A DNA stretch of 64,000 bases from an uncultured Bacteroidales bacterium. GTDB taxonomy: Bacteria; Bacteroidota; Bacteroidia; Bacteroidales; Paludibacteraceae. Position 1 is the first letter of the stretch; every line of letters starts with the position of its first letter. Below the pieces are notes generated by a model, which searched no databases, had not been told where the DNA came from, and saw only the letters and a program-made list of their open reading frames with translations. Of the stretch, positions 1 to 64,000 are shown piece after piece. Both the position numbers and the translations under genes were made by a program. The stretch lies in contig CAIUTB010000035.1 in assembly GCA_903901975.1 (NCBI GenBank), positions 1 to 64,000 of the forward strand, in the 5' to 3' direction.

Positions 1-88
1 CCCTTGCCTTAAGCTAATGGTTGGCAACTGATAGCCCCCATAACGGACTTGAACCGTCAAATATACTCGTCATGCTCGGCGCACAACT
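1..88 (-). other. Possible structured-RNA fragment at window edge
   Basis: No ORF covers this stretch. Read on the minus strand it contains a GAGC...GGTTC pair of segments followed by GGGGGC and a small hairpin (GCTA...TAGC, about positions 13-35). This resembles the non-coding part downstream of a group II intron ORF. A T-arm-like stem-loop (ACGG-TTCAAGT-CCGT) also lies near 43-58. No complete intron domain V or cloverleaf can be drawn, so this is a weak call. Confidence 0.2.
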
Positions 89-124
89 AAAAAGGGAAAA
101 GTTATTAATAACTTTTCCCTTTTT
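89..124. terminator. Bidirectional intrinsic terminator
   Basis: This is a perfect 36-bp palindrome (18 nt per arm) with A-tract and T-tract ends and a GGGAAAAG/CTTTTCCC core. It lies 28 bp past the stop of the biotin carrier gene and should end the carboxylase transcript. It can also act in the other direction. Confidence 0.85.
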
Positions 125-152
125 ATACTATTTCTGAATACTTAATTAGTAT

Positions 153-488
153 CTATTCTTCCTCAACAGATTCTAATTCAATCATCAAAGCATCCTTTGG
201 GATTCGTGATCCTACTTCCACATTAATCGATTTAATTCGTGCTGTGAAAGGCATCTCAATCTTGTTTTGCATTTTCATAGCTTCGAGGATCAACAAGGGA
301 GCGCCTTCCTTTACTATATCGCCTTCTTTTGCAAATACCGCAAGAATTGTTCCCGGAATAATGGATTGAATTTCAAAAGCACTCGGATTAACCCAGGGCT
401 TTCTATTTTGATATTTTTTAGTAAGAAGTGTTTTATATTTCCGTGCAGTTACGGCAAAATCGACAAATTCCTGTTTTTCTGTTTCCAT
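153..488 (-). CDS. Biotin carboxyl carrier protein of an acyl-CoA carboxylase
   Basis: This 111-residue protein carries the covalently bound biotin that shuttles CO2 between the biotin carboxylase and carboxyltransferase subunits. The biotinyl domain fills roughly residues 38-108 and holds the classic EAMKMQ site, so Lys72 is the expected biotinylation point. The first 35 residues are a basic linker without a recognised domain. It lies downstream of the carboxyltransferase gene on the same strand, 108 bp apart, and a strong terminator follows. No biotin carboxylase gene is in the window, so that subunit must be encoded elsewhere. It could serve a propionyl-CoA carboxylase, an acetyl-CoA carboxylase or a methylmalonyl-CoA decarboxylase; the sequence does not decide this. 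Confidence 0.9.
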   Translation of the reverse strand: METEKQEFVDFAVTARKYKTLLTKKYQNRKPWVNPSAFEIQSIIPGTILAVFAKEGDIVKEGAPLLILEAMKMQNKIEMPFTARIKSINVEVGSRIPKDALMIELESVEEE

Positions 489-497
489 TATTATATT

Positions 498-532
498 AGT
501 TGACAGTTTATAGTTGACAGTTTATAGTTAAT
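498..532. repeat. Heptamer tandem repeat
   Basis: Five 7-bp units in a row: AGTTGAC, AGTTTAT, AGTTGAC, AGTTTAT, AGTTAAT. It lies between the two carboxylase genes and belongs to a 7-bp-unit family also seen near 14214, 19482, 20652, 30776 and inside the epimerase gene near 32760. Confidence 0.75.
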
Positions 533-596
533 AAAAAAACCTTTTAAAAACTAAAAAACTCTTTTTCAACCTAAATTATTTAATGTGAATTATGAA

Positions 597-2141
597 TTAA
601 AACGGTGGTATTCCGTGTTTTTTTGCCGGACGATAATCGTCTTTATTTTTCGAAACTTCAAGTGCATGAAGAAGCATATCACGGGTTTCCATTGGTTCAA
701 TCACAGCATCAATATAACCTTTTGAAGCTGCAACGTATGGATTAGCAAATTTCTCAATATATTCCTGCACTTTTTGTTGACGCATGGCATCTTCATCTTC
801 AGCTTCCATAATTTCCTTACGGAATATAATGTTGGCTGCTCCTTCTGGTCCCATAACCGCAATTTCGGCACTTGGCCAGGCCAACATAAAATCAGCTCCA
901 AGATGGCGAGAATTCATAGCAATGTAACCACCACCATATGCTTTACGAAGTATAACTGTAATTTTTGGCACGGTAGCTTCGGAATAAGCATACAACATTT
1001 TTGCGCCATGACGAATAACTCCGGCATGTTCCTGATCTACTCCCGGCAAATAACCTGGCATATCTTCCAACGTTACGATTGGTATATTAAAGGCATCACA
1101 GTAACGGATAAAACGAGCTGCCTTGTCGGACGAATCGCAATCGAGAACGCCTGCCAGATACATAGGCTGATTGGCAACAAATCCGATTGTTTCGCCATTC
1201 AAACGTCCAAAACCAATTACGATATTAGCCGCCCACAGTTCATGTACTTCGAGGAATTTTGAATCATCGGTAAGCGCATGAATAATATCACGAACATCGT
1301 AGGGTTGTTTTGGATCTGAGGGTATTATATTTTCAATATTTTTCTTTGATTTGGGTTCTTTTGGTTCTATACGAGCGGCTTTTTGCTGATTGCTATGTGG
1401 AATAAGCGAAATTAACTCCTTAATTTGATCCAGACATTCCATTTCACTCAAAGCATAGAAGTGAGCATTTCCGGTAATTTCGGCATGAACACGTGCGCCA
1501 CCGAGATCTTCCTGAGATATTTTTTCACCTAAAACGGTTTCAATCACATTCGGACCAGTGATAAACATTTTAGAAATATTTTCAACGACAAAAACAAAAT
1601 CGGTTAAAGCCGGAGAATAAACGGCACCACCGGCACACGGTCCGAGGATGACAGAAATCTGAGGAATAACTCCTGAGGCCATGGTATTGCGGTAGAATAT
1701 TTCACCATAGCCGGCTAATGCACCGATACCTTCTTGAATACGGGCACCACCTGAATCATTAATTCCGATACAAGGCACTTTCATTCGAAGTGCATGATCC
1801 ATAATTTTGGTGATTTTTCGGGCATGTTTCAACCCTAATGAACCACCCATAACGGTAAAGTCCTGAGCATAGATACAAATTGGTGCACCGTTGATTGTTC
1901 CTGTTCCGGTAATTACACCATCACCTGCCAACACTTTGTCATCCATTCCAAAATTACGTTCTTCGTGTTCGACGAAAAGGTCATACTCATGAAATGAATT
2001 CGTATCAAGCAAAGCCAGGGTACGCTCACGGGCAGTCATTTTGCCCATTGCAACTTGCTTTTCGATAGCTTTGTCACCACCACCTTTTTCGACAATGGCC
2101 TTCTTCTGCCGTAAAGCAAGAATGTTTTTCTTTAAAGTCAT
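597..2141 (-). CDS. Acyl-CoA carboxylase beta subunit (carboxyltransferase)
   Basis: The 514-residue protein is the carboxyltransferase that moves CO2 from carboxybiotin to an acyl-CoA, most likely propionyl-CoA; in the methylmalonyl-CoA decarboxylase family the same fold runs in reverse. It has the tandem crotonase-type carboxyltransferase domains of the PccB/MmdA family. The N-terminal half shows the SGGARIQEG motif (about 130-138) and AGGAVYSPAL (about 170-179). The C-terminal half shows the second oxyanion-hole motif YGGGYIAM. Length is typical. It heads a two-gene unit with the biotin carrier gene. A TATTTTTG -7 element lies 65 bp upstream of the start. Membrane decarboxylase subunits are not seen here, which favours a soluble carboxylase, but only weakly. 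Confidence 0.93.
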   Translation of the reverse strand: MTLKKNILALRQKKAIVEKGGGDKAIEKQVAMGKMTARERTLALLDTNSFHEYDLFVEHEERNFGMDDKVLAGDGVITGTGTINGAPICIYAQDFTVMGGSLGLKHARKITKIMDHALRMKVPCIGINDSGGARIQEGIGALAGYGEIFYRNTMASGVIPQISVILGPCAGGAVYSPALTDFVFVVENISKMFITGPNVIETVLGEKISQEDLGGARVHAEITGNAHFYALSEMECLDQIKELISLIPHSNQQKAARIEPKEPKSKKNIENIIPSDPKQPYDVRDIIHALTDDSKFLEVHELWAANIVIGFGRLNGETIGFVANQPMYLAGVLDCDSSDKAARFIRYCDAFNIPIVTLEDMPGYLPGVDQEHAGVIRHGAKMLYAYSEATVPKITVILRKAYGGGYIAMNSRHLGADFMLAWPSAEIAVMGPEGAANIIFRKEIMEAEDEDAMRQQKVQEYIEKFANPYVAASKGYIDAVIEPMETRDMLLHALEVSKNKDDYRPAKKHGIPPF

Positions 2142-2474
2142 AAACTCTTTGTTTTGATTAAACTTGAAAGGGATAGCAGTTTTTAATTGCTTTGAATATA
2201 AGGTGCAAAAATAGTAATTTTTTGAGGAATCAGGGTATTAATTGGAATAATTACAAATTGCTGATTTAAATATTTGCTTTTCAGCAAATTGATAATAATT
2301 AAAAGAAGAATAATCTATATATTTTTCAAATAAAACAGGCTTTTAACACTGTTTATAACTTAAAAAAATGAACAAAAAATACCACAATGTTAGAATAGCA
2401 GAAAACCAAAACTTTTTGTTGTTCAATTTCGAATGCATCCCAAGTGCAGATTGAAGAGATTATTTTTACTAAAT
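2142..2474 (-). promoter_or_regulatory. Intergenic region with candidate promoter for the carboxylase genes
   Basis: This 333-bp gap is AT-rich. On the minus strand the element TATTTTTG (2206-2213) fits the Bacteroidetes -7 consensus TAnnTTTG and would place the transcript start about 55-60 bp before the carboxyltransferase ATG. No clear TTTG -33 element is visible at the usual 19-21 bp spacing. No gene or stable RNA is recognised in the rest. Confidence 0.45.
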
Positions 2475-3011
2475 TCAGTTCTTTGTATTAGTATAGCTGT
2501 TCAGCAATTTAATGATTTTTCTTCGGGTTGCATTATAGCCCGGAGTATAATCCGTTGGCGAAGTATTTTCCAGGTAAGCCATTAATTCCTGAGTAAAATC
2601 GGGTTGTTTCAAACAAATTTTATAGAGTAATTTCATCGATAAAACCTGAGCAGAAACATCAATTTTAGGAAGAGTCATCCAGTCAAACAACTTATTAATC
2701 AATTCAACGGGCACTTCAACAGGTAATCCTAAATTATTCAACAAACACAGATATCCCCTGCGAATTCCGTGATGATTTGTCAAAAGTAAAGCATCGGCTA
2801 TTTTGTGAATATGATCAGTAGAGAAAAAATGTGGGTATTTTCGGCTAACTTTATCACAAACCCAACACGCTCGCCAGGCTATGTCGGTGTCTTCATCGAA
2901 AATCAGGGAAAAGAAATCCTCAAAATCATCCGGATTATTGATTAGCGATTGGACTATAGTTTCAATATATCCAAGGGAAGCCGGATTTTTAAGTTGTAAG
3001 CGGTAATTCAT
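2475..3011 (-). CDS. HEAT-repeat-like hypothetical protein
   Basis: This is a 178-residue soluble, leucine-rich alpha-helical protein without a signal peptide or membrane segment. Its pattern of short amphipathic helices (for example a DTDIAWRACWVCDKV stretch near 60-75 and a LLYKICLKQPDF stretch near 128-139) is that of a HEAT/ARM-type solenoid, suggesting a protein-binding scaffold. No catalytic motif is visible. It lies downstream of ilvC on the same strand, but a strong hairpin lies in the gap, so it is probably transcribed separately or by read-through. Function unknown. Confidence 0.7.
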   Translation of the reverse strand: MNYRLQLKNPASLGYIETIVQSLINNPDDFEDFFSLIFDEDTDIAWRACWVCDKVSRKYPHFFSTDHIHKIADALLLTNHHGIRRGYLCLLNNLGLPVEVPVELINKLFDWMTLPKIDVSAQVLSMKLLYKICLKQPDFTQELMAYLENTSPTDYTPGYNATRRKIIKLLNSYTNTKN

Positions 3012-3090
3012 GAAAAGTTTATTGTTAACAATTATTCGGAGTACAAATTGGAGATACCAAGAAATCGGAGTAACAACTAAACCTCTAACT

Positions 3091-3132
3091 ATATCAGTAC
3101 AGAGTGACTGTGACTCACCCTGTGCTGATATT
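3091..3132 (-). terminator. Hairpin downstream of ilvC
   Basis: An imperfect 17-bp stem (ATATCAG...CTGATAT outside, GTGA/TCAC inside, one mismatch and one wobble) closes on a 7-8 nt loop directly after the ilvC stop. The U-tract on the minus strand is poor, so it may be a weak terminator or an mRNA 3' stabiliser separating the ilv operon from the HEAT-like gene. Confidence 0.5.
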
Positions 3133-3139
3133 GTTTATT

Positions 3140-4618
3140 TTATTCTACAATTTTCTTCATGGCAGTCATGGCAGCACGCAGTTCAGCTCCACAAATTTCG
3201 ATAGAGTGGTTGCGGATTTCAGCATTTACTTTTACCAGTTCGAAGTTGTCGACGTGTCCGTTTTTACCTGCATTGAAGTTTTTACCAATCACGTTGGTAT
3301 CAATTTTCTTCATAAAGTCAGCCAACAATGGTTTGCAGGCATGATCGAATAAATAGCAGCCGTATTCAGCCGTATCGGAAATAACGCGGTTCATTTCGAA
3401 CAGTTTTTTGCGGGCAATGGTATTGGCAATCAGCGGAGTTTCGTGTAACGATTCGTAGTAAGCCGATTCGTTTTTGATACCCGAGCAAGTCATAGTTTCG
3501 TAAGCCAACTCAACACCCGATTTCACGAAAGCAACCATCAATACTGCGTTATCGAAATATTCCTGTTCAGAGATTTCAACGTCACCTGCAGGAGTTTTCT
3601 CGAAAGCAGTTTCGCCGGTAGCAGCACGCCATGCCAACAGATTTTTGTCACCCGCAGCCCAGTCTTCCATCATGGTTTTTGAGAATTCAGCCGACAAAAT
3701 ATCATCCATGTGTTTGATAAACAACGGACGCATAATGTCTTTCAGTTCTGCTGACAAATTGAAAGCTTCAATTTTAGCGGGATTCGACAAACGATCCATC
3801 ATGTTGGTGATACCACCAATTTTCAGGGCTTCGGTAATGGTTTCCCAACCGTACTGAACCAGTTTTGAAGCGTAACCTGCATCAATTCCTTTTTCAATCA
3901 TTTTGTTGAACGAAAGAATAGAACCGGTCTGCAGCAATCCGCAAAGGATAGTTTGTTCGCCCATTAAATCCGATTTCACTTCGGCAACGAATGACGAAAG
4001 CAATACACCGGCTTTGTGACCACCTGTACCCACGCAATAAGCTTTGGCAATCTCCAGACCGTCGCCGTTAGGATCGTTATCAGCATGAACTGCAATCAGG
4101 GTAGGAACACCGAAACCGCGAAGGTATTCGGCACGAACTTCAGAAGCAGGCGATTTGGGCGCAATCATCACAACTGTAATGTCTTTACGAATCTGAGTGC
4201 CTTCTTCCACAATGTTGAAACCATGAGAATACGACAAACAAGCACCTTTTTTCATCAACGGCACCACAGCACTAACCACCGAAGTATGTTGTTTATCAGG
4301 AGCAAGGTTCGAAACTAAATCGGCTGTAGGAACCAATTCTTCGAAAGTACCCACTTTGAAACCGTTTTCGGTAGCATTTACATACGAAGCACGTTTGTTG
4401 TCGATAGCTTCCTGACGCAAAGCGTAAGACACGTCCAAACCACTGTCGCGCATGTTTTGACCCTGAGCCAAACCCTGAGCGCCACAACCGATGATGACGA
4501 TTTTCTTACCAATAAGTTTTTTAACTCCATCAGCGAATTCGCTGCTCTGCATAAAATCACATTTTCCTAGTTCCTGAACTTTCAGGCGGTGAGGTAGTGA
4601 ACTGAAATAATTTGCCAT
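3140..4618 (-). CDS. ilvC: Ketol-acid reductoisomerase, class II
   Basis: It converts acetolactate (or acetohydroxybutyrate) and NADPH into the dihydroxy acid, the second common step of valine, leucine and isoleucine synthesis. At 492 residues it is the long, two-knotted-domain class II form found in enteric bacteria and Bacteroidales, not the 330-residue class I form. The start MANYF, the LGKC motif near residue 17 and the Rossmann motif GCGAQG (44-49) match that class well. It is the last gene of the ilvD-ilvB-ilvN-thioesterase-ilvC series, 154 bp after the thioesterase gene, and a hairpin follows its stop. Confidence 0.97.
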
Positions 4619-4750
4619 TTTACTAATAACCCCTAATCCGTCAGATAACGGAAAATTTCCGGGTAGTTTTTAATTGTTTATACTATTTAATTTTTTCTAT
4701 TTTTATAACGAATATCTTGTTCATAATACTGTAAATCTATTCCTGTTATT

Positions 4751-4771
4751 CCCCTTTAGGGGTTAGGGGCC
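4751..4771. repeat. CCCCTTTAGGGG-family intergenic repeat
   Basis: The sequence CCCCTTTAGGGGTTAGGGGC forms a short palindrome plus a second G-run. Close relatives lie at 7868, 7948, 9804 (inside ilvD), 9914, 19307 and 19402. It lies between the thioesterase gene and ilvC. Confidence 0.7.
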
Positions 4772-4772
4772 A

Positions 4773-5495
4773 TTAGAATACAAGCCTTGCCCGGCAGGCA
4801 GTTTTATCATCTTTGCTTATTTCGAAACGGAAATCTCCGGGAGCAATTTCCTGACCGACTATTTCAACAAAATCATCGAAAAACATTTCGTTCATAAAAT
4901 TGAATTCGTATCGTTTTACAGAATATTTTTTATAGCAATTCAACGAAAAACAATCGCTAATCCACTGAATATACCGCATACTGCTCACGTGCCCATTAAT
5001 ATCAATATCGCTGTATTTCACTTTGAAACCATCGTATTCTTCGCCTTCAACAGCATCCAATTTTATAGGTTTTTCTATCAAACCCGGTTCGTTCGATGCA
5101 AACTGCTGTATGCCTTCCAAAGTCAGTAAATCCTTTGCACGGCGCGTATTTAAATCGAGCATAACCCAATTAGAACAAGCATTTCCGATAATCTCATTTT
5201 TTGAATCACGGATGGTAAAATTACGCGTTGTACTGGCACGTCCCACTTCCTCAATCCAGGTTTCCACATTAATATCTTCATATTGTTGGGGAAACCGATT
5301 CATTTCAACAGCAAAGCGGATTAGCACCCATGTACATTCTTTTTCATTCAGAAACCGAATGCCAAAACCATTATCATCTGCATTGTAACCGGCTGTTGTC
5401 AACAAAATATTGGCCAAAGCCGACATGGTTACATTATATTGAAAATCTACATCCTGAGGCTGAACTCGAAAGGAATATGTTTTTCGGTGCGACAT
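4773..5495 (-). CDS. Acyl-ACP thioesterase-like (double hot-dog) protein
   Basis: The 240-residue protein has two hot-dog folds of the FatA/acyl-ACP thioesterase family, which hydrolyses acyl-ACP to free fatty acid. The N-terminal half carries the RFAVEMNRFPQQYEDINVETW-type strand region (about 77-97). The C-terminal half has the YSDIDINGHVSSMRYIQW motif (about 160-177), including the Asn-Gly-His helix start typical of the family. It lies between ilvN (31 bp away) and ilvC. This placement is known in Bacteroidales and may link branched-chain metabolism to branched fatty acids, but that link is inference. Substrate length cannot be told. Confidence 0.85.
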   Translation of the reverse strand: MSHRKTYSFRVQPQDVDFQYNVTMSALANILLTTAGYNADDNGFGIRFLNEKECTWVLIRFAVEMNRFPQQYEDINVETWIEEVGRASTTRNFTIRDSKNEIIGNACSNWVMLDLNTRRAKDLLTLEGIQQFASNEPGLIEKPIKLDAVEGEEYDGFKVKYSDIDINGHVSSMRYIQWISDCFSLNCYKKYSVKRYEFNFMNEMFFDDFVEIVGQEIAPGDFRFEISKDDKTACRARLVF

Positions 5496-5526
5496 TTTGA
5501 AACTTTATTTTAAGGTTCAAAATTAC

Positions 5527-6072
5527 TTATTTTTTTTCAAATTTTTGCTGTATGCTTTCCAACATATCGCTCAAGCGTTCCACTTTCGAGCGGGTTATAG
5601 CCACACGACCAGAACGAATAAACTGCAATACACCTATCGATTCGCTTAATTCTTCAAACATTTGTTGAGTTTCTTCGTAATGTCCGGCCTTCTGTAAAAC
5701 GGCATAATCAGGAGTCATTTCAAGAATGCGGATATGGTACTTGCGAACCAGTTCTTCGATTGAGCCTAACCCCAGCAATTTTTCTGTCGACACCTTATAC
5801 AAAGCAATTTCCTGAAAAACCAGATCTTCATCAGTGTTGTAATATGCTTTTAAAATATCGACCCGTTTGTCAATCTGCTTCACGACTTTCGACACAATGT
5901 CTTCGGTAGTAAGTACAGTAATGGTAAATTTATGAATGCCTTTCAGAGCTGATGGAGAAACAGAAAGTGTTTCAATATTGATGGCCCGACGAGTAAAAAT
6001 AATGGTTATCTGACCCAGCAAACCTACTGAATTTTCAGAAAAAACGGTGATGGTATATAGTTTATTTTCCAT
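5527..6072 (-). CDS. ilvN: Acetolactate synthase small (regulatory) subunit
   Basis: A regulatory subunit of acetohydroxyacid synthase that binds valine and activates the catalytic subunit. The N-terminal ACT domain (about residues 1-75) shows YTITVFSENSVGLLGQI and the NIETLSVSPS segment; the rest is the family's C-terminal domain. I place the start at the ATG at 6072 (181 residues, MENKLY) because this matches the family start. An in-frame ATG at 6105 would add 11 residues that look like non-coding repeat sequence. It follows ilvB by about 90 bp. Confidence 0.93.
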   Translation of the reverse strand: MENKLYTITVFSENSVGLLGQITIIFTRRAINIETLSVSPSALKGIHKFTITVLTTEDIVSKVVKQIDKRVDILKAYYNTDEDLVFQEIALYKVSTEKLLGLGSIEELVRKYHIRILEMTPDYAVLQKAGHYEETQQMFEELSESIGVLQFIRSGRVAITRSKVERLSDMLESIQQKFEKK

Positions 6073-6074
6073 AA

Positions 6075-6160
6075 TAATCTTAATTTTCAATGATTCAATT
6101 TCCAATTATCAATTAAAGAACGTCTTCATTGGAAATTGAAAATTAAACAATTGGTAATTG
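6075..6160. repeat. Inverted repeat between ilvB and ilvN
   Basis: The spacer holds AT-rich segments (CAATTTTCAATG...TTCCAATTATCAATT and their near-complements GGAAATTGAAAATT...AATTGGTAATTG) that can fold into a long weak hairpin. No U-tract follows. It may only be a drifting repeat or may modulate the ilvB/ilvN ratio. Confidence 0.35.
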
Positions 6161-6162
6161 AA

Positions 6163-7857
6163 TTAGTCTCCTAAAAGTATATTAGTTACAGTTGCTCCGG
6201 CAGGCATCATTGGATAAACCATACCTTTTTTCTCAACATTTACAACCAACAAATATGGTTTGTCGTCTTTCAACATATCAGCAATAGCCGCATCCAGGTC
6301 TTCACGTACGTGAACTTCTGTTCCGTCAATGCGATAGGCTTTGGCAATGGCAATAAAATCCGGGTTTTGCATTTCGGTAAACGAATAACGCTCTTCGAAA
6401 AACATTTCCTGCCACTGACGCACCATACCCAGAAAGTGATTGTTCAGAATAATCATCTTCACGCCAATCTGTTCCTGCATTATAGTCCCCAATTCCTGAA
6501 TAGTCATTTGAAAACCACCATCACCGGCAAACATACAAACGGTACGTTCGGGAGCACCCATTTTTGCGCCCATAGCAGCCGGAATACCGAATCCCATCGT
6601 TCCCAAACCGCCCGAAGTAACCATACTACGAGTTTTTGTGTAATTAAAATAACGGGCTGCCATCATTTGGTTCTGACCAACATCGGTTACCAAAATAGCT
6701 TCATTATTGGTTGCATGAGTGATTTTATGAATTACCTCACCCATAGTCAATTCACCCGATTCAGGATGAACTTCACGTTGAATAACTTTTTCAAACTCAA
6801 GTGTTTCATATTCCTTGAATGATTCAATCCACTCTGTGTGTTTTGCCGGATTTAATTTAGCCGTTATTGCTGGCAATGTTTCTTTCGTTGTACCCAAAAC
6901 CGGTGCATCGGGCTTCACGTTTTTACCAATTTCAGCAGCATCAATATCTAAATGAATAATTTTTGCCTGTTTGGCATAAGTATTTAAATCGCCTGTAACA
7001 CGGTCGTCGAAACGCATTCCGATGGCAATCAGTACATCACATTCGTTGGTTTTTTTATTTGGAGCAACGTTTCCGTGCATTCCTAAAAATCCTTTATTCA
7101 AAGGAAAGTCAGTTGGCATTGCCGACGATCCGAGCAAAGTCCAGGCAGCAGGAATATCGGCTTTTTCAAGAAACGCTAACAATTCTTTTTCGGCATTTCC
7201 CAAAATAACTCCCTGACCTACCAGTGCAAATGGCTTTTTAGCTCCATTTATCAATGCAGCAGCCGCTTCAATCTGCGAAGGTTGAACTTCAGGTATTGGC
7301 AAATAACTGCGAATAAAAGTACAGGGTTTATAATCGAATTCGACTTCCTGAATCTGTGCATTTTTGGCAAAATCCAGCACAACCGGTCCCGGACGACCGC
7401 TGCGTGCAATGTAAAATGCACGAGCCACTGCCCAGGCAATATCTTCGGGACGGCGAATCTGATACGCCCATTTGGTAATTGGTTGAGTAATTCCCACCAC
7501 ATCAATTTCCTGAAAAGCATCAGTTCCCAGCAAAGTAGCACCAACCTGACCGGTGATAACCACCATAGGGGTACTGTCGAGCATAGCATCCGCAATTCCG
7601 GTAACGGCATTGGTTGCAGCAGGTCCTGAAGTTACCAACGCAACTCCTACTTTTCCCGAAACACGTGCATAACCCTGTGCAGCATGTGTTGCACCTTGTT
7701 CGTGACGGGTAAGAATATGATTGATATGTTTGTCATAATCGTAAAGTGCATCGAATACGGGCATAATAGCCCCGCCCGGATACCCGAAAATCGTATCAAC
7801 ACCTTCTTCTATAAGCGCCTGCATAAAAGCATGAGCGCCGGTTATTTTATTTCCCAT
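6163..7857 (-). CDS. ilvB: Acetolactate synthase large (catalytic) subunit
   Basis: This thiamine-diphosphate enzyme condenses pyruvate with pyruvate or 2-oxobutyrate, the committed step to branched-chain amino acids. The 564 residues show the three-domain ThDP fold. The N-terminal domain contains FGYPGGAIMP (about 24-33) and catalytic Glu53 in RHEQGATH. The C-terminal domain contains the cofactor motif AGDGGFQM ending in NN. FAD-domain residues lie in between. It pairs with ilvN 90 bp downstream. The 121-bp gap to ilvD carries two copies of the CCCC-type repeat. Confidence 0.97.
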   Translation of the reverse strand: MGNKITGAHAFMQALIEEGVDTIFGYPGGAIMPVFDALYDYDKHINHILTRHEQGATHAAQGYARVSGKVGVALVTSGPAATNAVTGIADAMLDSTPMVVITGQVGATLLGTDAFQEIDVVGITQPITKWAYQIRRPEDIAWAVARAFYIARSGRPGPVVLDFAKNAQIQEVEFDYKPCTFIRSYLPIPEVQPSQIEAAAALINGAKKPFALVGQGVILGNAEKELLAFLEKADIPAAWTLLGSSAMPTDFPLNKGFLGMHGNVAPNKKTNECDVLIAIGMRFDDRVTGDLNTYAKQAKIIHLDIDAAEIGKNVKPDAPVLGTTKETLPAITAKLNPAKHTEWIESFKEYETLEFEKVIQREVHPESGELTMGEVIHKITHATNNEAILVTDVGQNQMMAARYFNYTKTRSMVTSGGLGTMGFGIPAAMGAKMGAPERTVCMFAGDGGFQMTIQELGTIMQEQIGVKMIILNNHFLGMVRQWQEMFFEERYSFTEMQNPDFIAIAKAYRIDGTEVHVREDLDAAIADMLKDDKPYLLVVNVEKKGMVYPMMPAGATVTNILLGD

Positions 7858-7867
7858 AATTTTAAAC

Positions 7868-7890
7868 GACCCCTAAATCCCCTAAAGGGA
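7868..7890. repeat. CCCCTTTAGGGG-family repeat
   Basis: The sequence ACCCCTAAATCCCCTAAAGGG, a member of the palindromic G/C-run family, lies just upstream of the ilvB start. Confidence 0.65.
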
Positions 7891-7947
7891 CTTTGAGAGT
7901 GAAATTAATATGTTATTCTCTAATCATAAAATTCTCAAATACAAACC

Positions 7948-7980
7948 GACCCAATAGCCCCCTTAAGGGGGTTGGGGGTC
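7948..7980. repeat. CCCCTTTAGGGG-family repeat, palindromic
   Basis: Outer arms GACCC/GGGTC enclose a perfect CCCCCTTAAGGGGG core, directly at the ilvD stop codon. It is the second copy in the ilvD-ilvB gap. It could form a stable hairpin in the operon mRNA, but no U-tract follows. Confidence 0.7.
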
Positions 7981-9862
7981 AGTCAATCATTCTCACCGCA
8001 CCTTTATCGGCAGAACTTACCATACTTGCATAAGCTCTCAGGGCTTTTGAGACAATTCTATTTCTATCTTTCGGTTTAAATGCATCCTTGCCACGTGCCA
8101 ATTCAGCTTCGCGACGTATTTGCAATTCTGCCTCACTAACTTTTACATTCATACTGCGGTTTGGTATATCAATTTCAATCATATCACCATCCACAATTAA
8201 TCCGATATTGCCACCTGAAGCAGCTTCGGGAGAAACATGTCCGATAGATAATCCGGAAGTTCCACCGGAGAAACGACCATCAGTAATCAACGCACATGCG
8301 GCACCAAGATGTTTCGATTTGATATACGAAGTTGGATAAAGCATTTCCTGCATACCGGGGCCACCTTTAGGTCCTTCGTGAGTAATCACTACCACATCAC
8401 CTGCAACAACTTTTCCACTCAGAATTCCGGTACAGGCACTATCCTGCGACGTAAATACTTTGGCTGGTCCGCTGAACTTCCAGATACTTTCGTCAACACC
8501 GGCAGTCTTTATAACGCATCCATCCTGTGCAATGTTCCCTTTCAGAATGCCTAATCCACCATCTTTGGTGTAAGCATGTTCAACGCTGCGGATACAACCA
8601 CCAACCCGGTCACCATCCAACTCGGGATATTGTACGCTTTGCGAACCCATAACCAGATTAAAACGGTGTGCCGGAGCACTTTTATATATTTCAATAGCTT
8701 TGACAATAACTGTCGGAGCCGTAATATCATAGTATTCAATAGCTTGTCCCAAAGTCAGTCCGTCAACACGTAAAACCGACTTATTGACCAAATCCCCTTT
8801 ACTTAGTTCAGCCAGAATACCCAAAATTCCACCGGCACGATTTACATCCTGAATATGATATTTCTGCGAATTCGGTGCAACTTTACATAAACAAGGAGTA
8901 ACACGAGAAAGTTTATCCATATCGTCCATTGTCAGTTCTACTTCAGCTTCGTGCGCAATGGCAAGAATATGCAAAACGGTATTGGTTGAACCACCCATGG
9001 CAATGTCCAGCGTCATGGCATTCAGGAATGCTTCACGGGTGGCTATTGAACGTGGTAAAACAGAATTATCCCCTTCAAAGTAATATTTATTGGCATTGTC
9101 AACAATCAACTTAGCTGCATCAACAAAAAGTTGTGTACGGTTTGAGTGTGTAGCCACAATTGTTCCGTTACCGGGCAAAGCTAAGCCAATTGCTTCGTTC
9201 AGACAGTTCATAGAATTAGCTGTAAACATTCCAGAGCAAGACCCGCAAGTTGGACATGCAGCATTTTCAATTTTCTTTACCTGTTCATCCGATACACTTT
9301 CATCAGCCGACTGCACCATAGCATCCACCAAATCAAGATGTTTTCCATCCAATTCGCCGGCTTCCATTGGTCCACCCGAAACAAAAACACAGGGAATATT
9401 CAATCGCATGGCTGCCATCAGCATTCCCGGTGTAATTTTATCGCAGTTACTGATACACACCATGGCATCAGCTTTGTGAGCATTGACCATATATTCAACA
9501 CTATCAGCAATCAAATCCCGCGATGGTAAAGAATAAAGCATACCATCATGACCCATGGCTATTCCATCGTCGATGGCAATGGTATTAAATTCGGCTGCAA
9601 AACAGCCTAGTTTTTCTATTTCATCTTTGACTTTCTGACCAATTTCGTGCAAATGTACATGACCCGGAACAAATTGAGTAAATGAATTTACAATGGCAAT
9701 AATGGGTTTCCCCATTTGTTTATCTGTCATTCCATTTGCCTTCCAAAGTGAGCGTGCTCCAGCCATTCTACGGCCACCGGTGCTGGTTGCACTACGAAGA
9801 AGTTGCCCCCCAGCCCCGTGAAGGGAGAGTTTTGTTGTAAAATCTTTCTTAATATTTATCAT
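7979..9862 (-). CDS. ilvD: Dihydroxy-acid dehydratase
   Basis: An iron-sulfur enzyme that dehydrates 2,3-dihydroxy acids to 2-oxo acids, the third common step of branched-chain synthesis. Cluster-binding cysteines are visible in [13 protein letters not shown] and in [17 protein letters not shown]. The C-terminal catalytic region with [13 protein letters not shown] is intact. The protein has 627 residues, somewhat long. The family normally starts shortly before the [13 protein letters not shown] segment. Here about 25 extra residues precede it, and part of them ([10 protein letters not shown]) is encoded by a copy of the CCCC-type repeat at 9804-9829. It is the first structural gene after the leader peptide and attenuator and probably leads the operon through ilvC. 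Confidence 0.96.
9804..9829. repeat. CCCC-family repeat inside the ilvD coding sequence
   Basis: TGCCCCCCAGCCCCGTGAAG on the plus strand matches the intergenic repeat at 9914-9935 read in reverse (GCCCCCTAACCCCCTAAAGG) with few differences. Here it is translated as part of the extra N-terminal segment of IlvD. Confidence 0.55.
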
Positions 9863-9913
9863 AATATTATTTTTTTTGCTACTAAAACTATATGTATTTC
9901 ATCCCCAATATTC

Positions 9914-9935
9914 ACCCTTTAGGGGGTTAGGGGGC
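9914..9935. repeat. CCCC-family repeat upstream of ilvD
   Basis: ACCCTTTAGGGGGTTAGGGG lies between the attenuator terminator and the ilvD start, inside the expected 5' leader of the ilv mRNA. Confidence 0.65.
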
Positions 9936-9945
9936 AATTTAATAA

Positions 9946-9980
9946 AAAAACCTTTCTCCGTTATGGTGAGAAAGGTTTTT
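9946..9980 (-). terminator. Attenuator terminator of the ilv leader
   Basis: On the minus strand a GC-containing stem AACCTTTCTC/GAGAAAGGTT with a 9-nt loop is followed by seven T residues, a textbook intrinsic terminator. It lies between the leader peptide and ilvD, so transcripts that stop here never reach the structural genes. The 5' arm contains TCTCAC, which is complementary to GTGAGA at the leader peptide's stop codon (10010-10015), giving a possible antiterminator pairing. Confidence 0.85.
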
Positions 9981-10011
9981 GATATTTACATTCATTTATA
10001 TAGCAACCATC

Positions 10012-10074
10012 TCACTTTTGATTTATGACCAAAAGAAACACGACGAGAACAGTATAAATGCATTGAAAATTCAT
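10012..10074 (-). CDS. ilv operon leader peptide (attenuation)
   Basis: A 20-codon ORF, MNFQCIYTVLVVFLLVINQK, starts 21 nt after a strong promoter and ends 32 nt before a terminator hairpin. Nine of its residues are Ile, Val or Leu, and positions 9-17 are V-L-V-V-F-L-L-V-I. This is the signature of transcription attenuation: when charged branched-chain tRNAs are scarce the ribosome should stall in this run, leave the stop-codon region free to pair with the terminator's 5' arm, and allow transcription into ilvD. The gene is too short for usual gene callers. The role is inferred from position and composition; enteric ilv operons use the same logic. Confidence 0.85.
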   Translation of the reverse strand: MNFQCIYTVLVVFLLVINQK

Positions 10075-10094
10075 TATCTTTATATAATTTGCTG

Positions 10095-10125
10095 CAAAGT
10101 TACACGAAGTTTTCGAAATTTCAAA
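10095..10125 (-). promoter_or_regulatory. Promoter of the ilv operon
   Basis: On the minus strand TTTG (10122-10125) and TAACTTTG (10095-10102) are separated by exactly 19 bp, matching the Bacteroidetes primary-sigma consensus TTTG-N19-21-TAnnTTTG. The transcript would start about 10-15 nt before the leader peptide ATG. Confidence 0.8.
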
Positions 10126-10330
10126 ATAGTTTAATAGAAATAATTGTTATTTTTAGTCAAATTGATAGATTATGGGCTCATATTCTTTGAATAAATTATT
10201 ATTCAACACAAAATAGGCATTTTTGCTGCAAATGCGTTATATAAAAAACATAGTCTGAAAAATATAAAACAGCGAAAAAGAATAATGACGACAAATTTAT
10301 ATTATTTTTGCATGCAATTTTTAATTTACC
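10126..10330 (+). promoter_or_regulatory. Divergent spacer with candidate dxs promoter
   Basis: This AT-rich stretch separates the ilv promoter from dxs. On the plus strand TATTTTTG (10303-10310) fits the -7 consensus and lies 20 bp before the dxs ATG. A matching -33 element is not obvious. Confidence 0.4.
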
Positions 10331-12256
10331 ATGAACGAAAAAGACTTTCATTATATCAATCATATTAACTCCCCCATTGATTTAAAAGCAGTCAAACGCA
10401 ATGAACTTACATTGGTATGTGACGAGCTAAGACAATTTATCATTGACGAAGTTTCAAAAAACCCGGGTCATTTGGGTTCAAGTTTGGGCGTAGTTGAGCT
10501 TTCAGTGGCACTTCATTATGTTTTTAACACACCTTACGATCGCATCGTGTGGGATGTGGGTCATCAGGCTTATGGGCATAAGATTCTGACTGGTCGTCGA
10601 GATCAGTTTCACACCAACAGACAGTTTAAAGGACTTTGCGGTTTTCCAACACCTAAGGAAAGTGAGTATGATGCTTTTGGGGTAGGTCATTCTTCCACTT
10701 CCATTTCCGCAGGATTAGGGATGTCAGTGGCATCCTTACTAAAAGCAGAGCCCAAACGTCAGGTTGTAGCTGTAATTGGTGATGGTGCTATGACCGGCGG
10801 ATTGGCTTTTGAGGGACTTAATAATGCTTCGATGAGCCAAAATAATATGTTGATTATTCTGAACGATAATCAAATGGCCATAGATCCGATTCAGGGTGGC
10901 TTTACACAATACCTGGTAGATATAACCACTTCCAGGGCTTATAATAAAATCCGCTATAAGACCTACAATTTAATGAAAAAAATTGGGTTGATAAACGAAA
11001 GAGGAAGAGACCGGATTATTAGTTTCAACAATACTGTAAAAGCAGCCCTATCAAAACAACATAATATTTTTGAAGGATTGAATATTCGCTATTTTGGACC
11101 GGTTGACGGACACGATGTGGATGAACTTGTTCGCATTATGTCAGAAATCAAAAAATTTAACGGACCAAAAGTTCTTCATATCATTACTAAAAAAGGAAAA
11201 GGCTATGAACCGGCTGAAAATTCAGCTACCGAATGGCATGCTCCCGGATTATTTAATGTAGAAACAGGTGAACGCAAGAATTGTACAACAACCGACCCAA
11301 CCCCACCACTTTTTCAGGATGTATTTGGAAAAACATTGCTAAAACTGGCATTGAAAAACGATAAGATTGTAGCCATAACACCTGCCATGCCAAGCGGTTG
11401 CTCCATGACGATCATGCAAAAAGAATTACCTCAGCGTGTTTTCGACGTAGGAATTGCCGAAGCTCATGCCGTAACATTCTCAGCCGGAATGGCCAAAGAA
11501 GGCATGATTCCATTTTGTAACATCTATTCATCGTTTATGCAACGGGCTTACGACAATGTGATTCACGATGTGGCCTTACAAAATTTGAGTGTGATATTTT
11601 GTCTCGACCGGGCAGGATTAGTTGGTTCTGATGGCGCCACTCACCACGGACAATTTGACTTGGCCTATATGCGTTGTATTCCGAACCTAATCATTTCAGC
11701 GCCACGAAATGAAATTGAGCTCCGCAATTTAATGTACACTGCCCAGCTTAAAGAAAGAGGTCCTTTTGTGATTCGCTACCCCCGTGGAAAAGGTTCGATA
11801 GTAGACTGGCGCAAACCTTTCGAGCAAGTGGAAATTGGCAAAGGAGAATGCCTTAAAAGCGGAAAGGATCTGGCTGTCCTGACACTTGGAACGATGGCAA
11901 TTCCTTCAGCCAAAGCCATTGAGATAATTGAAAAGGAACAACATGTTTCAATTGCACATTACGATTTGCGCTTTTTGAAACCACTTGATGAAAGCATGCT
12001 TCACGAAGTAGCCATGAACTTTAAAAAGATAATTACGATTGAAGATGGTGTGATTAATGGCGGATTTGGCAGTGCAGTGCTCGAATTTATGGCAGACAAT
12101 AACTATACTCCTCAGCTGAAACGACTTGGAATACCCGACAGCTTTATTGAACACGGTACTCCCGAAGAATTATATCATATGCTTGGACTCGATGTTGAAG
12201 GGATCGCAGCCCGTATTTCGGAACAAATTAAAGCGACTAAGCCAGCAAAAGTGTGA
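10331..12256 (+). CDS. dxs: 1-deoxy-D-xylulose-5-phosphate synthase
   Basis: A thiamine-diphosphate enzyme that joins pyruvate and glyceraldehyde 3-phosphate, the first step of the MEP route to isoprenoids (and of thiamine and pyridoxal precursors). The 641-residue length is normal. Visible motifs are HLGSSLG near 50, the substrate/ThDP region [15 protein letters not shown], the cofactor motif GDGAMTGG (about 150-157) and the transketolase pyrimidine-binding domain with [15 protein letters not shown]. It stands alone on the plus strand between the divergent ilv leader and the convergent dnaX gene, with a strong terminator after it. Confidence 0.97.
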
Positions 12257-12286
12257 TTGAAAAATAAACAATAATAATCCTTAAAC

Positions 12287-12321
12287 AAACAAATGCCACA
12301 AATCAACTGTGGCATTTGTTT
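12287..12321. terminator. Terminator between dxs and dnaX
   Basis: A perfect 14-bp stem (AAACAAATGCCACA with its complement) and a 7-nt loop, followed by TTTATTT on the plus strand. It lies 30 bp after the dxs stop and 40 bp before the dnaX stop, so it can serve both converging genes. Confidence 0.85.
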
Positions 12322-12360
12322 ATTTAATCTGCATCACTCAAAAATGGCAACTAACTCATA

Positions 12361-14088
12361 TCAGTCTATTTCCAGTTGCAAGCCGCTTTTCAGGATATCT
12401 AATGCCGGATTTTGCTGAGCCAGAATTTTGTAGCGATCTTCCGGCGAATTAGCCCGTTGCATTTCAGTTTCTTCGGCAATGTGTATCTTGATTTTTACTT
12501 TGGTATTTTGCAAATGAGTGCGAACAAATGAAAGTAAATCGGGTTCAAGTTTTTTCAATTCCTTTTCCTGCAATGTATTACTTACCGTTACCTGAAATTC
12601 TGATTCTGAGATTAAATGTGGTTTGGTAGTCAGAATAAAACTCTTCATGCGCCCCTGATCGGAAATGGTTTCAGAAAACTGCAACCAGGCAACCTCCAAT
12701 TCTTCGGCTGTAAAAGACTTATCCTCCACCATTATTTCTTCCTCCATTTTTGATTCATAAACGGGGGTTGGCGACGAAGCGATTATAGGTGCAGATATGG
12801 AAATACTGTTCGGTTTCTGAAAGCTTGGTTTCGTTTCTGAAGCTACTACTTTCGATTTTTCAATTGGTTGAACTGCTTGATGAACAGTCGGTTTCCGTGG
12901 TTCAGTAATTTTTATTTCAGAAGCTGTAACGCTTTCGGGAATCAGCTTTTGAATCGCTGCAGGCTTCTCATCAGTTAGCGTAAACTTTTTTTTTTCATCC
13001 GTCAATTGACACTGACGAATTAAAGCAAGTTCAACCAGCAGTCGTTTATTTTTACTTTGTCGGAAATCAATATCACAGTCGTTACTGATTTTCAGCGCCT
13101 GAAATAGAAATTCGGAGGAACAATTTTGAGCCTGTATTTTGTAGCGTTCGCCAATATCGGCACCCACTTCAAGCAGTTGAATGGTTTGCGGATCTTTGCT
13201 TACGAGCACATCACGCAAATGTGAGCTAAGTCCGGTAATAAAATGATGAGCATCAAAACCCTTATTCAATACTTCGTTAAAAATCAACAGCGATTTTGAC
13301 ACTTCATTTTTCAGGAATGCATCTATTAATCGGAAATAATACTCGTAATCAAGTACATTCAGATTCTCAATAACGCCTTGATAGGTGATATTATTACCGC
13401 AAAAGCTGACCAATTGATCAAAAATGGACAAAGCATCGCGCATGCCACCATCACTTTTTTGAGCCACCACATTCAGTCCGTTTAAATCAACACTTACTCC
13501 TTCTTTTTCGGCTACCATTTGAAGGTGTTTCACGGTATCAGTAACCGTGATACGATTAAAATCGTAGATCTGACAGCGTGAAAGAATAGTTGGGATAATT
13601 TTATGTTTTTCGGTCGTAGCCAGAATGAAGATTGCGTGTGCAGGAGGTTCTTCAAGAGTTTTCAGGAAAGCATTAAAAGCACCCTGTGAAAGCATATGAA
13701 CCTCGTCGATAATATAAACGCTGTATTTAGCAATTTGTGGTGGAATGCGAACCTGATCGGTCAGCGAACGAATATCATCTACCCCGTTGTTGGAAGCCGC
13801 ATCCAGTTCGTGGATATTATACGACCGTTGCTCATTAAACGAAACGCAGGATTCACATTCGTTACAAGCTTCAAAATCGGCAGTCAGGTTTTCGCAATTG
13901 ATGGTTTTCGCAAAAATGCGGGCGCAGGTCGTTTTTCCAACACCACGCGGACCACAAAACAAGTAAGCATGAGCCAAATGATTACTTTTAATGGCATTTT
14001 TTAGCGTGGTAGTCAAAGAGGTCTGACCAACAACCGAATTGAAGGTGGATGGGCGATATTTGCGTGCCGAGACAATGAAATTTTCCAT
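12361..14088 (-). CDS. dnaX: DNA polymerase III subunits gamma and tau
   Basis: The clamp-loader ATPase of the replisome. With the start at 14088 it has 575 residues. Walker A is GPRGVGKT (46-53), zinc-binding cysteines lie near 65-81, Walker B is IIDEVH (126-131), and the sensor/arginine-finger SRC motif is at 170-172. A longer start at 14118 is rejected because a TATATTTG -7 promoter element (14116-14123) overlaps it and the family starts at MENFIVSARKYRP. A run of ten A residues (12986-12995, codons E365-K368) just after the ATPase and collar domains could cause frameshifting to a roughly 370-residue gamma form. The C-terminal part is a low-complexity linker plus a tau tail. Confidence 0.95.
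   Translation of the reverse strand: MENFIVSARKYRPSTFNSVVGQTSLTTTLKNAIKSNHLAHAYLFCGPRGVGKTTCARIFAKTINCENLTADFEACNECESCVSFNEQRSYNIHELDAASNNGVDDIRSLTDQVRIPPQIAKYSVYIIDEVHMLSQGAFNAFLKTLEEPPAHAIFILATTEKHKIIPTILSRCQIYDFNRITVTDTVKHLQMVAEKEGVSVDLNGLNVVAQKSDGGMRDALSIFDQLVSFCGNNITYQGVIENLNVLDYEYYFRLIDAFLKNEVSKSLLIFNEVLNKGFDAHHFITGLSSHLRDVLVSKDPQTIQLLEVGADIGERYKIQAQNCSSEFLFQALKISNDCDIDFRQSKNKRLLVELALIRQCQLTDEKKKFTLTDEKPAAIQKLIPESVTASEIKITEPRKPTVHQAVQPIEKSKVVASETKPSFQKPNSISISAPIIASSPTPVYESKMEEEIMVEDKSFTAEELEVAWLQFSETISDQGRMKSFILTTKPHLISESEFQVTVSNTLQEKELKKLEPDLLSFVRTHLQNTKVKIKIHIAEETEMQRANSPEDRYKILAQQNPALDILKSGLQLEID
12986..12995 (-). promoter_or_regulatory. A10 slippery tract in dnaX (candidate tau/gamma frameshift)
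   Basis: The minus strand reads GAA AAA AAA AAG, ten A residues followed by G. Slipping by one in either direction leads to a stop within five codons (K-K-K-V-Y-A-N-stop or K-K-S-L-R-stop). That would truncate the protein at about residue 370-372, right after domain III. Confidence 0.5.
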
Positions 14089-14115
14089 AGTTTGAAATCC
14101 TTCTGCTTTAGTGTG

Positions 14116-14123
14116 CAAATATA
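14116..14123 (-). promoter_or_regulatory. -7 element of the dnaX promoter
   Basis: TATATTTG on the minus strand fits TAnnTTTG and lies 28 bp upstream of the chosen dnaX ATG. It rules out the longer start at 14118. Confidence 0.55.
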
Positions 14124-14193
14124 ATCAAATTTGAGAGTTCCTTTTCATCTAAAAAAAAAAATCTAAAAAAAAAGGAGGTTGATGAAAATTGTT

Positions 14194-14201
14194 TACCTTT
14201 G
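14194..14201 (+). promoter_or_regulatory. -7 element upstream of the ftsB/divIC-like gene
   Basis: TACCTTTG on the plus strand matches TAnnTTTG and would start the two-gene transcript near 14208, about 57 bp before the ATG. Confidence 0.45.
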
Positions 14202-14213
14202 TCTATCGAAAAC

Positions 14214-14245
14214 AGTTGATTGACAGTTGACAGTTGACAGTTGCT
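14214..14245. repeat. Heptamer tandem repeat
   Basis: AGTTGAT, a 4-nt break, then AGTTGAC, AGTTGAC and AGTTGCT. It is the same 7-bp family as at 498-532 and lies in the expected 5' leader of the ftsB-like gene. Confidence 0.7.
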
Positions 14246-14264
14246 AAATTGGAAATTTGTGATT

Positions 14265-14570
14265 ATGAATGATTCAGGAAAAACAGGCAGTTTACTTAAA
14301 AAGATATTTTTTAATAAGTATCTGATTGTTTTCGTATTATTTGCTGTCTTTGTTACTTTCTTCGATAATCACAGCCTTATTCACCGCTGGGGAACCCATC
14401 AGAAAATTGTGGAGATGGAAAAGGAACTCAAATTTTATCAGGACGATATTAAGGCAAGCAAACAAAAGAAAAACGAGCTTCAATCGAGTAGAGAGAACCT
14501 CGAAAAATTTGCCCGTGAACATTATTTTATGAAAAAGGAATCCGAAGATATTTATATAATCAAAGAATGA
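14265..14570 (+). CDS. FtsB/DivIC-like septum formation initiator
   Basis: A small bitopic division protein. With the start at 14265 it has 101 residues: a short basic cytoplasmic end, one membrane helix (about residues 18-37, YLIVFVLFAVFVTFF) and a periplasmic coiled coil (about 48-85, rich in E, K and Q heptads) ending in the YFMKKESEDIYII segment typical of the family. Such proteins join FtsL and FtsQ in the divisome. A longer in-frame start at 14241 would run into the heptamer repeat and is less likely. It overlaps the next gene by 4 bp (ATGA), which suggests translational coupling. Confidence 0.85.
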   Translation: MNDSGKTGSLLKKIFFNKYLIVFVLFAVFVTFFDNHSLIHRWGTHQKIVEMEKELKFYQDDIKASKQKKNELQSSRENLEKFAREHYFMKKESEDIYIIKE

Positions 14571-14902
14571 ACGAAAAAAAAATCTATCAAATTCTGTTTA
14601 TTACTGCCGGAACGCTAACCATACTTGGTTCCATTGCCCAACTTTTCAAGACCTTTTATGCACCCTACCTTTTCACGGTGGGTGTTGTTTTGCTCATTTT
14701 TCTCCACGGGGTCGAAGTTTTTGACAAAAGCAAAACAGATAAACGACAACAGCGCCTGGCACGCATTGGATTGCTGACCAGTTTAATGCTTGGAATCGGT
14801 GCTTATTTTATGTTTATCGGTTCAAATTCGTGGGTAGTTATGCTGCTGATTTATGCCCTTTCAAGCTTCTTTCAATCATTCAGAGGAAATACGAAATATT
14901 GA
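14567..14902 (+). CDS. Small four-helix membrane protein of unknown function
   Basis: A 111-residue protein with about four hydrophobic helices (near 8-25, 31-50, 66-85 and 88-103) and a positively charged cytoplasmic loop DKSKTDKRQQRLAR. It has no signal peptide and no catalytic motif. It starts inside the stop of the ftsB/divIC-like gene and so is probably co-translated with it, which hints at an envelope or division role without proving one. Confidence 0.7.
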   Translation: MNEKKIYQILFITAGTLTILGSIAQLFKTFYAPYLFTVGVVLLIFLHGVEVFDKSKTDKRQQRLARIGLLTSLMLGIGAYFMFIGSNSWVVMLLIYALSSFFQSFRGNTKY

Positions 14903-14923
14903 ATTGACCGTAATTCAATCAAA

Positions 14924-14957
14924 AAAAAATGCGATGACCTAAATCATCGCATTTTTT
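14924..14957. terminator. Bidirectional terminator
   Basis: A 14-bp perfect stem AAAAAATGCGATGA with its complement and a 6-nt loop, with A- and T-tracts outside, lies between two converging genes. It should terminate both. Confidence 0.9.
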
Positions 14958-14978
14958 ATGTTGAAATGTTGGAAGAAA

Positions 14979-15572
14979 TTATTTCCTGGCAGCAAAACGC
15001 TCATTCAATAGTTTGGTTACTTCAGCTGTAATATCATATTGTTTATCAGCATATAAGATATTATCGTTCGAGGTATTACTGAAGATAATGGCATATTTTC
15101 CATCCCGGTTATACTCTTTCAGAAACTTATTTATGGTGTCACGCAATTGCTCACTCATTTTTTGTTGAACCTGTACTAACTGTTTACTCAGGTTTCCATC
15201 CATTTCCTGCAAATCCTGCTGTTTTTTCTGTAATCGGGTTTGTTCCTGTTGGGCTCTATCGCGACTTAAGAATGCGTTATTTTCAAGTTTCCGTTGAAAA
15301 TCAGCCATTTCTCCCTGCAATTGACGAGCCATGCTGTTGATTTTTAGTCGTGAATCTTCCTGCTTACGGATAAGCGACTCATTAGCTTCTTTTGCAAACT
15401 GGTAGTGAATCAGTAAAGAGTCAACATTTATATAAGCCACAGGTAACCTGCCCGAATTGACCATATTTTTGGTATTTAAAATGGCTTTCGTGTCGACAGC
15501 AGGTTGCTTATTACAAGCTGTGAATACGGTAATTGCCAATAACAAACTGAATATGAGTGAAATATTTTTCAT
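14979..15572 (-). CDS. Skp/OmpH-family lipoprotein
   Basis: A 197-residue periplasmic chaperone-like protein. The N-terminus is a lipoprotein signal with lipobox FTAC, so Cys20 should be lipidated. The rest has the Skp pattern: a short beta segment (VAYINVDSLL), a long glutamine-rich coiled coil (about 70-150) forming the tentacle, and a final beta region with YAIIFSNTSNDNILYAD. In Bacteroidota these proteins help outer-membrane protein assembly. Unlike soluble enteric Skp, this one appears anchored. A TATCTTTG -7 element lies at 15638-15645, about 65 bp upstream. Confidence 0.87.
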   Translation of the reverse strand: MKNISLIFSLLLAITVFTACNKQPAVDTKAILNTKNMVNSGRLPVAYINVDSLLIHYQFAKEANESLIRKQEDSRLKINSMARQLQGEMADFQRKLENNAFLSRDRAQQEQTRLQKKQQDLQEMDGNLSKQLVQVQQKMSEQLRDTINKFLKEYNRDGKYAIIFSNTSNDNILYADKQYDITAEVTKLLNERFAARK

Positions 15573-15637
15573 GCGCCCGGAATAAGTAGTAATAATAAGA
15601 ATTTTAGCTGTTTCGATTTTCTATAAAAATGAGACTG

Positions 15638-15645
15638 CAAAGATA
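15638..15645 (-). promoter_or_regulatory. -7 element of the Skp-like gene
   Basis: TATCTTTG on the minus strand matches TAnnTTTG. No clear -33 element is present. Confidence 0.4.
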
Positions 15646-15765
15646 ATTTTTTTGAAACAGTTCAACTCATTGCAAGTTCAATTTTTAGGAAAATGAATGT
15701 TTGATTATTTATATTAACGATTTGATAGTCGCCAATTAGCATTTATCATTAATCATTAATCAATT

Positions 15766-17676
15766 CTAAACATCGAATTCACTGAAAGGAGAATTGTTGC
15801 TGATAAACTCAGGAATCATTTGTTTCATCATTTTTATTGTATTTTTGATGTCAACACTTTTAGAATAAGCTATAATAGTCTGAATATCAGCCAACACCTT
15901 ATCAAATTCATATTGCCGAACAGACGCAACTGTTATTTTATCATGATGAGTAGGAATAGTCGTTTCCGCATCATTCAGTAATTCTTCATACAGCTTTTCG
16001 CCTGGGCGCAGACCAATAAATTGAATATCAATATCTTTATATGGAATATATCCGGCCAGTTTAATCATTCGGATTGCCAGATCTACGATTTTAACCGGTT
16101 TACCCATATCAAAAACATAAATTTCTCCCGAATTTCCAAAAGAAGAGGCCTCCAACACTAGGCGACAGGCTTCGGGGATGGTCATAAAGTAACGAACTAT
16201 TTCGGGATCAGTAACCGTAATAGGGCCACCTTTTTCAATTTGTTCTTTAAAATAAGGAATAACCGAACCATTCGATCCAAGTACATTTCCAAAGCGTGTT
16301 GTTACAAAAATCATATTATTAGCACTCTTCTTACATTCTTTTGCCAATGATTGCACATAGATTTCAGCAATTCTCTTTGAAGCACCCATTACATTTGTTG
16401 GATTAACTGCCTTATCCGTCGAAATCATAACAAAACTTTCAACCTTATTTAATAAAGCGATATTACTCAGGTTCATTGTTCCAAGCACATTCACCAGAAT
16501 AGCTTCACAGGGATTTTGTTCCATAAGTGGTACATGTTTATAAGCAGCTGCATGATAAATTATTTCAGGATGGTAGGTCCTAAAAACAAAATGCAATCTA
16601 TCTTCACTACGCACATCACCTATTATAGGTATAAATTTCAATGTTGGAAAATCCTTTTCAATTTCCAACTGTAAATTATGAAGAGCTGTTTCTGCATTAT
16701 CAAATAATAAAAGCAATTTTGGTTTAAACCGGGCTATTTGGCGTACAAGTTCGCTACCTATAGATCCTGCTGCACCGGTTATTAAGATCGTTTTATTGTC
16801 GGTGAGTTTAGTAATAGCCTCTAAATCAATTTGTATCTCTTCCCGGCCAAGTAAATCTTCAAATTGAATAGCTTTCATCTGAAACCGAACTTTTTTACTA
16901 TCGTCTAAATTTTCGAAAGGAGGAGTAACCAAAATTGAAATTCCCATATCAATGCACATAGAAATAAAGTTCTGTTCATCTCTGACACTAGCATAATCGG
17001 GGAATATAACCGTATTTACTTCGTTTTTTCGCAAGAACCAATCTATATTTTCACCATTTAGATGATGAATGGGCAATCCATGTATTCGGGTATTATGGGC
17101 ATCTTTGTTTCTGCTAATAAATCCCTGTACCTGATGCTGAAGTGATGAACTGGTATTCAACCATTGCGCAATTGCAATACTATGAGTATCAATTCCGTAG
17201 ATTAAAGACTTGTTTCGGACTGAAATTGTATAGTTAATTGTATGATTATAAATAAGCACAACGAAGAATCGCATAAAAAGCAAAGCAAAAACACTTATCA
17301 GAAATACCCGTTCAACAAAAAGGAATATAAATTTCAGTTCGCTATTAAATAGTAAACCAACTGTAAAAAGAATAACACAGGAGAAGAATATGGAAACTAT
17401 GGGACGCCACATCTCAATCAGGTTGGAATGTCTGATAAGACCACGGTAAGATTTAAAAACTACAAACCACGACAGGTTACATAAAATGAAAATTACTCCA
17501 AATAAGGGGTAATTCGTGATTTCATTATGTCCATTTAAGTCGGTGATTAATACAGCAGTCGCAAATCCAAGCAAACAAAAAAGCACATCAAGAATAAAGA
17601 CAATCCATCTGTTTATCAGGGAGATGCTCATTAGTATTTTAAAAATATAGCGGAGATATTTTTGAATTTTATTCAT
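15766..17676 (-). CDS. FlaA1/WbpM/CapD-type nucleotide-sugar 4,6-dehydratase
   Basis: A 636-residue inner-membrane enzyme of sugar-nucleotide metabolism, expected to act as a UDP-GlcNAc (or UDP-GalNAc) 4,6-dehydratase in surface polysaccharide synthesis. About four membrane helices fill residues 15-145. A Rossmann-like domain follows, then the catalytic NAD-binding domain with TGAAGSIGSELVRQI (about 299-313). The active site has STDKAVNPTNVMGASK, where Met replaces the usual Tyr of the YxxxK motif, as is known for FlaA1-type dehydratases. It lies downstream of the Wzi-like gene, with a TATATTTG element at 17786-17793 before it. Confidence 0.9.
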   Translation of the reverse strand: MNKIQKYLRYIFKILMSISLINRWIVFILDVLFCLLGFATAVLITDLNGHNEITNYPLFGVIFILCNLSWFVVFKSYRGLIRHSNLIEMWRPIVSIFFSCVILFTVGLLFNSELKFIFLFVERVFLISVFALLFMRFFVVLIYNHTINYTISVRNKSLIYGIDTHSIAIAQWLNTSSSLQHQVQGFISRNKDAHNTRIHGLPIHHLNGENIDWFLRKNEVNTVIFPDYASVRDEQNFISMCIDMGISILVTPPFENLDDSKKVRFQMKAIQFEDLLGREEIQIDLEAITKLTDNKTILITGAAGSIGSELVRQIARFKPKLLLLFDNAETALHNLQLEIEKDFPTLKFIPIIGDVRSEDRLHFVFRTYHPEIIYHAAAYKHVPLMEQNPCEAILVNVLGTMNLSNIALLNKVESFVMISTDKAVNPTNVMGASKRIAEIYVQSLAKECKKSANNMIFVTTRFGNVLGSNGSVIPYFKEQIEKGGPITVTDPEIVRYFMTIPEACRLVLEASSFGNSGEIYVFDMGKPVKIVDLAIRMIKLAGYIPYKDIDIQFIGLRPGEKLYEELLNDAETTIPTHHDKITVASVRQYEFDKVLADIQTIIAYSKSVDIKNTIKMMKQMIPEFISNNSPFSEFDV

Positions 17677-17785
17677 AAAAAAGTGGGATTTTAATCAAAA
17701 AAAAGGTCGTTAAGCTTAATTTGAATCAGACAAGGATAGGCTTTAAAATCTGCAAATGTCTTTATTTTAGGAGAGTTTTGGTGTG

Positions 17786-17793
17786 CAAATATA
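17786..17793 (-). promoter_or_regulatory. -7 element upstream of the FlaA1-like gene
   Basis: TATATTTG on the minus strand matches TAnnTTTG and lies 110 bp before the ATG. Confidence 0.45.
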
Positions 17794-17859
17794 AGGTGTT
17801 TCTAATAACAAAAAAATAAAGAATCAATTTTTAATCAATATTAAGTGTTTATACTTGCA

Positions 17860-19260
17860 TTAATAACGAAATAAATCGCCCGTTTTTCGGATAGAGAATA
17901 GGCAACCTACTGAATTTCCAACTAATTTTCCTTCATCAACTGCTATTGAAACGGCACATTGAATATTCATTAGTTTGGGAAAATGCTTTTTCACTTCCAG
18001 CATCATGGAAGTTGTGGGTACCATTTCTGGATACGGACTGCCATAGGTGCCATAATTTTTACTGAATGAAGTCAAATAGCGGTATTCATAGCCAGCTACA
18101 TTTCCTTCAATTCCGAAATGATGTACCTGTACACGGTTATTATAGGTATAATGCGAACCATCTTTATTATACAGAGGCGATAAAATAAAAGGCGTTCCTA
18201 TTGTACGCGAATAATAGCTCCAACCGGTCGGGTATTCACCATTAAAATAACTATCTCCTCCACCGAATATAATTCCATCTTTATCATGATAGGGTCCCGA
18301 TTGGTCGGTGGTATTCAAAAACTCATATAAAATTCCATTCACAAAAGGAATTTTTGAATTTCGAATGGATATTCCCCAAAGTCCATCCGACACATTCATA
18401 GTGTTCCAGATCACTCTGACCGGTCCATCTTCCGACAGATTTTGCCAATACCCACTTATTTTATAATTCGAAATATCCACATCCAATTTCATACTTTGAG
18501 AAATAATATGATTTCCCAGTGCATTTATCTGATCCGAAATATTGGCATTGGCCCCACCCGACTTACCTAAGAAAATTTTCAGATAATCGGAAATTCCGGT
18601 TGGTTGAACTCCCGAACCGGGTATATTACCGCCCCATTGTGCTACATGATCCAATCCATACTGAATGTGAACCGGTAATTTACCGCCTAATTTCAAATAG
18701 GCATATTTATGATGAAGTAAAATATTATAGCCATAATCATTTAACCAACCATGCGAAATTGCTCCTTTAATGGCCAAAAAACCCTGCGTAAACGGAACGT
18801 CAGTAAAATGTTCAATTCCAAGGGTTATCTTCGGTATGGGGCGTGCATTTTTCGAAAAAAGAATACCTCCACTCGAAAGCGTTGAATCCTGATTTCCATA
18901 CTGATCTTCGCGTGTACCAACAATGAAATCAAAAACCAGAAAACGCACTTTGGCATAGATTTCATGAAAATAAATATTCGTTTTAGTATCAAAAGTCTGT
19001 AACAAGCCATTTGCTTTAAATCCATAATCAAATAATCGGGTCATTTTTCCAAAATCCTTCGTAATGCCAATTTGTACATCTGCACTGGTCGGAGAAGATG
19101 CAACTTGGCCGTAGTGATTACTTTGAATCCAGCATGGAGAATATGCTCCCGTTGAAGCCACACCCAAAACCCCCAGCTCGTACTTGATTGTATCGTTTTG
19201 AGCATAAGCCACAAAAGGGAGAAATATAAGAAATAAGAAATAATATTGTATTTTATGCAT
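17860..19260 (-). CDS. Wzi-family capsule assembly outer-membrane protein
   Basis: A 466-residue predicted outer-membrane beta-barrel. A signal peptide (about residues 1-20, ending VAYA-QN) precedes a body of alternating beta strands rich in aromatic residues and glycines, as in Wzi, which anchors or organises capsule at the cell surface. Segments such as GVLGVASTGAYSPCWIQSNHYG near the N-terminus are typical of Bacteroidales Wzi-like proteins. It ends close to the C-terminus with FRY, a terminal aromatic as in barrel proteins. It lies next to a capsule-type dehydratase gene. Confidence 0.8.
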   Translation of the reverse strand: MHKIQYYFLFLIFLPFVAYAQNDTIKYELGVLGVASTGAYSPCWIQSNHYGQVASSPTSADVQIGITKDFGKMTRLFDYGFKANGLLQTFDTKTNIYFHEIYAKVRFLVFDFIVGTREDQYGNQDSTLSSGGILFSKNARPIPKITLGIEHFTDVPFTQGFLAIKGAISHGWLNDYGYNILLHHKYAYLKLGGKLPVHIQYGLDHVAQWGGNIPGSGVQPTGISDYLKIFLGKSGGANANISDQINALGNHIISQSMKLDVDISNYKISGYWQNLSEDGPVRVIWNTMNVSDGLWGISIRNSKIPFVNGILYEFLNTTDQSGPYHDKDGIIFGGGDSYFNGEYPTGWSYYSRTIGTPFILSPLYNKDGSHYTYNNRVQVHHFGIEGNVAGYEYRYLTSFSKNYGTYGSPYPEMVPTTSMMLEVKKHFPKLMNIQCAVSIAVDEGKLVGNSVGCLFSIRKTGDLFRY

Positions 19261-19306
19261 GCGCTTTTTTCAAAAAAACTATGAACTATAAACTCTTATG
19301 AAACAA

Positions 19307-19428
19307 ACCGCCCCAAGCCCCTAAAGGGGATGTGTAGTAACTTTCGTCTCTTAATATTATTGATAACATAAATTGTAAAATCACTTTGTAAACCACTCTT
19401 AACATCCTCTTTCGGGGCTTGGGGCGGT
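19307..19428. repeat. Long inverted repeat of the CCCC family
   Basis: The left arm, 19307-19333 (ACCGCCCCAAGCCCCTAAAG...), and the right arm, 19402-19428, are complementary at 25 of 27 positions. They enclose 68 bp of AT-rich DNA. This looks like a complete element, of which the single copies in the ilv region are half-sites. Confidence 0.75.
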
Positions 19429-19481
19429 ATAATTTTGGGGTCATTTAATTTTGATTGGTATTTACAGTCGTAATGCTATTG

Positions 19482-19541
19482 CTATTGACTATTGACTATT
19501 GACTATTGACTATTGACTATTGACTATTGACTATTGACTAT
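19482..19541. repeat. Eight-copy perfect heptamer tandem repeat
   Basis: CTATTGA is repeated eight times without error and followed by a partial copy. It ends 8 bp before the kelch gene stop codon. It is the longest perfect array of the 7-bp family in the window. Confidence 0.9.
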
Positions 19542-19548
19542 TTGCGAA

Positions 19549-20547
19549 TCAGGGTTCAAAACTATAGAAATCATTCAAAATCTCGCTATCATTTTCACCA
19601 AAACCAATATATCCTTTTCCATTCAGGCTGAAAGCAATCGCATTTTCACGACCACTTACCGGAATAGATCCCCTTTCGTACCATACATCACGGATAATAT
19701 CGTATTCCAGCATATCCGACTTCACACCACCTCCGGTCAGGTTTCCGCCAAAATGACGCCCGGAAGAAACAAAAACCCGATTATTGATACTGAGCGATAC
19801 TGCATTTTCCCGGCCGTTATCCGGCATCGATTTACGTTGTTTCCAGGAGTCGGTAAGCGGAAAGTATTCCCACCAATCATTTACATTGTAGGTTCTGTAT
19901 CCTGTTCCGAAATAACAATGTTCGTTGGTGGCACAGGCAATTCCCGCAGCACGGATTAACCCTCCAAAGGGATTCAGTTTCACCCAGCTACCGGGCTGAC
20001 CAGTTAACGGAATATACTTCCAGGTATCAGCTCCAAATCCAGCTCCATCCATGCCTGAAGTAACGAAAATAGTATTATCGGCCACAAAACAGCCACACCC
20101 ATCGGTACTATTAATTGGAAAATCAGCCTTACGTTCCCAGCTATCTGTAACTGGATCGTACATCCAAAAATCCTTCAGACAAGCATCAGAATTGTAGACA
20201 CCCACTTCAATATTAAATCCTAAACCAACATATGCTTTGCCATCTACTACGGCTGCCGAAGCTTTTACCCTTGCTACCCCGGGGAAAGAAGCTTTCTGTG
20301 TCCAGCTATCCAACAGCGGGTCGTATTGCCAACAATCATTTAATTGACCACTCCGCACAGCTGTTCTGCCTAAAGCCACATAGGCTTTATTGTTTAGCAC
20401 AAAAGCAACTGCAGATGCTCTTCCGCTTCCCGGCATCGATGTTTTTTTTACAAATGAAACGGCTGAATAAGGCGAAATAGCCGGATCGTTACAGCCCCAA
20501 AACAGGAATATAAGGAAGAAATATAGGATTAGTTTAGGTATTTTCAT
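19549..20547 (-). CDS. Kelch-repeat lipoprotein
   Basis: A 332-residue protein with a lipoprotein signal (lipobox FWGC, Cys19) followed by about five to six kelch motifs, seen as repeated pairs of KxxFPG.xR...A..V..KAYVxxG and DxWxYDPxTDSWxxK. These build a beta-propeller. Similar Bacteroidota proteins are surface or periplasmic propellers of unknown ligand; some resemble N-acetylneuraminate epimerase (NanM), but catalytic residues cannot be assigned here. It is upstream of the Wzi-like gene on the same strand, separated by the repeat-rich gap. Confidence 0.8.
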   Translation of the reverse strand: MKIPKLILYFFLIFLFWGCNDPAISPYSAVSFVKKTSMPGSGRASAVAFVLNNKAYVALGRTAVRSGQLNDCWQYDPLLDSWTQKASFPGVARVKASAAVVDGKAYVGLGFNIEVGVYNSDACLKDFWMYDPVTDSWERKADFPINSTDGCGCFVADNTIFVTSGMDGAGFGADTWKYIPLTGQPGSWVKLNPFGGLIRAAGIACATNEHCYFGTGYRTYNVNDWWEYFPLTDSWKQRKSMPDNGRENAVSLSINNRVFVSSGRHFGGNLTGGGVKSDMLEYDIIRDVWYERGSIPVSGRENAIAFSLNGKGYIGFGENDSEILNDFYSFEP

Positions 20548-20599
20548 GTATAAATAATTATTCTTTTAAAGTCGTATGGTATTATCTCACTTTGTTCAC

Positions 20600-20712
20600 T
20601 GACCGTTGGTTCCGATACATCGGAACATTCCGAGAATCGGAACTGTTCACTATTCACTATTAACTATTAACTATTAACTATAAACTATTAACTATTAACT
20701 ATTAACTATAAA
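20600..20712. repeat. Repeat array: TTCCGA palindromes plus heptamers
   Basis: It contains TTCCGATACATCGGAA, then CATTCCGAGAATCGGAAC, then about nine ACTATTA/ACTATAA heptamers. This is the first of several composite arrays in the accessory island. Confidence 0.75.
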
Positions 20713-20815
20713 CTATAAACTTCTTAAAACCCCTCTCACCCCTATCCAATACCGATACGGATAATAAAACAGCACAAGCCCGGGGCGTTTAATTTGAGAT
20801 GCTTCCATTATAATT
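20713..20815 (-). pseudogene. 3' fragment of a large nucleotidyltransferase gene
   Basis: Read on the minus strand this encodes IKRPGLVLFYYPYRYW and then IGVRGVLRSL before a stop, the same C-terminus as in the two intact nucleotidyltransferase genes at 27682 and 30832, with almost identical DNA. Everything upstream of this tail is missing, and the RhuM-like gene ends right next to it. It marks the breakpoint where the island cut a third copy. Confidence 0.85.
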
Positions 20816-20821
20816 TCAAAA

Positions 20822-21664
20822 TTAGAGTTGGCTTATCAAATAATTTGCATCGATGTTAAGTCTTGAAAATGCAAACCATTTTTTACCTAAATCTTTCAAT
20901 GATGCTCCAACGTGATACACTGTGTGTTGATCGATAATTATAAAACGGTCGTGAGATTTTGAAAAAATTTTTATTTCAATAGGTGGGTACTGTGCATTAT
21001 GTTTCTCAAAATCGAGTTGTAGCTGTTTTGAAATTTTATGAGTATATATAATTACTTTTACCTTTTCATTCCGTTTCGTTAGCAATGTCAATACACTTTC
21101 GTCCACATAATTATCAATAACAATAATTTCAGTTAGGGCGGATTTTATAATATCTGAAACGAATTGCCATGCATCATAAATTTGTCCATCGTAAAACACT
21201 CCTTCCTTTGGTGGAAGTGCCTGCATTAGCAATGACTCAATTTGCCTATCATGATCGATAACTTTTCGTTCAAGATTTTCTATTCTATGATTAAATGCAT
21301 GACCATTTAGTAAATAGTCTTTTAATACTTGAGTTGCCCAAATCCGAAACTGAATTCCTTGTTTCGATTTTACCCGATAACCGACAGAAATAATTACATC
21401 AAGGTTGTAATGTTCTATTAAACGTTCAACCTGCCGATTCCCTTCCGTTTGAACTATCGCAAAATTTGCGACAGTTGAAAACTCTTTTAATTCCTCAATA
21501 ATTGCATTATTGATATGTTTACCAATTGTTTTCACATCTCTTCCAAATAGCTGAGCCATTTGCTGTCGATTCAACCAGACCATATCACTCTCAAGACGGA
21601 CTTCTATAATTTGACCCAAGTCATCTGTCTGATATTTTATAGTATTCGATTTTTTCAATAACAT
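20822..21664 (-). CDS. RhuM-family protein with PLD-like C-terminus
   Basis: A 280-residue protein. The N-terminal half (about 1-120) is a RhuM/phage-antirepressor-like domain, recognisable by VWLNRQQMAQLFGRDVKTIGKHI (a helix-turn-helix) and DVIISVGYRVKSKQGIQFRIWA. The C-terminal half (about 150-280) resembles a phospholipase-D-like module with the pattern HDRFIIID near residue 240. RhuM genes are common in defence and pathogenicity islands, but their function is unsettled. It stands alone between a nucleotidyltransferase fragment and a repeat array. Confidence 0.75.
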   Translation of the reverse strand: MLLKKSNTIKYQTDDLGQIIEVRLESDMVWLNRQQMAQLFGRDVKTIGKHINNAIIEELKEFSTVANFAIVQTEGNRQVERLIEHYNLDVIISVGYRVKSKQGIQFRIWATQVLKDYLLNGHAFNHRIENLERKVIDHDRQIESLLMQALPPKEGVFYDGQIYDAWQFVSDIIKSALTEIIVIDNYVDESVLTLLTKRNEKVKVIIYTHKISKQLQLDFEKHNAQYPPIEIKIFSKSHDRFIIIDQHTVYHVGASLKDLGKKWFAFSRLNIDANYLISQL

Positions 21665-21775
21665 CTTAAATAATCAGTTAGATTTAAGGGCACGATTCCA
21701 TTACAAAAGACCGACTTTAAACAAAAACTACACATTAACAACTCTTTTCTCAAAACTCAGAACTATAAAATATTA

Positions 21776-22068
21776 ATGGAGTATTTCGATGGAGCTTGCG
21801 ACATTCCGATCTATCGGAACATTCCGAGTATCGGAACATTAACTTCGTTGATTTTCAATTCCGATCTATCGGAACATTCTTGGCAAGCCAATCGAAGATG
21901 CCGTGAAACGGTAGCGGCAACCAACGGTCAGCGACCAACGGGAGATAAAGCCGAGCGAACTTCGTTGATTTTCAATTCCGATCTATCGGAACATCCCGCC
22001 CACGATAGCTATCCCCGACATGTTCCCGATAAATCGGGACAGACAGGGACAAGCTGGGATATCGGAAT
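21776..22068. repeat. Composite repeat array 2
   Basis: The order is GGAGCTTGCGA, CATTCCGATCTATCGGAAC, CCGAGTATCGG, AACTTCGTTGATTTTCAATT, the 66-bp core unit (21892-21957), a second AACTTCGTTGATTTTCAATT, and further CGATCTATCGG-like palindromes. A 101-codon plus-strand ORF here is a by-product of the repeats. Confidence 0.8.
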
Positions 22069-22105
22069 CGTTAATCACTAACTATTTACGACCAACTATT
22101 AATAG

Positions 22106-22843
22106 TTATAATTTATCAATCACATACTTTTGAAACCAACCAGGAACATAATCAGAATTTATTAATGAAATCTCATCATGTTGAGAAGTTGCAAAAAGTT
22201 TTGGATGTGTAGAACTATTATCAAACAGATAAGCCTTATCCACCAACTTAATTGCATCTAATAAAAAATTCATTGTTCGTTCGTATCTGTCTACAATTTT
22301 ATCTGTAGGAACATCATGTCCACCTTGTCTAACTCGCGCTTCAACCCGTGCAATATTCATTATAGGGTCTTCCAACGAAACAAAATATAAATAAATACGA
22401 TAATCTAAGTTTTTTGCCAAACGAATAAAGTCCAGCTTTGAAGAATGCGACATAACGGTTTCAATTGTAAACTTATCGCAGGTAGTAAGCAATAGTGACC
22501 GAATATAATCTGCCAGAAACGAGGGGAGTTTATTATCTTTTATAACCGAGCTATCTATATGCAAACAATTATTCATCACACTGAAACATGCTGACAATTT
22601 TTCACTTTCAGTTGAAATATAAAACGATGATTGTTGTAATGACCTTTTTAAATGGTGAATTTCCAAAGAGACTGAGTAATTATTAAAATCAAGAAAATGC
22701 AGGTTATCAAGGTCAACTTTTATCTCATCTGCATTGACATAAACTCCCAAATGAACATGAAGTTCATTTACCAATTTTATCAACGTAGACTTTCCTGAAC
22801 CATTTGGACCTGCAAATATCCTCAATCTCTTTACAGAAGTCAT
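22106..22843 (-). CDS. Zeta-toxin-like P-loop kinase
   Basis: A 245-residue protein with a perfect Walker A (AGPNGSGKST, residues 11-20) near the N-terminus and the NADEIK segment (about 37-42) typical of zeta toxins, which phosphorylate UDP-N-acetylglucosamine and so block cell-wall synthesis. The EARVRQGGHDVP segment near 180 fits the family's arginine-containing substrate lid. It overlaps by 4 bp the small upstream gene, the usual arrangement of an antitoxin-toxin pair. A general P-loop kinase role cannot be excluded. Confidence 0.8.
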   Translation of the reverse strand: MTSVKRLRIFAGPNGSGKSTLIKLVNELHVHLGVYVNADEIKVDLDNLHFLDFNNYSVSLEIHHLKRSLQQSSFYISTESEKLSACFSVMNNCLHIDSSVIKDNKLPSFLADYIRSLLLTTCDKFTIETVMSHSSKLDFIRLAKNLDYRIYLYFVSLEDPIMNIARVEARVRQGGHDVPTDKIVDRYERTMNFLLDAIKLVDKAYLFDNSSTHPKLFATSQHDEISLINSDYVPGWFQKYVIDKL

Positions 22844-23070
22844 TTCAATTTGAATGTCTTATGCGAAACCTTAGTGGTCGTTTTTTCCATCCTTGCAACA
22901 ACTGAAACATCACCATTGGGTTCAATTCTACATATATTCTTTCCCTTTAATACTGTTGCAGGAATTCCATTTGCCAAAGTGGCATTATAAGCACTACGAC
23001 CATATTTACGTAATCCCTCAATAATAATATCTTGTTCCACCCTGTGACCTGTTTTTATTTTTGCCTTCAT
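22840..23070 (-). CDS. Putative antitoxin partner of the zeta-like toxin
   Basis: A 76-residue basic protein translated just before, and overlapping, the zeta-like gene. It contains the phrases ALANGIPATVLKGKNICRIEPNG and a lysine-rich tail. Small proteins of this kind precede zeta-toxin genes in Bacteroidota and are presumed antitoxins, but the fold is not the classic epsilon helix bundle. A TATATTTG promoter element lies 24 bp upstream, so both genes form one operon. Confidence 0.65.
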   Translation of the reverse strand: MKAKIKTGHRVEQDIIIEGLRKYGRSAYNATLANGIPATVLKGKNICRIEPNGDVSVVARMEKTTTKVSHKTFKLK

Positions 23071-23093
23071 ACAATTATTCTTTTATTGTAATA

Positions 23094-23101
23094 CAAATAT
23101 A
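23094..23101 (-). promoter_or_regulatory. -7 element of the zeta toxin-antitoxin operon
   Basis: TATATTTG on the minus strand matches TAnnTTTG. Confidence 0.5.
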
Positions 23102-23195
23102 CTACTACTTTGTTCTTATTATTTCATTTTATTTATAAAACTTATATCTACCATTATATCATCCCACAGAATTTTTTATATGTTATCATTTACAT

Positions 23196-23466
23196 TTTAC
23201 AACTAATCACTAACCGTTAATCACTAATCGTTAACTACCAACTGTAAATGGATCTTGCGATGGAGCTTGCAATGGAGTATTTCGATGGAGCTTGCGATGG
23301 AGTATTTCGACATTCCGAGAATCGGAACATTCCGATCTATCGGAACATTCCGAGAATCGGAACATTAACTTCGTTGATTTTCAATTCTTGCTAAACCAAT
23401 CGAAGATGCCGTGAAACGGTAGCGGCAACCAACGGTCAGCGACCAACGGGAGATAAAGCCGAGCGA
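23196..23466. repeat. Composite repeat array 3
   Basis: It starts with degenerate heptamers (23200-23245). Then come alternating ATGGAGCTTGCG and ATGGAGTATTTCG units (23251-23310), three TTCCG...CGGAA palindromes in a row, AACTTCGTTGATTTTCAATT, and the core unit CGAAGATGCCGTGAAACGGT...GAGCGA (23401-23466). It is the clearest example of the modular order. Confidence 0.85.
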
Positions 23467-23511
23467 CTATCATTGCAAATTCTTGGCAAGCCAAACATTT
23501 AACTAAGAAAA

Positions 23512-23937
23512 CTATTTTTCCGATAGGAGAAAAAAATCAATTTCAGCTACAAATGCTTTCATTTCTTCAAACATTTCTTCAATAATTTCCTTATCGAAAA
23601 TAATAAATGACTCATAATCACCTTTAGTGCGTCTATTCGAAGCCTTGTTTATATATTGTCCAAATCGAGTATCAATTAACCCTTTGTAAACAAAATTTTT
23701 ATTAAACCATCCTATTAATTGTTGATGTTTAGATGTTTCAAACCCATAAGCAATTCCCAATGCAAGCAACGAATAAAACATGCCATAATAAATCCTATTA
23801 ACAGATGCTCTTAACCTGTTATTTTCGAGTAATATCTGAACATCCAAAATTGTTTCTTTTGCTTCCGACAATCGATATTGAATTAAATCATTGCGTTCTT
23901 GTTCAGTAATACCGTTTGCACAAACAATATAGTCCAA
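23512..23937 (-). CDS. HEPN-domain protein
   Basis: A 141-residue all-helical HEPN protein. The core segment RASVNRIYYGMFYSLLAL (about 43-60) and the RTKGDYESF segment near 104 match HEPN proteins paired with minimal nucleotidyltransferases. In such pairs the HEPN protein is usually the RNase toxin and the nucleotidyltransferase the antitoxin that modifies it. Its partner lies 105 bp upstream, a larger gap than usual, with a small hairpin in between. The start could be a few codons inside, as the first 13 residues are poorly family-like. Confidence 0.8.
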   Translation of the reverse strand: MDYIVCANGITEQERNDLIQYRLSEAKETILDVQILLENNRLRASVNRIYYGMFYSLLALGIAYGFETSKHQQLIGWFNKNFVYKGLIDTRFGQYINKASNRRTKGDYESFIIFDKEIIEEMFEEMKAFVAEIDFFLLSEK

Positions 23938-23999
23938 TTTCGACTGCGTTCAATTGATACTATTTGTTTGAATCAACGGCATTAACAACAGTAGTCATA

Positions 24000-24020
24000 A
24001 AAATGACTTTGGGTCATTTT
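24000..24020 (-). terminator. Weak hairpin between MNT and HEPN genes
   Basis: An 8-bp stem AAAATGAC/GTCATTTT with a 5-nt loop and a short T-tract on the minus strand. It could reduce read-through from the nucleotidyltransferase to the HEPN gene. Confidence 0.4.
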
Positions 24021-24042
24021 GTATGTACAGTTGGTATAAGTA

Positions 24043-24363
24043 TCATGCGAAAATACCCGTATTAAGTGCTGTATAAAACATAGTTTGTTTTGCTCTCAAG
24101 GTCGTAAGTTCAAGTTGTGATATAATATGAGCATCAATTACTATATTGTATTTTAAATCAATATCATAACACAAATCATATATTTTATTTTCATCACGAG
24201 CGTTATAATTCTCTTTTAGAACAATCAATATATCATAATCTGAATTTTTTTTTGACTTACCGGTTGCTTGTGAACCAAAAAGTATAATATCCTTTAAGGC
24301 ACCTTTATATTCAGCTTGAAGATGCAGCTTTAAGTCATTTAATATAACCAGTTGATTTTTCAT
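24043..24363 (-). CDS. Minimal nucleotidyltransferase (MntA-like)
   Basis: A 106-residue protein with the nucleotidyltransferase signature GSQATGKSKKNSDYDILIVL (about 31-50), giving the GSx10DxD catalytic pattern. A third acidic residue is expected in the VIDAH segment. MntA-type proteins AMPylate or otherwise adenylylate the HEPN toxin and silence it. It is upstream of the HEPN gene on the same strand. A TATCTTTG -7 element (24387-24394) precedes it. Confidence 0.83.
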   Translation of the reverse strand: MKNQLVILNDLKLHLQAEYKGALKDIILFGSQATGKSKKNSDYDILIVLKENYNARDENKIYDLCYDIDLKYNIVIDAHIISQLELTTLRAKQTMFYTALNTGIFA

Positions 24364-24386
24364 TTTTTATTTTGTTTATTCAATAG

Positions 24387-24394
24387 CAAAGATA
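24387..24394 (-). promoter_or_regulatory. -7 element of the MNT/HEPN pair
   Basis: TATCTTTG on the minus strand, 24 bp before the ATG, fits TAnnTTTG. Confidence 0.45.
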
Positions 24395-24454
24395 TGAATT
24401 ATCTGGCGAAAATTGAAATTATTGACAATAAAGCATAGTATTCAAGTTGAGAGC

Positions 24455-24568
24455 CTATGGAGCTTGCTATGCTCCATTAACTTCGTTGATTTTCAATTCT
24501 TGCTAAACCAATCGAAGATGCCGTGAAACGGTAGCGGCAACCAACGGTCAGCGACCAACCGGAGATAA
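24455..24568. repeat. Composite repeat array 4
   Basis: A short version: GGAGCTTGC, AACTTCGTTGATTTTCAATT (24479-24499) and the core unit (24513-24568), whose end is cut short before GAGCGA. Confidence 0.8.
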
Positions 24569-24598
24569 TTCTATATGACAACTACCTAAAGAATAAGA

Positions 24599-24819
24599 AA
24601 CTGTTTAAAAATAAATCTTAAATTGTTTTTCAATTATTTTTTAGGATAGTTGTGGCTTTGTTTATCGAAAAATAGCGGGCTATTTGAGAGAAATAAAGGC
24701 GCAAATAGACAAAAAAGAATGGAAAACAAGAAGATAGTTTTAATTTCTAAAAATTGAAAATTCTATATATGACTGAAAACCAGTCGAAATGCTTAATTAA
24801 CGTTTATTTTTAAACAGTT
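24599..24819. mobile_element. 221-bp MITE with 17-bp terminal inverted repeats
   Basis: The ends are AACTGTTTAAAAATAAA (24599-24615) and its exact reverse complement (24803-24819), with further partial complementarity inside. No ORF is present. The size, AT-rich interior and perfect ends fit a non-autonomous transposon moved by a transposase encoded elsewhere. A target duplication is not clear. Confidence 0.7.
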
Positions 24820-24892
24820 ACTAAATATGAACGCATAAAATATCAGAATAGTGACTTACTTGCGCCACCCTGAGAGAGAATTTATTCCCACC

Positions 24893-25282
24893 TTATAAAG
24901 TATGAGGATCTAACACAGTTAACCCATTGATATGCTTGAAATCATTGGTGTTTCTGGTTATAAGAACAGCATTAGCTGCCAAAGCTGTAGCTGCAATAAT
25001 AGCGTCAGGGAGTTTTGTTTTGTGTTTTTTACGCAAAAGAATACAAATGTCTGCTACTTCTTTCGTCAATTCCATTACATTTGCATCATCCATAAAATCG
25101 GCAAGGATTTTAAATTGGTGGTCTGTGGAATTAAACCCCAATACTTCTATTTTAGTAATTACCGATACATTTGGAACCGCATCTACAACGGTATTCATAA
25201 ATTGCATTCCATTAACCGGAATCTTTTTGCCGGGATAATCAATAACGGCATTGGTATCAATTAAATAGTTTTGTGATTCCAT
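24893..25282 (-). CDS. PIN-domain ribonuclease toxin (VapC-like)
   Basis: A 129-residue PIN-domain protein. The first catalytic acid is in LIDTNAVIDY (Asp9), then Glu46 in KIEVLGF, then Asp in KLPDAIIAATAL (about 94), and the final acidic site in TRNTNDF (about 109-115). Such toxins cleave tRNA or rRNA. The upstream antitoxin gene overlaps by 22 bp on the same strand, which indicates a type II toxin-antitoxin operon. Confidence 0.9.
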   Translation of the reverse strand: MESQNYLIDTNAVIDYPGKKIPVNGMQFMNTVVDAVPNVSVITKIEVLGFNSTDHQFKILADFMDDANVMELTKEVADICILLRKKHKTKLPDAIIAATALAANAVLITRNTNDFKHINGLTVLDPHTL

Positions 25283-25476
25283 TCTTCCCGGCTCTGTTTC
25301 ACATAGTCTTGCAGAGCATCAGATGTTTTTGAGGTCAATTTGCCTGCATACTTTTCTGAAAGACTGATGGTTTGTTTTTTACTTTTCTTTATAACTCTAA
25401 GAATTTGTAAATCTTCCAAATCGGCTAATATCTTGTATGCCTTACTATTATTTATTTGTATAACTACAGTTTCCAT
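25261..25476 (-). CDS. Antitoxin partner of the PIN toxin
   Basis: I set the start at the ATG at 25476 (71 residues, METVVIQINNSKAYK). The longer ATG at 25512 lies inside the -7 element TATATTTG (25510-25517) and so cannot be in the mRNA. The N-terminal segment VVIQINNSKAYKILADLEDL is typical of Bacteroidota antitoxins that precede PIN toxins, and the C-terminal part (SREEW) should wrap the toxin. The first part probably also binds the operon promoter. Confidence 0.8.
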   Translation of the reverse strand: METVVIQINNSKAYKILADLEDLQILRVIKKSKKQTISLSEKYAGKLTSKTSDALQDYVKQSREEWNHKTI

Positions 25477-25509
25477 TTCTGCTTGTTTTAGTTTTACTTT
25501 AATGTATTG

Positions 25510-25517
25510 CAAATATA
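25510..25517 (-). promoter_or_regulatory. -7 element of the PIN toxin-antitoxin operon
   Basis: TATATTTG on the minus strand, 33 bp upstream of the chosen antitoxin ATG. Confidence 0.5.
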
Positions 25518-25579
25518 CTACATTTTTTTGTCTTTGATTAAAATGAATTATTATCTCATTTTGTTGAAACCTGACTCCG

Positions 25580-25628
25580 CTCTATTGTACTTCAGCCAAC
25601 CGTTTTGAAATAGGCTTGTTGAAATTTA
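25580..25628 (-). pseudogene. Internal fragment of the nucleotidyltransferase gene
   Basis: TACTTCAGCCAACCGTTTTG and the following AAATAGGCTTGTTGAAATTT match the intact genes near 28605-28645 and 31757-31797 with a few changes, and match the fragment at 30633-30673 almost exactly. It corresponds to the region around residues 70-90 of the protein. Confidence 0.75.
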
Positions 25629-25790
25629 CTGCTTATGGAGCTTGCGATGGAGTTTTTCGATGGAGCTTGCGATGGAGTATTTCGACATTCCGAGAATCGG
25701 AACATCCCGAGAATCGGGACTGCTTATGGAGCTTGCGATGGTACATTCCGATCTATCGGAACATCCCGAGAATCGGGACTGTTTACTTGA
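25629..25790. repeat. Composite repeat array 5
   Basis: Alternating ATGGAGCTTGCG and ATGGAGT(A/T)TTTCG units, then TTCCGAGAATCGGAA, TCCCGAGAATCGGGA, another ATGGAGCTTGCG, TTCCGATCTATCGGAA and TCCCGAGAATCGGGA. Here the 66-bp core unit is absent. Confidence 0.8.
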
Positions 25791-25874
25791 CCTTCCCTGA
25801 TAATGACCTCCCATTCTCAAATACACAAATTAACCAATTAACCCATTCTCAAATTAACCCATTCTGTTTATCCT

Positions 25875-25945
25875 TTTCTGTAAGCAACACGCTGTATTTC
25901 TAAATAATATCCGCTGGTACAGCCGCATTCAAATAGATATTCACT
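25875..25945 (-). pseudogene. Second internal fragment of the nucleotidyltransferase gene
   Basis: The stretch with TAAGCAACACGCTGTATTTC and AGCCGCATTC aligns at roughly 75 percent with the intact gene near 31090-31155 (the NAAVPADIIQKHSVLLSKQ region). It is out of order relative to the fragment at 25580, so it belongs to another broken copy. Confidence 0.65.
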
Positions 25946-25961
25946 ATAACAATACATTTAG

Positions 25962-27380
25962 CTACTCAGTGTCATTATGTTTTGTTATTTTCCAATATCC
26001 ACCCTTATCAGGTCCAATGCGTTGAATCTGATTTAGCTTTTTGAGTTTTCTTATATCTCTTTTAATGGTTTCGACACTTATTTTCAACGTATCTGCTATT
26101 AATTCTTTGGTTATCTGTTTATCATTATAAATTAACCGAAGAATTGCTATTTGTCGGTCATTTAGAGGGTCATTTAGAGGGTCAATTACAGGGTCAATTA
26201 CAGGGTCATTTAAGTGAATCTTATTTTTTTCAGTTTTGGCAAAAACAGTAACTGCAAAACCACCAGGAATTGTTTCAAACTTAGGTTCAGGTAGACCATA
26301 ATCAATAAACATGCGTCGAACACGTTTAATACCAGTACCATACCGTTCAATCAGTCCCATTTCCTTAACTGTTTTTGCTATTTGACGGTTACGAGGTGTA
26401 GAGATATAATTATTCGTCAGCAATTGCTCAATTGTAATAGAATCGGGCAAGGTACCAGGATTAAAAAGTAAAATATGATCCGCGAAAACTTTAATAATTG
26501 AATTAGCCGAAGCTGTATAATCTCTGTGAATAATCATATTCAATACCAATTCTCTAATGGCATCTAAGGGATATTGCCAACGCTCAATATTCTCAATTTG
26601 AGTAGAAGTAATAATTATTTCTTTGTTAATATGTTTTCTGATAAATGACATAATATCTTCAATCTGATTGAGTAAATCAGTCGAGTTTGTAACATCATCT
26701 TTAATCACTATTTCTGATGCAAAATGTCCTAATTGTATTGTTGTATATAAATTATCATCGTACGAAAACATCAAAAAACAACCATTTGTAATTTTATTAT
26801 CTTCGAGTAGCATTTCATTTTTTGTAAGAAATTCAATTGCTGATTCAAAAACGAAATTATCATTGCGTTTCACGATAATATTCATGACCTTTTGTACTTT
26901 ATCCAACGATATGTCATTTATCGTTTTCCCCGGTCGAGGATAATAATCCCAACTTGTATTCACAGTTTGCAAATGCATATTCGACACTTCCGAAACCGAT
27001 AACAAGTGGTTCGAATTCCCAATTCGTTTATAAAATCTGCCTCTGCTAGAAACCGGTTTTATCGGATATTCCTGTACAATCATTGCAACAACTGTTTTGG
27101 TATTAATCTCAATTATCTCAAAATCTGGTATTATCTGTGGAGCGGTTTTGTTTTTAACTTCATTAATCCAGTTCTGAACCGTTTCAGGGCCTAATTGTAT
27201 ACCCTTTACAACGATTTTATCAGTCACACCTACATATACAGTACCACCCTTTGCATTAGAAAAGGCTACAAGCGTTTCGATAACATCCTCGTTGAAAGAT
27301 GTTTTAAACTCTGTGTGTAGGCCTTCGCTTGGGGGTAATAGGGCTGGATTTTGATTCATTTTTTTTGATACAAATGACAT
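25962..27380 (-). CDS. Schlafen/AlbA-domain ATP-binding transcriptional regulator 1
   Basis: A 472-residue protein. The N-terminal AlbA_2 domain carries HTEFKTSFNEDVIETLVAFSNA (about 22-43) and GGTVYVGV. A middle ATP-binding domain of the divergent HATPase type has LVLNMIIHRDYT (about 285-296). A C-terminal winged helix (about 420-465) has ISVETIKRDIRKL. Between the last two is a tetrapeptide repeat, DPVIDPVIDPLNDPLND, encoded by 12-bp DNA repeats (26158-26215). Such proteins are found near defence and mobile genes; their target is unknown. It stands alone, flanked by repeat arrays. Confidence 0.82.
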   Translation of the reverse strand: MSFVSKKMNQNPALLPPSEGLHTEFKTSFNEDVIETLVAFSNAKGGTVYVGVTDKIVVKGIQLGPETVQNWINEVKNKTAPQIIPDFEIIEINTKTVVAMIVQEYPIKPVSSRGRFYKRIGNSNHLLSVSEVSNMHLQTVNTSWDYYPRPGKTINDISLDKVQKVMNIIVKRNDNFVFESAIEFLTKNEMLLEDNKITNGCFLMFSYDDNLYTTIQLGHFASEIVIKDDVTNSTDLLNQIEDIMSFIRKHINKEIIITSTQIENIERWQYPLDAIRELVLNMIIHRDYTASANSIIKVFADHILLFNPGTLPDSITIEQLLTNNYISTPRNRQIAKTVKEMGLIERYGTGIKRVRRMFIDYGLPEPKFETIPGGFAVTVFAKTEKNKIHLNDPVIDPVIDPLNDPLNDRQIAILRLIYNDKQITKELIADTLKISVETIKRDIRKLKKLNQIQRIGPDKGGYWKITKHNDTE

Positions 27381-27399
27381 TAAAACATGAATTATGTTA

Positions 27400-27665
27400 T
27401 ATACCGAACTATCGGAACTGATTAATGTCGTCTCTTAACTATTTCTCCTTACTCAAAACTCCTAACTGATGACTGCTTATGGAGCTTGCGATGGTACATT
27501 AACTTCGTTGATTTTCAATTCTTGGCAAGCCAATCGAAGATGCCGTGAAACGGTAGCGGCAACCAACGGTCAGCGACCAACGGGAGATAAAGCCGAGCGA
27601 ACTTCGTTGATTTTCAATTCCGAGAATCGGAACAGTTTACCGTTTACTGCTTACTGTTCACTATT
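27400..27665. repeat. Composite repeat array 6
   Basis: It contains GGAGCTTGCGATGG, AACTTCGTTGATTTTCAATT, the core unit (27533-27600), a second AACTTCGTTGATTTTCAATT, CGAGAATCGG, and heptamers (27640-27680) leading into the stop of the next gene. The layout is nearly the same as array 2. Confidence 0.85.
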
Positions 27666-27681
27666 AACTATCAACTATAAA

Positions 27682-28857
27682 CTATAAACTTCTTAAAACC
27701 CCTCTCACCCCTATCCAATACCGATACGGATAATAAAACAGCACAAGCCCCGGGCGTTTGATTTGATAGATTAGAATCATATAAGCTTTAGGAGGAAAAA
27801 GTACACCCAAAATATATCTAACTTTACCAGAAAATGACTCAACATTCTTCAAATAACCATAATGACCTGATAAAGTCTTTACTGAATCAACCCCATCACA
27901 ATATTTAAGATATTTAACAAACAACTGCTCATCTTGTTTACTAAGCAATATGCTGTATTTTTGAATAATATCAATAGGAACAGCTGCATTCATATATTTA
28001 TTTACCATGACCAGGTATTTAAATACGATTTCCTCGCAGGAGTATAGCCTGCAATTATCTGTAAATTCGTTCCAATTCAGTGTATCCCCATATTTTTCCA
28101 GCAAATTAGTTATATCATTAAAACAGGTAAATTGCACATGACCAGTCCTAAAGTGTTTATCCAAATGCAGACAAAGATGAATCAACAAATCAGACGTATT
28201 CAATGCCTGAACATTTACTCCATGAATAGTAGCCGGAATTGCATTTTTCCACAATGCTGGAACCGATACCTGATATTTCTGATTTTTAGAATGCAGTTTT
28301 ATATGCAGTTCAATTGATACTCCATTTAGGAACATTGGAGGATAATGAATCATATCAAATTGGGCTTCAACAAATTTAGATAATTTAACTGATGATGTAA
28401 AAGGATTGTAACCTATGCCTTCAAGAATAGCCAGACATTTCTCTCCATCTTCCTCTTTCACCAACAAATCAATATCACTGAATTGCCGCAACCCTATATC
28501 CTGATACAGCCATTCTGATAAATAAATACCTTTCAATCCTATTAGCGGGATATTCTGTGCAACGAAAGCTTCGGCTATTTTCCGAAAATGCTCGTACAAT
28601 AAGGCACTTCGGCTAACCGTTTTGTAATAAGCTTGTTGAAGGTTGATTTTGACAGCTTCAGGAATCAGTGAACTGTTTGGCAGGAGGGAAAGTTTAGTAT
28701 ACAACAAGGGTCCTATCCCCCTGTCGATAATGGTATTTATCAGATAATCCCAATCCTGAACTAATGGAATCAACTCATTCAGCTGCTCTAACTCTTCGGG
28801 AGTGGGTTTTATCTTTATGCACGATAAAATAAGTGTATCTTCAACTTGTAACTGCAT
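27682..28857 (-). CDS. Large nucleotidyltransferase-fold protein, copy 1
   Basis: A 391-residue protein of the uncharacterised large nucleotidyltransferase family often found beside polysaccharide loci. The catalytic pattern lies near residues 115-135, LRQFSDIDLLVKEED, with the two acidic residues DxD. The family's LKGIYLSEWLYQD segment precedes it. The C-terminus ends in GVRGVLRSL. It is about 75 percent like copy 2 at 30832, with the 3' 90 bp almost identical in DNA and the same downstream heptamers. Substrate unknown. Confidence 0.8.
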   Translation of the reverse strand: MQLQVEDTLILSCIKIKPTPEELEQLNELIPLVQDWDYLINTIIDRGIGPLLYTKLSLLPNSSLIPEAVKINLQQAYYKTVSRSALLYEHFRKIAEAFVAQNIPLIGLKGIYLSEWLYQDIGLRQFSDIDLLVKEEDGEKCLAILEGIGYNPFTSSVKLSKFVEAQFDMIHYPPMFLNGVSIELHIKLHSKNQKYQVSVPALWKNAIPATIHGVNVQALNTSDLLIHLCLHLDKHFRTGHVQFTCFNDITNLLEKYGDTLNWNEFTDNCRLYSCEEIVFKYLVMVNKYMNAAVPIDIIQKYSILLSKQDEQLFVKYLKYCDGVDSVKTLSGHYGYLKNVESFSGKVRYILGVLFPPKAYMILIYQIKRPGLVLFYYPYRYWIGVRGVLRSL

Positions 28858-29010
28858 TTTTCTATATTTTGAGTAAATCCAAATCCTAAGTCTTTACGAC
28901 TTCTTCTTTTTAAAGTGACACAATATCTAACCCATAAATACTATGCTGAGCCCTTAGTTCAGCCATTTAATTACTCCCTACGAAACCGTGTATGTAAGTG
29001 ATAAGTATGT

Positions 29011-30513
29011 TCATGTAATTTCATTTATTGATTTGAGAAACAGCGTACCTTTCACTGTAAGTTTGAATTTCTGTGAAGGATGATTCGGGTTATTTTTAAT
29101 TGTATGTTCTATTAACTCATCGGCAAGCAGTTTGGAGATAGTGCGATTAAAATATCCCGACGCCTTGGCTTGACCAAACATGGAAGCTATTTCCTTACGT
29201 GACAATGGTTGCAACTGTAAGCATTTCACAATATTATTATAAAATAAATTTTGGGTTGACTCTTGCTCTAAACTCTGCCCTAAACTCTGCCCTAAGCTCT
29301 GCCCTAAACTCTGCCCTAACTCTTGTTTATCTTTATCTTCATATTGAATTATTATTTTAAAAATATCACCTTCTTCAATCAATGGCAATGCTCCTTTCAC
29401 ATATATAGGACAATACTTAAACATTTTCCGTACACCTGAACCTAACTCTTCTACCCAACCCAATTGCTTAAAAAAATTAGCAATAGTTGGATTCTTTGGA
29501 TGTGGCCTAAGGTTTTCAGGAAGTATACGACCTACCATATAAGGTTTGTTCCAGTTTTCAGTTACAACTTCGTCTTTGAGTATTGTAAGTGTAGCCGGAT
29601 AAGAATTTGAAAATTCACGGTGAACCAATAAGTTGGCAACCACCTCCCGAAAAATAGTTTCCCGAATACTTATTCGTTGGTTACCCTCTAAATAAAACCG
29701 ATCAGGAAGATGTTTACGAACAAAGGCTAATAGGCGGGAATAGGCTTCCAATAAATTACATCGAATATCTTCTCGGTCATCATATCTTTCAACATCAACT
29801 TTTCTACATAATGCATCCGTTTTGTAATGAGGTAATACAGCAGCCAGGGTATTTTCTTTCCCAAACAACAACGCAGCTGCCAGAGTATATCCTTCTTTCC
29901 CTGTGTGAAAATCTTTTAAGTGTAACCTTGCGGAATATAAGATTTCTTCATTGGTCATATTCACCCAAGGATGATCCGACCGGGTTAAACGAACTAATTT
30001 GCGTACCATATCAAATTTTTCTGTTTCAAAATCTGATAAAACAAGGTAAGGAAAAACTTTATTTTCAGTGTAACCATCTTGTTTTCGCAAATATAAATTA
30101 GTTATCAATTGCTGATTTTCTAATCTAAAATCACCCTCTTGATTCCTATCATAAATAACTCCTTTATACGAATGAGGTTGAGAACTTTCAGGAACATATA
30201 GGTAGATAATTGTCTTACCTTCAAGTTCAACAAGCTCTGTGGAAAGGTAAAAGGTAGGTGAAATAATTTGTGGATTATTCATATCCCTGACTAAAATATC
30301 AAGTTGTGATAGTATAGTCTCTTCTTTTATACCCTTTATTTCACCGTTGTTAGCCACTCCAAGAAGAATATGACCACCATTACGGTTCAGAAATGCACAA
30401 ATAGTTTCAAACACACTGCGCGACAAGTCAGCATAAGATTCTTTGAATTCAATTTCCAGCCCCTCGCCTTTGGCAATAATTGATTTGACATTTTTTTCAG
30501 TTATTGACGACAT
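29011..30513 (-). CDS. Schlafen/AlbA-domain ATP-binding transcriptional regulator 2
   Basis: A 500-residue protein with an N-terminal AlbA_2 domain (LEIEFKESYADLSRSVFETICAF, about 19-41, then GGHILLGV), a middle ATP-binding domain (IFREVVANLLVHREFSNS, about 288-305) and a C-terminal winged helix (LSRKEIASMFGQAKASGYFNR). The linker carries a GQSL tetrapeptide repeated four times (29268-29320), encoded by 12-bp repeats. It differs in sequence from regulator 1 but has the same architecture. It lies between the two nucleotidyltransferase copies. Confidence 0.82.
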   Translation of the reverse strand: MSSITEKNVKSIIAKGEGLEIEFKESYADLSRSVFETICAFLNRNGGHILLGVANNGEIKGIKEETILSQLDILVRDMNNPQIISPTFYLSTELVELEGKTIIYLYVPESSQPHSYKGVIYDRNQEGDFRLENQQLITNLYLRKQDGYTENKVFPYLVLSDFETEKFDMVRKLVRLTRSDHPWVNMTNEEILYSARLHLKDFHTGKEGYTLAAALLFGKENTLAAVLPHYKTDALCRKVDVERYDDREDIRCNLLEAYSRLLAFVRKHLPDRFYLEGNQRISIRETIFREVVANLLVHREFSNSYPATLTILKDEVVTENWNKPYMVGRILPENLRPHPKNPTIANFFKQLGWVEELGSGVRKMFKYCPIYVKGALPLIEEGDIFKIIIQYEDKDKQELGQSLGQSLGQSLGQSLEQESTQNLFYNNIVKCLQLQPLSRKEIASMFGQAKASGYFNRTISKLLADELIEHTIKNNPNHPSQKFKLTVKGTLFLKSINEIT

Positions 30514-30599
30514 AATCTAATCGTAAAATTAATATTACAAAACGCTTTAAAGATAGATTACTTTTAAGGCAATTACCGAAATACCTTGTAAAGCGAATG

Positions 30600-30675
30600 C
30601 TGTGGCTACTCCCCTAAAATGCTCGTACAATAAGGTACTTCAGCCAACCGTTTTGAAATAGGCTTGTTGAAATTT
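30600..30675 (-). pseudogene. Third internal fragment of the nucleotidyltransferase gene
   Basis: The stretch with AAAATGCTCGTACAATAAGG and the sequence up to TTGTTGAAATTT aligns at about 80 percent with the intact copy near 31735-31800 (the KIAEAFVAQN-upstream region, ALLYEHFRKI). It stands immediately left of composite array 7. Confidence 0.75.
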
Positions 30676-30831
30676 ATCGCTTATGGAGCTTGCGACATTA
30701 ACTTCACTGATTTTCAATTCCGATCTATCGGAACTGCTTATGGAGCTTGCGATGGTACATTCCGATCTATCGGAACTGTTCACTATTAACTATTAACTAT
30801 TAACTATCAACTATCAACTATCAACTATTAA
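30676..30831. repeat. Composite repeat array 7
   Basis: GGAGCTTGCGAC, TTAACTTCACTGATTTTCAATTCCG (degenerate), CGATCTATCGG, GGAGCTTGCGATGG, CGATCTATCGG, then seven or more ACTATTA/ACTATCA heptamers running into the stop codon of nucleotidyltransferase copy 2. Confidence 0.8.
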
Positions 30832-32010
30832 CTATAAACTTCTTAAAACCCCTCTCACCCCTATCCAATACCGATACGGATAATAAAACAGCACAAGCCC
30901 CGGGCGTTTGATTTTATATGCCTGAATCATAAAGTCTTTGGACGGAAATAAAACCCCCCAAACATACCTGACCTTAGCATATAATGATCCTACGTTCTTC
31001 AAATACACAAAATGACCTGATAATGTCATTGCAGAAGCGACCCCTTCAAATCCTCTAAGATATTTAACAAACAATTGCTCATCTTGTTTACTAAGCAATA
31101 CGCTGTGCTTTTGAATAATATCTGCAGGAACAGCTGCATTCATAAATTTATGTACCATGATCAGGTATTTAAATACGATTTCCTCGCAGGAGTATAGCCT
31201 ACAACTTTCTGAAAATTCGTTCCAATTCAGTGTATCCCCATATTTTTCCAATAAATTAGTTATATCATTAAAACAGGTAAATTGCACATGACCAGTCCTA
31301 AAGTGTTTATCCAAATGCAGACAAAGATGAATCAGAAGATCCGTGTTATTTAATGCAGAAACGGTAATTCCATTGATGGTAGCCGGAATAGCATTTTTCC
31401 ACAATATTGGAACCGATACCTGATATTTAGGATTTTTTGGATGAATTTTTATATGTATCTCCACCGATACTCCATTACTTATCATAGGAGGATAATGAAC
31501 CATTTCTTTTTGCAATTCAGCATAGACAATTTCAGCTAATTTAGCAGAAGTACTTGGTTTGTATCCCAACCCTTCAAGAATAGACAAACAACTTTCAGCA
31601 TCTTCCTTTTTCACCAACAGATCAATATCACTGAATTGCCTCAACCCGATATCCTGATACAGCCATTCTGATAAATAAATACCTTTCAATCCTATTAGCG
31701 GGATATTCTGAGCAACAAAGGCTTCGGCTATTTTCCGAAAATGCTCGTACAATAAGACACTTCGTCTAACCGTTTTGTAATAGGCTTGTTGAAGGTTGGT
31801 TTTTACAGTTTCAGGAATCAGTGAACTGTTTGGCAGGAGGGAAAGTTTAGTATAGAATAGTGGAGCTATTCCTCTATCAATAATGGTATGAATCAGATAA
31901 TCCCAATCCTGAACCAATGGAATCAACTCATTCAACTGTTCCAATTCTGAAGAATTAGGATGTAGCTTTATACTGGACAGAATTATTAAATCTTCAGGCG
32001 TAAATAACAT
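30832..32010 (-). CDS. Large nucleotidyltransferase-fold protein, copy 2
   Basis: A 392-residue paralogue of the gene at 27682, with the same LRQFSDIDLLVKKED nucleotidyltransferase motif and the same C-terminal tail. Amino-acid differences are concentrated in the middle (about 140-200) and near 320-350. This copy lies closest to the polysaccharide genes and may be the original, from which the other copy and fragments arose. A sugar- or envelope-related role is suggested only by location. Confidence 0.8.
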   Translation of the reverse strand: MLFTPEDLIILSSIKLHPNSSELEQLNELIPLVQDWDYLIHTIIDRGIAPLFYTKLSLLPNSSLIPETVKTNLQQAYYKTVRRSVLLYEHFRKIAEAFVAQNIPLIGLKGIYLSEWLYQDIGLRQFSDIDLLVKKEDAESCLSILEGLGYKPSTSAKLAEIVYAELQKEMVHYPPMISNGVSVEIHIKIHPKNPKYQVSVPILWKNAIPATINGITVSALNNTDLLIHLCLHLDKHFRTGHVQFTCFNDITNLLEKYGDTLNWNEFSESCRLYSCEEIVFKYLIMVHKFMNAAVPADIIQKHSVLLSKQDEQLFVKYLRGFEGVASAMTLSGHFVYLKNVGSLYAKVRYVWGVLFPSKDFMIQAYKIKRPGLVLFYYPYRYWIGVRGVLRSL

Positions 32011-32029
32011 TTAGGCAAGATTAATCGGG

Positions 32030-32110
32030 CGATTGGTTCATTGGTTCATTCGTAGATGCCGTGAAGGGCTAGCAACAACTATCGGTCAGCGACCATCTGG
32101 AGATAAAGCA
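32030..32110. repeat. Degenerate copy of the 66-bp core repeat (array 8)
   Basis: CGTAGATGCCGTGAAGGGCT through GGAGATAAAGC matches the core units of arrays 2, 3, 4 and 6 with about a dozen changes. It is the last copy before the polysaccharide locus. Confidence 0.65.
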
Positions 32111-32251
32111 AAGGGTGCATATTGGTCCATCCCTCATCAACACATCTTCACATTATCTATAATTAGTTCTTCACTTTATTATAACTTCACATAAACTTAT
32201 TATGATAATTCAACTCAATATTATTGTGGATTTTACAGCTATCAATCCTTT

Positions 32252-33271
32252 TTATTCCAATCTATTTTTAAAACTTTCAATTGTTTTTATAAAACCTTCT
32301 TCAGCACTAAGAGGCAATTTCTGTATCTTCAAAGCATTTTTTAATTTTTCATTGGACACAATATAATTTTCAGTCAGTTTTTGCAAACGGTCAGTATTTA
32401 GGGGTAAATTCAAAACAGTACCAATCCTGGCACATAGTTGAATAAATGATTTATTCAATTTCCATGTTCTGTTTGGGTGTTTCAATATTCGAGACATAAT
32501 AGCTATTAATTCATTCGTGGATAAGGTTTCATCATCACCAACATTGTAAATACCTGAAGCTATATCTTTTTCAATTAGCTTTTCTATGACAAAGCATAAA
32601 TTATCAACCGAAGTAAACGAACGCTTGTTTTCAAAAGCTCCCAACGGATAAGGGATACCTTTTTTCACAAACTTATAAAGTAAATTTAGATTTCCTTTAT
32701 TACCAGGACCATGAATCATACAGGGACGAAGAATGCAGGTAGTTTTATCTGTTGAAGCTTGAAAGTTGATAGTTGATAGTGTATTATTCCCTGATAACTG
32801 ATGACTACTTTCTGCTGACTGCTCACTGTAAACTACCGTCTGCCGACTAAGAATATAGTTCTCAGCAGCAATTTTGCTCTCCCCATACGGCCCCACCGGG
32901 TGTGGAGCTACTTCTTCAGTTAATATCTCACCTTCTACTCTATCTGCTGCAGATTTCACCGAACTAAAAAATATAAATTTCTTGGCATCCGAAGCCAAAA
33001 ATCTGTCATATATTGTTTTTGTTAACCCGGTATTTATATCAAAATATTTCTGTGCATTGGTTTGATTCTTTGTATCATGGGCTATTCCGGCTAAGTGAAT
33101 AATTATATCCACTGCTGGAATATCAGTCAGTTCATCCCATGCAAACGTTTTAAGAACACCTTCGGTTAAGGGAGATATAATGTCTAAACCGTAAATTGTA
33201 TGGGTTTTTTTGAGAGCATTCACCAAATTAGACCCCACAAAACCATGAATACCTGTAATTAAAATTTTCAT
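32252..33271 (-). CDS. NAD-dependent sugar epimerase/dehydratase
   Basis: A 339-residue extended short-chain dehydrogenase. The cofactor motif is TGIHGFVGSNL (about 6-16), and the active site has SS(V)K and YGESK (about 128-132). It probably makes or reduces a UDP-4-keto sugar for the FucNAc-containing glycan. About 30 residues between ILS and ILRPCMIHGPG are an unusual insert (VVYSEQSAESSHQLSG...), encoded by the AGTnnnn heptamer repeat at roughly 32755-32850; the family normally has only a few residues there. The gene is otherwise intact and in frame. Confidence 0.83.
   Translation of the reverse strand: MKILITGIHGFVGSNLVNALKKTHTIYGLDIISPLTEGVLKTFAWDELTDIPAVDIIIHLAGIAHDTKNQTNAQKYFDINTGLTKTIYDRFLASDAKKFIFFSSVKSAADRVEGEILTEEVAPHPVGPYGESKIAAENYILSRQTVVYSEQSAESSHQLSGNNTLSTINFQASTDKTTCILRPCMIHGPGNKGNLNLLYKFVKKGIPYPLGAFENKRSFTSVDNLCFVIEKLIEKDIASGIYNVGDDETLSTNELIAIMSRILKHPNRTWKLNKSFIQLCARIGTVLNLPLNTDRLQKLTENYIVSNEKLKNALKIQKLPLSAEEGFIKTIESFKNRLE
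32755..32850. repeat. Heptamer repeat inside the epimerase coding sequence
   Basis: On the minus strand the DNA reads as consecutive 7-mers AGTCGGC, AGACGGT, AGTTTAC, AGTGAGC, AGTCAGC, AGAAAGT, AGTCATC, AGTTATC, and later ATCAACT twice. This is the same family as the intergenic arrays, here kept in frame. Confidence 0.7.
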
Positions 33272-33356
33272 ATATTTTATTATTTTCGAAATAAATTAAA
33301 TACTACTATTCAATCAATATATCACAATTTGAAAAGTAAATGATATTTGTTTGAAT

Positions 33357-34253
33357 TTATTGAATTTTAAAATTTCTTAAAACATTCAATGGTTCCCACC
33401 CTAATACCCTTCTTGCTTTTTCATTCGAGAAAGTCAATGAATGTGAAATCTTATCCAGTTTACTCGAGTTTATTGGAGATTTATCGCCTATTAAATCTCC
33501 TACTTTAGCAAGCAGTTGAGTTATCCAATATGGTATCGAGATAGGAAGAGACTTACCCAACTGAATAGAAATTAATTTTTCTAAATCTCTAAAAGTTGGT
33601 TGTTCTGAATCGCAGACATTATAAATACCCCCCTTTTCTGCAAGAAGAGGAACAAGTATTGCAATGTCATGAACCATCAACACACTTTTGCGAACTTTTC
33701 CTCCTCGGATAGAAAAATATTTTCTTGATTTTATTCCTTGAATCATTGCACCTAAGTTTCCAGGAGGATTTGGACCTGCAATCAACGAGGGGCGGATAAT
33801 ACTCAATTTAACATTATGTGTATTGCACCAATCAATTAGAAAATGTTCAGTCTGAATCTTACTTAATGCATAAGGAGTTGTTCCATTCAATGGATGATTT
33901 TCAGTAATATCTTCACCATAATCTAGACCATAAACAGCAACAGTACTTATAAAAATAAATGCTTTAGGAATTTCAGATTTCTCTAGTGCAGCACATAAGT
34001 TTTTTGTACCTTGCAGATTCACATCATAAAAAATCTGACTTTCAGCATCTGTTTTAGGCACTGAATGTGCCTTGCCAGCCGCATGAAGTACTATATCAAA
34101 CTGCTCAGTTAAATGAGGTATTTCAACTGCTAAATTTATATTAAAATTATCCTTCGAGGTTAAGCCAATAGTCTTAATATCATATTTTTCTTGAAGAATG
34201 AGTAAAGTATTATTACCAAGAAAGCCAGAAGCACCTGTAAATAGTAGTTTCAT
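33357..34253 (-). CDS. NAD-dependent epimerase/dehydratase
   Basis: A 298-residue short-chain dehydrogenase with TGASGFLGNNTL (about 6-17), a catalytic YALSK (about 133-137) and the STVAVYG segment. It resembles enzymes that close O-antigen clusters next to WbuB-type transferases, acting on UDP-hexosamine 4-keto or 4-epimer sugars. It overlaps the WbuB-like gene by 4 bp (ATGA), so the two are likely co-translated. Confidence 0.85.
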   Translation of the reverse strand: MKLLFTGASGFLGNNTLLILQEKYDIKTIGLTSKDNFNINLAVEIPHLTEQFDIVLHAAGKAHSVPKTDAESQIFYDVNLQGTKNLCAALEKSEIPKAFIFISTVAVYGLDYGEDITENHPLNGTTPYALSKIQTEHFLIDWCNTHNVKLSIIRPSLIAGPNPPGNLGAMIQGIKSRKYFSIRGGKVRKSVLMVHDIAILVPLLAEKGGIYNVCDSEQPTFRDLEKLISIQLGKSLPISIPYWITQLLAKVGDLIGDKSPINSSKLDKISHSLTFSNEKARRVLGWEPLNVLRNFKIQ

Positions 34254-35461
34254 AATATCTTAATGTATTTATCTAGGATTTTTTTTTCACTATAAATATT
34301 TTCAGCAATTCTTCTTGCTTTTTCTCCCATTATTTTAAAATCTTGAATTTTTGATAATGAAATTTCATTTAGAAACCTATTTATAGCGATTGAATCAGTT
34401 GGGTCAAAACAAAAACCAATTTCTTCTTCTTGAATCATTAATGCGATTTCGCTATTTAATTTTCCAATAAACAAAATAGGTTTACCTGATGCGATTATAT
34501 TGTACGCTTTTGAAGGAACTCCTAAACCATACATACCATCAGCTAAAGTTATAAGAGAAATGTCTGTAGAATTAAGAATATCGTTTTGTTCAGTTCTTGA
34601 ATAATAACCATAAAATGAAATTTTATTTTTCAGGTTATTATTATTGACAAAGTTAACTATTTCATCTTTCATTGCTCCATCTCCCCACATATCAAGATGA
34701 ATATTAGAAGTAGATTTAGTGAATATTTCTATGAATTCTTTTAATCCTTGCGTTCGTCCAATATTTCCTGCGTATTGAATTGTTACTATATTATTATCAT
34801 GCCTTAACGAAATCTTTGAAGTTTCATTTTTGTATGGTTTAATATTAATTGTATCACCCCAATTCTCAATAATTTCAATCTTGGGAATTTTCTTATATTT
34901 GCTTAATTTATCAATAAATACATCCTTCATATCTCTTCCCAAAACGATCAAACAATCAGCAGATGAATAAGCCAAATTAAAAATAGGCTTAACAATTCTA
35001 TAAATTATTGATGAATTCTTTTTTATTATGCGAGCAGGAATAGTATTTTCTGGAAACACATCGTGAACTAAAATACATAGTTCAAACTTCTTGAATCTCT
35101 TTAAAATTGAGATAACAATTAATAAAGGAGCTGGATTCGTTACTATAAAAACCTTATCATCTTTATTGACTTTTTTAAATAGGGTATTTGATAAATTTAT
35201 TGTTAATGATATGATTTTTAGTGTCCTTTGTAATAAATTATTTTTGTCTAATTCTTTATTTGATACTTTGAATACATTAATTTTATCATCCAATATAAAA
35301 CTGTCATTTTTTATTATCTTATTCTTTTGATATAAAGCCGAGCCAGAAATAACATTTATTTCATATTTTTCAACAAGTTTATTCGCAATATTTGATAAGA
35401 TGTATGATGTTGATGTCTCATCTGGATAAAATAATTCTGTAACAATCCAGAGTTTTCTCAT
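34250..35461 (-). CDS. wbuB: WbuB-like family 4 glycosyltransferase
   Basis: A 403-residue GT-B fold glycosyltransferase of the WbuB group, which in other bacteria transfers N-acetyl-L-fucosamine. It starts with the ELFYPDETSTSYILSNIA segment (about 9-26). The C-terminal donor-binding domain shows QYAGNIGRTQGLKEFIE and the SKAYNIIASGKPI segment. It directly follows capG, whose product route supplies UDP-L-FucNAc, which supports this assignment. A run of nine A residues lies near the 3' end (34279-34287). Confidence 0.83.
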   Translation of the reverse strand: MRKLWIVTELFYPDETSTSYILSNIANKLVEKYEINVISGSALYQKNKIIKNDSFILDDKINVFKVSNKELDKNNLLQRTLKIISLTINLSNTLFKKVNKDDKVFIVTNPAPLLIVISILKRFKKFELCILVHDVFPENTIPARIIKKNSSIIYRIVKPIFNLAYSSADCLIVLGRDMKDVFIDKLSKYKKIPKIEIIENWGDTINIKPYKNETSKISLRHDNNIVTIQYAGNIGRTQGLKEFIEIFTKSTSNIHLDMWGDGAMKDEIVNFVNNNNLKNKISFYGYYSRTEQNDILNSTDISLITLADGMYGLGVPSKAYNIIASGKPILFIGKLNSEIALMIQEEEIGFCFDPTDSIAINRFLNEISLSKIQDFKIMGEKARRIAENIYSEKKILDKYIKIL

Positions 35462-35497
35462 TTTAAATATAGGGATAAATAATTATTCTTAGTTTTA

Positions 35498-36631
35498 TTA
35501 TTCACTCCAAACTACCCGTTTAATATAATCAGTATAAGATAAAATAATACGCACCACCTTATCACTTACATTCGGCATACTGTAATCAGCTACAGGTCGG
35601 AAATTACGATCAGCACCTAATTGTTGGGCGTCTAATTGCAGCAACCCCTGCATGACCCGTTCGGGATTTAATCCCACCATCATCACCGAAGCTTCTTCCA
35701 TGGCTTCCGGGCGTTCATGTGCTTCACGGATATTCAATGCCCTGAAATTCAGGATAGAAGATTCCTCACTAATCGTTCCGCTATCAGACAATACAGCTTT
35801 TGCATTCATTTGCAAAGCAATATAATCGCTCAATCCCATGGGTTTCATCAATTTCACATTCGTATGAAACTGAATATTGTGTTTTTCAGTCATTTTTCGG
35901 GTACGTGGGTGTGTGGAAACAATAACCGGTAAATTATATGTTGAGGCTACCATATTTAAAATTTCAACCAAATGGAAGAAATTCTTCTCTGATGCAATAT
36001 TCTCTTCACGGTGTGCCGAAACAACAAAATAGTTCTCAGCCTTCAACTCTAAGCTTTCAAGAATCTTCGATGCTTTTACTTTTGGCAAGTAAGTAGTAAG
36101 CACTTCGTACATTGGACTTCCGGTTTTGATAATCCGATCCGGCCGTAAGCCTTCAGCTAATAAATATTCCCGTGCAATATCACTATAGGTCATATTAATA
36201 TCTGCCGTATGATCCACAATTTTACGGTTACTTTCTTCCGGTACCCGTTGGTCGAAACAGCGATTACCGGCTTCCATGTGAAAAATAGGAATATGCCGTT
36301 TCTTGGCAGCTATAGCGCACAGGCATGAATTTGTATCCCCTAGTACCAGAAATGCATCAGGTTGAACCTCCTCCAGCACCGGGTCGATATTTATCAGAAT
36401 CAATCCTGCTGTTTCCGTAGCGTTCTTTCCGGCAGCATTTAAGAAATAATCTGGTTTCCGCAATCCTAAATCTTCAAAAAACACTTCATTCAATTCATAG
36501 TCATAATTCTGACCCGTATGAACCAGAATATGTTCAATGGCTTCCGAAGCATCCAGTTTTTGTAGAACACACGAAAGACGAATAATCTCTGGGCGAGTGC
36601 CCACTACGGTAAGGACCTTTAAACGTTTCAT
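35498..36631 (-). CDS. capG: UDP-2-acetamido-2,6-dideoxy-beta-L-talose 2-epimerase
   Basis: A 377-residue non-hydrolysing 2-epimerase of the WecB/CapG family. It starts [15 protein letters not shown] (about 5-19), with LGDTNSCL (about 97) and [16 protein letters not shown] (about 118-133). The last phrase and the presence of capE and capF upstream favour the CapG/FnlC enzyme that completes UDP-N-acetyl-L-fucosamine rather than WecB. It is separated from capF by the RAYT transposase and its repeats. Confidence 0.9.
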
Positions 36632-36667
36632 TGTTTATATGTTGAGTTGTTTGATCAGATGTTTTTA

Positions 36668-36839
36668 AACCTTATTTTATTTTTAAAACCTTAGTACAAA
36701 AAAATCTAAACATATTTTCTGACCTTATTACCTTATTTTCCATGTATAATTGTTTGCTGATAGAATCTCAAAAATGAAACATTTCAATAAGGTAATAAGG
36801 TTTTATTTAATATGAGGTACTTCTTGTTCTACTAAGGTT
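36668..36839. repeat. REP-like palindrome R1 (internal deletion derivative)
   Basis: The left side has AACCTTAGTACAAAA...ACCTTATTACCTTATTTT and the right side AATAAGGTAATAAGG...CTACTAAGGTT. The middle keeps ATTGTTTGCTGATAGAATCT, which matches the 3' end of the transposase gene at 37220-37245, so it looks like a deletion product of the complete element at 37161-37779. Confidence 0.75.
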
Positions 36840-36942
36840 AAAATGAAAGATACAAATATCGTGTACGAATTTTGGAGGAAGGTTTTATATGAATAATTGC
36901 ATTATTAACTTTTTCATTATGCATTATAATTCATCATTCTTT

Positions 36943-37083
36943 TAAAACCTTATCTTTTATTTAACCTTAGTACAAAAATAATTCGTTCCCAACCAAACCT
37001 TATTACTTCATTGTTATAAAAATAAGGTTGAATATCGGGGTATGCTTGAATTCTACTAAGGTTTATATGGAAAATAAGGTTTT
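36943..37083. repeat. REP-like palindrome R2
   Basis: AACCTTAGTACAAAA...ACCTTATTAC on the left and AATAAGGTT...CTACTAAGGTT on the right, with AT-rich DNA between. Same family, without transposase remains. Confidence 0.65.
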
Positions 37084-37160
37084 TATTTATATTTAAAAAG
37101 ACTTTCTCTTTCGAAAAATACTTGTCTATTAATTTGCTTAAAAAATACTTTTACTTTTTT

Positions 37161-37779
37161 AACCTTATTACAAAGGAATCTAAACATATTTTCTGACCTT
37201 ATTACCTTATTTTAAAGGGTTTATTGTTTGCTGATAAAATTTCATAAAGCTATCATACTCCTCCTGAAATGTCTGTTTTTTATGATGCTCCTTTTGCCCT
37301 AATATATATTTACAAACTTTATCAACTTCACCTTTGGAAACAGAAAATGCAGAACATGTCAATTGCCAATCAAATCTTCCAACACATAGTTTATTATCAT
37401 TTATAAATTTACTGGAAGAATCCGCTACTATACTTGCAATTTTTTCCTCACCCAACGAAGGAGATCGAGAAATAAGAAAATGAACGTGTTCAGGATTAGC
37501 GTAAATGGCATACAATTGACAATCATTATTATTTACGATACCGGTTATATATTTTTCTATACGCGATCTGTTTTCCTCTGAAATCAATGGAAGACGATGT
37601 AGTGTCGTAAAAACAAAATGGGTATAAAGATTATTATATTCTATTTTCATGAAAATATGGGAATAACCTGAGTTCGGGATAAAAAGCTGTAACTATACCG
37701 GGTTTATGAATCTTGTTGTTAATAATTTAAATAAGGTAATAAGGTTGGGATTCCTTTTTTATTCAATGCTACTAAGGTT
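37161..37779. mobile_element. Complete REP/RAYT element
   Basis: Flanks TAACCTTATTACAAAG...ACCTTATTACCTTATTTT and AATAAGGTAATAAGG...CTACTAAGGTT surround one transposase gene. The flanks are the same half-sites as in R1, R2, R4 and R5, which makes this the source element of the family. Confidence 0.7.
37207..37650 (-). CDS. REP-associated tyrosine transposase (RAYT, Y1 type)
   Basis: A 147-residue single-domain transposase of the Y1/HUH type. The HUH motif is PEHVHFLIS (about 48-56). The C-terminal helix carries KYILGQKEHHKKQTFQEEY (about 114-132), whose Tyr115 is the expected catalytic residue. RAYTs bind and process REP palindromes as single-stranded DNA and are usually single-copy, domesticated relatives of IS200. 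The many flanking palindromes fit this role. The length matches the short Bacteroidota group. Confidence 0.88.
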   Translation of the reverse strand: MKIEYNNLYTHFVFTTLHRLPLISEENRSRIEKYITGIVNNNDCQLYAIYANPEHVHFLISRSPSLGEEKIASIVADSSSKFINDNKLCVGRFDWQLTCSAFSVSKGEVDKVCKYILGQKEHHKKQTFQEEYDSFMKFYQQTINPLK

Positions 37780-37831
37780 GAAAGATAAAAATATGGTACA
37801 TTCCGAATTATCGGAAAGGTTCTTCCATTAC

Positions 37832-37975
37832 TAAAACTTTATCTTTTTTTCTTACCTTAGTGCAAAATCTTAATCCACACAAACTCCTACCTTATTACCT
37901 TATTTTTATGATATAAATTTTATTGTCAGAAATAAGGTTTAATATACGGGGTAACCCGTTTTCTACTAAGGTTGC
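37832..37975. repeat. REP-like palindrome R4
   Basis: TTACCTTAGTGCAAAAT...ACCTTATTACCTTATTTT, then AATAAGGTTTAATATACGGG...CTACTAAGGTT. A small hairpin ACGGG/CCCGT lies in the right half. It is almost the same as R5. Confidence 0.75.
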
Positions 37976-38054
37976 AAATAGAATATGGTATTAATACATT
38001 GTCATTAATAACTTGTAATTAATTTGAAAGATCAAAACATATCTTTTCTCTTAT

Positions 38055-38198
38055 AAAAACCTTATCATTTTTTCTAACCTTAGTGCAAAATTATAACCCA
38101 TACAAATTCTTACATTATTACCTTATTTTTATGATATAAATTTTATTGTCAGTAATAAGGTTTAATATACGGGGTAACCCGTTTTCTACTAAGGTTGC
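38055..38198. repeat. REP-like palindrome R5
   Basis: A near-identical direct copy of R4 (over 85 percent by eye across about 140 bp) next to the capF stop. Tandem direct copies are typical of REP clusters. Confidence 0.75.
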
Positions 38199-38248
38199 AA
38201 ATAGAATATGGTTTTAATACTAATCATCCCTCAACATCTCAACATTCC

Positions 38249-39358
38249 TCACACCTCCAGAAAGAAAGTATCCGCCCTATCTTTATCAAACACCTCATTC
38301 ACCCACATAACGGTAACCAGTTCCGTTTCTCCAATATTTTCAATATTATGCGTATAGCCCACCGGAATATCCACTACTTCCAGCTTTTCACCCGATACAA
38401 AATATTCAATAATTTCCCGGGAATCTATTTTTCGAAACCGAATAACTCCTTTCCCACTGACCACCAAAAACTTTTCATTTTTAGTATGATGCCAATGATT
38501 TCCCTTGGTGATACGGGGTTTGGAGATATTAACTGAAACCTGACCTCTGTCATTCGTTTTTAAAAACTCCGTAAATGAACCCCGATGATCGATATTCATT
38601 GTTAAGGGATAACTAAATTTGTCAGTTGGCAAATAGCTTAAATACGTTGAATATAACTTTTTGGCAAACGAATCAGCAAAATTGGGCAGTGACAAATTAT
38701 CTCTGCTATCTTTAAACGAATTAAGCAGGTTCACAATTTCTCCCAGCTTCATCTCATGTACCGGACTAACTTGTTCAAATGCTTGCTTATGCGTTGAACT
38801 GTTTTTTAATTTATCAATAAATGAAGCCACCACATCGTCTATATACACTAAACTCATGGTCACATTCGGGTCATTCACCAGTATGGGAATATCATTGGCT
38901 ATATTATGGCAAAAAGTTGCCACAGCACTGTTGTAATTGGGTCGGCACCATTTCCCGAACACATTGGGTAAGCGATAGACAAATACAGGCGAAGCTGTTT
39001 CAAGGCTATAATCAAAAAGTAAATCTTCCCCTGCTTTTTTACTTTGCCCATACGGATTATCCTGAACTGCCTGAATGGATGAAGTAATCAGTATCGGAGC
39101 TTTATTATGGTGCTTTGTAAGTGCATCCAATAGCACAGAAGTAAATCCAAAATTACCCGTCATAAATTCAGCCGGATCTTCCGGACGATTCACACCTGCC
39201 AAATGAAATACAAAATCACACTCTCGGGCATACTCATCTAACAATTCTGGAATTGAATCCACATCATATTCCAACAAATCGGCAAAACCCTGATTGTGTA
39301 ATTCAGCAATCAGGTTTTTTCCAACAAAACCCTTTGCACCGGTAATTAGTAGTTTCAT
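38249..39358 (-). CDS. capF: Bifunctional epimerase/reductase of UDP-L-FucNAc synthesis
   Basis: A 369-residue two-domain enzyme. The N-terminal short-chain dehydrogenase (TGAKGFVGKNLI, about 6-17; YGQSKKAGE) reduces the 4-keto group. The C-terminal cupin (about 250-369) has HHTKNEKFLVVSGKG, with metal-binding histidines, and does the 3-epimerisation. This matches CapF/FnlB/WbjC. Its start overlaps the stop of the DUF4062 gene by 4 bp. Together with capE and capG it makes UDP-N-acetyl-L-fucosamine. Confidence 0.93.
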   Translation of the reverse strand: MKLLITGAKGFVGKNLIAELHNQGFADLLEYDVDSIPELLDEYARECDFVFHLAGVNRPEDPAEFMTGNFGFTSVLLDALTKHHNKAPILITSSIQAVQDNPYGQSKKAGEDLLFDYSLETASPVFVYRLPNVFGKWCRPNYNSAVATFCHNIANDIPILVNDPNVTMSLVYIDDVVASFIDKLKNSSTHKQAFEQVSPVHEMKLGEIVNLLNSFKDSRDNLSLPNFADSFAKKLYSTYLSYLPTDKFSYPLTMNIDHRGSFTEFLKTNDRGQVSVNISKPRITKGNHWHHTKNEKFLVVSGKGVIRFRKIDSREIIEYFVSGEKLEVVDIPVGYTHNIENIGETELVTVMWVNEVFDKDRADTFFLEV

Positions 39359-40953
39359 TTTTTATAATTTTTCGTGCCTCTTTCCTTTTTTATCAGTAAC
39401 TCTTGCAAATTAACTCCTTTTTGTGTCAAACGATAGGCTTGTTCGGGATGTCGCGGCGTATCAGGATATATCATTTCTACATACCCTTTTTCAATAGCCG
39501 GATTAAGATAGTTTCTCAAAAAATTGTCCCGTCCTCTTAAATCCAGTGCTGTTTGTATTTCTTCTCGTTTTGCACTTTTATTAATTACCTGAACCACTTT
39601 TTGAATTTCCCGGATAAAATCATCTGTAATAATAAGCCCGGCAGCTTGTCCTGTAACTTGTCCTGTAACTTGTCCTGTAACTTGTCCTATAACTTGCCCT
39701 GTAACTTGTCCTGTAACTTGTCCTGTAAGTGTGTTGTTATTATTTTTTCGCCAAATAACAACCTTAAAGAATTCCTCTTGCACAAATTCAGGTTCACGCG
39801 GCAGACCTGCTTCCTTACACCACCTCACAATATCGCCTGTACCTGTCCCAATACGTTCAATGTAGCCAGACAAGTACATAGACTCTGCCAGTAATAAATT
39901 AGCAGGAATAGAGCTGTGAGGTTTTTTTAATTTCTCTGTAGTTAAACCGTACGGTAATTGTCCGGGATTCCATATTTCTAAACGGTCTTGAAACAACATG
40001 ACCTGTACACTTGCATTACTTGTATAATCACGGTGTACCACAGCATTTACCACAGCCTCTGCTACTGCAGCTTGCGGAATTTCGTAGCGAGTAGCAATTG
40101 CAGTCGTTTGACTGCGATCACCTACCTCCAGGTCTATTTTAGAAAGAATAAAATCGACCGCCTGATCTACTAATTGAAACACATCCCCTTTATAAGTTTG
40201 GTAGGAGGGGATAGGCTTAGTAATCTCTGTTCCGTGAAAATGCGCGCATTTTACATGAGAAGACAAAAAGAAATCCTGCGGATTGTCCCCAAAAAGAAGG
40301 ATAGCAGCATTGCTAAACTTTTTGTCCTGTGTTAAGTTCAAATGAGTTAATATCGTTTCTGCGGGTGCATCTTCTGAAAATGGGAAGTTTCTTTTTGCCC
40401 GTGCATGGGCAACAAAGTTTCTTATTTTCTGAACATCAATAGCATCAGCAATCGCCTCTTTGTTCAGGGTGGCATCAAAAGGCGATGTTCTGATATATTC
40501 CTTCTCTTCAAGATAACGCACCAGTGAGGTATAAACAGAAGCTTTCAATTCTGACAATGATGAAAATGATTTTCTAACCACTGAACTTTCAGCTTTCCTA
40601 ATCAGAGCTGCTTCTTTCTTCTCTCTCCCTGCATCATTATAGTTGCTAATAAAGATAAGCCTGGTTTTATACAATTGGCTTGCATAATCAAATTCACGCT
40701 CTGTAGGCGACACTCCCTCCACATCCTCATAACCATAAGTACATCCAAATAATCCGATATAAATACTACAGCGCTCCACTTCTTCCAGATACACTTTCGA
40801 CACGGAATGTTCAACAGCAGGAATTTTTTCAAAAATAAATGGTTCGAAAAACAGACCTAACAAAGAATCGCTTATCAAATAATCGAAAAGCATCTGACGT
40901 TCTTCTGAGAACTCACTTTGAACACTACTGATAAATACCCGTATCTTTTTCAT
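39355..40953 (-). CDS. DUF4062 plus ATP-binding regulator within the FucNAc operon
   Basis: A 532-residue protein. The N-terminal DUF4062 domain (about 1-160) starts [19 protein letters not shown] and has [25 protein letters not shown]. The middle part has a divergent ATP-binding domain with [15 protein letters not shown] (about 290-304) and [15 protein letters not shown] tetrapeptide repeat (39649-39727, six to seven copies) leads to a C-terminal winged helix. It sits exactly between capE (30 bp upstream) and capF (4-bp overlap), so it is likely co-expressed with sugar biosynthesis. DUF4062 proteins are linked to defence, but no experiment tells its role here. Confidence 0.85.
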
Positions 40954-40983
40954 GCAAAACTTCTTGGCTTTGTATCGTCTTTT

Positions 40984-41994
40984 TTATCTTACACTCTCTC
41001 GCACCTCCTGAATCTTCATCAACAACTCTTTCATTCCTTCCACATCCAACCGGGTTGTATTATGCGAGTGATAATCTTCAATCACCGATACTTCTTCCTG
41101 CCCTTCCACAAAATATTTATCATAATTCAAATCGCGGTTATCAGCCGGTATACGGAAATAATTTCCCATATCCTCTGCCTTTGCCATTTCTTCCCGGGTT
41201 ACCAAGGTTTCATACAATTTTTCACCATGGCGGGTTCCAATTACCCGTACCTGACTTTTCGATTTATACAGTTCAATTACAGCCTTTGCCAACACCTCTA
41301 AGGTAGCAGCAGGTGCTTTTTGTACAAATAAATCCCCATTTTCCCCATGTTGAAAAGCATAGACTACCAGATCGACTGCATCATCCAGGGTCATCATAAA
41401 ACGAGTCATATTCGGGTCGGTCACCGTAATATCCTTGCCTGCATTCATTTGATCAACAAAAAGAGGAATAACCGAACCTCGGCTTGCCATAACATTGCCA
41501 TACCGGGTTAAGCATACAGTGGTAATGGCATCTTCTCCCAACGAGCGTGCTTTAGCTATGGCTACTTTTTCCATCATAGCCTTACTGATTCCCATGGCAT
41601 TGATAGGGTATGCTGCTTTATCCGTACTAAGTACAATCATTCTTTTTACACCATGTTCCACCGCCGAATCCAGCACATTTTGTGTACCCAATATATTTGT
41701 ATTCACAGCTTCTATGGGGAAAAACTCACAGGAAGGGACTTGCTTTAGTGCTGCCGCGTGAAAGATAAAATCAACTCCATGCATAGCATTATCCACACTT
41801 CGTTTATTTCGTACATCCCCAATATAAAACTTCACTTTTGAGTTTTGAAGTGCGTGACGCATATCGTCTTGCTTCTTTTCATCCCGGCTGAATATTCGAA
41901 TTTCTTTGATGTCGGTATCTAAAAATCGTTTTAGTACAGCATTACCGAATGAACCAGTACCACCGGTAATAAGTAAAACTTTATTTTTAAACAT
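40984..41994 (-). CDS. capE: UDP-GlcNAc 4,6-dehydratase/5-epimerase
   Basis: A 336-residue enzyme that starts the UDP-L-FucNAc route. The cofactor motif is TGGTGSFGNAV (about 10-20). The active site reads STDKAAYPINAMGISKAMMEK (about 123-143), with Met in place of the usual Tyr, as in CapE/FnlA. It is soluble, without the membrane domain of the FlaA1-like gene at 15766. It is followed by the DUF4062 gene and capF. Its typical length and motif order make the assignment firm. Confidence 0.94.
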   Translation of the reverse strand: MFKNKVLLITGGTGSFGNAVLKRFLDTDIKEIRIFSRDEKKQDDMRHALQNSKVKFYIGDVRNKRSVDNAMHGVDFIFHAAALKQVPSCEFFPIEAVNTNILGTQNVLDSAVEHGVKRMIVLSTDKAAYPINAMGISKAMMEKVAIAKARSLGEDAITTVCLTRYGNVMASRGSVIPLFVDQMNAGKDITVTDPNMTRFMMTLDDAVDLVVYAFQHGENGDLFVQKAPAATLEVLAKAVIELYKSKSQVRVIGTRHGEKLYETLVTREEMAKAEDMGNYFRIPADNRDLNYDKYFVEGQEEVSVIEDYHSHNTTRLDVEGMKELLMKIQEVRESVR

Positions 41995-42040
41995 AATTAT
42001 TTGTATTTATTGTTTGTAATTTACTACGATATTCTGTCTT

Positions 42041-43102
42041 CTATTTTCGAATAATATTCTCAATGGTTCGATTGTAATTTTTGTAATGAAATGTTTTTAA
42101 AAACCTTTGCCTGCAATTATTACTATAATTTGAAAAATCTAATAATATTGCTTCTACTGCCTCTTTAATCTGTTCAAATGATGTATTATCTTTAATATAT
42201 ATCACCTCGCATCTATTTGCAGCAAACTCTGAAATGTTCTTTTCCAGAACTATTGCAGGTGTACCAAATATAAAAGACTTTACTAAAACACCGCTTTGTG
42301 TTGTGCGGATATAAGCATTCCAGACTACATGAGATGATCTGTAACAATCATTAATTTGTAAATTGGTTAATGGACTTCCTTCTAACAAACATAACCGTCC
42401 TGAATTTAGCAGTTTTTCCAAGCGTTGGTTTTGTTCTAAAGAGCTTTTTGTAGCAATCAAAAAATTCAATGACATTAATTCTGAATTGAGAATTGCCCAT
42501 TCAATGAAATTGAAATACTCATTAAATGAATGATCCGATGCAATTGTACCTATATATGAAAAATACTTCCTTTTACATTGCTGTGTGTTCTCCTTAGTTT
42601 CATCGTCGAACATTAATGGAACATAATATCTGTTCTTGTTAAGATAATATTTTTTTTTGTCATATAACCTGACTGCTTTTTCAGAAGGCAATAAAATAAC
42701 ATTTGAAATCCAAACTACACAAGTATTTATCAAATTCGTTACTGCAGCTTTAACAAGCATTTTGGACGTAAATCCCGATTTCCTGTAAATCCTCAGGGAT
42801 TCCATCGGTTCATGAAAAATATAAACAACTTTCAGATCACGGAATTTAATTTTTAATTTTATAATTTCAGTCAGATTATATTGACTTGGAAATAAGAACA
42901 CAGCTACTTTTACATCACTAAGCTCTATTTGCTCTTTACTGTGAATATATACCTTAGAATTTTCAGGCAATACAGATGCAAACTTCTGGTTTACATAATA
43001 TACTGAATTATACCCAAGCTCCTCAAATTGCTTATAACAGGCTACCAAATGTGAAACATGGCCCGGATTAAAATTTAATGAAACTATTAATGCTTGTTCC
43101 AT
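42041..43102 (-). CDS. Glycosyltransferase, GT-B type
   Basis: A 353-residue protein with no signal peptide. The N-terminal NFNPGHVSHLVACYKQF is an acceptor-domain start, and the C-terminal part has the SGVLVKSFIFGTPAIVLEKNISEF segment typical of GT-B donor sites. Sequence is otherwise divergent from well-known families, so the sugar cannot be named. It overlaps the next upstream glycosyltransferase gene by 16 bp. A nine-A tract (near 42650) encodes DKKKYY. Confidence 0.7.
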   Translation of the reverse strand: MEQALIVSLNFNPGHVSHLVACYKQFEELGYNSVYYVNQKFASVLPENSKVYIHSKEQIELSDVKVAVFLFPSQYNLTEIIKLKIKFRDLKVVYIFHEPMESLRIYRKSGFTSKMLVKAAVTNLINTCVVWISNVILLPSEKAVRLYDKKKYYLNKNRYYVPLMFDDETKENTQQCKRKYFSYIGTIASDHSFNEYFNFIEWAILNSELMSLNFLIATKSSLEQNQRLEKLLNSGRLCLLEGSPLTNLQINDCYRSSHVVWNAYIRTTQSGVLVKSFIFGTPAIVLEKNISEFAANRCEVIYIKDNTSFEQIKEAVEAILLDFSNYSNNCRQRFLKTFHYKNYNRTIENIIRK

Positions 43103-44328
43103 TTGTATGTATCATTATGAATTTCTTCATATAAATTTAAATACTCACTGAATTTGGCGTCTTTATTAAACATACTTTTTACTCTATTCATGCAGGCGTC
43201 ATTATAGAATGATTTTCCTTTAGCTTTTACTTCTTTAATTATTGTAAGGATCTCTTTGATATCCGATATTAAAAATCCAGTGTCCTTTGAAATTATTTCT
43301 TCACCAGCTGAATCCCTTAATACTGCAACAGGAGTTCCACATGCCATCGATTCAATATTAACTAATCCAAAAGAATGTGTTTTACATATATTGATATATA
43401 AATCTGCAAGAGCATAATAAGATGATAATTCTGTTACATCTTTTATATGTCGAATACCTATAATATTTTTTGGAAGAATTTTAATTTGTTCTTCAGTAAC
43501 ACCAACTAATATTATGATAGCATCATCCGGCAACAATAAACTTAAATCAAGAATTTTATTGAATCCGTTTGTTTCGTTCCAACCGGAAGCTACACCCAGG
43601 ATTCTAAATTTGTTGTATAAATTATACTTTTCAATTATTTTTTTATTAGGTAAATTTGAAAATTTATCTATTTCAATACCATTGTGAATAACATTTATAG
43701 GGTAGATCGACATATAGGATTTTGAAATATAATTTCCTAACCAATTTGAGACCGGAACTAATATCATTTTTTCAGGTAAAGTGAATATTGTTCTTTTCTT
43801 AATCCAGTTCTTTTTTGAATTATCTGTAATTGATTTAGGATATTCATTTTTACAAGGACAATTATTGCAAGTTGTTTGCCATTTATCACAATCAAATAAT
43901 ACAGGAGCAGTACAATGCCCTGTTATTGACCAAAAATCATGTAGAGTCCAAATAATGGGAATATTTGCTTCGGCAAGATATTCAAACAATAATTTAACAT
44001 TAAGATAATAGCCATGGATATTATGCAGATGCACTACATCTGGTTTTATTTCTTTTATTTTTCGTATTAAGGTTTTTGTTGCAAAATAAGAGCCAAATCC
44101 GTGTTGATCGAATGCCCTTGATAAAAGGAAATGAAACCCAATTGATATTTTATTCCCTATTTTTATAAGTTGCGATTTACTTTCTCCAACATTCCGTCCA
44201 TATGCAATATAACTTACCCAACCGTTTTCAATTGCTAGGTTACCTAACTGATCGACAATTCGACCAGTGGACCCTATAACTGCATTCGAATTTATCTGTA
44301 ATAATTTGGGCATAACTAACTTAAACAA
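43087..44328 (-). CDS. Family 4 glycosyltransferase
   Basis: A 413-residue GT4 enzyme with the N-terminal INSNAVIGSTGRIVDQLG (about 12-29), the DVVHLHNIHGYYLN segment (about 95-108) and the C-terminal donor site SFGLVNIESMACGTPVAVLRDSA, where the ESMACG glutamate is the family's E in EX7E. It probably adds one sugar of the repeat unit on the cytoplasmic side. The gene is 5 bp downstream of the acyltransferase gene. Confidence 0.87.
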   Translation of the reverse strand: MFKLVMPKLLQINSNAVIGSTGRIVDQLGNLAIENGWVSYIAYGRNVGESKSQLIKIGNKISIGFHFLLSRAFDQHGFGSYFATKTLIRKIKEIKPDVVHLHNIHGYYLNVKLLFEYLAEANIPIIWTLHDFWSITGHCTAPVLFDCDKWQTTCNNCPCKNEYPKSITDNSKKNWIKKRTIFTLPEKMILVPVSNWLGNYISKSYMSIYPINVIHNGIEIDKFSNLPNKKIIEKYNLYNKFRILGVASGWNETNGFNKILDLSLLLPDDAIIILVGVTEEQIKILPKNIIGIRHIKDVTELSSYYALADLYINICKTHSFGLVNIESMACGTPVAVLRDSAGEEIISKDTGFLISDIKEILTIIKEVKAKGKSFYNDACMNRVKSMFNKDAKFSEYLNLYEEIHNDTYKWNKH

Positions 44329-44333
44329 TAAAT

Positions 44334-44999
44334 TTAAATCCGATTTTTATTCCAGGTAACATTCTCCTTAAGTATTTTTGCTGGATTACCCCCTATCAAT
44401 ACATTATTCGGAAAACCACTGGTAACTATTGCACCGGTAGCAACAATAACATTTTCATCAAGTATCACTCCTTTCAGGATTTTTGCTCCTTCTCCAATCC
44501 AACAATGATTGCCTATTGATATGTTCTGTGCATAATTAATCCTTGATTTTTTTTCAATATCTATAATTGAATGAGAATCACCCGTTCTTATATTAATATT
44601 AGATGATAGCATACAATCATCACCAATAATTATTGAACTATTATTTTCTGTTACAGCTATATGAGATTGTCCTATGAATGTGTTTTCTCCTATAATAATT
44701 GAACAATTATTATCTTCAATGAAAAATGTTCCTCCTTCAAGATAACTCTTTTTTTTCAAATGAATTACATTATTATTTCCATTCACTTTTATAAGACAAT
44801 TTATAAGCAGAACATTTTCATCAATTAGAATTGAATTATAATTTCCTTTAATGCAAAAACAAGATGCAATCTTTATACCATGATTACATATTGCATTTTT
44901 TTTTCCAATGATGTATCCTTTTTTTTCAAAGAAATACCGAAATTTATAAACTAAAAATCTAATAAAACGATATTCTTTAAATTTAAGTTTCAAATTCAT
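44334..44999 (-). CDS. Left-handed beta-helix acyltransferase
   Basis: A 221-residue protein with an N-terminal basic segment and many hexapeptide repeats of the LbH fold (N..I.I....I, about 50-200), for example NISIGNHCWIGEGAKILKGVILDENVIVATGAIVTSG near the C-terminus. The histidine expected for acetyl transfer is in GNHCWIG. Such enzymes O-acetylate polysaccharide sugars. Several A/T homopolymers of 8-9 bases lie in the 5' half. It is placed among glycosyltransferase genes. Confidence 0.83.
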   Translation of the reverse strand: MNLKLKFKEYRFIRFLVYKFRYFFEKKGYIIGKKNAICNHGIKIASCFCIKGNYNSILIDENVLLINCLIKVNGNNNVIHLKKKSYLEGGTFFIEDNNCSIIIGENTFIGQSHIAVTENNSSIIIGDDCMLSSNINIRTGDSHSIIDIEKKSRINYAQNISIGNHCWIGEGAKILKGVILDENVIVATGAIVTSGFPNNVLIGGNPAKILKENVTWNKNRI

Positions 45000-45011
45000 T
45001 TAATCTAAATT

Positions 45012-46244
45012 TTAGATAAAAACAGTACTATTTATATACTCATATATCTTAGCACTTTGTATATCCCATGTACGATTTTCAATCATATATTTTCGTGCTT
45101 TTTCACCTTTAGCATTTAGCTCTAGTTTAGACATTTTTGAAATTTCTTCCATTTCGTTCGATAAAGTTTCAGGAGAATTATTTGACAAAACAGAACAAAC
45201 ATGTCCATAATCTCTTTCTAAATGTGCCACTTGTGTAGTTATGACGTATTTTCCAGTTACAAGATATTCAAAAAACTTAGAAGGAAAAAGGTACCGGCAT
45301 TCATCATCCTCAGTTACCCGGACATTCATTAATACATCTACTTTTTGATAATAGGAAAATAATTGATCCAAATCAAGCATCCCTAAATATTTTATCCTAC
45401 TATCGTTTTCTTCTGCTTGTCTAATGATTGGAAGATCTATTCCTTTTCCGGCAAACCATATTTTAATATTCTGATTTTTATTAATCTTCATGGCATCTAT
45501 AACAACTTGTGTTCCATTGATGGGCCACAATGCTCCAGCACAAAGAAATATAGTATCAGAACTGTTAGTTGTATTCACTTTTAAATCAAATAATCTTGAT
45601 TTAACATTGTTGTTTATACCACCATCAATTAATAGACAATGTTTTTGTTGTGCATAATCTAAACTTACATTTTCATTAATGACGATCCTCCCATCCAATC
45701 GAGGTATTAGTATTTTAGCAAATAATTCAACAAAATAGTAAATAATTGTACGTATTCTTCCAATATTTATCTTTTTTGGCGGCATTCCTAAATCATATAA
45801 TAGGGATACGAATTTTGAATTGGTTATTTTACAAGCAAAAAAAATTATTGGTAAAGGCGGTGAATAGACACCATATTGTAAAATGCATCTTTTTTTATTG
45901 AGGTTTTTAAGTGACCATAAAATAATGGTAAAAAAAGCATAAGTTCCTTTCATAATTTCTCTAATAACAATAATATTTATTGCTGGTAAAGTCGTAATAA
46001 AGGCTCTATCTTTATATGAAATTTTTATTCTTTTACAAAAGAATGTTTTGTAATTCGGGAAGGAAGGAATTGGTTGTGATGAAAGTATATCTACCTGTAA
46101 ATTCTGATTAAGTAACCCATCTACTATACCTTCTTGCACCAACAAGCCCGATAGTGAAACTCCCGGGTTTTGAAATTCCGGTGTATAAGGAACTAACGAT
46201 CCCAGAAATAATATAGCAAGATTTTTCTTTTTAATATTGTCCAT
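45012..46244 (-). CDS. Family 4 glycosyltransferase
   Basis: A 410-residue GT-B enzyme. The N-terminal region has LGSLVPYTPEFQNPGVSLSG (about 14-33). The C-terminal donor domain has FLCAGALWPINGTQVVIDAM and FPSKFFEYLVTGKYVITT, where SKFFEYL is the typical acidic donor-binding segment. No membrane anchor is evident beyond hydrophobic patches near 100-115. The acceptor and donor are not known. Confidence 0.85.
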   Translation of the reverse strand: MDNIKKKNLAILFLGSLVPYTPEFQNPGVSLSGLLVQEGIVDGLLNQNLQVDILSSQPIPSFPNYKTFFCKRIKISYKDRAFITTLPAINIIVIREIMKGTYAFFTIILWSLKNLNKKRCILQYGVYSPPLPIIFFACKITNSKFVSLLYDLGMPPKKINIGRIRTIIYYFVELFAKILIPRLDGRIVINENVSLDYAQQKHCLLIDGGINNNVKSRLFDLKVNTTNSSDTIFLCAGALWPINGTQVVIDAMKINKNQNIKIWFAGKGIDLPIIRQAEENDSRIKYLGMLDLDQLFSYYQKVDVLMNVRVTEDDECRYLFPSKFFEYLVTGKYVITTQVAHLERDYGHVCSVLSNNSPETLSNEMEEISKMSKLELNAKGEKARKYMIENRTWDIQSAKIYEYINSTVFI

Positions 46245-46289
46245 AAATATAACTATATCGTTGTAAAATAACCATTACTTTTAACCTAT

Positions 46290-47357
46290 TTAATCTATAC
46301 ATTCCTTCAAAACATTTGAATATATTTCATATGAGTAGTTTTCGTTTGCTGTTTTAATGGCTCTTTGCCCGATATTATAAATTGATTCTGTTTTTAAATT
46401 TTCAATAATTGTCACGAGTTCTTTCGGTTCAGATGCGGAATAAATATATCCATTTTCACCGCTTTTAATTATTGATGTTGTTGATTGAACTCCATCAGAA
46501 ACTATCAGTAATTTTCCCCTTGCCATTGCATCGATAGGAGGAATACCAAAGGGTTCAAATAGTGATGCATGAATAAAAATGTCAGTATTATTCATTTGAT
46601 CAATATAGTCTTCATAATCCAACCAACCTGTAAATTTAATTTTCGAAGAAAGAGATTTAAATTTAAATTCATATTCTTCATATTCTTCCCCTAAACCGGC
46701 AATAGTAATATCATATTTATATAATAAATCTTTTTTTTGGATTTCAATAAGCATTTCATAAAGAATATTGTATCCTTTCCGCTTATAAAAACTGTTGGAA
46801 ATAAATATTCGTGGCATGTTACCATTCAATAATTCATTAACCCTCGATTTATTGATTGCTTCAATATGATTGATTTCGGGAAAATGAATTGCATAAGGAA
46901 ATAGTTTTAATTTACTTTTTTCTAAATTGTAAAACTTTGAATATATTTCCTGAGTACTTGAAGTTGCACAAAAAATGTAATCAAATTGTTTGAATAAAAA
47001 TAATTTCTTGAACCAAAATTGTGGGGACCGTTTATTGACATGAATAGGACAATCAGAAAAAACAGCAACTTTTTTAAATAAAATATTTGATAATAATATA
47101 AGTTTTATACAATCCCAACTACCCCAACCACCTACGATAACAAGGTCTGCATTTCTGATTAATCCAATTGTTTTTTTAAACGAAATATCTTTAAAAACAA
47201 AACCATGAACCCAAGAGTAATTATTCCATTGTTTGTATTTATCTGAAAGGCAATTATATATTACAGTTATTTCATATTCTGATTTTATATACTCAAGCAT
47301 CCTATCCATATAAGGAGCTGGATGAACTGTTGAAAAAAGTATTTGTTGGTTTTTCAT
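46290..47357 (-). CDS. Family 4 glycosyltransferase
   Basis: A 355-residue GT-B enzyme. Near the C-terminus it shows FISNSFYKRKGYNILYEMLIE and IHASLFEPFGIPPIDAMARGKLLIVSDG, the EPFGIPPIDAM segment corresponding to the EX7E motif with an Asp in the second position. It starts FSTVHPAPYMDRMLEYIK. It is one of four neighbouring GT-B genes that should build the repeat unit in turn. Confidence 0.86.
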   Translation of the reverse strand: MKNQQILFSTVHPAPYMDRMLEYIKSEYEITVIYNCLSDKYKQWNNYSWVHGFVFKDISFKKTIGLIRNADLVIVGGWGSWDCIKLILLSNILFKKVAVFSDCPIHVNKRSPQFWFKKLFLFKQFDYIFCATSSTQEIYSKFYNLEKSKLKLFPYAIHFPEINHIEAINKSRVNELLNGNMPRIFISNSFYKRKGYNILYEMLIEIQKKDLLYKYDITIAGLGEEYEEYEFKFKSLSSKIKFTGWLDYEDYIDQMNNTDIFIHASLFEPFGIPPIDAMARGKLLIVSDGVQSTTSIIKSGENGYIYSASEPKELVTIIENLKTESIYNIGQRAIKTANENYSYEIYSNVLKECID

Positions 47358-47480
47358 AAATATATGAAAGTTATTTTCTACATATTGTCATCATTGAAAG
47401 AATATTTTTATATAGAATAATCAATGTAAAACATCTAACTATATCAATATTATATCATAATAAATAATTATTTTAATCTA

Positions 47481-48494
47481 TCAACTAATCTTTGAGAAAA
47501 TATTGTTAAATGTGCGTGTAAAACTATAATCTGGATTAATCATAAATATTTTTTTTATAAAGCTTGCACATTCAATCAATATCCTTTTAGAGAAAGGATA
47601 TAAAATGATTTTCCCTGTTCTTAATTCAAAATCCGGATCACATAACATTACTTTCGGATGTATCAATGGGAACTGCATTTGTTTTGTTTCAAGCTCACAG
47701 AATCTTTTTGTCATTGCATGTGACATTGAGTTTCCACCATGAATGGAGAACAAATCTACACCTATATTTCTAATTTGGTTGAATTTTGGAACTATTCCAT
47801 ACATTCCGTGGACTCTTATAGTAAAACTCATCTGAATATCCCATGAAATGGGAGCAATTGATTTAGAAATTCTTCTTAATTCCATATCCCATGAATACAT
47901 ATCTTGTTTTAAAAGTTTTTTATCTTTATATGTACTTTTGATTTTCCTTTTGATATCTTTATCTCCCCATAGAGTTAGTTCCCCATCATAGAATTTAGTA
48001 AATTTTTGACTCCAAGAGGCCCAACCACATGGTAACATGTGTTGTGTAAAAACATAACTACTTCCATCAGTAGGTTCAAATTCTTTCAAATAATTTGTAC
48101 CACAGATCCATAAAACTCTCGAATCTTCTTTATATAAAGAAAGCATGTCCCGACAGAATTGAAAGAAACTTAGTTCAGGTAAATTATCATCTTCAAGAAA
48201 TATAGCTGATGCCTCAAAGCTAAACACCCATTTTGCACCTTTTGCGATTCTATCATATACCCCCTTGTTTATTTCTGCATAATTTTTTATGATCTCACAT
48301 GGCCATGTTATAAGTGATTCAACTCTATACCTACATTCTGAAACCAATTTAGCCTCTTCTTCATTTCTGGGGCCATCACTAATCAAATATATTTTCAAAG
48401 GCTTAACTTTAGCAATTCTTTCAATTATTTGAATTGTTTTATCGACTCTTTTAAAAAAGAAAAGGACTATTGGCACATCAAAGTTTTCTATCAT
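47481..48494 (-). CDS. Glycosyltransferase, GT-A/GT2-like (HlpA type)
   Basis: A 337-residue GT-A fold protein. It starts VPIVLFFFKRVDKTIQIIERI (about 7-27) and has LISDGPRNEEEAKLV. A DxD-like donor motif is at AIFLEDDNLPELSFFQF (about 96-112). The WASWSQKFTKFYDG segment in the middle is typical of the sub-family sometimes called hemolytic protein HlpA-like. It is a probable sugar transferase on the inner side of the membrane. Confidence 0.82.
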   Translation of the reverse strand: MIENFDVPIVLFFFKRVDKTIQIIERIAKVKPLKIYLISDGPRNEEEAKLVSECRYRVESLITWPCEIIKNYAEINKGVYDRIAKGAKWVFSFEASAIFLEDDNLPELSFFQFCRDMLSLYKEDSRVLWICGTNYLKEFEPTDGSSYVFTQHMLPCGWASWSQKFTKFYDGELTLWGDKDIKRKIKSTYKDKKLLKQDMYSWDMELRRISKSIAPISWDIQMSFTIRVHGMYGIVPKFNQIRNIGVDLFSIHGGNSMSHAMTKRFCELETKQMQFPLIHPKVMLCDPDFELRTGKIILYPFSKRILIECASFIKKIFMINPDYSFTRTFNNIFSKIS

Positions 48495-48596
48495 AATATG
48501 CTAAAATTAAATTTTATTTAAAATTAATGACAATTTAAACATAGGTTTGATTTTAAATAACAGTTTATTATTTACAACTATTAGTTAAACAATATT

Positions 48597-49871
48597 TTAC
48601 ATTATATTTTTATGTGTAATTTTATATGTAATAAAATATGAATAAATAAACATAAATATATATGTTATTAGAAGTGATATTATTACTGTTTTTAGAGAGT
48701 CACCAATTATTTTCCCAATGATGTACAATGTAGTAAATTGTAAAATAAAATAAATTATTATGTACGACGATAGCCATTTCCATTCTTTAAAAACAACACA
48801 CAAGACATTACCCAATTTGTAACCAACAAAAAGAATGGGCAAACAGGCTAATTTTATATATGGTAATGCCTCAATATATTTAGGGAATAGCAGGATGATA
48901 TAGTCAATTAAAAAGTATAAAAATAAACTTCCAATTATTGCAATCACAAAAGATAATATGTATATAAGTCGCATCTGTTTCCAGAAAACGCTTCTATCAG
49001 AATTTGCACCAAATGACTTTGAGAATTTAGGATACAAATAATTAGTCAATGTATTAGGAATAAGAGTTATAATTCCAAATAGCATAATAATAGGTGAAAA
49101 TAGCCCTAAATTTTTTGCAGTACCATAATTTATTATATATAAACGAGGTAGCGTCTCAATAAATGAAAATGCATAACTAACCAAAAAAATAATTGATCCA
49201 ACAAAGAAAAGATTTTTGAAAATTGAAAAACTAAATTTAGGCTTTATAAATGATAAAGGCCTCCAAACATGTAAAAGCAATAAGTTTGTAGAACTTATAA
49301 TTAAAGCTCTTAAAATATATCCTTGAAATCCCCATAGTATAACAAAAGCCATCGAAGAAAGCTGAATTAATGACATTATCATTTGAATGTCACTTAATTT
49401 CTTAAAATTATCACTTGTACTGAAAGTCCCTGATAAATAAGTAGAATATGGCTCAAAAACAACAGTGAGCGCAATCACAAACATTGCCTGTTTGTAATCG
49501 GTGGCATATAATCCATATTTGTTAAAATTGAAATAGACAAAACATCCTATGATAAGTATTGAAAGTAGTCCTGTAATAAATAATGAATATGCCAAAGTGG
49601 TTTCAGCGAATTTATAGGCTTTAACTGTTTCATTTTTACCTAAATAATAAGGTAGCTCTCTATTCATCCCATTAGGGATACCTAAACGAAAGAAAGTTGC
49701 ATAAACAGTAAATGTAGTTAAAGTCACCCAAATTCCCATGTAATCTGGTGTTACATAACGATATGTTACAAATCCTGTTAATATTCCTACAACAGATGAA
49801 ATAAGAGTAGAATTCAGAAAATAAATAGGTGTTTTATGTTTTTTAAATTTTTCTATAAGTTTTATTTTCAT
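48597..49871 (-). CDS. wzx: Wzx-type polysaccharide flippase
   Basis: A 424-residue integral membrane protein with about twelve hydrophobic helices across its length. The N-terminal region STLISSVVGILTGFVTYRYVTPDYMGIWVTL is typical of the polysaccharide transport (MOP) family that flips lipid-linked repeat units outward. It overlaps the Wzy-like gene upstream by 29 bp. It is the intact flippase of the locus; a second, broken one lies at 63222. Confidence 0.88.
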   Translation of the reverse strand: MKIKLIEKFKKHKTPIYFLNSTLISSVVGILTGFVTYRYVTPDYMGIWVTLTTFTVYATFFRLGIPNGMNRELPYYLGKNETVKAYKFAETTLAYSLFITGLLSILIIGCFVYFNFNKYGLYATDYKQAMFVIALTVVFEPYSTYLSGTFSTSDNFKKLSDIQMIMSLIQLSSMAFVILWGFQGYILRALIISSTNLLLLHVWRPLSFIKPKFSFSIFKNLFFVGSIIFLVSYAFSFIETLPRLYIINYGTAKNLGLFSPIIMLFGIITLIPNTLTNYLYPKFSKSFGANSDRSVFWKQMRLIYILSFVIAIIGSLFLYFLIDYIILLFPKYIEALPYIKLACLPILFVGYKLGNVLCVVFKEWKWLSSYIIIYFILQFTTLYIIGKIIGDSLKTVIISLLITYIFMFIYSYFITYKITHKNIM

Positions 49872-51087
49872 ATTTTTTATTTAAAGCAACATAAAATATT
49901 GGAGCCGAAATACATAAAGGCTCTATCGTATATGTCCAGGAACCTTCAAAGAACAAAGAAATAAGAGCAGATAAAGCAACTCCCAAACAGACTAATTCGT
50001 ATTTTTCTAAGGAATGAAATTTGAAAAGTTTGTGGAATATTCTCTTATATAAAAAAATGTAAAACAATGCATATAAAATTCCACCTTTAAAAATAATATT
50101 GTAAATACCAATATGCAAAGCATTAATAATATGCCACTCAAATACTTTAACAAAGGGATAATGACCGATTCCATTACCAAAAATCAATTGAAAGAATGAT
50201 GCTTCTGCAAAATACTCTTTCCATTCTTCAACTCTGTCTATTCCCGATAAATCATCAATTGTATTAAAGCGATCATATAGTAAATTAAAAATGGCATCGA
50301 TTGTTTGGAGATGAAGAATATTGTTAACGATAAAAGTTATAAATAATATTATTGCCATTATTATTATTATTCTTCCCAAAAATTTAAAAGAATTTTTGTT
50401 TGAAAAAAAAATTGCAATTAATAATAATACAATCATATTTATTAAAACGGATCTTTTTAAAAAAAGAACACCGAGTATGAAATAGCTCAAGAGTACGCTA
50501 TATCCTAATATTTTTTCTTTTTTCATTATTATGGCATAGTATCCCCAATAAGAAAAGCAAGCAGAGCTAAACCACCAACAATAATAACTAAAATTCCAAG
50601 TTCCAGTGCGGTCATTTATATTTTGAATGTCAAAATTAAAGAAAAACAGCCCAAAAAAGGTTGCAATTATTGAGCTGAAGCCTATATATCGCATAAACTC
50701 GTGAAAAACAGGCATATATCTTTTATTAGCAAAAACACTACCGATTATAAAATACATTACGTATCTTATGTCTTGCGTAAATATCCAACCAAAATCACCA
50801 CCTCTAAAACTTAAATTAATATTACCATACGAAATACCAACTACAACAAAATAAAACAATAAAAATAGCAAGTATCTTGTATATAAATTACATGTATACT
50901 TATTAATGTAAATAAAGATTCCATAGAATCCGGTTAATATAGATGCTAATACAGTAAATACAGAAAAAGGTCCATTTAATGTTCCTAAGAATAGAATGAC
51001 TAATCCAAGGATTGTCGAAGTAAAGAAAAGTTTTATTGATAGTTTTTCATTGGGGCGAAAAACTTGTAAATTTAAAAGCCCTCTCAT
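49843..51087 (-). CDS. wzy: Wzy-type O-antigen/capsule polymerase
   Basis: A 414-residue membrane protein with about ten to twelve hydrophobic segments and a larger loop near 260-330 that contains FGNGIGHYPFVKVFEWHIINALHIGIYNIIFKGG. This is the pattern of O-antigen ligase/polymerase family proteins, with the GxGxGxxP motif in the periplasmic loop. Sequence conservation is low, as usual for Wzy. It lies between the KpsS-like gene (4-bp overlap) and wzx. Confidence 0.82.
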   Translation of the reverse strand: MRGLLNLQVFRPNEKLSIKLFFTSTILGLVILFLGTLNGPFSVFTVLASILTGFYGIFIYINKYTCNLYTRYLLFLLFYFVVVGISYGNINLSFRGGDFGWIFTQDIRYVMYFIIGSVFANKRYMPVFHEFMRYIGFSSIIATFFGLFFFNFDIQNINDRTGTWNFSYYCWWFSSACFSYWGYYAIIMKKEKILGYSVLLSYFILGVLFLKRSVLINMIVLLLIAIFFSNKNSFKFLGRIIIIMAIILFITFIVNNILHLQTIDAIFNLLYDRFNTIDDLSGIDRVEEWKEYFAEASFFQLIFGNGIGHYPFVKVFEWHIINALHIGIYNIIFKGGILYALFYIFLYKRIFHKLFKFHSLEKYELVCLGVALSALISLFFEGSWTYTIEPLCISAPIFYVALNKKYENKTYRKI

Positions 51088-52430
51088 TTTTTTTGTATTG
51101 CTTTTTCTATGGCTATTGTATAATCCATAACGTTTTGTTTAAAGCTTTCTTTTGCATAAGGGGTTGCACAGCCCTTATTAAAGATAGAAATCATCGCTGC
51201 AATAAAATTTAATACATCTTCTTTTTGGGGATAAAGGTATTCGTCTTTTCGTATTTCCTCTTTTAAATGTTTTATACTTTCTATCTTAGTTACACCTGGA
51301 CATTGATCATAAAATATCTTACCTAAAACAAATACAGGTTTACCAAATAGAACTCCTTCCCAGGCTGCTGTGCTTGTCAAAGTGACTATTGCTTCTGATT
51401 TTATTATAATATCTTGACAATTCAATTCAGCAGGAAGATAAATGAGATTCAATAATTTTTTTTTTAAGTCTCTGTATCTTCTATCTAATAATGCTCCTTT
51501 TTGTTGGGGGTGTTCTTTTATAACTAGATATTGATTTGGTTTTAAAGTTTTAGCAATATTTTCAATTGTTGATACCTGATTTTGATACTCTTCAGCAAAA
51601 TAATTCAGAATAGCTTCAGGTTCAATATGTAAGGGGAAAAATATAATCTGTTTATTCTTTAAATCTTTAATATTGTCATATGAATAAATAATCCTATTAA
51701 ATAATCTTCTTGACATTTGATAAGAAAAAAATGAATAATCATCTTCATACCTGAAAGTCGTAATTCTTTGTAATTTCTTCTTTTTTATATATAATATCGT
51801 ATCTCTATATAAAGAAGCTATAATGTTTTTTAAAGAATAGCCATATGGTTTTAACGAATCAATAATGTAAAATGGTTTGTAGCCTTTTTCTACAACATCA
51901 TTGTAATAACCTTTCGCCTTTAAAAGATTTGCATCATTTGGTTTTATAGTGCTCAAATCATTCAATCGACCATCAAATGGACTGGGTTTCCAGTAAAAAG
52001 TATATGGAAAAAAACCTTGTAAATCACTTAAAAATGGAATTCCATATCGTTCTGCTTCTATTGCCATAACTTCAGAAATCTCGATAGAAATACTTTCATT
52101 TACTAAATAATTTGGTTTTGTTTTTTCAATTATTGATCTCCAAAAGGTTATTTCTTTTCCGAGTATTTCAAGTCGTTTTTTCAAATCAAATCTACATAGA
52201 AACCTGTCTGACGAAAATGAAGTCTTTAAATAATCTCCGTTAATTTTTGACTCTTTAATGTTAGAAAATTCTTCTTCAAAACAACCATAAACCTTTTTTC
52301 CCTTTGCCTCAATTAGTTCTTTTTCTTTCTTTGTTAATACTACAAATATTGTATCAAAAATATCTGAATCGATTTCAGAAGCGTAATTTGCCAAAAAAGA
52401 TCTTGCAAATATTAAAACTTTTATTTTCAT
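51084..52430 (-). CDS. Capsule polysaccharide biosynthesis protein, KpsS/CDP-glycerol transferase-like
   Basis: I place the start at the ATG at 52430 (448 residues, MKIKVLIFARSF). A longer ORF to 52568 carries 46 residues that belong to a transposase remnant in the same frame. The C-terminal half has QYLVIKEHPQQKGALLDRRY (about 320-340) and SEAIVTLTSTAAWEGVLFGKPVFVLG (about 365-390), the signature of capsule-type glycosyltransferases (KpsS/KpsC, CDP-glycerol transferases). It might transfer a sialic-acid-like or other unusual sugar, but that is inference. Confidence 0.8.
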   Translation of the reverse strand: MKIKVLIFARSFLANYASEIDSDIFDTIFVVLTKKEKELIEAKGKKVYGCFEEEFSNIKESKINGDYLKTSFSSDRFLCRFDLKKRLEILGKEITFWRSIIEKTKPNYLVNESISIEISEVMAIEAERYGIPFLSDLQGFFPYTFYWKPSPFDGRLNDLSTIKPNDANLLKAKGYYNDVVEKGYKPFYIIDSLKPYGYSLKNIIASLYRDTILYIKKKKLQRITTFRYEDDYSFFSYQMSRRLFNRIIYSYDNIKDLKNKQIIFFPLHIEPEAILNYFAEEYQNQVSTIENIAKTLKPNQYLVIKEHPQQKGALLDRRYRDLKKKLLNLIYLPAELNCQDIIIKSEAIVTLTSTAAWEGVLFGKPVFVLGKIFYDQCPGVTKIESIKHLKEEIRKDEYLYPQKEDVLNFIAAMISIFNKGCATPYAKESFKQNVMDYTIAIEKAIQKK

Positions 52431-52454
52431 TTTATGCATTATTGTGTGACAATT

Positions 52455-53025
52455 TATTGTTCTAATTAGTATTAATAATATAGTGTCGAATTTATTGCTC
52501 ACATCATAGAGGACAGACGACAAGCTGTCTTTGAGATTTTGAAAACTGAGGAAAGAGGAAAGCATCAAAAGGTATCCACTAATACTTGATTATTCTTCAT
52601 AAAGTTTCAATCAAGTTCAATTCTGGAGAGTATGGAGAAATGTAGAAAATGAGCAAATCTTGTTCCTTCCATTCTTATATTTTGTCCATAAACTATTCTC
52701 CAGTTATAGTCTAGTAATTTTTAAAAAATTTCTGCAAAGTCTTTTTGCATATTCTAATATCGTGTTTCTCCTTAAAGTAATTCAATACAATTTTAAGGTT
52801 TATCCTATGAATATAAACATTTTAAGCATATTTATCCAGATAGTCTTTAAGGCGGGGTTTAACACTTCGTACAAGTATCATTTGAAGAGAATCGACACCA
52901 TTAAATGCCCATCTATCGAGCAAAGGTTGAATCGTTCCACAACTAACATCAAAAATCTTTGATAAATTAGTGATCTTCCGTTTTTGAAAGGACGAAAGAA
53001 GGCAATGTATGCGTTTCTTTACCAA
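52455..53025 (-). pseudogene. Degraded IS630-family transposase
   Basis: The N-terminal HTH part is intact at 52822-53025 (67 residues, with KIFDVSCGTIQPLLDRW). After a frameshift, HDIRICKKTLQKFLKI follows. After an internal deletion the end of the DDE domain is readable as PYSPELNLIETL, then a stop, and then the FLSFQNLKDSLSSVLYDV tail, which has merged with the ORF of the next gene. The catalytic core is missing. Confidence 0.8.
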
Positions 53026-53468
53026 ATTGTTTGTAATATTCTTAAAAATAAGTTTCAGGCTTTAAACTGCCCAGTAGTCAATGTTATATCTCTCTTAGTG
53101 ATAGACACAATTTAAAATAACTATAAAAAAACAAAATAATATGATATTGTACTATTCTAATTACTTAACTGATGACTTGATTTGCAACTTTCCGTTTTGT
53201 ATTATACGAAAAGTCTTTTATTATTAGAATTAACGTACTAGTTTATTTATCAACTAATTATATGTAATGGAACTTCTGAATATTGTAAAGTATCGTTTAA
53301 AAATGAACATTATCAAAAATAGATGTTGGATTGCGATAACGTTCAAAAGTCTTTTAGCAATACATATAAAAATAGTTATCCTTTTTCTTTAAATGTGTTA
53401 TATTAATAAGAAGTATATTACAAACACAATTCTTTTTATACGATATTTATTGAACTGATATTATATTA
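53026..53468. other. Gene-free AT-rich spacer
   Basis: 443 bp between the IS630 remnant and the amidotransferase gene. I see no ORF, terminator or clear palindrome. It probably holds the former IS end and worn-down DNA. Confidence 0.5.
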
Positions 53469-54701
53469 TTAATCATTAATCCCACCTCTCCACACATTGT
53501 GCCTTAATTGCCATTCATGTTTAGAATTTTTACCCCATAAATGTGGTGAACGGAATTTATCAGTCAATTCATTACGAAAATAATCAGGGTCAATTTCCAG
53601 ATAATCCATCACTTCGTCAAAGTATCTATCCGGAAACTCTCCATCAAATTTCTTTACCAATGCAATACCATCTTCACGTGTTAAATGTTTGTTACGAATT
53701 TCTTGAGAAGCATCATAAGTAGCACGTCCAATACCAAATTTTATGAAAGTTGTGTAATAATGCAAATCATCAATTTTGTCATCAATACTATTGTATTTAC
53801 TGTATGTTCCCTGGGTTCTGAAAGGACGGGCATGAAAACCTGTATTTTCAACCGCATAATAATATACTTCCTGAGGTGTCCATCTAAGATAATAACCTAA
53901 ATAGTGTACCTGAATATCTGATTTTTCCAATTCTTTTGCATCTGCAGGTAAAAAAGAAAGCAAATCATTGATTGAAACATTGTATTTTTCTTTCAACTCA
54001 CGAATTGATACTCCACCCAAAAATATTTCATCTAAATTTTTATAACTATAATAAGATTTATCACGCAACGAAGTTGCATTATCTGCAATTGGATTACCAT
54101 ATTCTGCTTCATTTTCTCCATAAAATATTAAAGAAATACCATATTTACTTGCAATCTTTGGAGCAAGGTTTTTTTGGCCTAAAATAAAAGTTTGAAAAGG
54201 GTGAAACAAGTTTTCAATAGATAATTTTGTAAACAATTTCATGGTCTTACCATTTCTGTAAAACGAAATATTATCAAAACCACTATCTAACCAATTTTTG
54301 AAGTTTTTGTAACCATAATCGGTATATAAAATAGGAGGCCAGGTACATGTCAATGGGTGCATACCATATTTATATTTCAATACATGAGCTTGAAATGCAC
54401 TGTCTTTTCCACCACTACCAGGCACTAAACAATCATAACTTCCATCTTTACTTCTATGTTTATCTAACAATTTTAGAAGTTCTTCTTCTCTTTTATCCCA
54501 ATCAATTGCTTCTTTTGTATCAGCATTACGGCAAGCATCACAAACACCATTTTCATCAAGATGCATTGTATTTTTCTTACTATCTCTTGTATGCTTGAAC
54601 TCTACAGCAGAAGTTGGTCTCTGATTACTTGTTACACATCTTTTACAAAATTTAACTTCTTGAGGAAGACCATAATATGCTTCCAAATTTTCTTGTTTCA
54701 T
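53469..54701 (-). CDS. N-acetyl sugar amidotransferase (WbpG/PtmG-like)
   Basis: A 410-residue adenine-nucleotide alpha hydrolase of the WbpG family. A zinc-like cysteine cluster is at FCKRCVTSNQRPTS and CDACRNAD (about 18-60). The ATP pyrophosphatase loop is PGSGGKDSAFQAHVLKYKYG (about 94-113). It activates an acetamido group with ATP and uses ammonia from the HisH/HisF pair to make an acetamidino group. PtmG acts on legionaminic acid in Campylobacter flagellin glycosylation. It is 7 bp after the hisH-like gene, in line with a three-gene amidation unit. Confidence 0.9.
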   Translation of the reverse strand: MKQENLEAYYGLPQEVKFCKRCVTSNQRPTSAVEFKHTRDSKKNTMHLDENGVCDACRNADTKEAIDWDKREEELLKLLDKHRSKDGSYDCLVPGSGGKDSAFQAHVLKYKYGMHPLTCTWPPILYTDYGYKNFKNWLDSGFDNISFYRNGKTMKLFTKLSIENLFHPFQTFILGQKNLAPKIASKYGISLIFYGENEAEYGNPIADNATSLRDKSYYSYKNLDEIFLGGVSIRELKEKYNVSINDLLSFLPADAKELEKSDIQVHYLGYYLRWTPQEVYYYAVENTGFHARPFRTQGTYSKYNSIDDKIDDLHYYTTFIKFGIGRATYDASQEIRNKHLTREDGIALVKKFDGEFPDRYFDEVMDYLEIDPDYFRNELTDKFRSPHLWGKNSKHEWQLRHNVWRGGIND

Positions 54702-54708
54702 TTCTATA

Positions 54709-55395
54709 TTATATTAGATTGTTAATGCTAGCCCATGTTTTGTAAATCTGAAGCCCTTCTTGAGCACTTTTTTCAGGATGAAACTGACAAGCAAAGATAT
54801 TTTTTTTTTGGATACTTGAAACATAAGTTTGTCCATCGTAGTTCGTTTCTGATAAAGCAACCGGTTCTTCAGGTTCTACATAAAAGGAATGAACAAAATA
54901 CATAAATTCTCCATCCTTTATACCTTGTAAAGGTGTATTATCCCAGGTATTATCGTTTATTCTGTTTATTTTATTCCAGGCAATTTGAGGAATTTTCCGA
55001 TTCTCTCCAGCATTATTGTTCATATTGAACCTTTTCACCTTGCCTTTTACTAAATTTAATCCTTTTGTATATCCAAATTCTTCACTTTCTGTAAACAATA
55101 ATTGAAGTCCAAGACAAATACCAAGAAATGGTTTACCTGATTCTACAAACTGTTTAATGGGCTGAACAAGATTAAAATTATGGAGATTGTTCATTGCATC
55201 ACCAAATGCACCAACACCTGGTAAAACAATTGCATCAGCTGATGCAATATCATCAGCATTTGAGCTAATAAGAACATTCAGACCTATATTTGTCAATGCC
55301 TGATTTACACTAAAAAGATTACCGGATTTATAATCGATAATTAGTATTTTTTTATGAGAAATTATCATATTATATTCTTGTTGGAATTTCTGCAT
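54709..55395 (-). CDS. hisH: HisH-like glutaminase for sugar amidation
   Basis: A 228-residue class I glutamine amidotransferase. The nucleophile is in PFLGICLGLQLLF (Cys about 94) and the His-Glu pair is in CQFHPEKS (about 206-213). It should release ammonia for the WbpG-like protein rather than for histidine, because no other his genes are nearby and the trio matches P. aeruginosa O5. The first 10 residues may be over-called. Ten A residues (54800-54809) lie just before the His-Glu site, so slippage would inactivate it. It overlaps the hisF-like gene by 26 bp. Confidence 0.88.
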   Translation of the reverse strand: MQKFQQEYNMIISHKKILIIDYKSGNLFSVNQALTNIGLNVLISSNADDIASADAIVLPGVGAFGDAMNNLHNFNLVQPIKQFVESGKPFLGICLGLQLLFTESEEFGYTKGLNLVKGKVKRFNMNNNAGENRKIPQIAWNKINRINDNTWDNTPLQGIKDGEFMYFVHSFYVEPEEPVALSETNYDGQTYVSSIQKKNIFACQFHPEKSAQEGLQIYKTWASINNLI

Positions 55396-56221
55396 GAATA
55401 AGAGCTTCTCTAATTTCTTTCAAAGAACTTGGAGTAATTTTTTTTGGTATTTTACCACTATTTAAAAAAGAAATATTTCCTTCTTCTTTATAATCGGAAG
55501 AAATACTACCAAATGATTGCATAACCGAATAATGTAATATAGAAGCAATTGCCACTGCATCAGCTTTTCCAAATTGAATTGCGCGAACAACATCTACCGG
55601 TGTGCTTGCACCTCCGTGAGCAATAACAGGAATTGAAACTGCTTCACTAATAGATCTTATAAGTTCCAGATCATAACCTTCCCCGGTACCTTCTTTATCT
55701 ACTGAAGTAATTACAATCTCGCCTGCTCCCAATTCTTCTGCTTTTCGAGCCCATGATACCACTTCCAGGCCGGAATATTCCCTACCATTATCCGTAAATG
55801 CAAGATATCTCCCATCTGATCCTCTAATTGCTTCAATTGCAATCACTATGGTAGAAGAACCAAATTTCAAAGAAGCTTCACGAATAAATTGAGGGTTTTT
55901 TATTGCTGCTGTATTAATAGCCACTTTATCTGCTCCTGCCCTCAGTACATTTTTAATATCATCAATCGTACGTAGTCCGCCTCCAACAGTTAATGGTATA
56001 AATATCTCTTTTGCTGTTTTCGTAATAATTTCATGTAAACTATTTCTATCATATAAACTAGCGACAGTATCCTGAAAAAATAATTCATCAGCACCATTTT
56101 CATAATAATAACGTGCAAAGTCTTCCGGTTTTCCTAAAACTCTAAGACCTTCAAGATGAATTCCTTTTACTAAATTTGGACCTTTTATATCAAGTCTTGG
56201 TATAATTCGTATTGTTTTCAT
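55370..56221 (-). CDS. hisF: HisF-like cyclase subunit for sugar amidation
   Basis: A 283-residue TIM-barrel protein of the HisF family, a little longer than histidine-pathway HisF (about 255). The N-terminal strand is RIIPRLDIKGPNLVKGI (about 5-21), with phosphate-binding GGGLRTI (about 79-85) and AHGGAS (about 200). In this setting it probably channels ammonia from HisH to the WbpG-like enzyme; the ring-closing activity may be unused. It overlaps the cytidylyltransferase gene by 4 bp. Confidence 0.88.
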   Translation of the reverse strand: MKTIRIIPRLDIKGPNLVKGIHLEGLRVLGKPEDFARYYYENGADELFFQDTVASLYDRNSLHEIITKTAKEIFIPLTVGGGLRTIDDIKNVLRAGADKVAINTAAIKNPQFIREASLKFGSSTIVIAIEAIRGSDGRYLAFTDNGREYSGLEVVSWARKAEELGAGEIVITSVDKEGTGEGYDLELIRSISEAVSIPVIAHGGASTPVDVVRAIQFGKADAVAIASILHYSVMQSFGSISSDYKEEGNISFLNSGKIPKKITPSSLKEIREALIHAEIPTRI

Positions 56222-56901
56222 TTTTTATTTTGTTCTAAAAGAAGAAATTCTGCATGTAGCCAATCAAATTCATTATCGATATCAATAGAACTAGCTTCAT
56301 CCATTACATATTTTTTCTTTCGAATTAATCCACTTAGAGAAAATTCTTTTAGTCTATCGACATTAATAATATAAATAGCTCCATTATATTCGTAATACTT
56401 TGCAATATTCTGACGACGATCTCCACTTTTATTAAATAACATTTCTAAGTATCCATCGTTATTTTCATCACACAAAACAATTGCAGCATGTGATTCTTTG
56501 ACAGATACAACCATATCAATTTCATTACAATATAAAGTTAAAGCTTCTTGAACTTGTTGAATCTTACGTAATGGAGAAGTCGGCTGTAATAAAACAATAA
56601 CATCGTATTGTTTACCAGTAGCTTCATAAAATTCTATTGCATGTATCAAAACATCATTTGTAGTTGCACTATCTGTAGCATACTGTTCTGGTCTGACAAA
56701 CGGAACTTTTAAGCCATAGTCCTCAACCAATTTAATTATTTCATTATCATCTGTTGAGAGACAAATATTTTCATCTGAAGTTAATCCTCTTGCAATATCA
56801 ATAGAATAACAAATTAAAGGTTTACCTGCTAATAACTTAATGTTCTTATGTGGAATACCCTTACTTCCGCCACGTGCGGGAATGACATACAGAATTTCCA
56901 T
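56218..56901 (-). CDS. neuA: CMP-nonulosonate (legionaminate) cytidylyltransferase
   Basis: A 227-residue CMP-sugar synthetase of the NeuA/LegF family. It starts YVIPARGGSKGIPHKNIKLL (about 5-24), has the CTP site STDD (about 50) and LLQPTSPLR (about 104-112), and ends in SIDIDNEFDWLHAE. It activates the nonulosonic acid with CTP before transfer. The enzyme class is firm; legionaminic rather than sialic acid follows from the neighbouring dehydratase and aminotransferase genes. Confidence 0.92.
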   Translation of the reverse strand: MEILYVIPARGGSKGIPHKNIKLLAGKPLICYSIDIARGLTSDENICLSTDDNEIIKLVEDYGLKVPFVRPEQYATDSATTNDVLIHAIEFYEATGKQYDVIVLLQPTSPLRKIQQVQEALTLYCNEIDMVVSVKESHAAIVLCDENNDGYLEMLFNKSGDRRQNIAKYYEYNGAIYIINVDRLKEFSLSGLIRKKKYVMDEASSIDIDNEFDWLHAEFLLLEQNKK

Positions 56902-56906
56902 CTCGG

Positions 56907-57947
56907 TTATAAATGTTTTACTAATTCCTGAGCTTTTTTATAATCTTCGTGTTTACCAATATCAATCCAATAACCTGTTAATGGAAATCGTATGACTTTA
57001 TGACCTTTGGATATAAGTGTTTCCATAAAATCGGTAGCATTATAAAAAGTATCTTCGGGAATCAAATCCAAAAGTTTCCTTTTTATCAGATAGATACCGG
57101 CATTTGCATAATAATTATAAGTAGGTTTTTCTTTTACTCCCTTTATCTCTCTTCCATCTAAATCAAAAATTCCATAAGGGACATTTACCGAATATGGAAC
57201 AGCACCTACAGACATATCCGCATCATTTTCTAAAAAATGGAGGTAAAAGTCTTCGAAATTGATATTCGTAAATAAATCGGAATTCATTACCAAGATCACA
57301 TCATTTTTAAATGAATCAACATACTTTATGGATCCAATAGTACCTAAAAAGTTAGGTTCACTTACACATCTAACTTTTATTCCCTCACGTTCCTCTTTAA
57401 AATGATCCTCTATTTGTTCTTTAAGATAATTAACGGTAACTGAAATATTTTCAATACCATAGGAAATTAATCTTTCAATATTATAGTCTATTATTGACTT
57501 GCTACCTACTTTAAGTAATGGCTTTGGCACTTTTTCAGTAAGTGGGCGTAAGCGTTCTCCTTTACCTCCAGCCATAAGAACTGCATCTATGGGTAAAATT
57601 GAAAATTGTTTTTTTAAATTATAAACATGTACAATATGTCTCTCACTGTCTAAACAAGGAAGTAAGGTGATATTTTCATCTTTAAATTTTTTAATCTCCA
57701 CAACGTTTACTTTACAATCACTAACAAAATGAAATTCTGTATACATAGCAACTGTAATATTATCATCTAAAGTATAACCTTCAATCAATTTTCTCCGAAT
57801 ATCACCATCAGTTAAAGTTCCAAGCATATGGTCATTTCTATCAATAACAAAAAGAGTCAATACATCATTAGAGAGATTATTGATTGCAATTAATGCATCC
57901 TTTATGGAAGCAGTATCTAAAATTATGTATTTTTGATAATCAATCAT
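56907..57947 (-). CDS. ptmE: PtmE-like sugar-1-phosphate nucleotidyltransferase with CBS domains
   Basis: A 346-residue fusion. Two CBS domains (about 1-115) with GTLTDGDIRRKL are followed by a GT-A nucleotidyltransferase that starts VLMAGGKGERLRPLTEKVPKPLL (about 122-144). The same architecture is found in Campylobacter PtmE, which makes GDP-GlcN(Ac) as the starter of the GDP-linked legionaminic route. The CBS part may sense nucleotides. It overlaps neuC by 4 bp and stands 5 bp before neuA. Confidence 0.88.
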   Translation of the reverse strand: MIDYQKYIILDTASIKDALIAINNLSNDVLTLFVIDRNDHMLGTLTDGDIRRKLIEGYTLDDNITVAMYTEFHFVSDCKVNVVEIKKFKDENITLLPCLDSERHIVHVYNLKKQFSILPIDAVLMAGGKGERLRPLTEKVPKPLLKVGSKSIIDYNIERLISYGIENISVTVNYLKEQIEDHFKEEREGIKVRCVSEPNFLGTIGSIKYVDSFKNDVILVMNSDLFTNINFEDFYLHFLENDADMSVGAVPYSVNVPYGIFDLDGREIKGVKEKPTYNYYANAGIYLIKRKLLDLIPEDTFYNATDFMETLISKGHKVIRFPLTGYWIDIGKHEDYKKAQELVKHL

Positions 57948-59104
57948 GCTTCAATATTGTAAAATGATTTTTGAATAAGATTATCCAATGAAAAATCCTT
58001 TAATACGTTGAGTATATTAGCAGTTGTATTCTCCTTTTGATACGTATTGACAGTTTTTTTTGCTTCTTGTTGCGATTTTTCAGAAAGGACCAATTCTACT
58101 CCACTTTTAATTTCATTTATTGAAGATCCACAGTGATTCACACTAGTTGCAGCAATTCTTCCTTTTTGTCTGTCTCCAATATTCAATGTAGGTATTCCAA
58201 ATGAAGGAACTTCAATAATTCCACTAGAAGAATTACCTATAACAGCAGTTACATATTTCAGAGCAGATAGATAGCGAACTTTTCCCATGGAGGCAAAAGC
58301 AACAGATCTTTCTTTATGTATAGAAACAAAATCCTTAATTAGCTGCATGATTACACTTCCATCAGTATCAGAATTTGGAAGAGTAAAGATAATATTATAA
58401 TCAGTAAGTTCAGCCAACACAGTCAATAGATTTTCACATTGTTGTTTTGCTGTTTCTTTTTCAAGCGTTACCGGATGATACGTAACTAATAATGATTTAT
58501 CTCCTAAAGTAAACCCTAAACTTTCTTCTAAATCAGCTTTGCTTAAGAGTTTTGTATTTTTAATATTTTCTATTCCTAATGCTCCAACATAAAATACGCG
58601 TTCCGGATTTTCTCCCAATTGAATTACCCTTTGACGATAGGCTGCAGTAGAAGTAAAGTGCAAATGGCTCAACTTAGTGATAGCGTGGCGAATAGAATCA
58701 TCGTAAGCTCCCTCAGTAATTTCGCCACCATGTAAATGTGCAACCGGTATTTTATAAAATAAAGCGGCGGTAACAGCCGCCAGTATTTCGTATCTATCCC
58801 CCAACACAACAATTAAATCAGGTTTTAAGTCTTCATAAGCATCGGCAAAACCAATGGTAGCCAATCCCACCGATTTGGTTGTTCCATTGGATGTATCGGA
58901 TGATAACAGCATCTCTACTTTTTTGTCAATGACAAATCCATCTTGTTCAATTTCTTTATACGTTAAACCAAATTCGGGAGATAAATGCATATTGGTAGCA
59001 ATAATCTGCAAATGCAATTCATAATCACTTTTTATTGCAGCCATCAAACCACTTAAAAGTCCGTATTCAGCCCTGCTTCCGGTTATAACACAAATTTTTC
59101 TCAT
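57944..59104 (-). CDS. neuC: Hydrolysing NDP-sugar 2-epimerase (LegG/NeuC)
   Basis: A 386-residue enzyme of the NeuC/LegG group that hydrolyses the NDP-2,4-diacetamido sugar while inverting C2, giving the 2,4-diacetamido-2,4,6-trideoxymannose used by the synthase. It starts KICVITGSRAEYGLLSGLM (about 3-21), has VVLGDRYEILAAV (about 91) and AHLHGGEITEGAYDDSIRH (about 113-131). It overlaps its neighbours at both ends by 4 bp, inside a tight operon. Confidence 0.92.
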   Translation of the reverse strand: MRKICVITGSRAEYGLLSGLMAAIKSDYELHLQIIATNMHLSPEFGLTYKEIEQDGFVIDKKVEMLLSSDTSNGTTKSVGLATIGFADAYEDLKPDLIVVLGDRYEILAAVTAALFYKIPVAHLHGGEITEGAYDDSIRHAITKLSHLHFTSTAAYRQRVIQLGENPERVFYVGALGIENIKNTKLLSKADLEESLGFTLGDKSLLVTYHPVTLEKETAKQQCENLLTVLAELTDYNIIFTLPNSDTDGSVIMQLIKDFVSIHKERSVAFASMGKVRYLSALKYVTAVIGNSSSGIIEVPSFGIPTLNIGDRQKGRIAATSVNHCGSSINEIKSGVELVLSEKSQQEAKKTVNTYQKENTTANILNVLKDFSLDNLIQKSFYNIEA

Positions 59105-60108
59105 AACTCAATCAAATCATCCGGTTTATATGATTTCTTAGCTGTGTTTCCTACTACACTTTCCCATAACATTGGCGAAATTCCCGTTCCGGGTCGCTTG
59201 ACAGTCAAATTATTTTCAGTAAGTAATTCACCTTCATTTATTTCAGTAGCTGCAACTATGCTTTTTCTGACTACGGATCTATTTTTTTGTTCGGAAATTG
59301 AAACTTTCTTTTCTTCTGAACCAATTGCTTTTTCTATATTTCGGATAGCTTTTACCATGGCACTCAATTCATCGGGTTCCAAAGATGCTTTATGATCAGG
59401 ACCATCCATATTCCTATCAAGCGTAAAATGTTTTTCAATAATACATGCGCCTAAAGCAACAGCTGCTATAGGCACTTCTATACCTTGAGTATGATCAGAA
59501 TAACCAACTTTTACTCCAAATTTATCTGCAATTGTTTTCATGGCATTTAAATTCACATCCTCCATTGGAGTAGGATATTCTGTATTACAATGTAATAATG
59601 TAATTTGTTCTTTGCAAATGCTAAATTTCAAGAGTACTGAAAGTGCATTTTCTATATCTACCATTTCACACATACCGGTAGAGAGTATAATAGGATCATG
59701 CTTTAAAGCAATGCGTTTCAAATAAGGATAATTAGTTATTTCTCCAGAAGGGATTTTCCAAAGACCTAATTTCAAGGTAGAAAGGAAATCAACACTATCC
59801 AGATCAAAGGCTGTAGAAAAGAACTTAACTCCCTTTTCAGAGCAATAGTCTATAAGTTCAATATGTTGAGTCGGTGACAACTCCAGTTTTTTAAGCATTG
59901 CATATTGCGAGTCATCAGCATCAGCCGTGTTTTTTTGTTGGTAGACAGCTTTTTGGGCATTCTTTGATACCAATTTATCAGCATTGAATGTTTGAAACTT
60001 TACATAATCCACCCCGGCATTTGCAGCAGCATCAATCAGGTTTTTGGCTGTTTCCATTGAACCGTTATGATTTACTCCTGCCTCGGCAATAATTAAGACT
60101 CTGTTCAT
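59101..60108 (-). CDS. neuB: Nonulosonic acid synthase (LegI/NeuB)
   Basis: A 335-residue PEP-dependent synthase. The TIM barrel starts IIAEAGVNHNGSMETAKNLI (about 5-24), shows YPTPMEDVNL and GYSDHTQGIEVPIAAVALGA (about 192-215), and metal-binding KHFTLDRNMDGPDH. A C-terminal antifreeze-like SAF domain is at about 275-335. It condenses phosphoenolpyruvate with the diacetamido-trideoxymannose to give legionaminic acid. The family is certain and the exact sugar is inferred from neighbours. Confidence 0.93.
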   Translation of the reverse strand: MNRVLIIAEAGVNHNGSMETAKNLIDAAANAGVDYVKFQTFNADKLVSKNAQKAVYQQKNTADADDSQYAMLKKLELSPTQHIELIDYCSEKGVKFFSTAFDLDSVDFLSTLKLGLWKIPSGEITNYPYLKRIALKHDPIILSTGMCEMVDIENALSVLLKFSICKEQITLLHCNTEYPTPMEDVNLNAMKTIADKFGVKVGYSDHTQGIEVPIAAVALGACIIEKHFTLDRNMDGPDHKASLEPDELSAMVKAIRNIEKAIGSEEKKVSISEQKNRSVVRKSIVAATEINEGELLTENNLTVKRPGTGISPMLWESVVGNTAKKSYKPDDLIEL

Positions 60109-60164
60109 ACTAAATTAACCTGTAGTGAATTAATTGATATTTTCAATAAAAAGATAAAAGATAT

Positions 60165-60400
60165 TCCATTGCACAAAGTTTGCCAACGAATGACCTCGTC
60201 CGGTGAACCGAAAAACAAGTGAAGTTGGCGTTTGAAACTGTCCTGTTTGAGCGACGAAGGAGCGAGTTTGGACGGTTTCAGCCAACTGAGCGTAAGTTTT
60301 TCGAGTGAAGCGGGCGCAGTCTTGACTTTTTTGCTTACTTTTTGTGTCAAGACAAAAAGTAAGTCAGGGTTTGGGGCGGAAGCCCCGACAAAACAAAATA
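60165..60400. repeat. GC-richer palindromic repeat between neuB and the acetyltransferase
   Basis: A nested set of hairpins: AGTTGGC...GAAACTGTCC with GGACGGTTTC...GCCAACT (60224-60297), then CTTACTTTTTGT/ACAAAAAGTAAG (60334-60363, 12-bp stem, 6-nt loop), then GGGGC/GCCCC (60373-60387). Its composition differs from the surrounding operon and no real gene is present. It looks like a dispersed non-coding element. Confidence 0.65.
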
Positions 60401-60434
60401 ACTTTTTTAAGTGCGTTACGGGTTAAATTAGTAA

Positions 60435-61070
60435 TTACTTTATTTTCAATGTTGCAGGATTACCCGAATATACACCTTTTATCACTATATCTTTTCTTAC
60501 CACAGCACCTGCTGCAATTACACAGCCTTCGGTTATATTCACACCATTCACCATGACAGACTGACTTCCTAAAAATGTTCCTTTGCCGATAGTACAATTT
60601 CCATTAACCATTGCACCGGTTGATATATGACAAAAATCTCCAACTACTGCATCATGTTCAATATTAGCAAAAGTATTGATTATACATCCAACTCCGATTT
60701 TTGCATCTGCATTTACTACCGCTTGATGCATAATAACTGTTCCTTCTCCAAGAATACTATGTTTGGAAACATAAGCAGTACTCGCTATTATAGTGGCAAA
60801 CTGTCCGCCACAATTTATTACTTTTTGCTGTAATTTTATACGTAATGCCGGATCTTTTATTTGACCTACTGTTATTACAAAAAGAGCTTTATCCACATAG
60901 TTTATCATTTCATCATCTGTACCAATAATAGTATGATGGAGAACTTTGTGTCCTACATTTTCTGCTGTATCCAAAATCCCCAAAATGCTAAACCCTGCAC
61001 TTTCTGCTACTTCAATAACAGACTTGCAATGTCCTCCACCCCCAATCAATATCAGATTCTTCGTATCCAT
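60435..61070 (-). CDS. NeuD/LegH-like sugar O- or N-acetyltransferase
   Basis: A 211-residue protein. A PglD-type N-terminal nucleotide-sugar-binding Rossmann part (NLILIGGGGHCKSVIEVAESAG, about 5-26) precedes a left-handed beta-helix (about 100-205) with IINTFANIEHDAVVGDFCHISTGAMVNG, whose His is the catalytic base. In legionaminic acid synthesis such an enzyme (LegH) acetylates the 4-amino group made by LegC. It follows the aminotransferase directly (stop and start overlap by 1 bp). Confidence 0.88.
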   Translation of the reverse strand: MDTKNLILIGGGGHCKSVIEVAESAGFSILGILDTAENVGHKVLHHTIIGTDDEMINYVDKALFVITVGQIKDPALRIKLQQKVINCGGQFATIIASTAYVSKHSILGEGTVIMHQAVVNADAKIGVGCIINTFANIEHDAVVGDFCHISTGAMVNGNCTIGKGTFLGSQSVMVNGVNITEGCVIAAGAVVRKDIVIKGVYSGNPATLKIK

Positions 61071-62212
61071 TAGATCCTTACACTACTTGGAATATTAACC
61101 ACTCTTTCTTCAAACCAACTGGTATTCTTTAAATCGTCTGTTTGGCAATCTTTAAACATATCTAATTTATTCATTAAACACCAAACCGGACGAGTCATTA
61201 CGCCATGTTCATTTGTATATTCAATAAATTCTTGTTGAGCATTCTTGTCTTTTAAAAGAATTACATTTAACCAATAATTTGACTTACATTCTTTCGGCTC
61301 TTCGAAAAATTCTATATCAGCTTGTTCTTCAAAAAATTTCTTATATTGGTCTGCAGTTTCACGTTTATTAGCCAGAATCACATCCAATTTCTCCATTTGC
61401 GCAAAACCCAATGCTGCATTTACATTTGGCATACGGTAGTTATAACCTATCTGGTCGTGTATAAATTCCCACTTATGATTTACTTTCGCCTGTGTGGTTA
61501 AATGTTTGGCTTGCTTTGCCAGCTTTTCGTCATGAAAGAGTAATGCACCACCACCTCCGGTAGTAATGGTTTTATTACCATTAAAACTAATTGCGCCTAC
61601 TTTTCCAAAAGTTCCGGTATGTTTTCCTTTATAGAAACTTCCCAAGCTTTCAGCAGCATCTTCAACTAATTCAATATAATACTTCTCACAAACTGAAACT
61701 AATTCATCTAAATGAACCGGATGTCCGAAAGTATGCATAGGTACACAGGCTTTTATTCGTCTCCCGGTAGTTTTGTTGTAACAAACTCCATTTTTTATCT
61801 CTGCATTTGCCAATAACCATTTTTCAACAGCAACCGGAGATAAACCCATAGTATCTCTGTCTACATCAATAAAAACCGGATGAGCTCCAATATAACGAAT
61901 GGCGTTACAGGTGGCAATAAATGTAAGGGCTTGTGTGATAACTTCATCTTCACGCTCTACTCCAACCAGTATCAGGGCTATATGCAATGCACTTGTTCCG
62001 TTTACACATACTACCGTTTTTTTAGCACCTGTATATTCGGCAATCATTTCTTCAAAACGATCCACAAACTTACCCACGCTCGAAACAAATGTAGTATCAA
62101 TACATTCATTCAGATATTTCTTTTCATTTCCTAAAAAAACAGGAACATGAAGTGGTACTAGTTCATCAGTTCCGTAAAGAGTATGTATAAACTTTGTAAT
62201 ATCGTTATACAT
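61070..62212 (-). CDS. legC: LegC-type sugar aminotransferase
   Basis: A 380-residue PLP-dependent aminotransferase of the DegT/DnrJ family. The PLP lysine is in SFNGNKTITTGGGG (Lys about 222), and the PLP-ring contact is in EDAAESLGSFYKGKHTGTFG. It transfers an amino group to C4 of the 4-keto sugar made by LegB. The ends VPLHVPVFLGNEKKYLNECI and VCLNxxSALH fit LegC closely. It overlaps legB by 8 bp. Confidence 0.92.
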   Translation of the reverse strand: MYNDITKFIHTLYGTDELVPLHVPVFLGNEKKYLNECIDTTFVSSVGKFVDRFEEMIAEYTGAKKTVVCVNGTSALHIALILVGVEREDEVITQALTFIATCNAIRYIGAHPVFIDVDRDTMGLSPVAVEKWLLANAEIKNGVCYNKTTGRRIKACVPMHTFGHPVHLDELVSVCEKYYIELVEDAAESLGSFYKGKHTGTFGKVGAISFNGNKTITTGGGGALLFHDEKLAKQAKHLTTQAKVNHKWEFIHDQIGYNYRMPNVNAALGFAQMEKLDVILANKRETADQYKKFFEEQADIEFFEEPKECKSNYWLNVILLKDKNAQQEFIEYTNEHGVMTRPVWCLMNKLDMFKDCQTDDLKNTSWFEERVVNIPSSVRI

Positions 62213-63179
62213 TATAAATATCAGCTTTGTATTTATTCAAATTATCTTTATCCATAAACCACGCTACCGTTTCCTGTAAACCTTTTTCGATATCGTAAGA
62301 AGGCGTAAAACCTGTCAATGACTTAATCTTGCTATTATCTCCCCACAACCGAAATACTTCCGAGTTTTTAGGACGAAGACGTTGTTCATCTTCCATAAAC
62401 TTTACATCCGATTTCATGATATTGGCTATTAATTCAAGCGTATCACGCATAGAAATCTCAAAATTACTGCAAATATTGACTTCTTGCCCAATAGCTTCAT
62501 CGCACTTGGATAACTCAATAAAGCCTTTGCAAGTATCTTTTACATAATTAAAGTCACGTGTAGGGGTTAAATCACCTAACATAATTTCTTTCTTTCCATT
62601 AGCAATTTGAGCTATAATGGTTGGAATAATGGCCCTGGCTGATTGCCGGGGACCATACGTATTGAATGGACGGACAATCACAACCGGAAGTTCAAAGGCA
62701 TTATAAAAACTCATAGCCATGGCATCAGCACCAATTTTAGTAGCAGAATAAGGTGATTGAGCCTGTTTTGGATGTTTCTCATCAATCGGTACATATTGAG
62801 CGGTACCATATACTTCAGACGTAGAAGTAACCAAAACTCGTTGAACTCCATTTTCCTTTGCAGCCTGGCATATATTCAGCGTTCCTTTTATATTCGTATC
62901 CACATAACTGTCTGGAGCAACGTATGAATAAGGTATAGCAATTAGAGCCGCTAAATGAAATACAATTTCAATATCCTTGGTTATGTGTTTACAAAAATGA
63001 GGATCACGTACATCACCCGTCACAACCTCCAGATTTGGATGAGAAATCCCATCAAGCCAACCCCAATAATTGAACGAGTTATAATAAGATAAAGCCCTTA
63101 CCTGATACCCCTGCTCTAATAGCATTTCGGTTAAATGTGAACCTATAAACCCGTCTGCTCCAGTTACTAATACTTTCAT
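62205..63179 (-). CDS. legB: NDP-sugar 4,6-dehydratase LegB
   Basis: A 324-residue short-chain dehydratase. The cofactor motif is TGADGFIGSHL (about 6-16). The active site is TSTSEVYG and SPYSATKIGAD (about 123-153), and VRPFNTYGPRQSARAIIP follows. These match LegB, which starts the legionaminic route from NDP-GlcNAc. It is the first intact gene of the polysaccharide operon on this strand. Confidence 0.93.
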   Translation of the reverse strand: MKVLVTGADGFIGSHLTEMLLEQGYQVRALSYYNSFNYWGWLDGISHPNLEVVTGDVRDPHFCKHITKDIEIVFHLAALIAIPYSYVAPDSYVDTNIKGTLNICQAAKENGVQRVLVTSTSEVYGTAQYVPIDEKHPKQAQSPYSATKIGADAMAMSFYNAFELPVVIVRPFNTYGPRQSARAIIPTIIAQIANGKKEIMLGDLTPTRDFNYVKDTCKGFIELSKCDEAIGQEVNICSNFEISMRDTLELIANIMKSDVKFMEDEQRLRPKNSEVFRLWGDNSKIKSLTGFTPSYDIEKGLQETVAWFMDKDNLNKYKADIYNV

Positions 63180-63221
63180 GTATAAAATATTTTTTTATAG
63201 TTTATTTTTTGTCCGTTAACT

Positions 63222-63897
63222 GTCTATTTTGTTGTAAATTATACCCTTATTCAGATAATCGTCCTGCTTCGTTGGAGCTAAAACCTATCCCCAAACTGAT
63301 ATATATATTTCACACTCACAAAACAAATGGTTTTGAGACGCTGAGAGCTAACCTAATTTATCGGAAAGTGAGCGTGGCAATAGTTCCTAAAGTAACATTC
63401 ACAGGTTTTGATGCCTAAACTTCAATCCTTCCATTGTCTATCCCACCTGCGAGCAATCGTAACCTCCGTTACTGTAAGCTGTAAATAAAATTGTAATTGC
63501 CAGAAATACAAATGATCAGGTATACAAAGTATTTCCAAATGTCCAACTTCCGAGCGATTTTGAAAAAAACCAAGGTAATAATAGCTCCTAAAATACCAGT
63601 TAACCATACCCATTTTCGGAATATAATTATTGCTTTACTCGATAGAATTTTATCTTCAGTAGCGTTTGCGGTAGCTATGTCCTTAACAGCACTGAATGAA
63701 TTACCCAAACCCGTAATTGCTGTTAAAATTGATAGTGTTGAATTAAAAAGTGATGAAATACCTAATCCACTTGGCCCAAGGTATAAGGCGACAAATTTAG
63801 ATTTTACTAATAATATCAGTATAGTTACAACCTGTACTCCACCAAAAATACTAAATGCTTTACTTATATTAAGATATGAAGTATTATCAAAACTCAT
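63222..63897 (-). pseudogene. Decayed Wzx flippase
   Basis: The first 142 codons (63469-63897) encode the N-terminal third of an O-antigen translocase: SYLNISKAFSIFGGVQVVTI, then KFVALYLGPSGLGISSLFNS and GNSFSAVKDIA. Then the frame breaks near 63500. The next frame continues AITILFTAYSNGGY, as the family would, and then runs into several stops. The remainder down to legB shows only faint similarity. Intact members have about 420-480 residues. Confidence 0.7.
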
Positions 63898-64000
63898 TAA
63901 ATATATTTATAATAATATTGTAACAAAAATTATTCTTAATACCGAATGATATAATATTAAACATAAAAACAATCTCCAAAATAGTCACGGAATTATGCAC
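63898..64000. other. Right edge, no gene seen
   Basis: An AT-rich stretch upstream of the decayed flippase. No ORF, terminator or clear promoter element is visible before the window ends. Confidence 0.5.

Follow-up and report, generated by a model that had tools for sequence, protein, structure and literature searches.

Organization of the ilv operon and its leader region

The window (the whole 64,000-nt stretch of DNA analyzed here) carries a run of branched-chain amino acid genes that lie on the same strand in the order ilvD, ilvB, ilvN, an acyl-ACP thioesterase-like gene, and ilvC (Table 1). The thioesterase-like gene matches no NCBIfam model at E <= 1e-10. Among named proteins, the best matches to IlvD come from MAGs labeled Porphyromonas (84%) and Paludibacter (81%), which suggests a Paludibacter-like genome of the Bacteroidales. 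Between ilvD and a divergently oriented dxs-like gene, a compact module can be read directly from the sequence at positions 10125 to 9944 of the minus strand. We number its pairing regions so that 1:2 denotes a protector, 2:3 an antiterminator, and 3:4 the terminator.

Table 1. Genes and leader elements of the ilv locus (window coordinates)
Feature	Position	Strand	Basis
ilvC	3140..4618	minus	NF003557, 871.2 bits (cut-off 713)
Acyl-ACP thioesterase-like gene, inside the gene run	4773..5495	minus	PF01643 and PF20791, above cut-offs
ilvN	5527..6105	minus	TIGR00119, 78.8 bits (cut-off 56.9)
ilvB	6163..7857	minus	TIGR00118, 698.7 bits (cut-off 538.35)
ilvD, first structural gene	7979..9862	minus	NF009103, 1054.8 bits (cut-off 710)
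Intrinsic terminator 3:4 (predicted) with T7 tract	9944..9980	minus	Sequence, folding
Region 3, AACCTTTCTCAC; terminator 5' arm that pairs with region 2 as antiterminator	9966..9977	minus	Sequence, duplex
Region 2', 3' part of the protector; predicted partner, early leader codons	9979..10005	minus	Own-versus-swapped test, 62 pairs
Region 2, GTGAGATGGTT; overlaps the leader TGA stop	10005..10015	minus	Duplex with region 3, co-variation
Leader ORF MNFQCIYTVLVVFLLVINQK, 20 codons plus TGA	10012..10074	minus	Sequence
Protector (1:2) component: small hairpin CTTTTG (10035-10030)/CAAAAG (10020-10015) within the leader frame, at its 3' end	10015..10035	minus	RNAalifold consensus
Control codons V-L-V-V-F-L-L-V-I, leader residues 9-17	10024..10050	minus	Sequence
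Promoter-like site TTTG-N19-TAACTTTG, presumed Bacteroidota type	10095..10125	minus	Sequence
dxs-like gene, upstream flank of the module	10331-12256	plus	Name from reading the translation

The first-pass annotation had described a promoter, a 20-codon frame with a run of branched-chain codons, and a terminator with a seven-T run before ilvD, and each of these is present; the ilvD frame begins at 9862. The leader holds 8 Ile, Leu, or Val (ILV) residues within a 10-residue window. The same annotation had pointed to complementarity between GTGAGA and TCTCAC. GTGAGA, at 10015-10010, overlaps the leader TGA stop, and the pairing extends further than had been claimed: GTGAGA-T-GGTT (10015-10005) can form 10 pairs with AACC-TT-TCTCAC (9977-9966), with a small internal loop, at -12.9 kcal/mol. 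A consensus scan for promoters and terminators lists neither the promoter nor the terminator; that scan seeks sigma-70 hexamers and its own terminator pattern.

Folding of the 161-nt leader RNA gave a structure more stable than that of 198 of 200 shuffles. In an RNAalifold alignment of 21 sequences, the window's own among them, 9 of the 12 terminator pairs are unbroken in every sequence. The motifs CTTTTGGT, CA, and GTGAG are invariant among these close relatives, and the small hairpin of the leader frame is drawn on that basis. For the helix formed by region 2', the window's own sequence gives a low stability (-8.6 kcal/mol). Two-sided changes were seen at just 1 of 20 pairs in the alignment, since the stems hardly differ among close relatives; hence the arm-swapping tests over wider sets described below.

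A terminator ahead of an ilv operon could also be controlled by a T-box or some other tRNA- or metabolite-binding riboswitch, T-boxes being known regulators of ilv operons in Firmicutes. We give this next to no chance, since the leader ORF and the pairing regions take up the approximately 180 nt from the promoter to the T tract. No Rfam family reached its gathering score anywhere in the window, and the 15 matches at E <= 10 between 9850 and 10200, all under their gathering scores, include neither a T-box nor Bacteroid-trp. One of the Rfam candidates, Phe_leader, scored 20.8 bits against a cut-off of 55 and was set aside as chance level.

Between the terminator and ilvD, at 9915-9935, lies a GCCCCCTAACCCCCTAAAGGG stretch. 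Similar strings precede ilvD at two close loci (L006 and L071) and are absent from the other 13 of the 16 close loci checked; another follows a trp leader (L294). The stretch is probably a dispersed repeat.

Distribution of the module

We collected 260 regions upstream of ilvD. A family sample of 150 genomes gave 93 with an ilvD match, and 70 regions were fetched; an order sample of 198 genomes gave 83 with a match, and 60 regions, mostly the higher-scoring ones, were fetched. To these were added 80 named loci, the 30 best phylum loci (L153-L182), and 20 class/phylum regions. The phylum loci were found with TIGR00110; a search with the window's IlvD protein, for which the E-value limit was too strict, matched only 1 of 158 genomes. 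A strict detector asked for three things: an ATG-started ORF of 8-45 codons with at least 7 ILV residues in 10; within 95 nt, a terminator at least as stable as -9.5 kcal/mol with 6 T of 8; and pairing of regions 2 and 3 at least as stable as -8 kcal/mol. In a relaxed version, the T-tract and ILV rules were loosened.

The strict detector found the complete module in 125 of the 260 regions (a few records occur twice) and in none of 260 reverse strands, one of which had leader and terminator only, or of 780 first-order Markov sequences. By group, the counts were 41/70 for the family, 34/80 for named loci, 43/60 for the order, 3/30 for the best phylum loci, and 4/20 for the class/phylum regions; under the relaxed rule, they became 43/70, 39/80 (one of them, L118, doubtful), 51/60, 3/30, and 4/20, with 0/260 Markov-shuffled and 1/260 reversed controls over all groups. 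Relaxation thus added 15 regions, for 140, of which L118 is probably false. The strict rule had missed real cases that could be recognized by eye (L015, L072, L074, L189, and L204). The three phylum loci scored as complete (L164, L169, and L173) were taken for G+C-rich false hits, and two class/phylum matches (L245 and L260) are doubtful; all five were left out of later counts.

Of the 62 named loci that are Bacteroidota by label, 34 were complete under the strict rule and 39 under the relaxed one; none of the 18 non-Bacteroidota named loci with a similar IlvD was complete. By the relaxed rule, the module is missing from 23 of these 62 loci, 27 of the 70 family regions, and 9 of the 60 order regions. 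Fourteen of the 23 carry Prevotella, Prevotellaceae, or Marseilla labels (9) or belong to ruminant-gut Bacteroidaceae (5), and in 9 of these 14 a promoter match lies 67-99 nt before ilvD. A recognizable leader was not found in most of the Prevotella-like loci examined. Labels do not decide the matter, since one Prevotellaceae locus (L077) and one Bacteroidaceae locus (L108) do carry the module. Laboratory strains that have it include Bacteroides graminisolvens DSM 19988 (L074) and Phocaeicola faecalis (L083).

It had been proposed, as a check, to ask whether the leader is kept wherever promoter and terminator are kept. In general it is: leader and terminator occur in all 13 genomes of the window's genus in the 150-genome family sample, its own included. 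The rule breaks down in one other genus of the family (two genomes, L029 and L031, the latter also listed as L076), in which the promoter and a CCTTTCTC/CCTTCCTC terminator persist and no ILV-rich ATG frame was found in either locus. The leader region there is G+C-rich and folds on its own; the leader may have decayed, or a different sensor may have taken its place.

Several further observations concern the form of the module. Three loci (L119, L121, and L122, from Labilibaculum, Marinifilum, and a Marinifilaceae MAG) have tandem attenuators in the 480 nt before ilvD, with two ILV-rich leaders, each of which has a terminator of its own and a segment that could pair with it. In family f22, of the same phylum and another class, an Ile/Val/Leu leader precedes ilvD in all four fetched genomes (L262, L300, L303, and L304); three leaders have the form MLS-I-SLVII-IIGI-Y (e.g., MLSVIISLVIIQIIGIPYHPGKAL), the fourth is MKNSVIPVVIINVIGYKHRSGNAIC, and the terminators (GCCTTTCC/GCCTTCCC) match. 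Of 128 distinct ilv modules, 71, from many families, retain CCTTTCTC as the terminator 5' arm. Any complementary pair would serve, yet this one is favored. In the window's own genome, CCTTTCTC-N3-12-GAGAAAGG occurs only at the ilv module and at one other, repeat-like place.

Co-variation of the pairing regions

If regions 2 and 3 pair, each region 2 should fit its own region 3 better than those of other loci. In a first set of 82 pairs, reduced to 72 by dropping L033, L048, L118, L127, L145, and duplicates, duplexes with the own arm averaged -13.3 kcal/mol and those with swapped arms -11.1, and 0 of 20,000 permutations reached the own value; here and below, permutation counts are not exact probabilities because the sequences are related. 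A second set comprised 85 distinct arms across families, without L164, L169, L173, L218, and repeated arms, and gave -14.5 for own against -10.5 +/- 0.26 kcal/mol for swapped arms (0/20,000). Ranked against all the others, the own arm came first or tied for first in 13 of the 85 cases (about 1 expected) and within the top three in 29 (about 3 expected); region 3 varies so little that many arms can stand in for one another.

Some co-changes can be read directly, such as CCTTTCTT with AAGAAAGG (L094), CCTTTCCC with GGGAAAGG (L038), GGCCCTTCC with GGAAGGGC (L107), and CCATTCTCA with TGAGAATGG (L116). Own arms being preferred over swapped ones, the comparison supports antiterminator 2:3 and terminator 3:4 as mutually exclusive partners of the same region 3.

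The putative protector, in which early leader codons would pair with the segment after region 2, behaved in the same way. The 62 pairs used excluded L033, L048, L050, L054, L118, L119, L121, L122, L127, and L145, leaders with fewer than 7 ILV residues in 10, 2:3 duplexes weaker than -8 kcal/mol, and duplicates. Own segments averaged -13.3 kcal/mol and swapped ones -10.8 (0/20,000); split, the test gave 1/20,000 in the 21 close relatives and 0/20,000 in the other 41.

Leader composition and sister attenuators

Promoter matches, codon placement, and ribosome folding were studied in 113 distinct complete attenuators, a set without incomplete cases, duplicates, and nine loci (L050, L164, L169, L173, L182, L218, L245, L257, and L260). 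In 86 of them, the 75 nt preceding the leader ATG contain a match to TTG-N18-22-TANNTTTG, at a median distance of 23 nt, compared with 8 of 1,120 Markov controls. Only 1 of the 113 leaders has a Shine-Dalgarno-like site, and the context upstream of the start is A-rich.

Frame and codon use were examined in 68 distinct leaders, after seven loci and duplicates had been dropped. ILV content is specific to the leader frame: it is 54% there, and 23% and 8% when the other two forward frames are read. Of the Val codons, GTC accounts for 7% in 11 genes of the window, 45% in the genus-set leaders, and 48% in all 68; for CTC plus CTA among Leu codons, the corresponding values are 9%, 31%, and 37%. In theory, attenuator leaders use the codons whose tRNA runs out first. 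The bias toward GTC and toward CTC plus CTA fits this, and RNA pairing could also cause it, at least in part.

The window's own genome has a second attenuator, before leuA (L268/L297, the latter being G000:C60). Its leader, MNRNFLHILLLGIIILLQNK, contains Leu and Ile and no Val, and its terminator arm, GCCTTTCTCAC, is like that of ilv. A Leu/Ile leader with a terminator was present in 12 of 12 leuA upstream regions from the own and related genomes; in one of them (L264), the leader is MKNTFLSIILLGIILLENK, again with its terminator. The operon consists of leuA, leuC, leuD, and a citramalate synthase-like gene, for which the best model, citramalate synthase CimA, gives 662 bits, under its cut-off of 950. 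It would thus serve leucine synthesis and, probably, a route to isoleucine. Among the ILV residues of eleven leu leaders, 55% are Leu, 43% Ile, and 2% Val, and the twelfth has no Val; in the 15 ilv leaders of close relatives, the shares are 39% Leu, 18% Ile, and 43% Val. With Val at 2% in one case and 43% in the other, leader codons follow the products of the operon.

Other amino acid operons showed related features. The own genome contains, outside the window, a match to Bacteroid-trp (RF01692) at 49.2 bits (cut-off 49), which covers a WWW leader (MNTILTINKFWWWHLQIS); by eye, a terminator-like hairpin can be made out after this leader. A terminator, often GTCCGTTA...TAACGGAC, is present upstream of hisG in 11 of 12 loci (L278-L289), and in 1 of the 12 (L278) a His-rich ORF, MKLYTSHHGHHHFLQ, precedes it.

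Control codons and the position of the ribosome

The ILV run has a set distance from region 2. Counting codons back from region 2 in the 113 leaders, the ILV fraction is 94% at codons 6 and 5, 88% at codon 4, 50% at codon 3, 9% at codon 2, and 6% at codon 1. Between the end of the run and region 2 lie a median of 10 nt; the median deviation is 1 nt, as against 3 nt when the end is measured from the stop codon or the ATG. The position of the run is thus linked to region 2 itself and not just to the ORF boundaries.

These placements speak to two other readings. In one, the element would be a plain 5'-UTR terminator or the source of a leader-derived small RNA, with the ILV frame incidental and control exerted elsewhere, by a repressor, Rho, or an RNA-binding protein. 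The genus that keeps its terminator without an ILV leader would suit this reading, and terminated leaders can indeed be RNAs in their own right. Nevertheless, we regard it as very unlikely, since ILV enrichment is confined to one frame, is fixed relative to region 2, and changes with the products of the operon, and since complete modules were absent from all 780 Markov controls. In the other, the ribosome would be arrested by a nascent peptide sensing a metabolite or drug and not by slow decoding of Val, Leu, or Ile codons. The strong conservation of the peptide end LLV-NQ[KR] in close relatives might be taken as a sign of such arrest, but pairing of CTTTTGGT with CA-A-G in the RNA explains it. 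Moreover, the C termini differ in other families (VVVSDC, VLRR, and VVGA) while the distance from the ILV run to region 2 is nearly constant, and the leaders of the leu operon shift in composition to Leu plus Ile. We therefore regard peptide-mediated arrest as very unlikely, and slow decoding of the control codons remains our preferred reading.

We asked what ribosomes at different codons would do to the RNA by folding only the RNA downstream of the ribosome, up to region 3, with an assumed 10-nt overhang. Over the 113 leaders, a set chosen for having a 2:3 duplex, the mean predicted probability of 2:3 pairing was 0.85 for stalls at ILV codons, 0.59 at other codons, 0.05 at the stop codon, and 0.47 with no ribosome. 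For the window's leader, it was 0.94-0.98 for stalls from Ile6 to Val16, 0.77 at Ile17, 0.00 at the stop, and 0.04 with no ribosome. Under the assumed overhang, then, a stalled ribosome would leave region 2 free and a terminating one would cover it. All three textbook states were predicted for 50 of the 113 leaders, the window's included.

With no ribosome, equilibrium folding hides region 2 in only 58 of the 113 leaders. For three close relatives (L002, L003, and L004), the antiterminator is predicted instead, with probabilities of 0.82-0.95; the protector may therefore be weak. Among 119 complete cases, region 2 overlaps the stop codon in 58 and begins inside the ORF in 25, and in those 25 it would not be hidden by a ribosome at the stop codon.

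Discussion

We propose that a ribosome-mediated transcription attenuator controls the ilv operon, and would put the chance that this is correct at roughly nine in ten. Most likely, the ilv genes are switched on when Val, Leu, or Ile runs short. The elements of the module, their conservation, the co-variation of the pairing regions, and the placement of the control codons are direct observations. From these we infer where transcription starts, that the leader is translated, that ribosome and polymerase are coupled, and that the system responds to amino acids.

We imagine that RNA polymerase starts near position 10090 and that a ribosome translates the 20-codon leader behind it. A shortage of Val-, Leu-, or Ile-tRNA would stall this ribosome within V-L-V-V-F-L-L-V-I, with its downstream edge short of region 2; the protector 1:2 would be broken, and 2:3 would pair. 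With region 3 so engaged, no terminator would form, and ilvD-ilvB-ilvN-ilvC would be transcribed. Under ample supply, the ribosome would reach the stop codon and cover region 2, leaving 3:4 to pair and transcription to end in the T tract. With no ribosome on the leader, folding predicts that 1:2 favors termination in the window's leader and in only about half of its relatives. This is the leader-peptide attenuation, with stalling favoring antitermination, that the first-pass annotation had suggested, and comparison lends support to its structural steps through conservation of the module, frame-specific ILV content, and co-variation of 2:3 and of the putative 1:2.

Beyond this one operon, we think there is a good chance that the attenuator is an ancestral feature of Bacteroidales at the least, and probably of a larger part of Bacteroidota, the latter because all four fetched f22 genomes, which lie outside the window's class, have a leader with a matching terminator. 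It would exist as a related ilv and leu pair with the same terminator arm (GCCTTTCTCAC or near), with codons set by pathway output (Val, Leu, and Ile in one case, Leu plus Ile via citramalate in the other). Within this scheme, Marinifilaceae would have doubled it to a tandem, and most Prevotella-like lineages would have lost it, in many cases along with a shift of the promoter to a site beside ilvD. The ilv/leu pair, its tandem copies, and its loss in some lineages are of more interest than a single attenuator.

Attenuation requires a ribosome close behind RNA polymerase. Bacteroidota start translation largely without Shine-Dalgarno sites, and to our knowledge ribosome-polymerase coupling in this phylum has been little studied. 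Since the ilv/leu pair is widespread and co-varies, coupling should exist at these leaders; if the pair is truly ancestral, transcription and translation would be tightly coupled at leaders that start without Shine-Dalgarno sites. The two attenuators would be ready-made reporters for such coupling. The finding further hints at the way in which major gut and environmental bacteria control their branched-chain amino acid synthesis, and it adds an RNA element that has no Rfam match at gathering score.

The claim to novelty is a modest one. As judged from sequence comparison, this is a known kind of control, hardly described in this phylum, that co-variation indicates to be widespread. An abstract by Vitreschak et al. 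from 2004 reportedly mentions candidate amino acid attenuators in Bacteroidetes/Chlorobi, which is why we keep the claim modest. No ilv attenuator in Bacteroidota was found in the literature searched, and an earlier computational prediction may exist. The first-pass remark that no well-described ilv case was known from Bacteroidota thus stands for that literature; attenuation as such in Bacteroidetes is already in print, in the form of RF01692 and of the candidates in Flavobacterium psychrophilum.

The closest known parallels to the system are the ribosome-mediated attenuators of the branched-chain operons ilvGMEDA and leuABCD in enteric bacteria. They share with it a leader peptide rich in the amino acids of the operon, mutually exclusive 2:3 and 3:4 helices, and an intrinsic terminator before the first gene, as well as a 1:2 helix that is putative here. 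The module described here differs in its presumed Bacteroidota-type promoter, in the near absence of Shine-Dalgarno-like sites (1 of 113 leaders), in its 20-codon leader, and in the overlap of region 2 with the stop codon in 58 of 119 cases.

Within the phylum, sORFs reminiscent of attenuation leaders have been noted in Bacteroides thetaiotaomicron, in a paper whose main text does not contain "ilv" (PMC7366714). Strong clues for leader-peptide attenuation before amino acid operons have been reported for F. psychrophilum, of a different order; the terms "branched-chain" and "isoleucine" are absent from its main text (PMC9723704). Bacteroid-trp (RF01692) is listed as cis-regulatory in Bacteroidetes (PMC2864571). 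It comes from the same phylum, but it concerns Trp codons and another operon, and its model has no match at the ilv leader. Outside the phylum, three hairpins are assumed for the regulatory region of Corynebacterium glutamicum ilvBNC, and a uORF is described for Corynebacterium ilvB-II (PMC10272879, PMC11857589). There the first gene is ilvB and not ilvD. What they have in common with the module described here is a leader peptide or uORF in front of an ilv operon outside the Proteobacteria (PMC10272879, PMC11857589).
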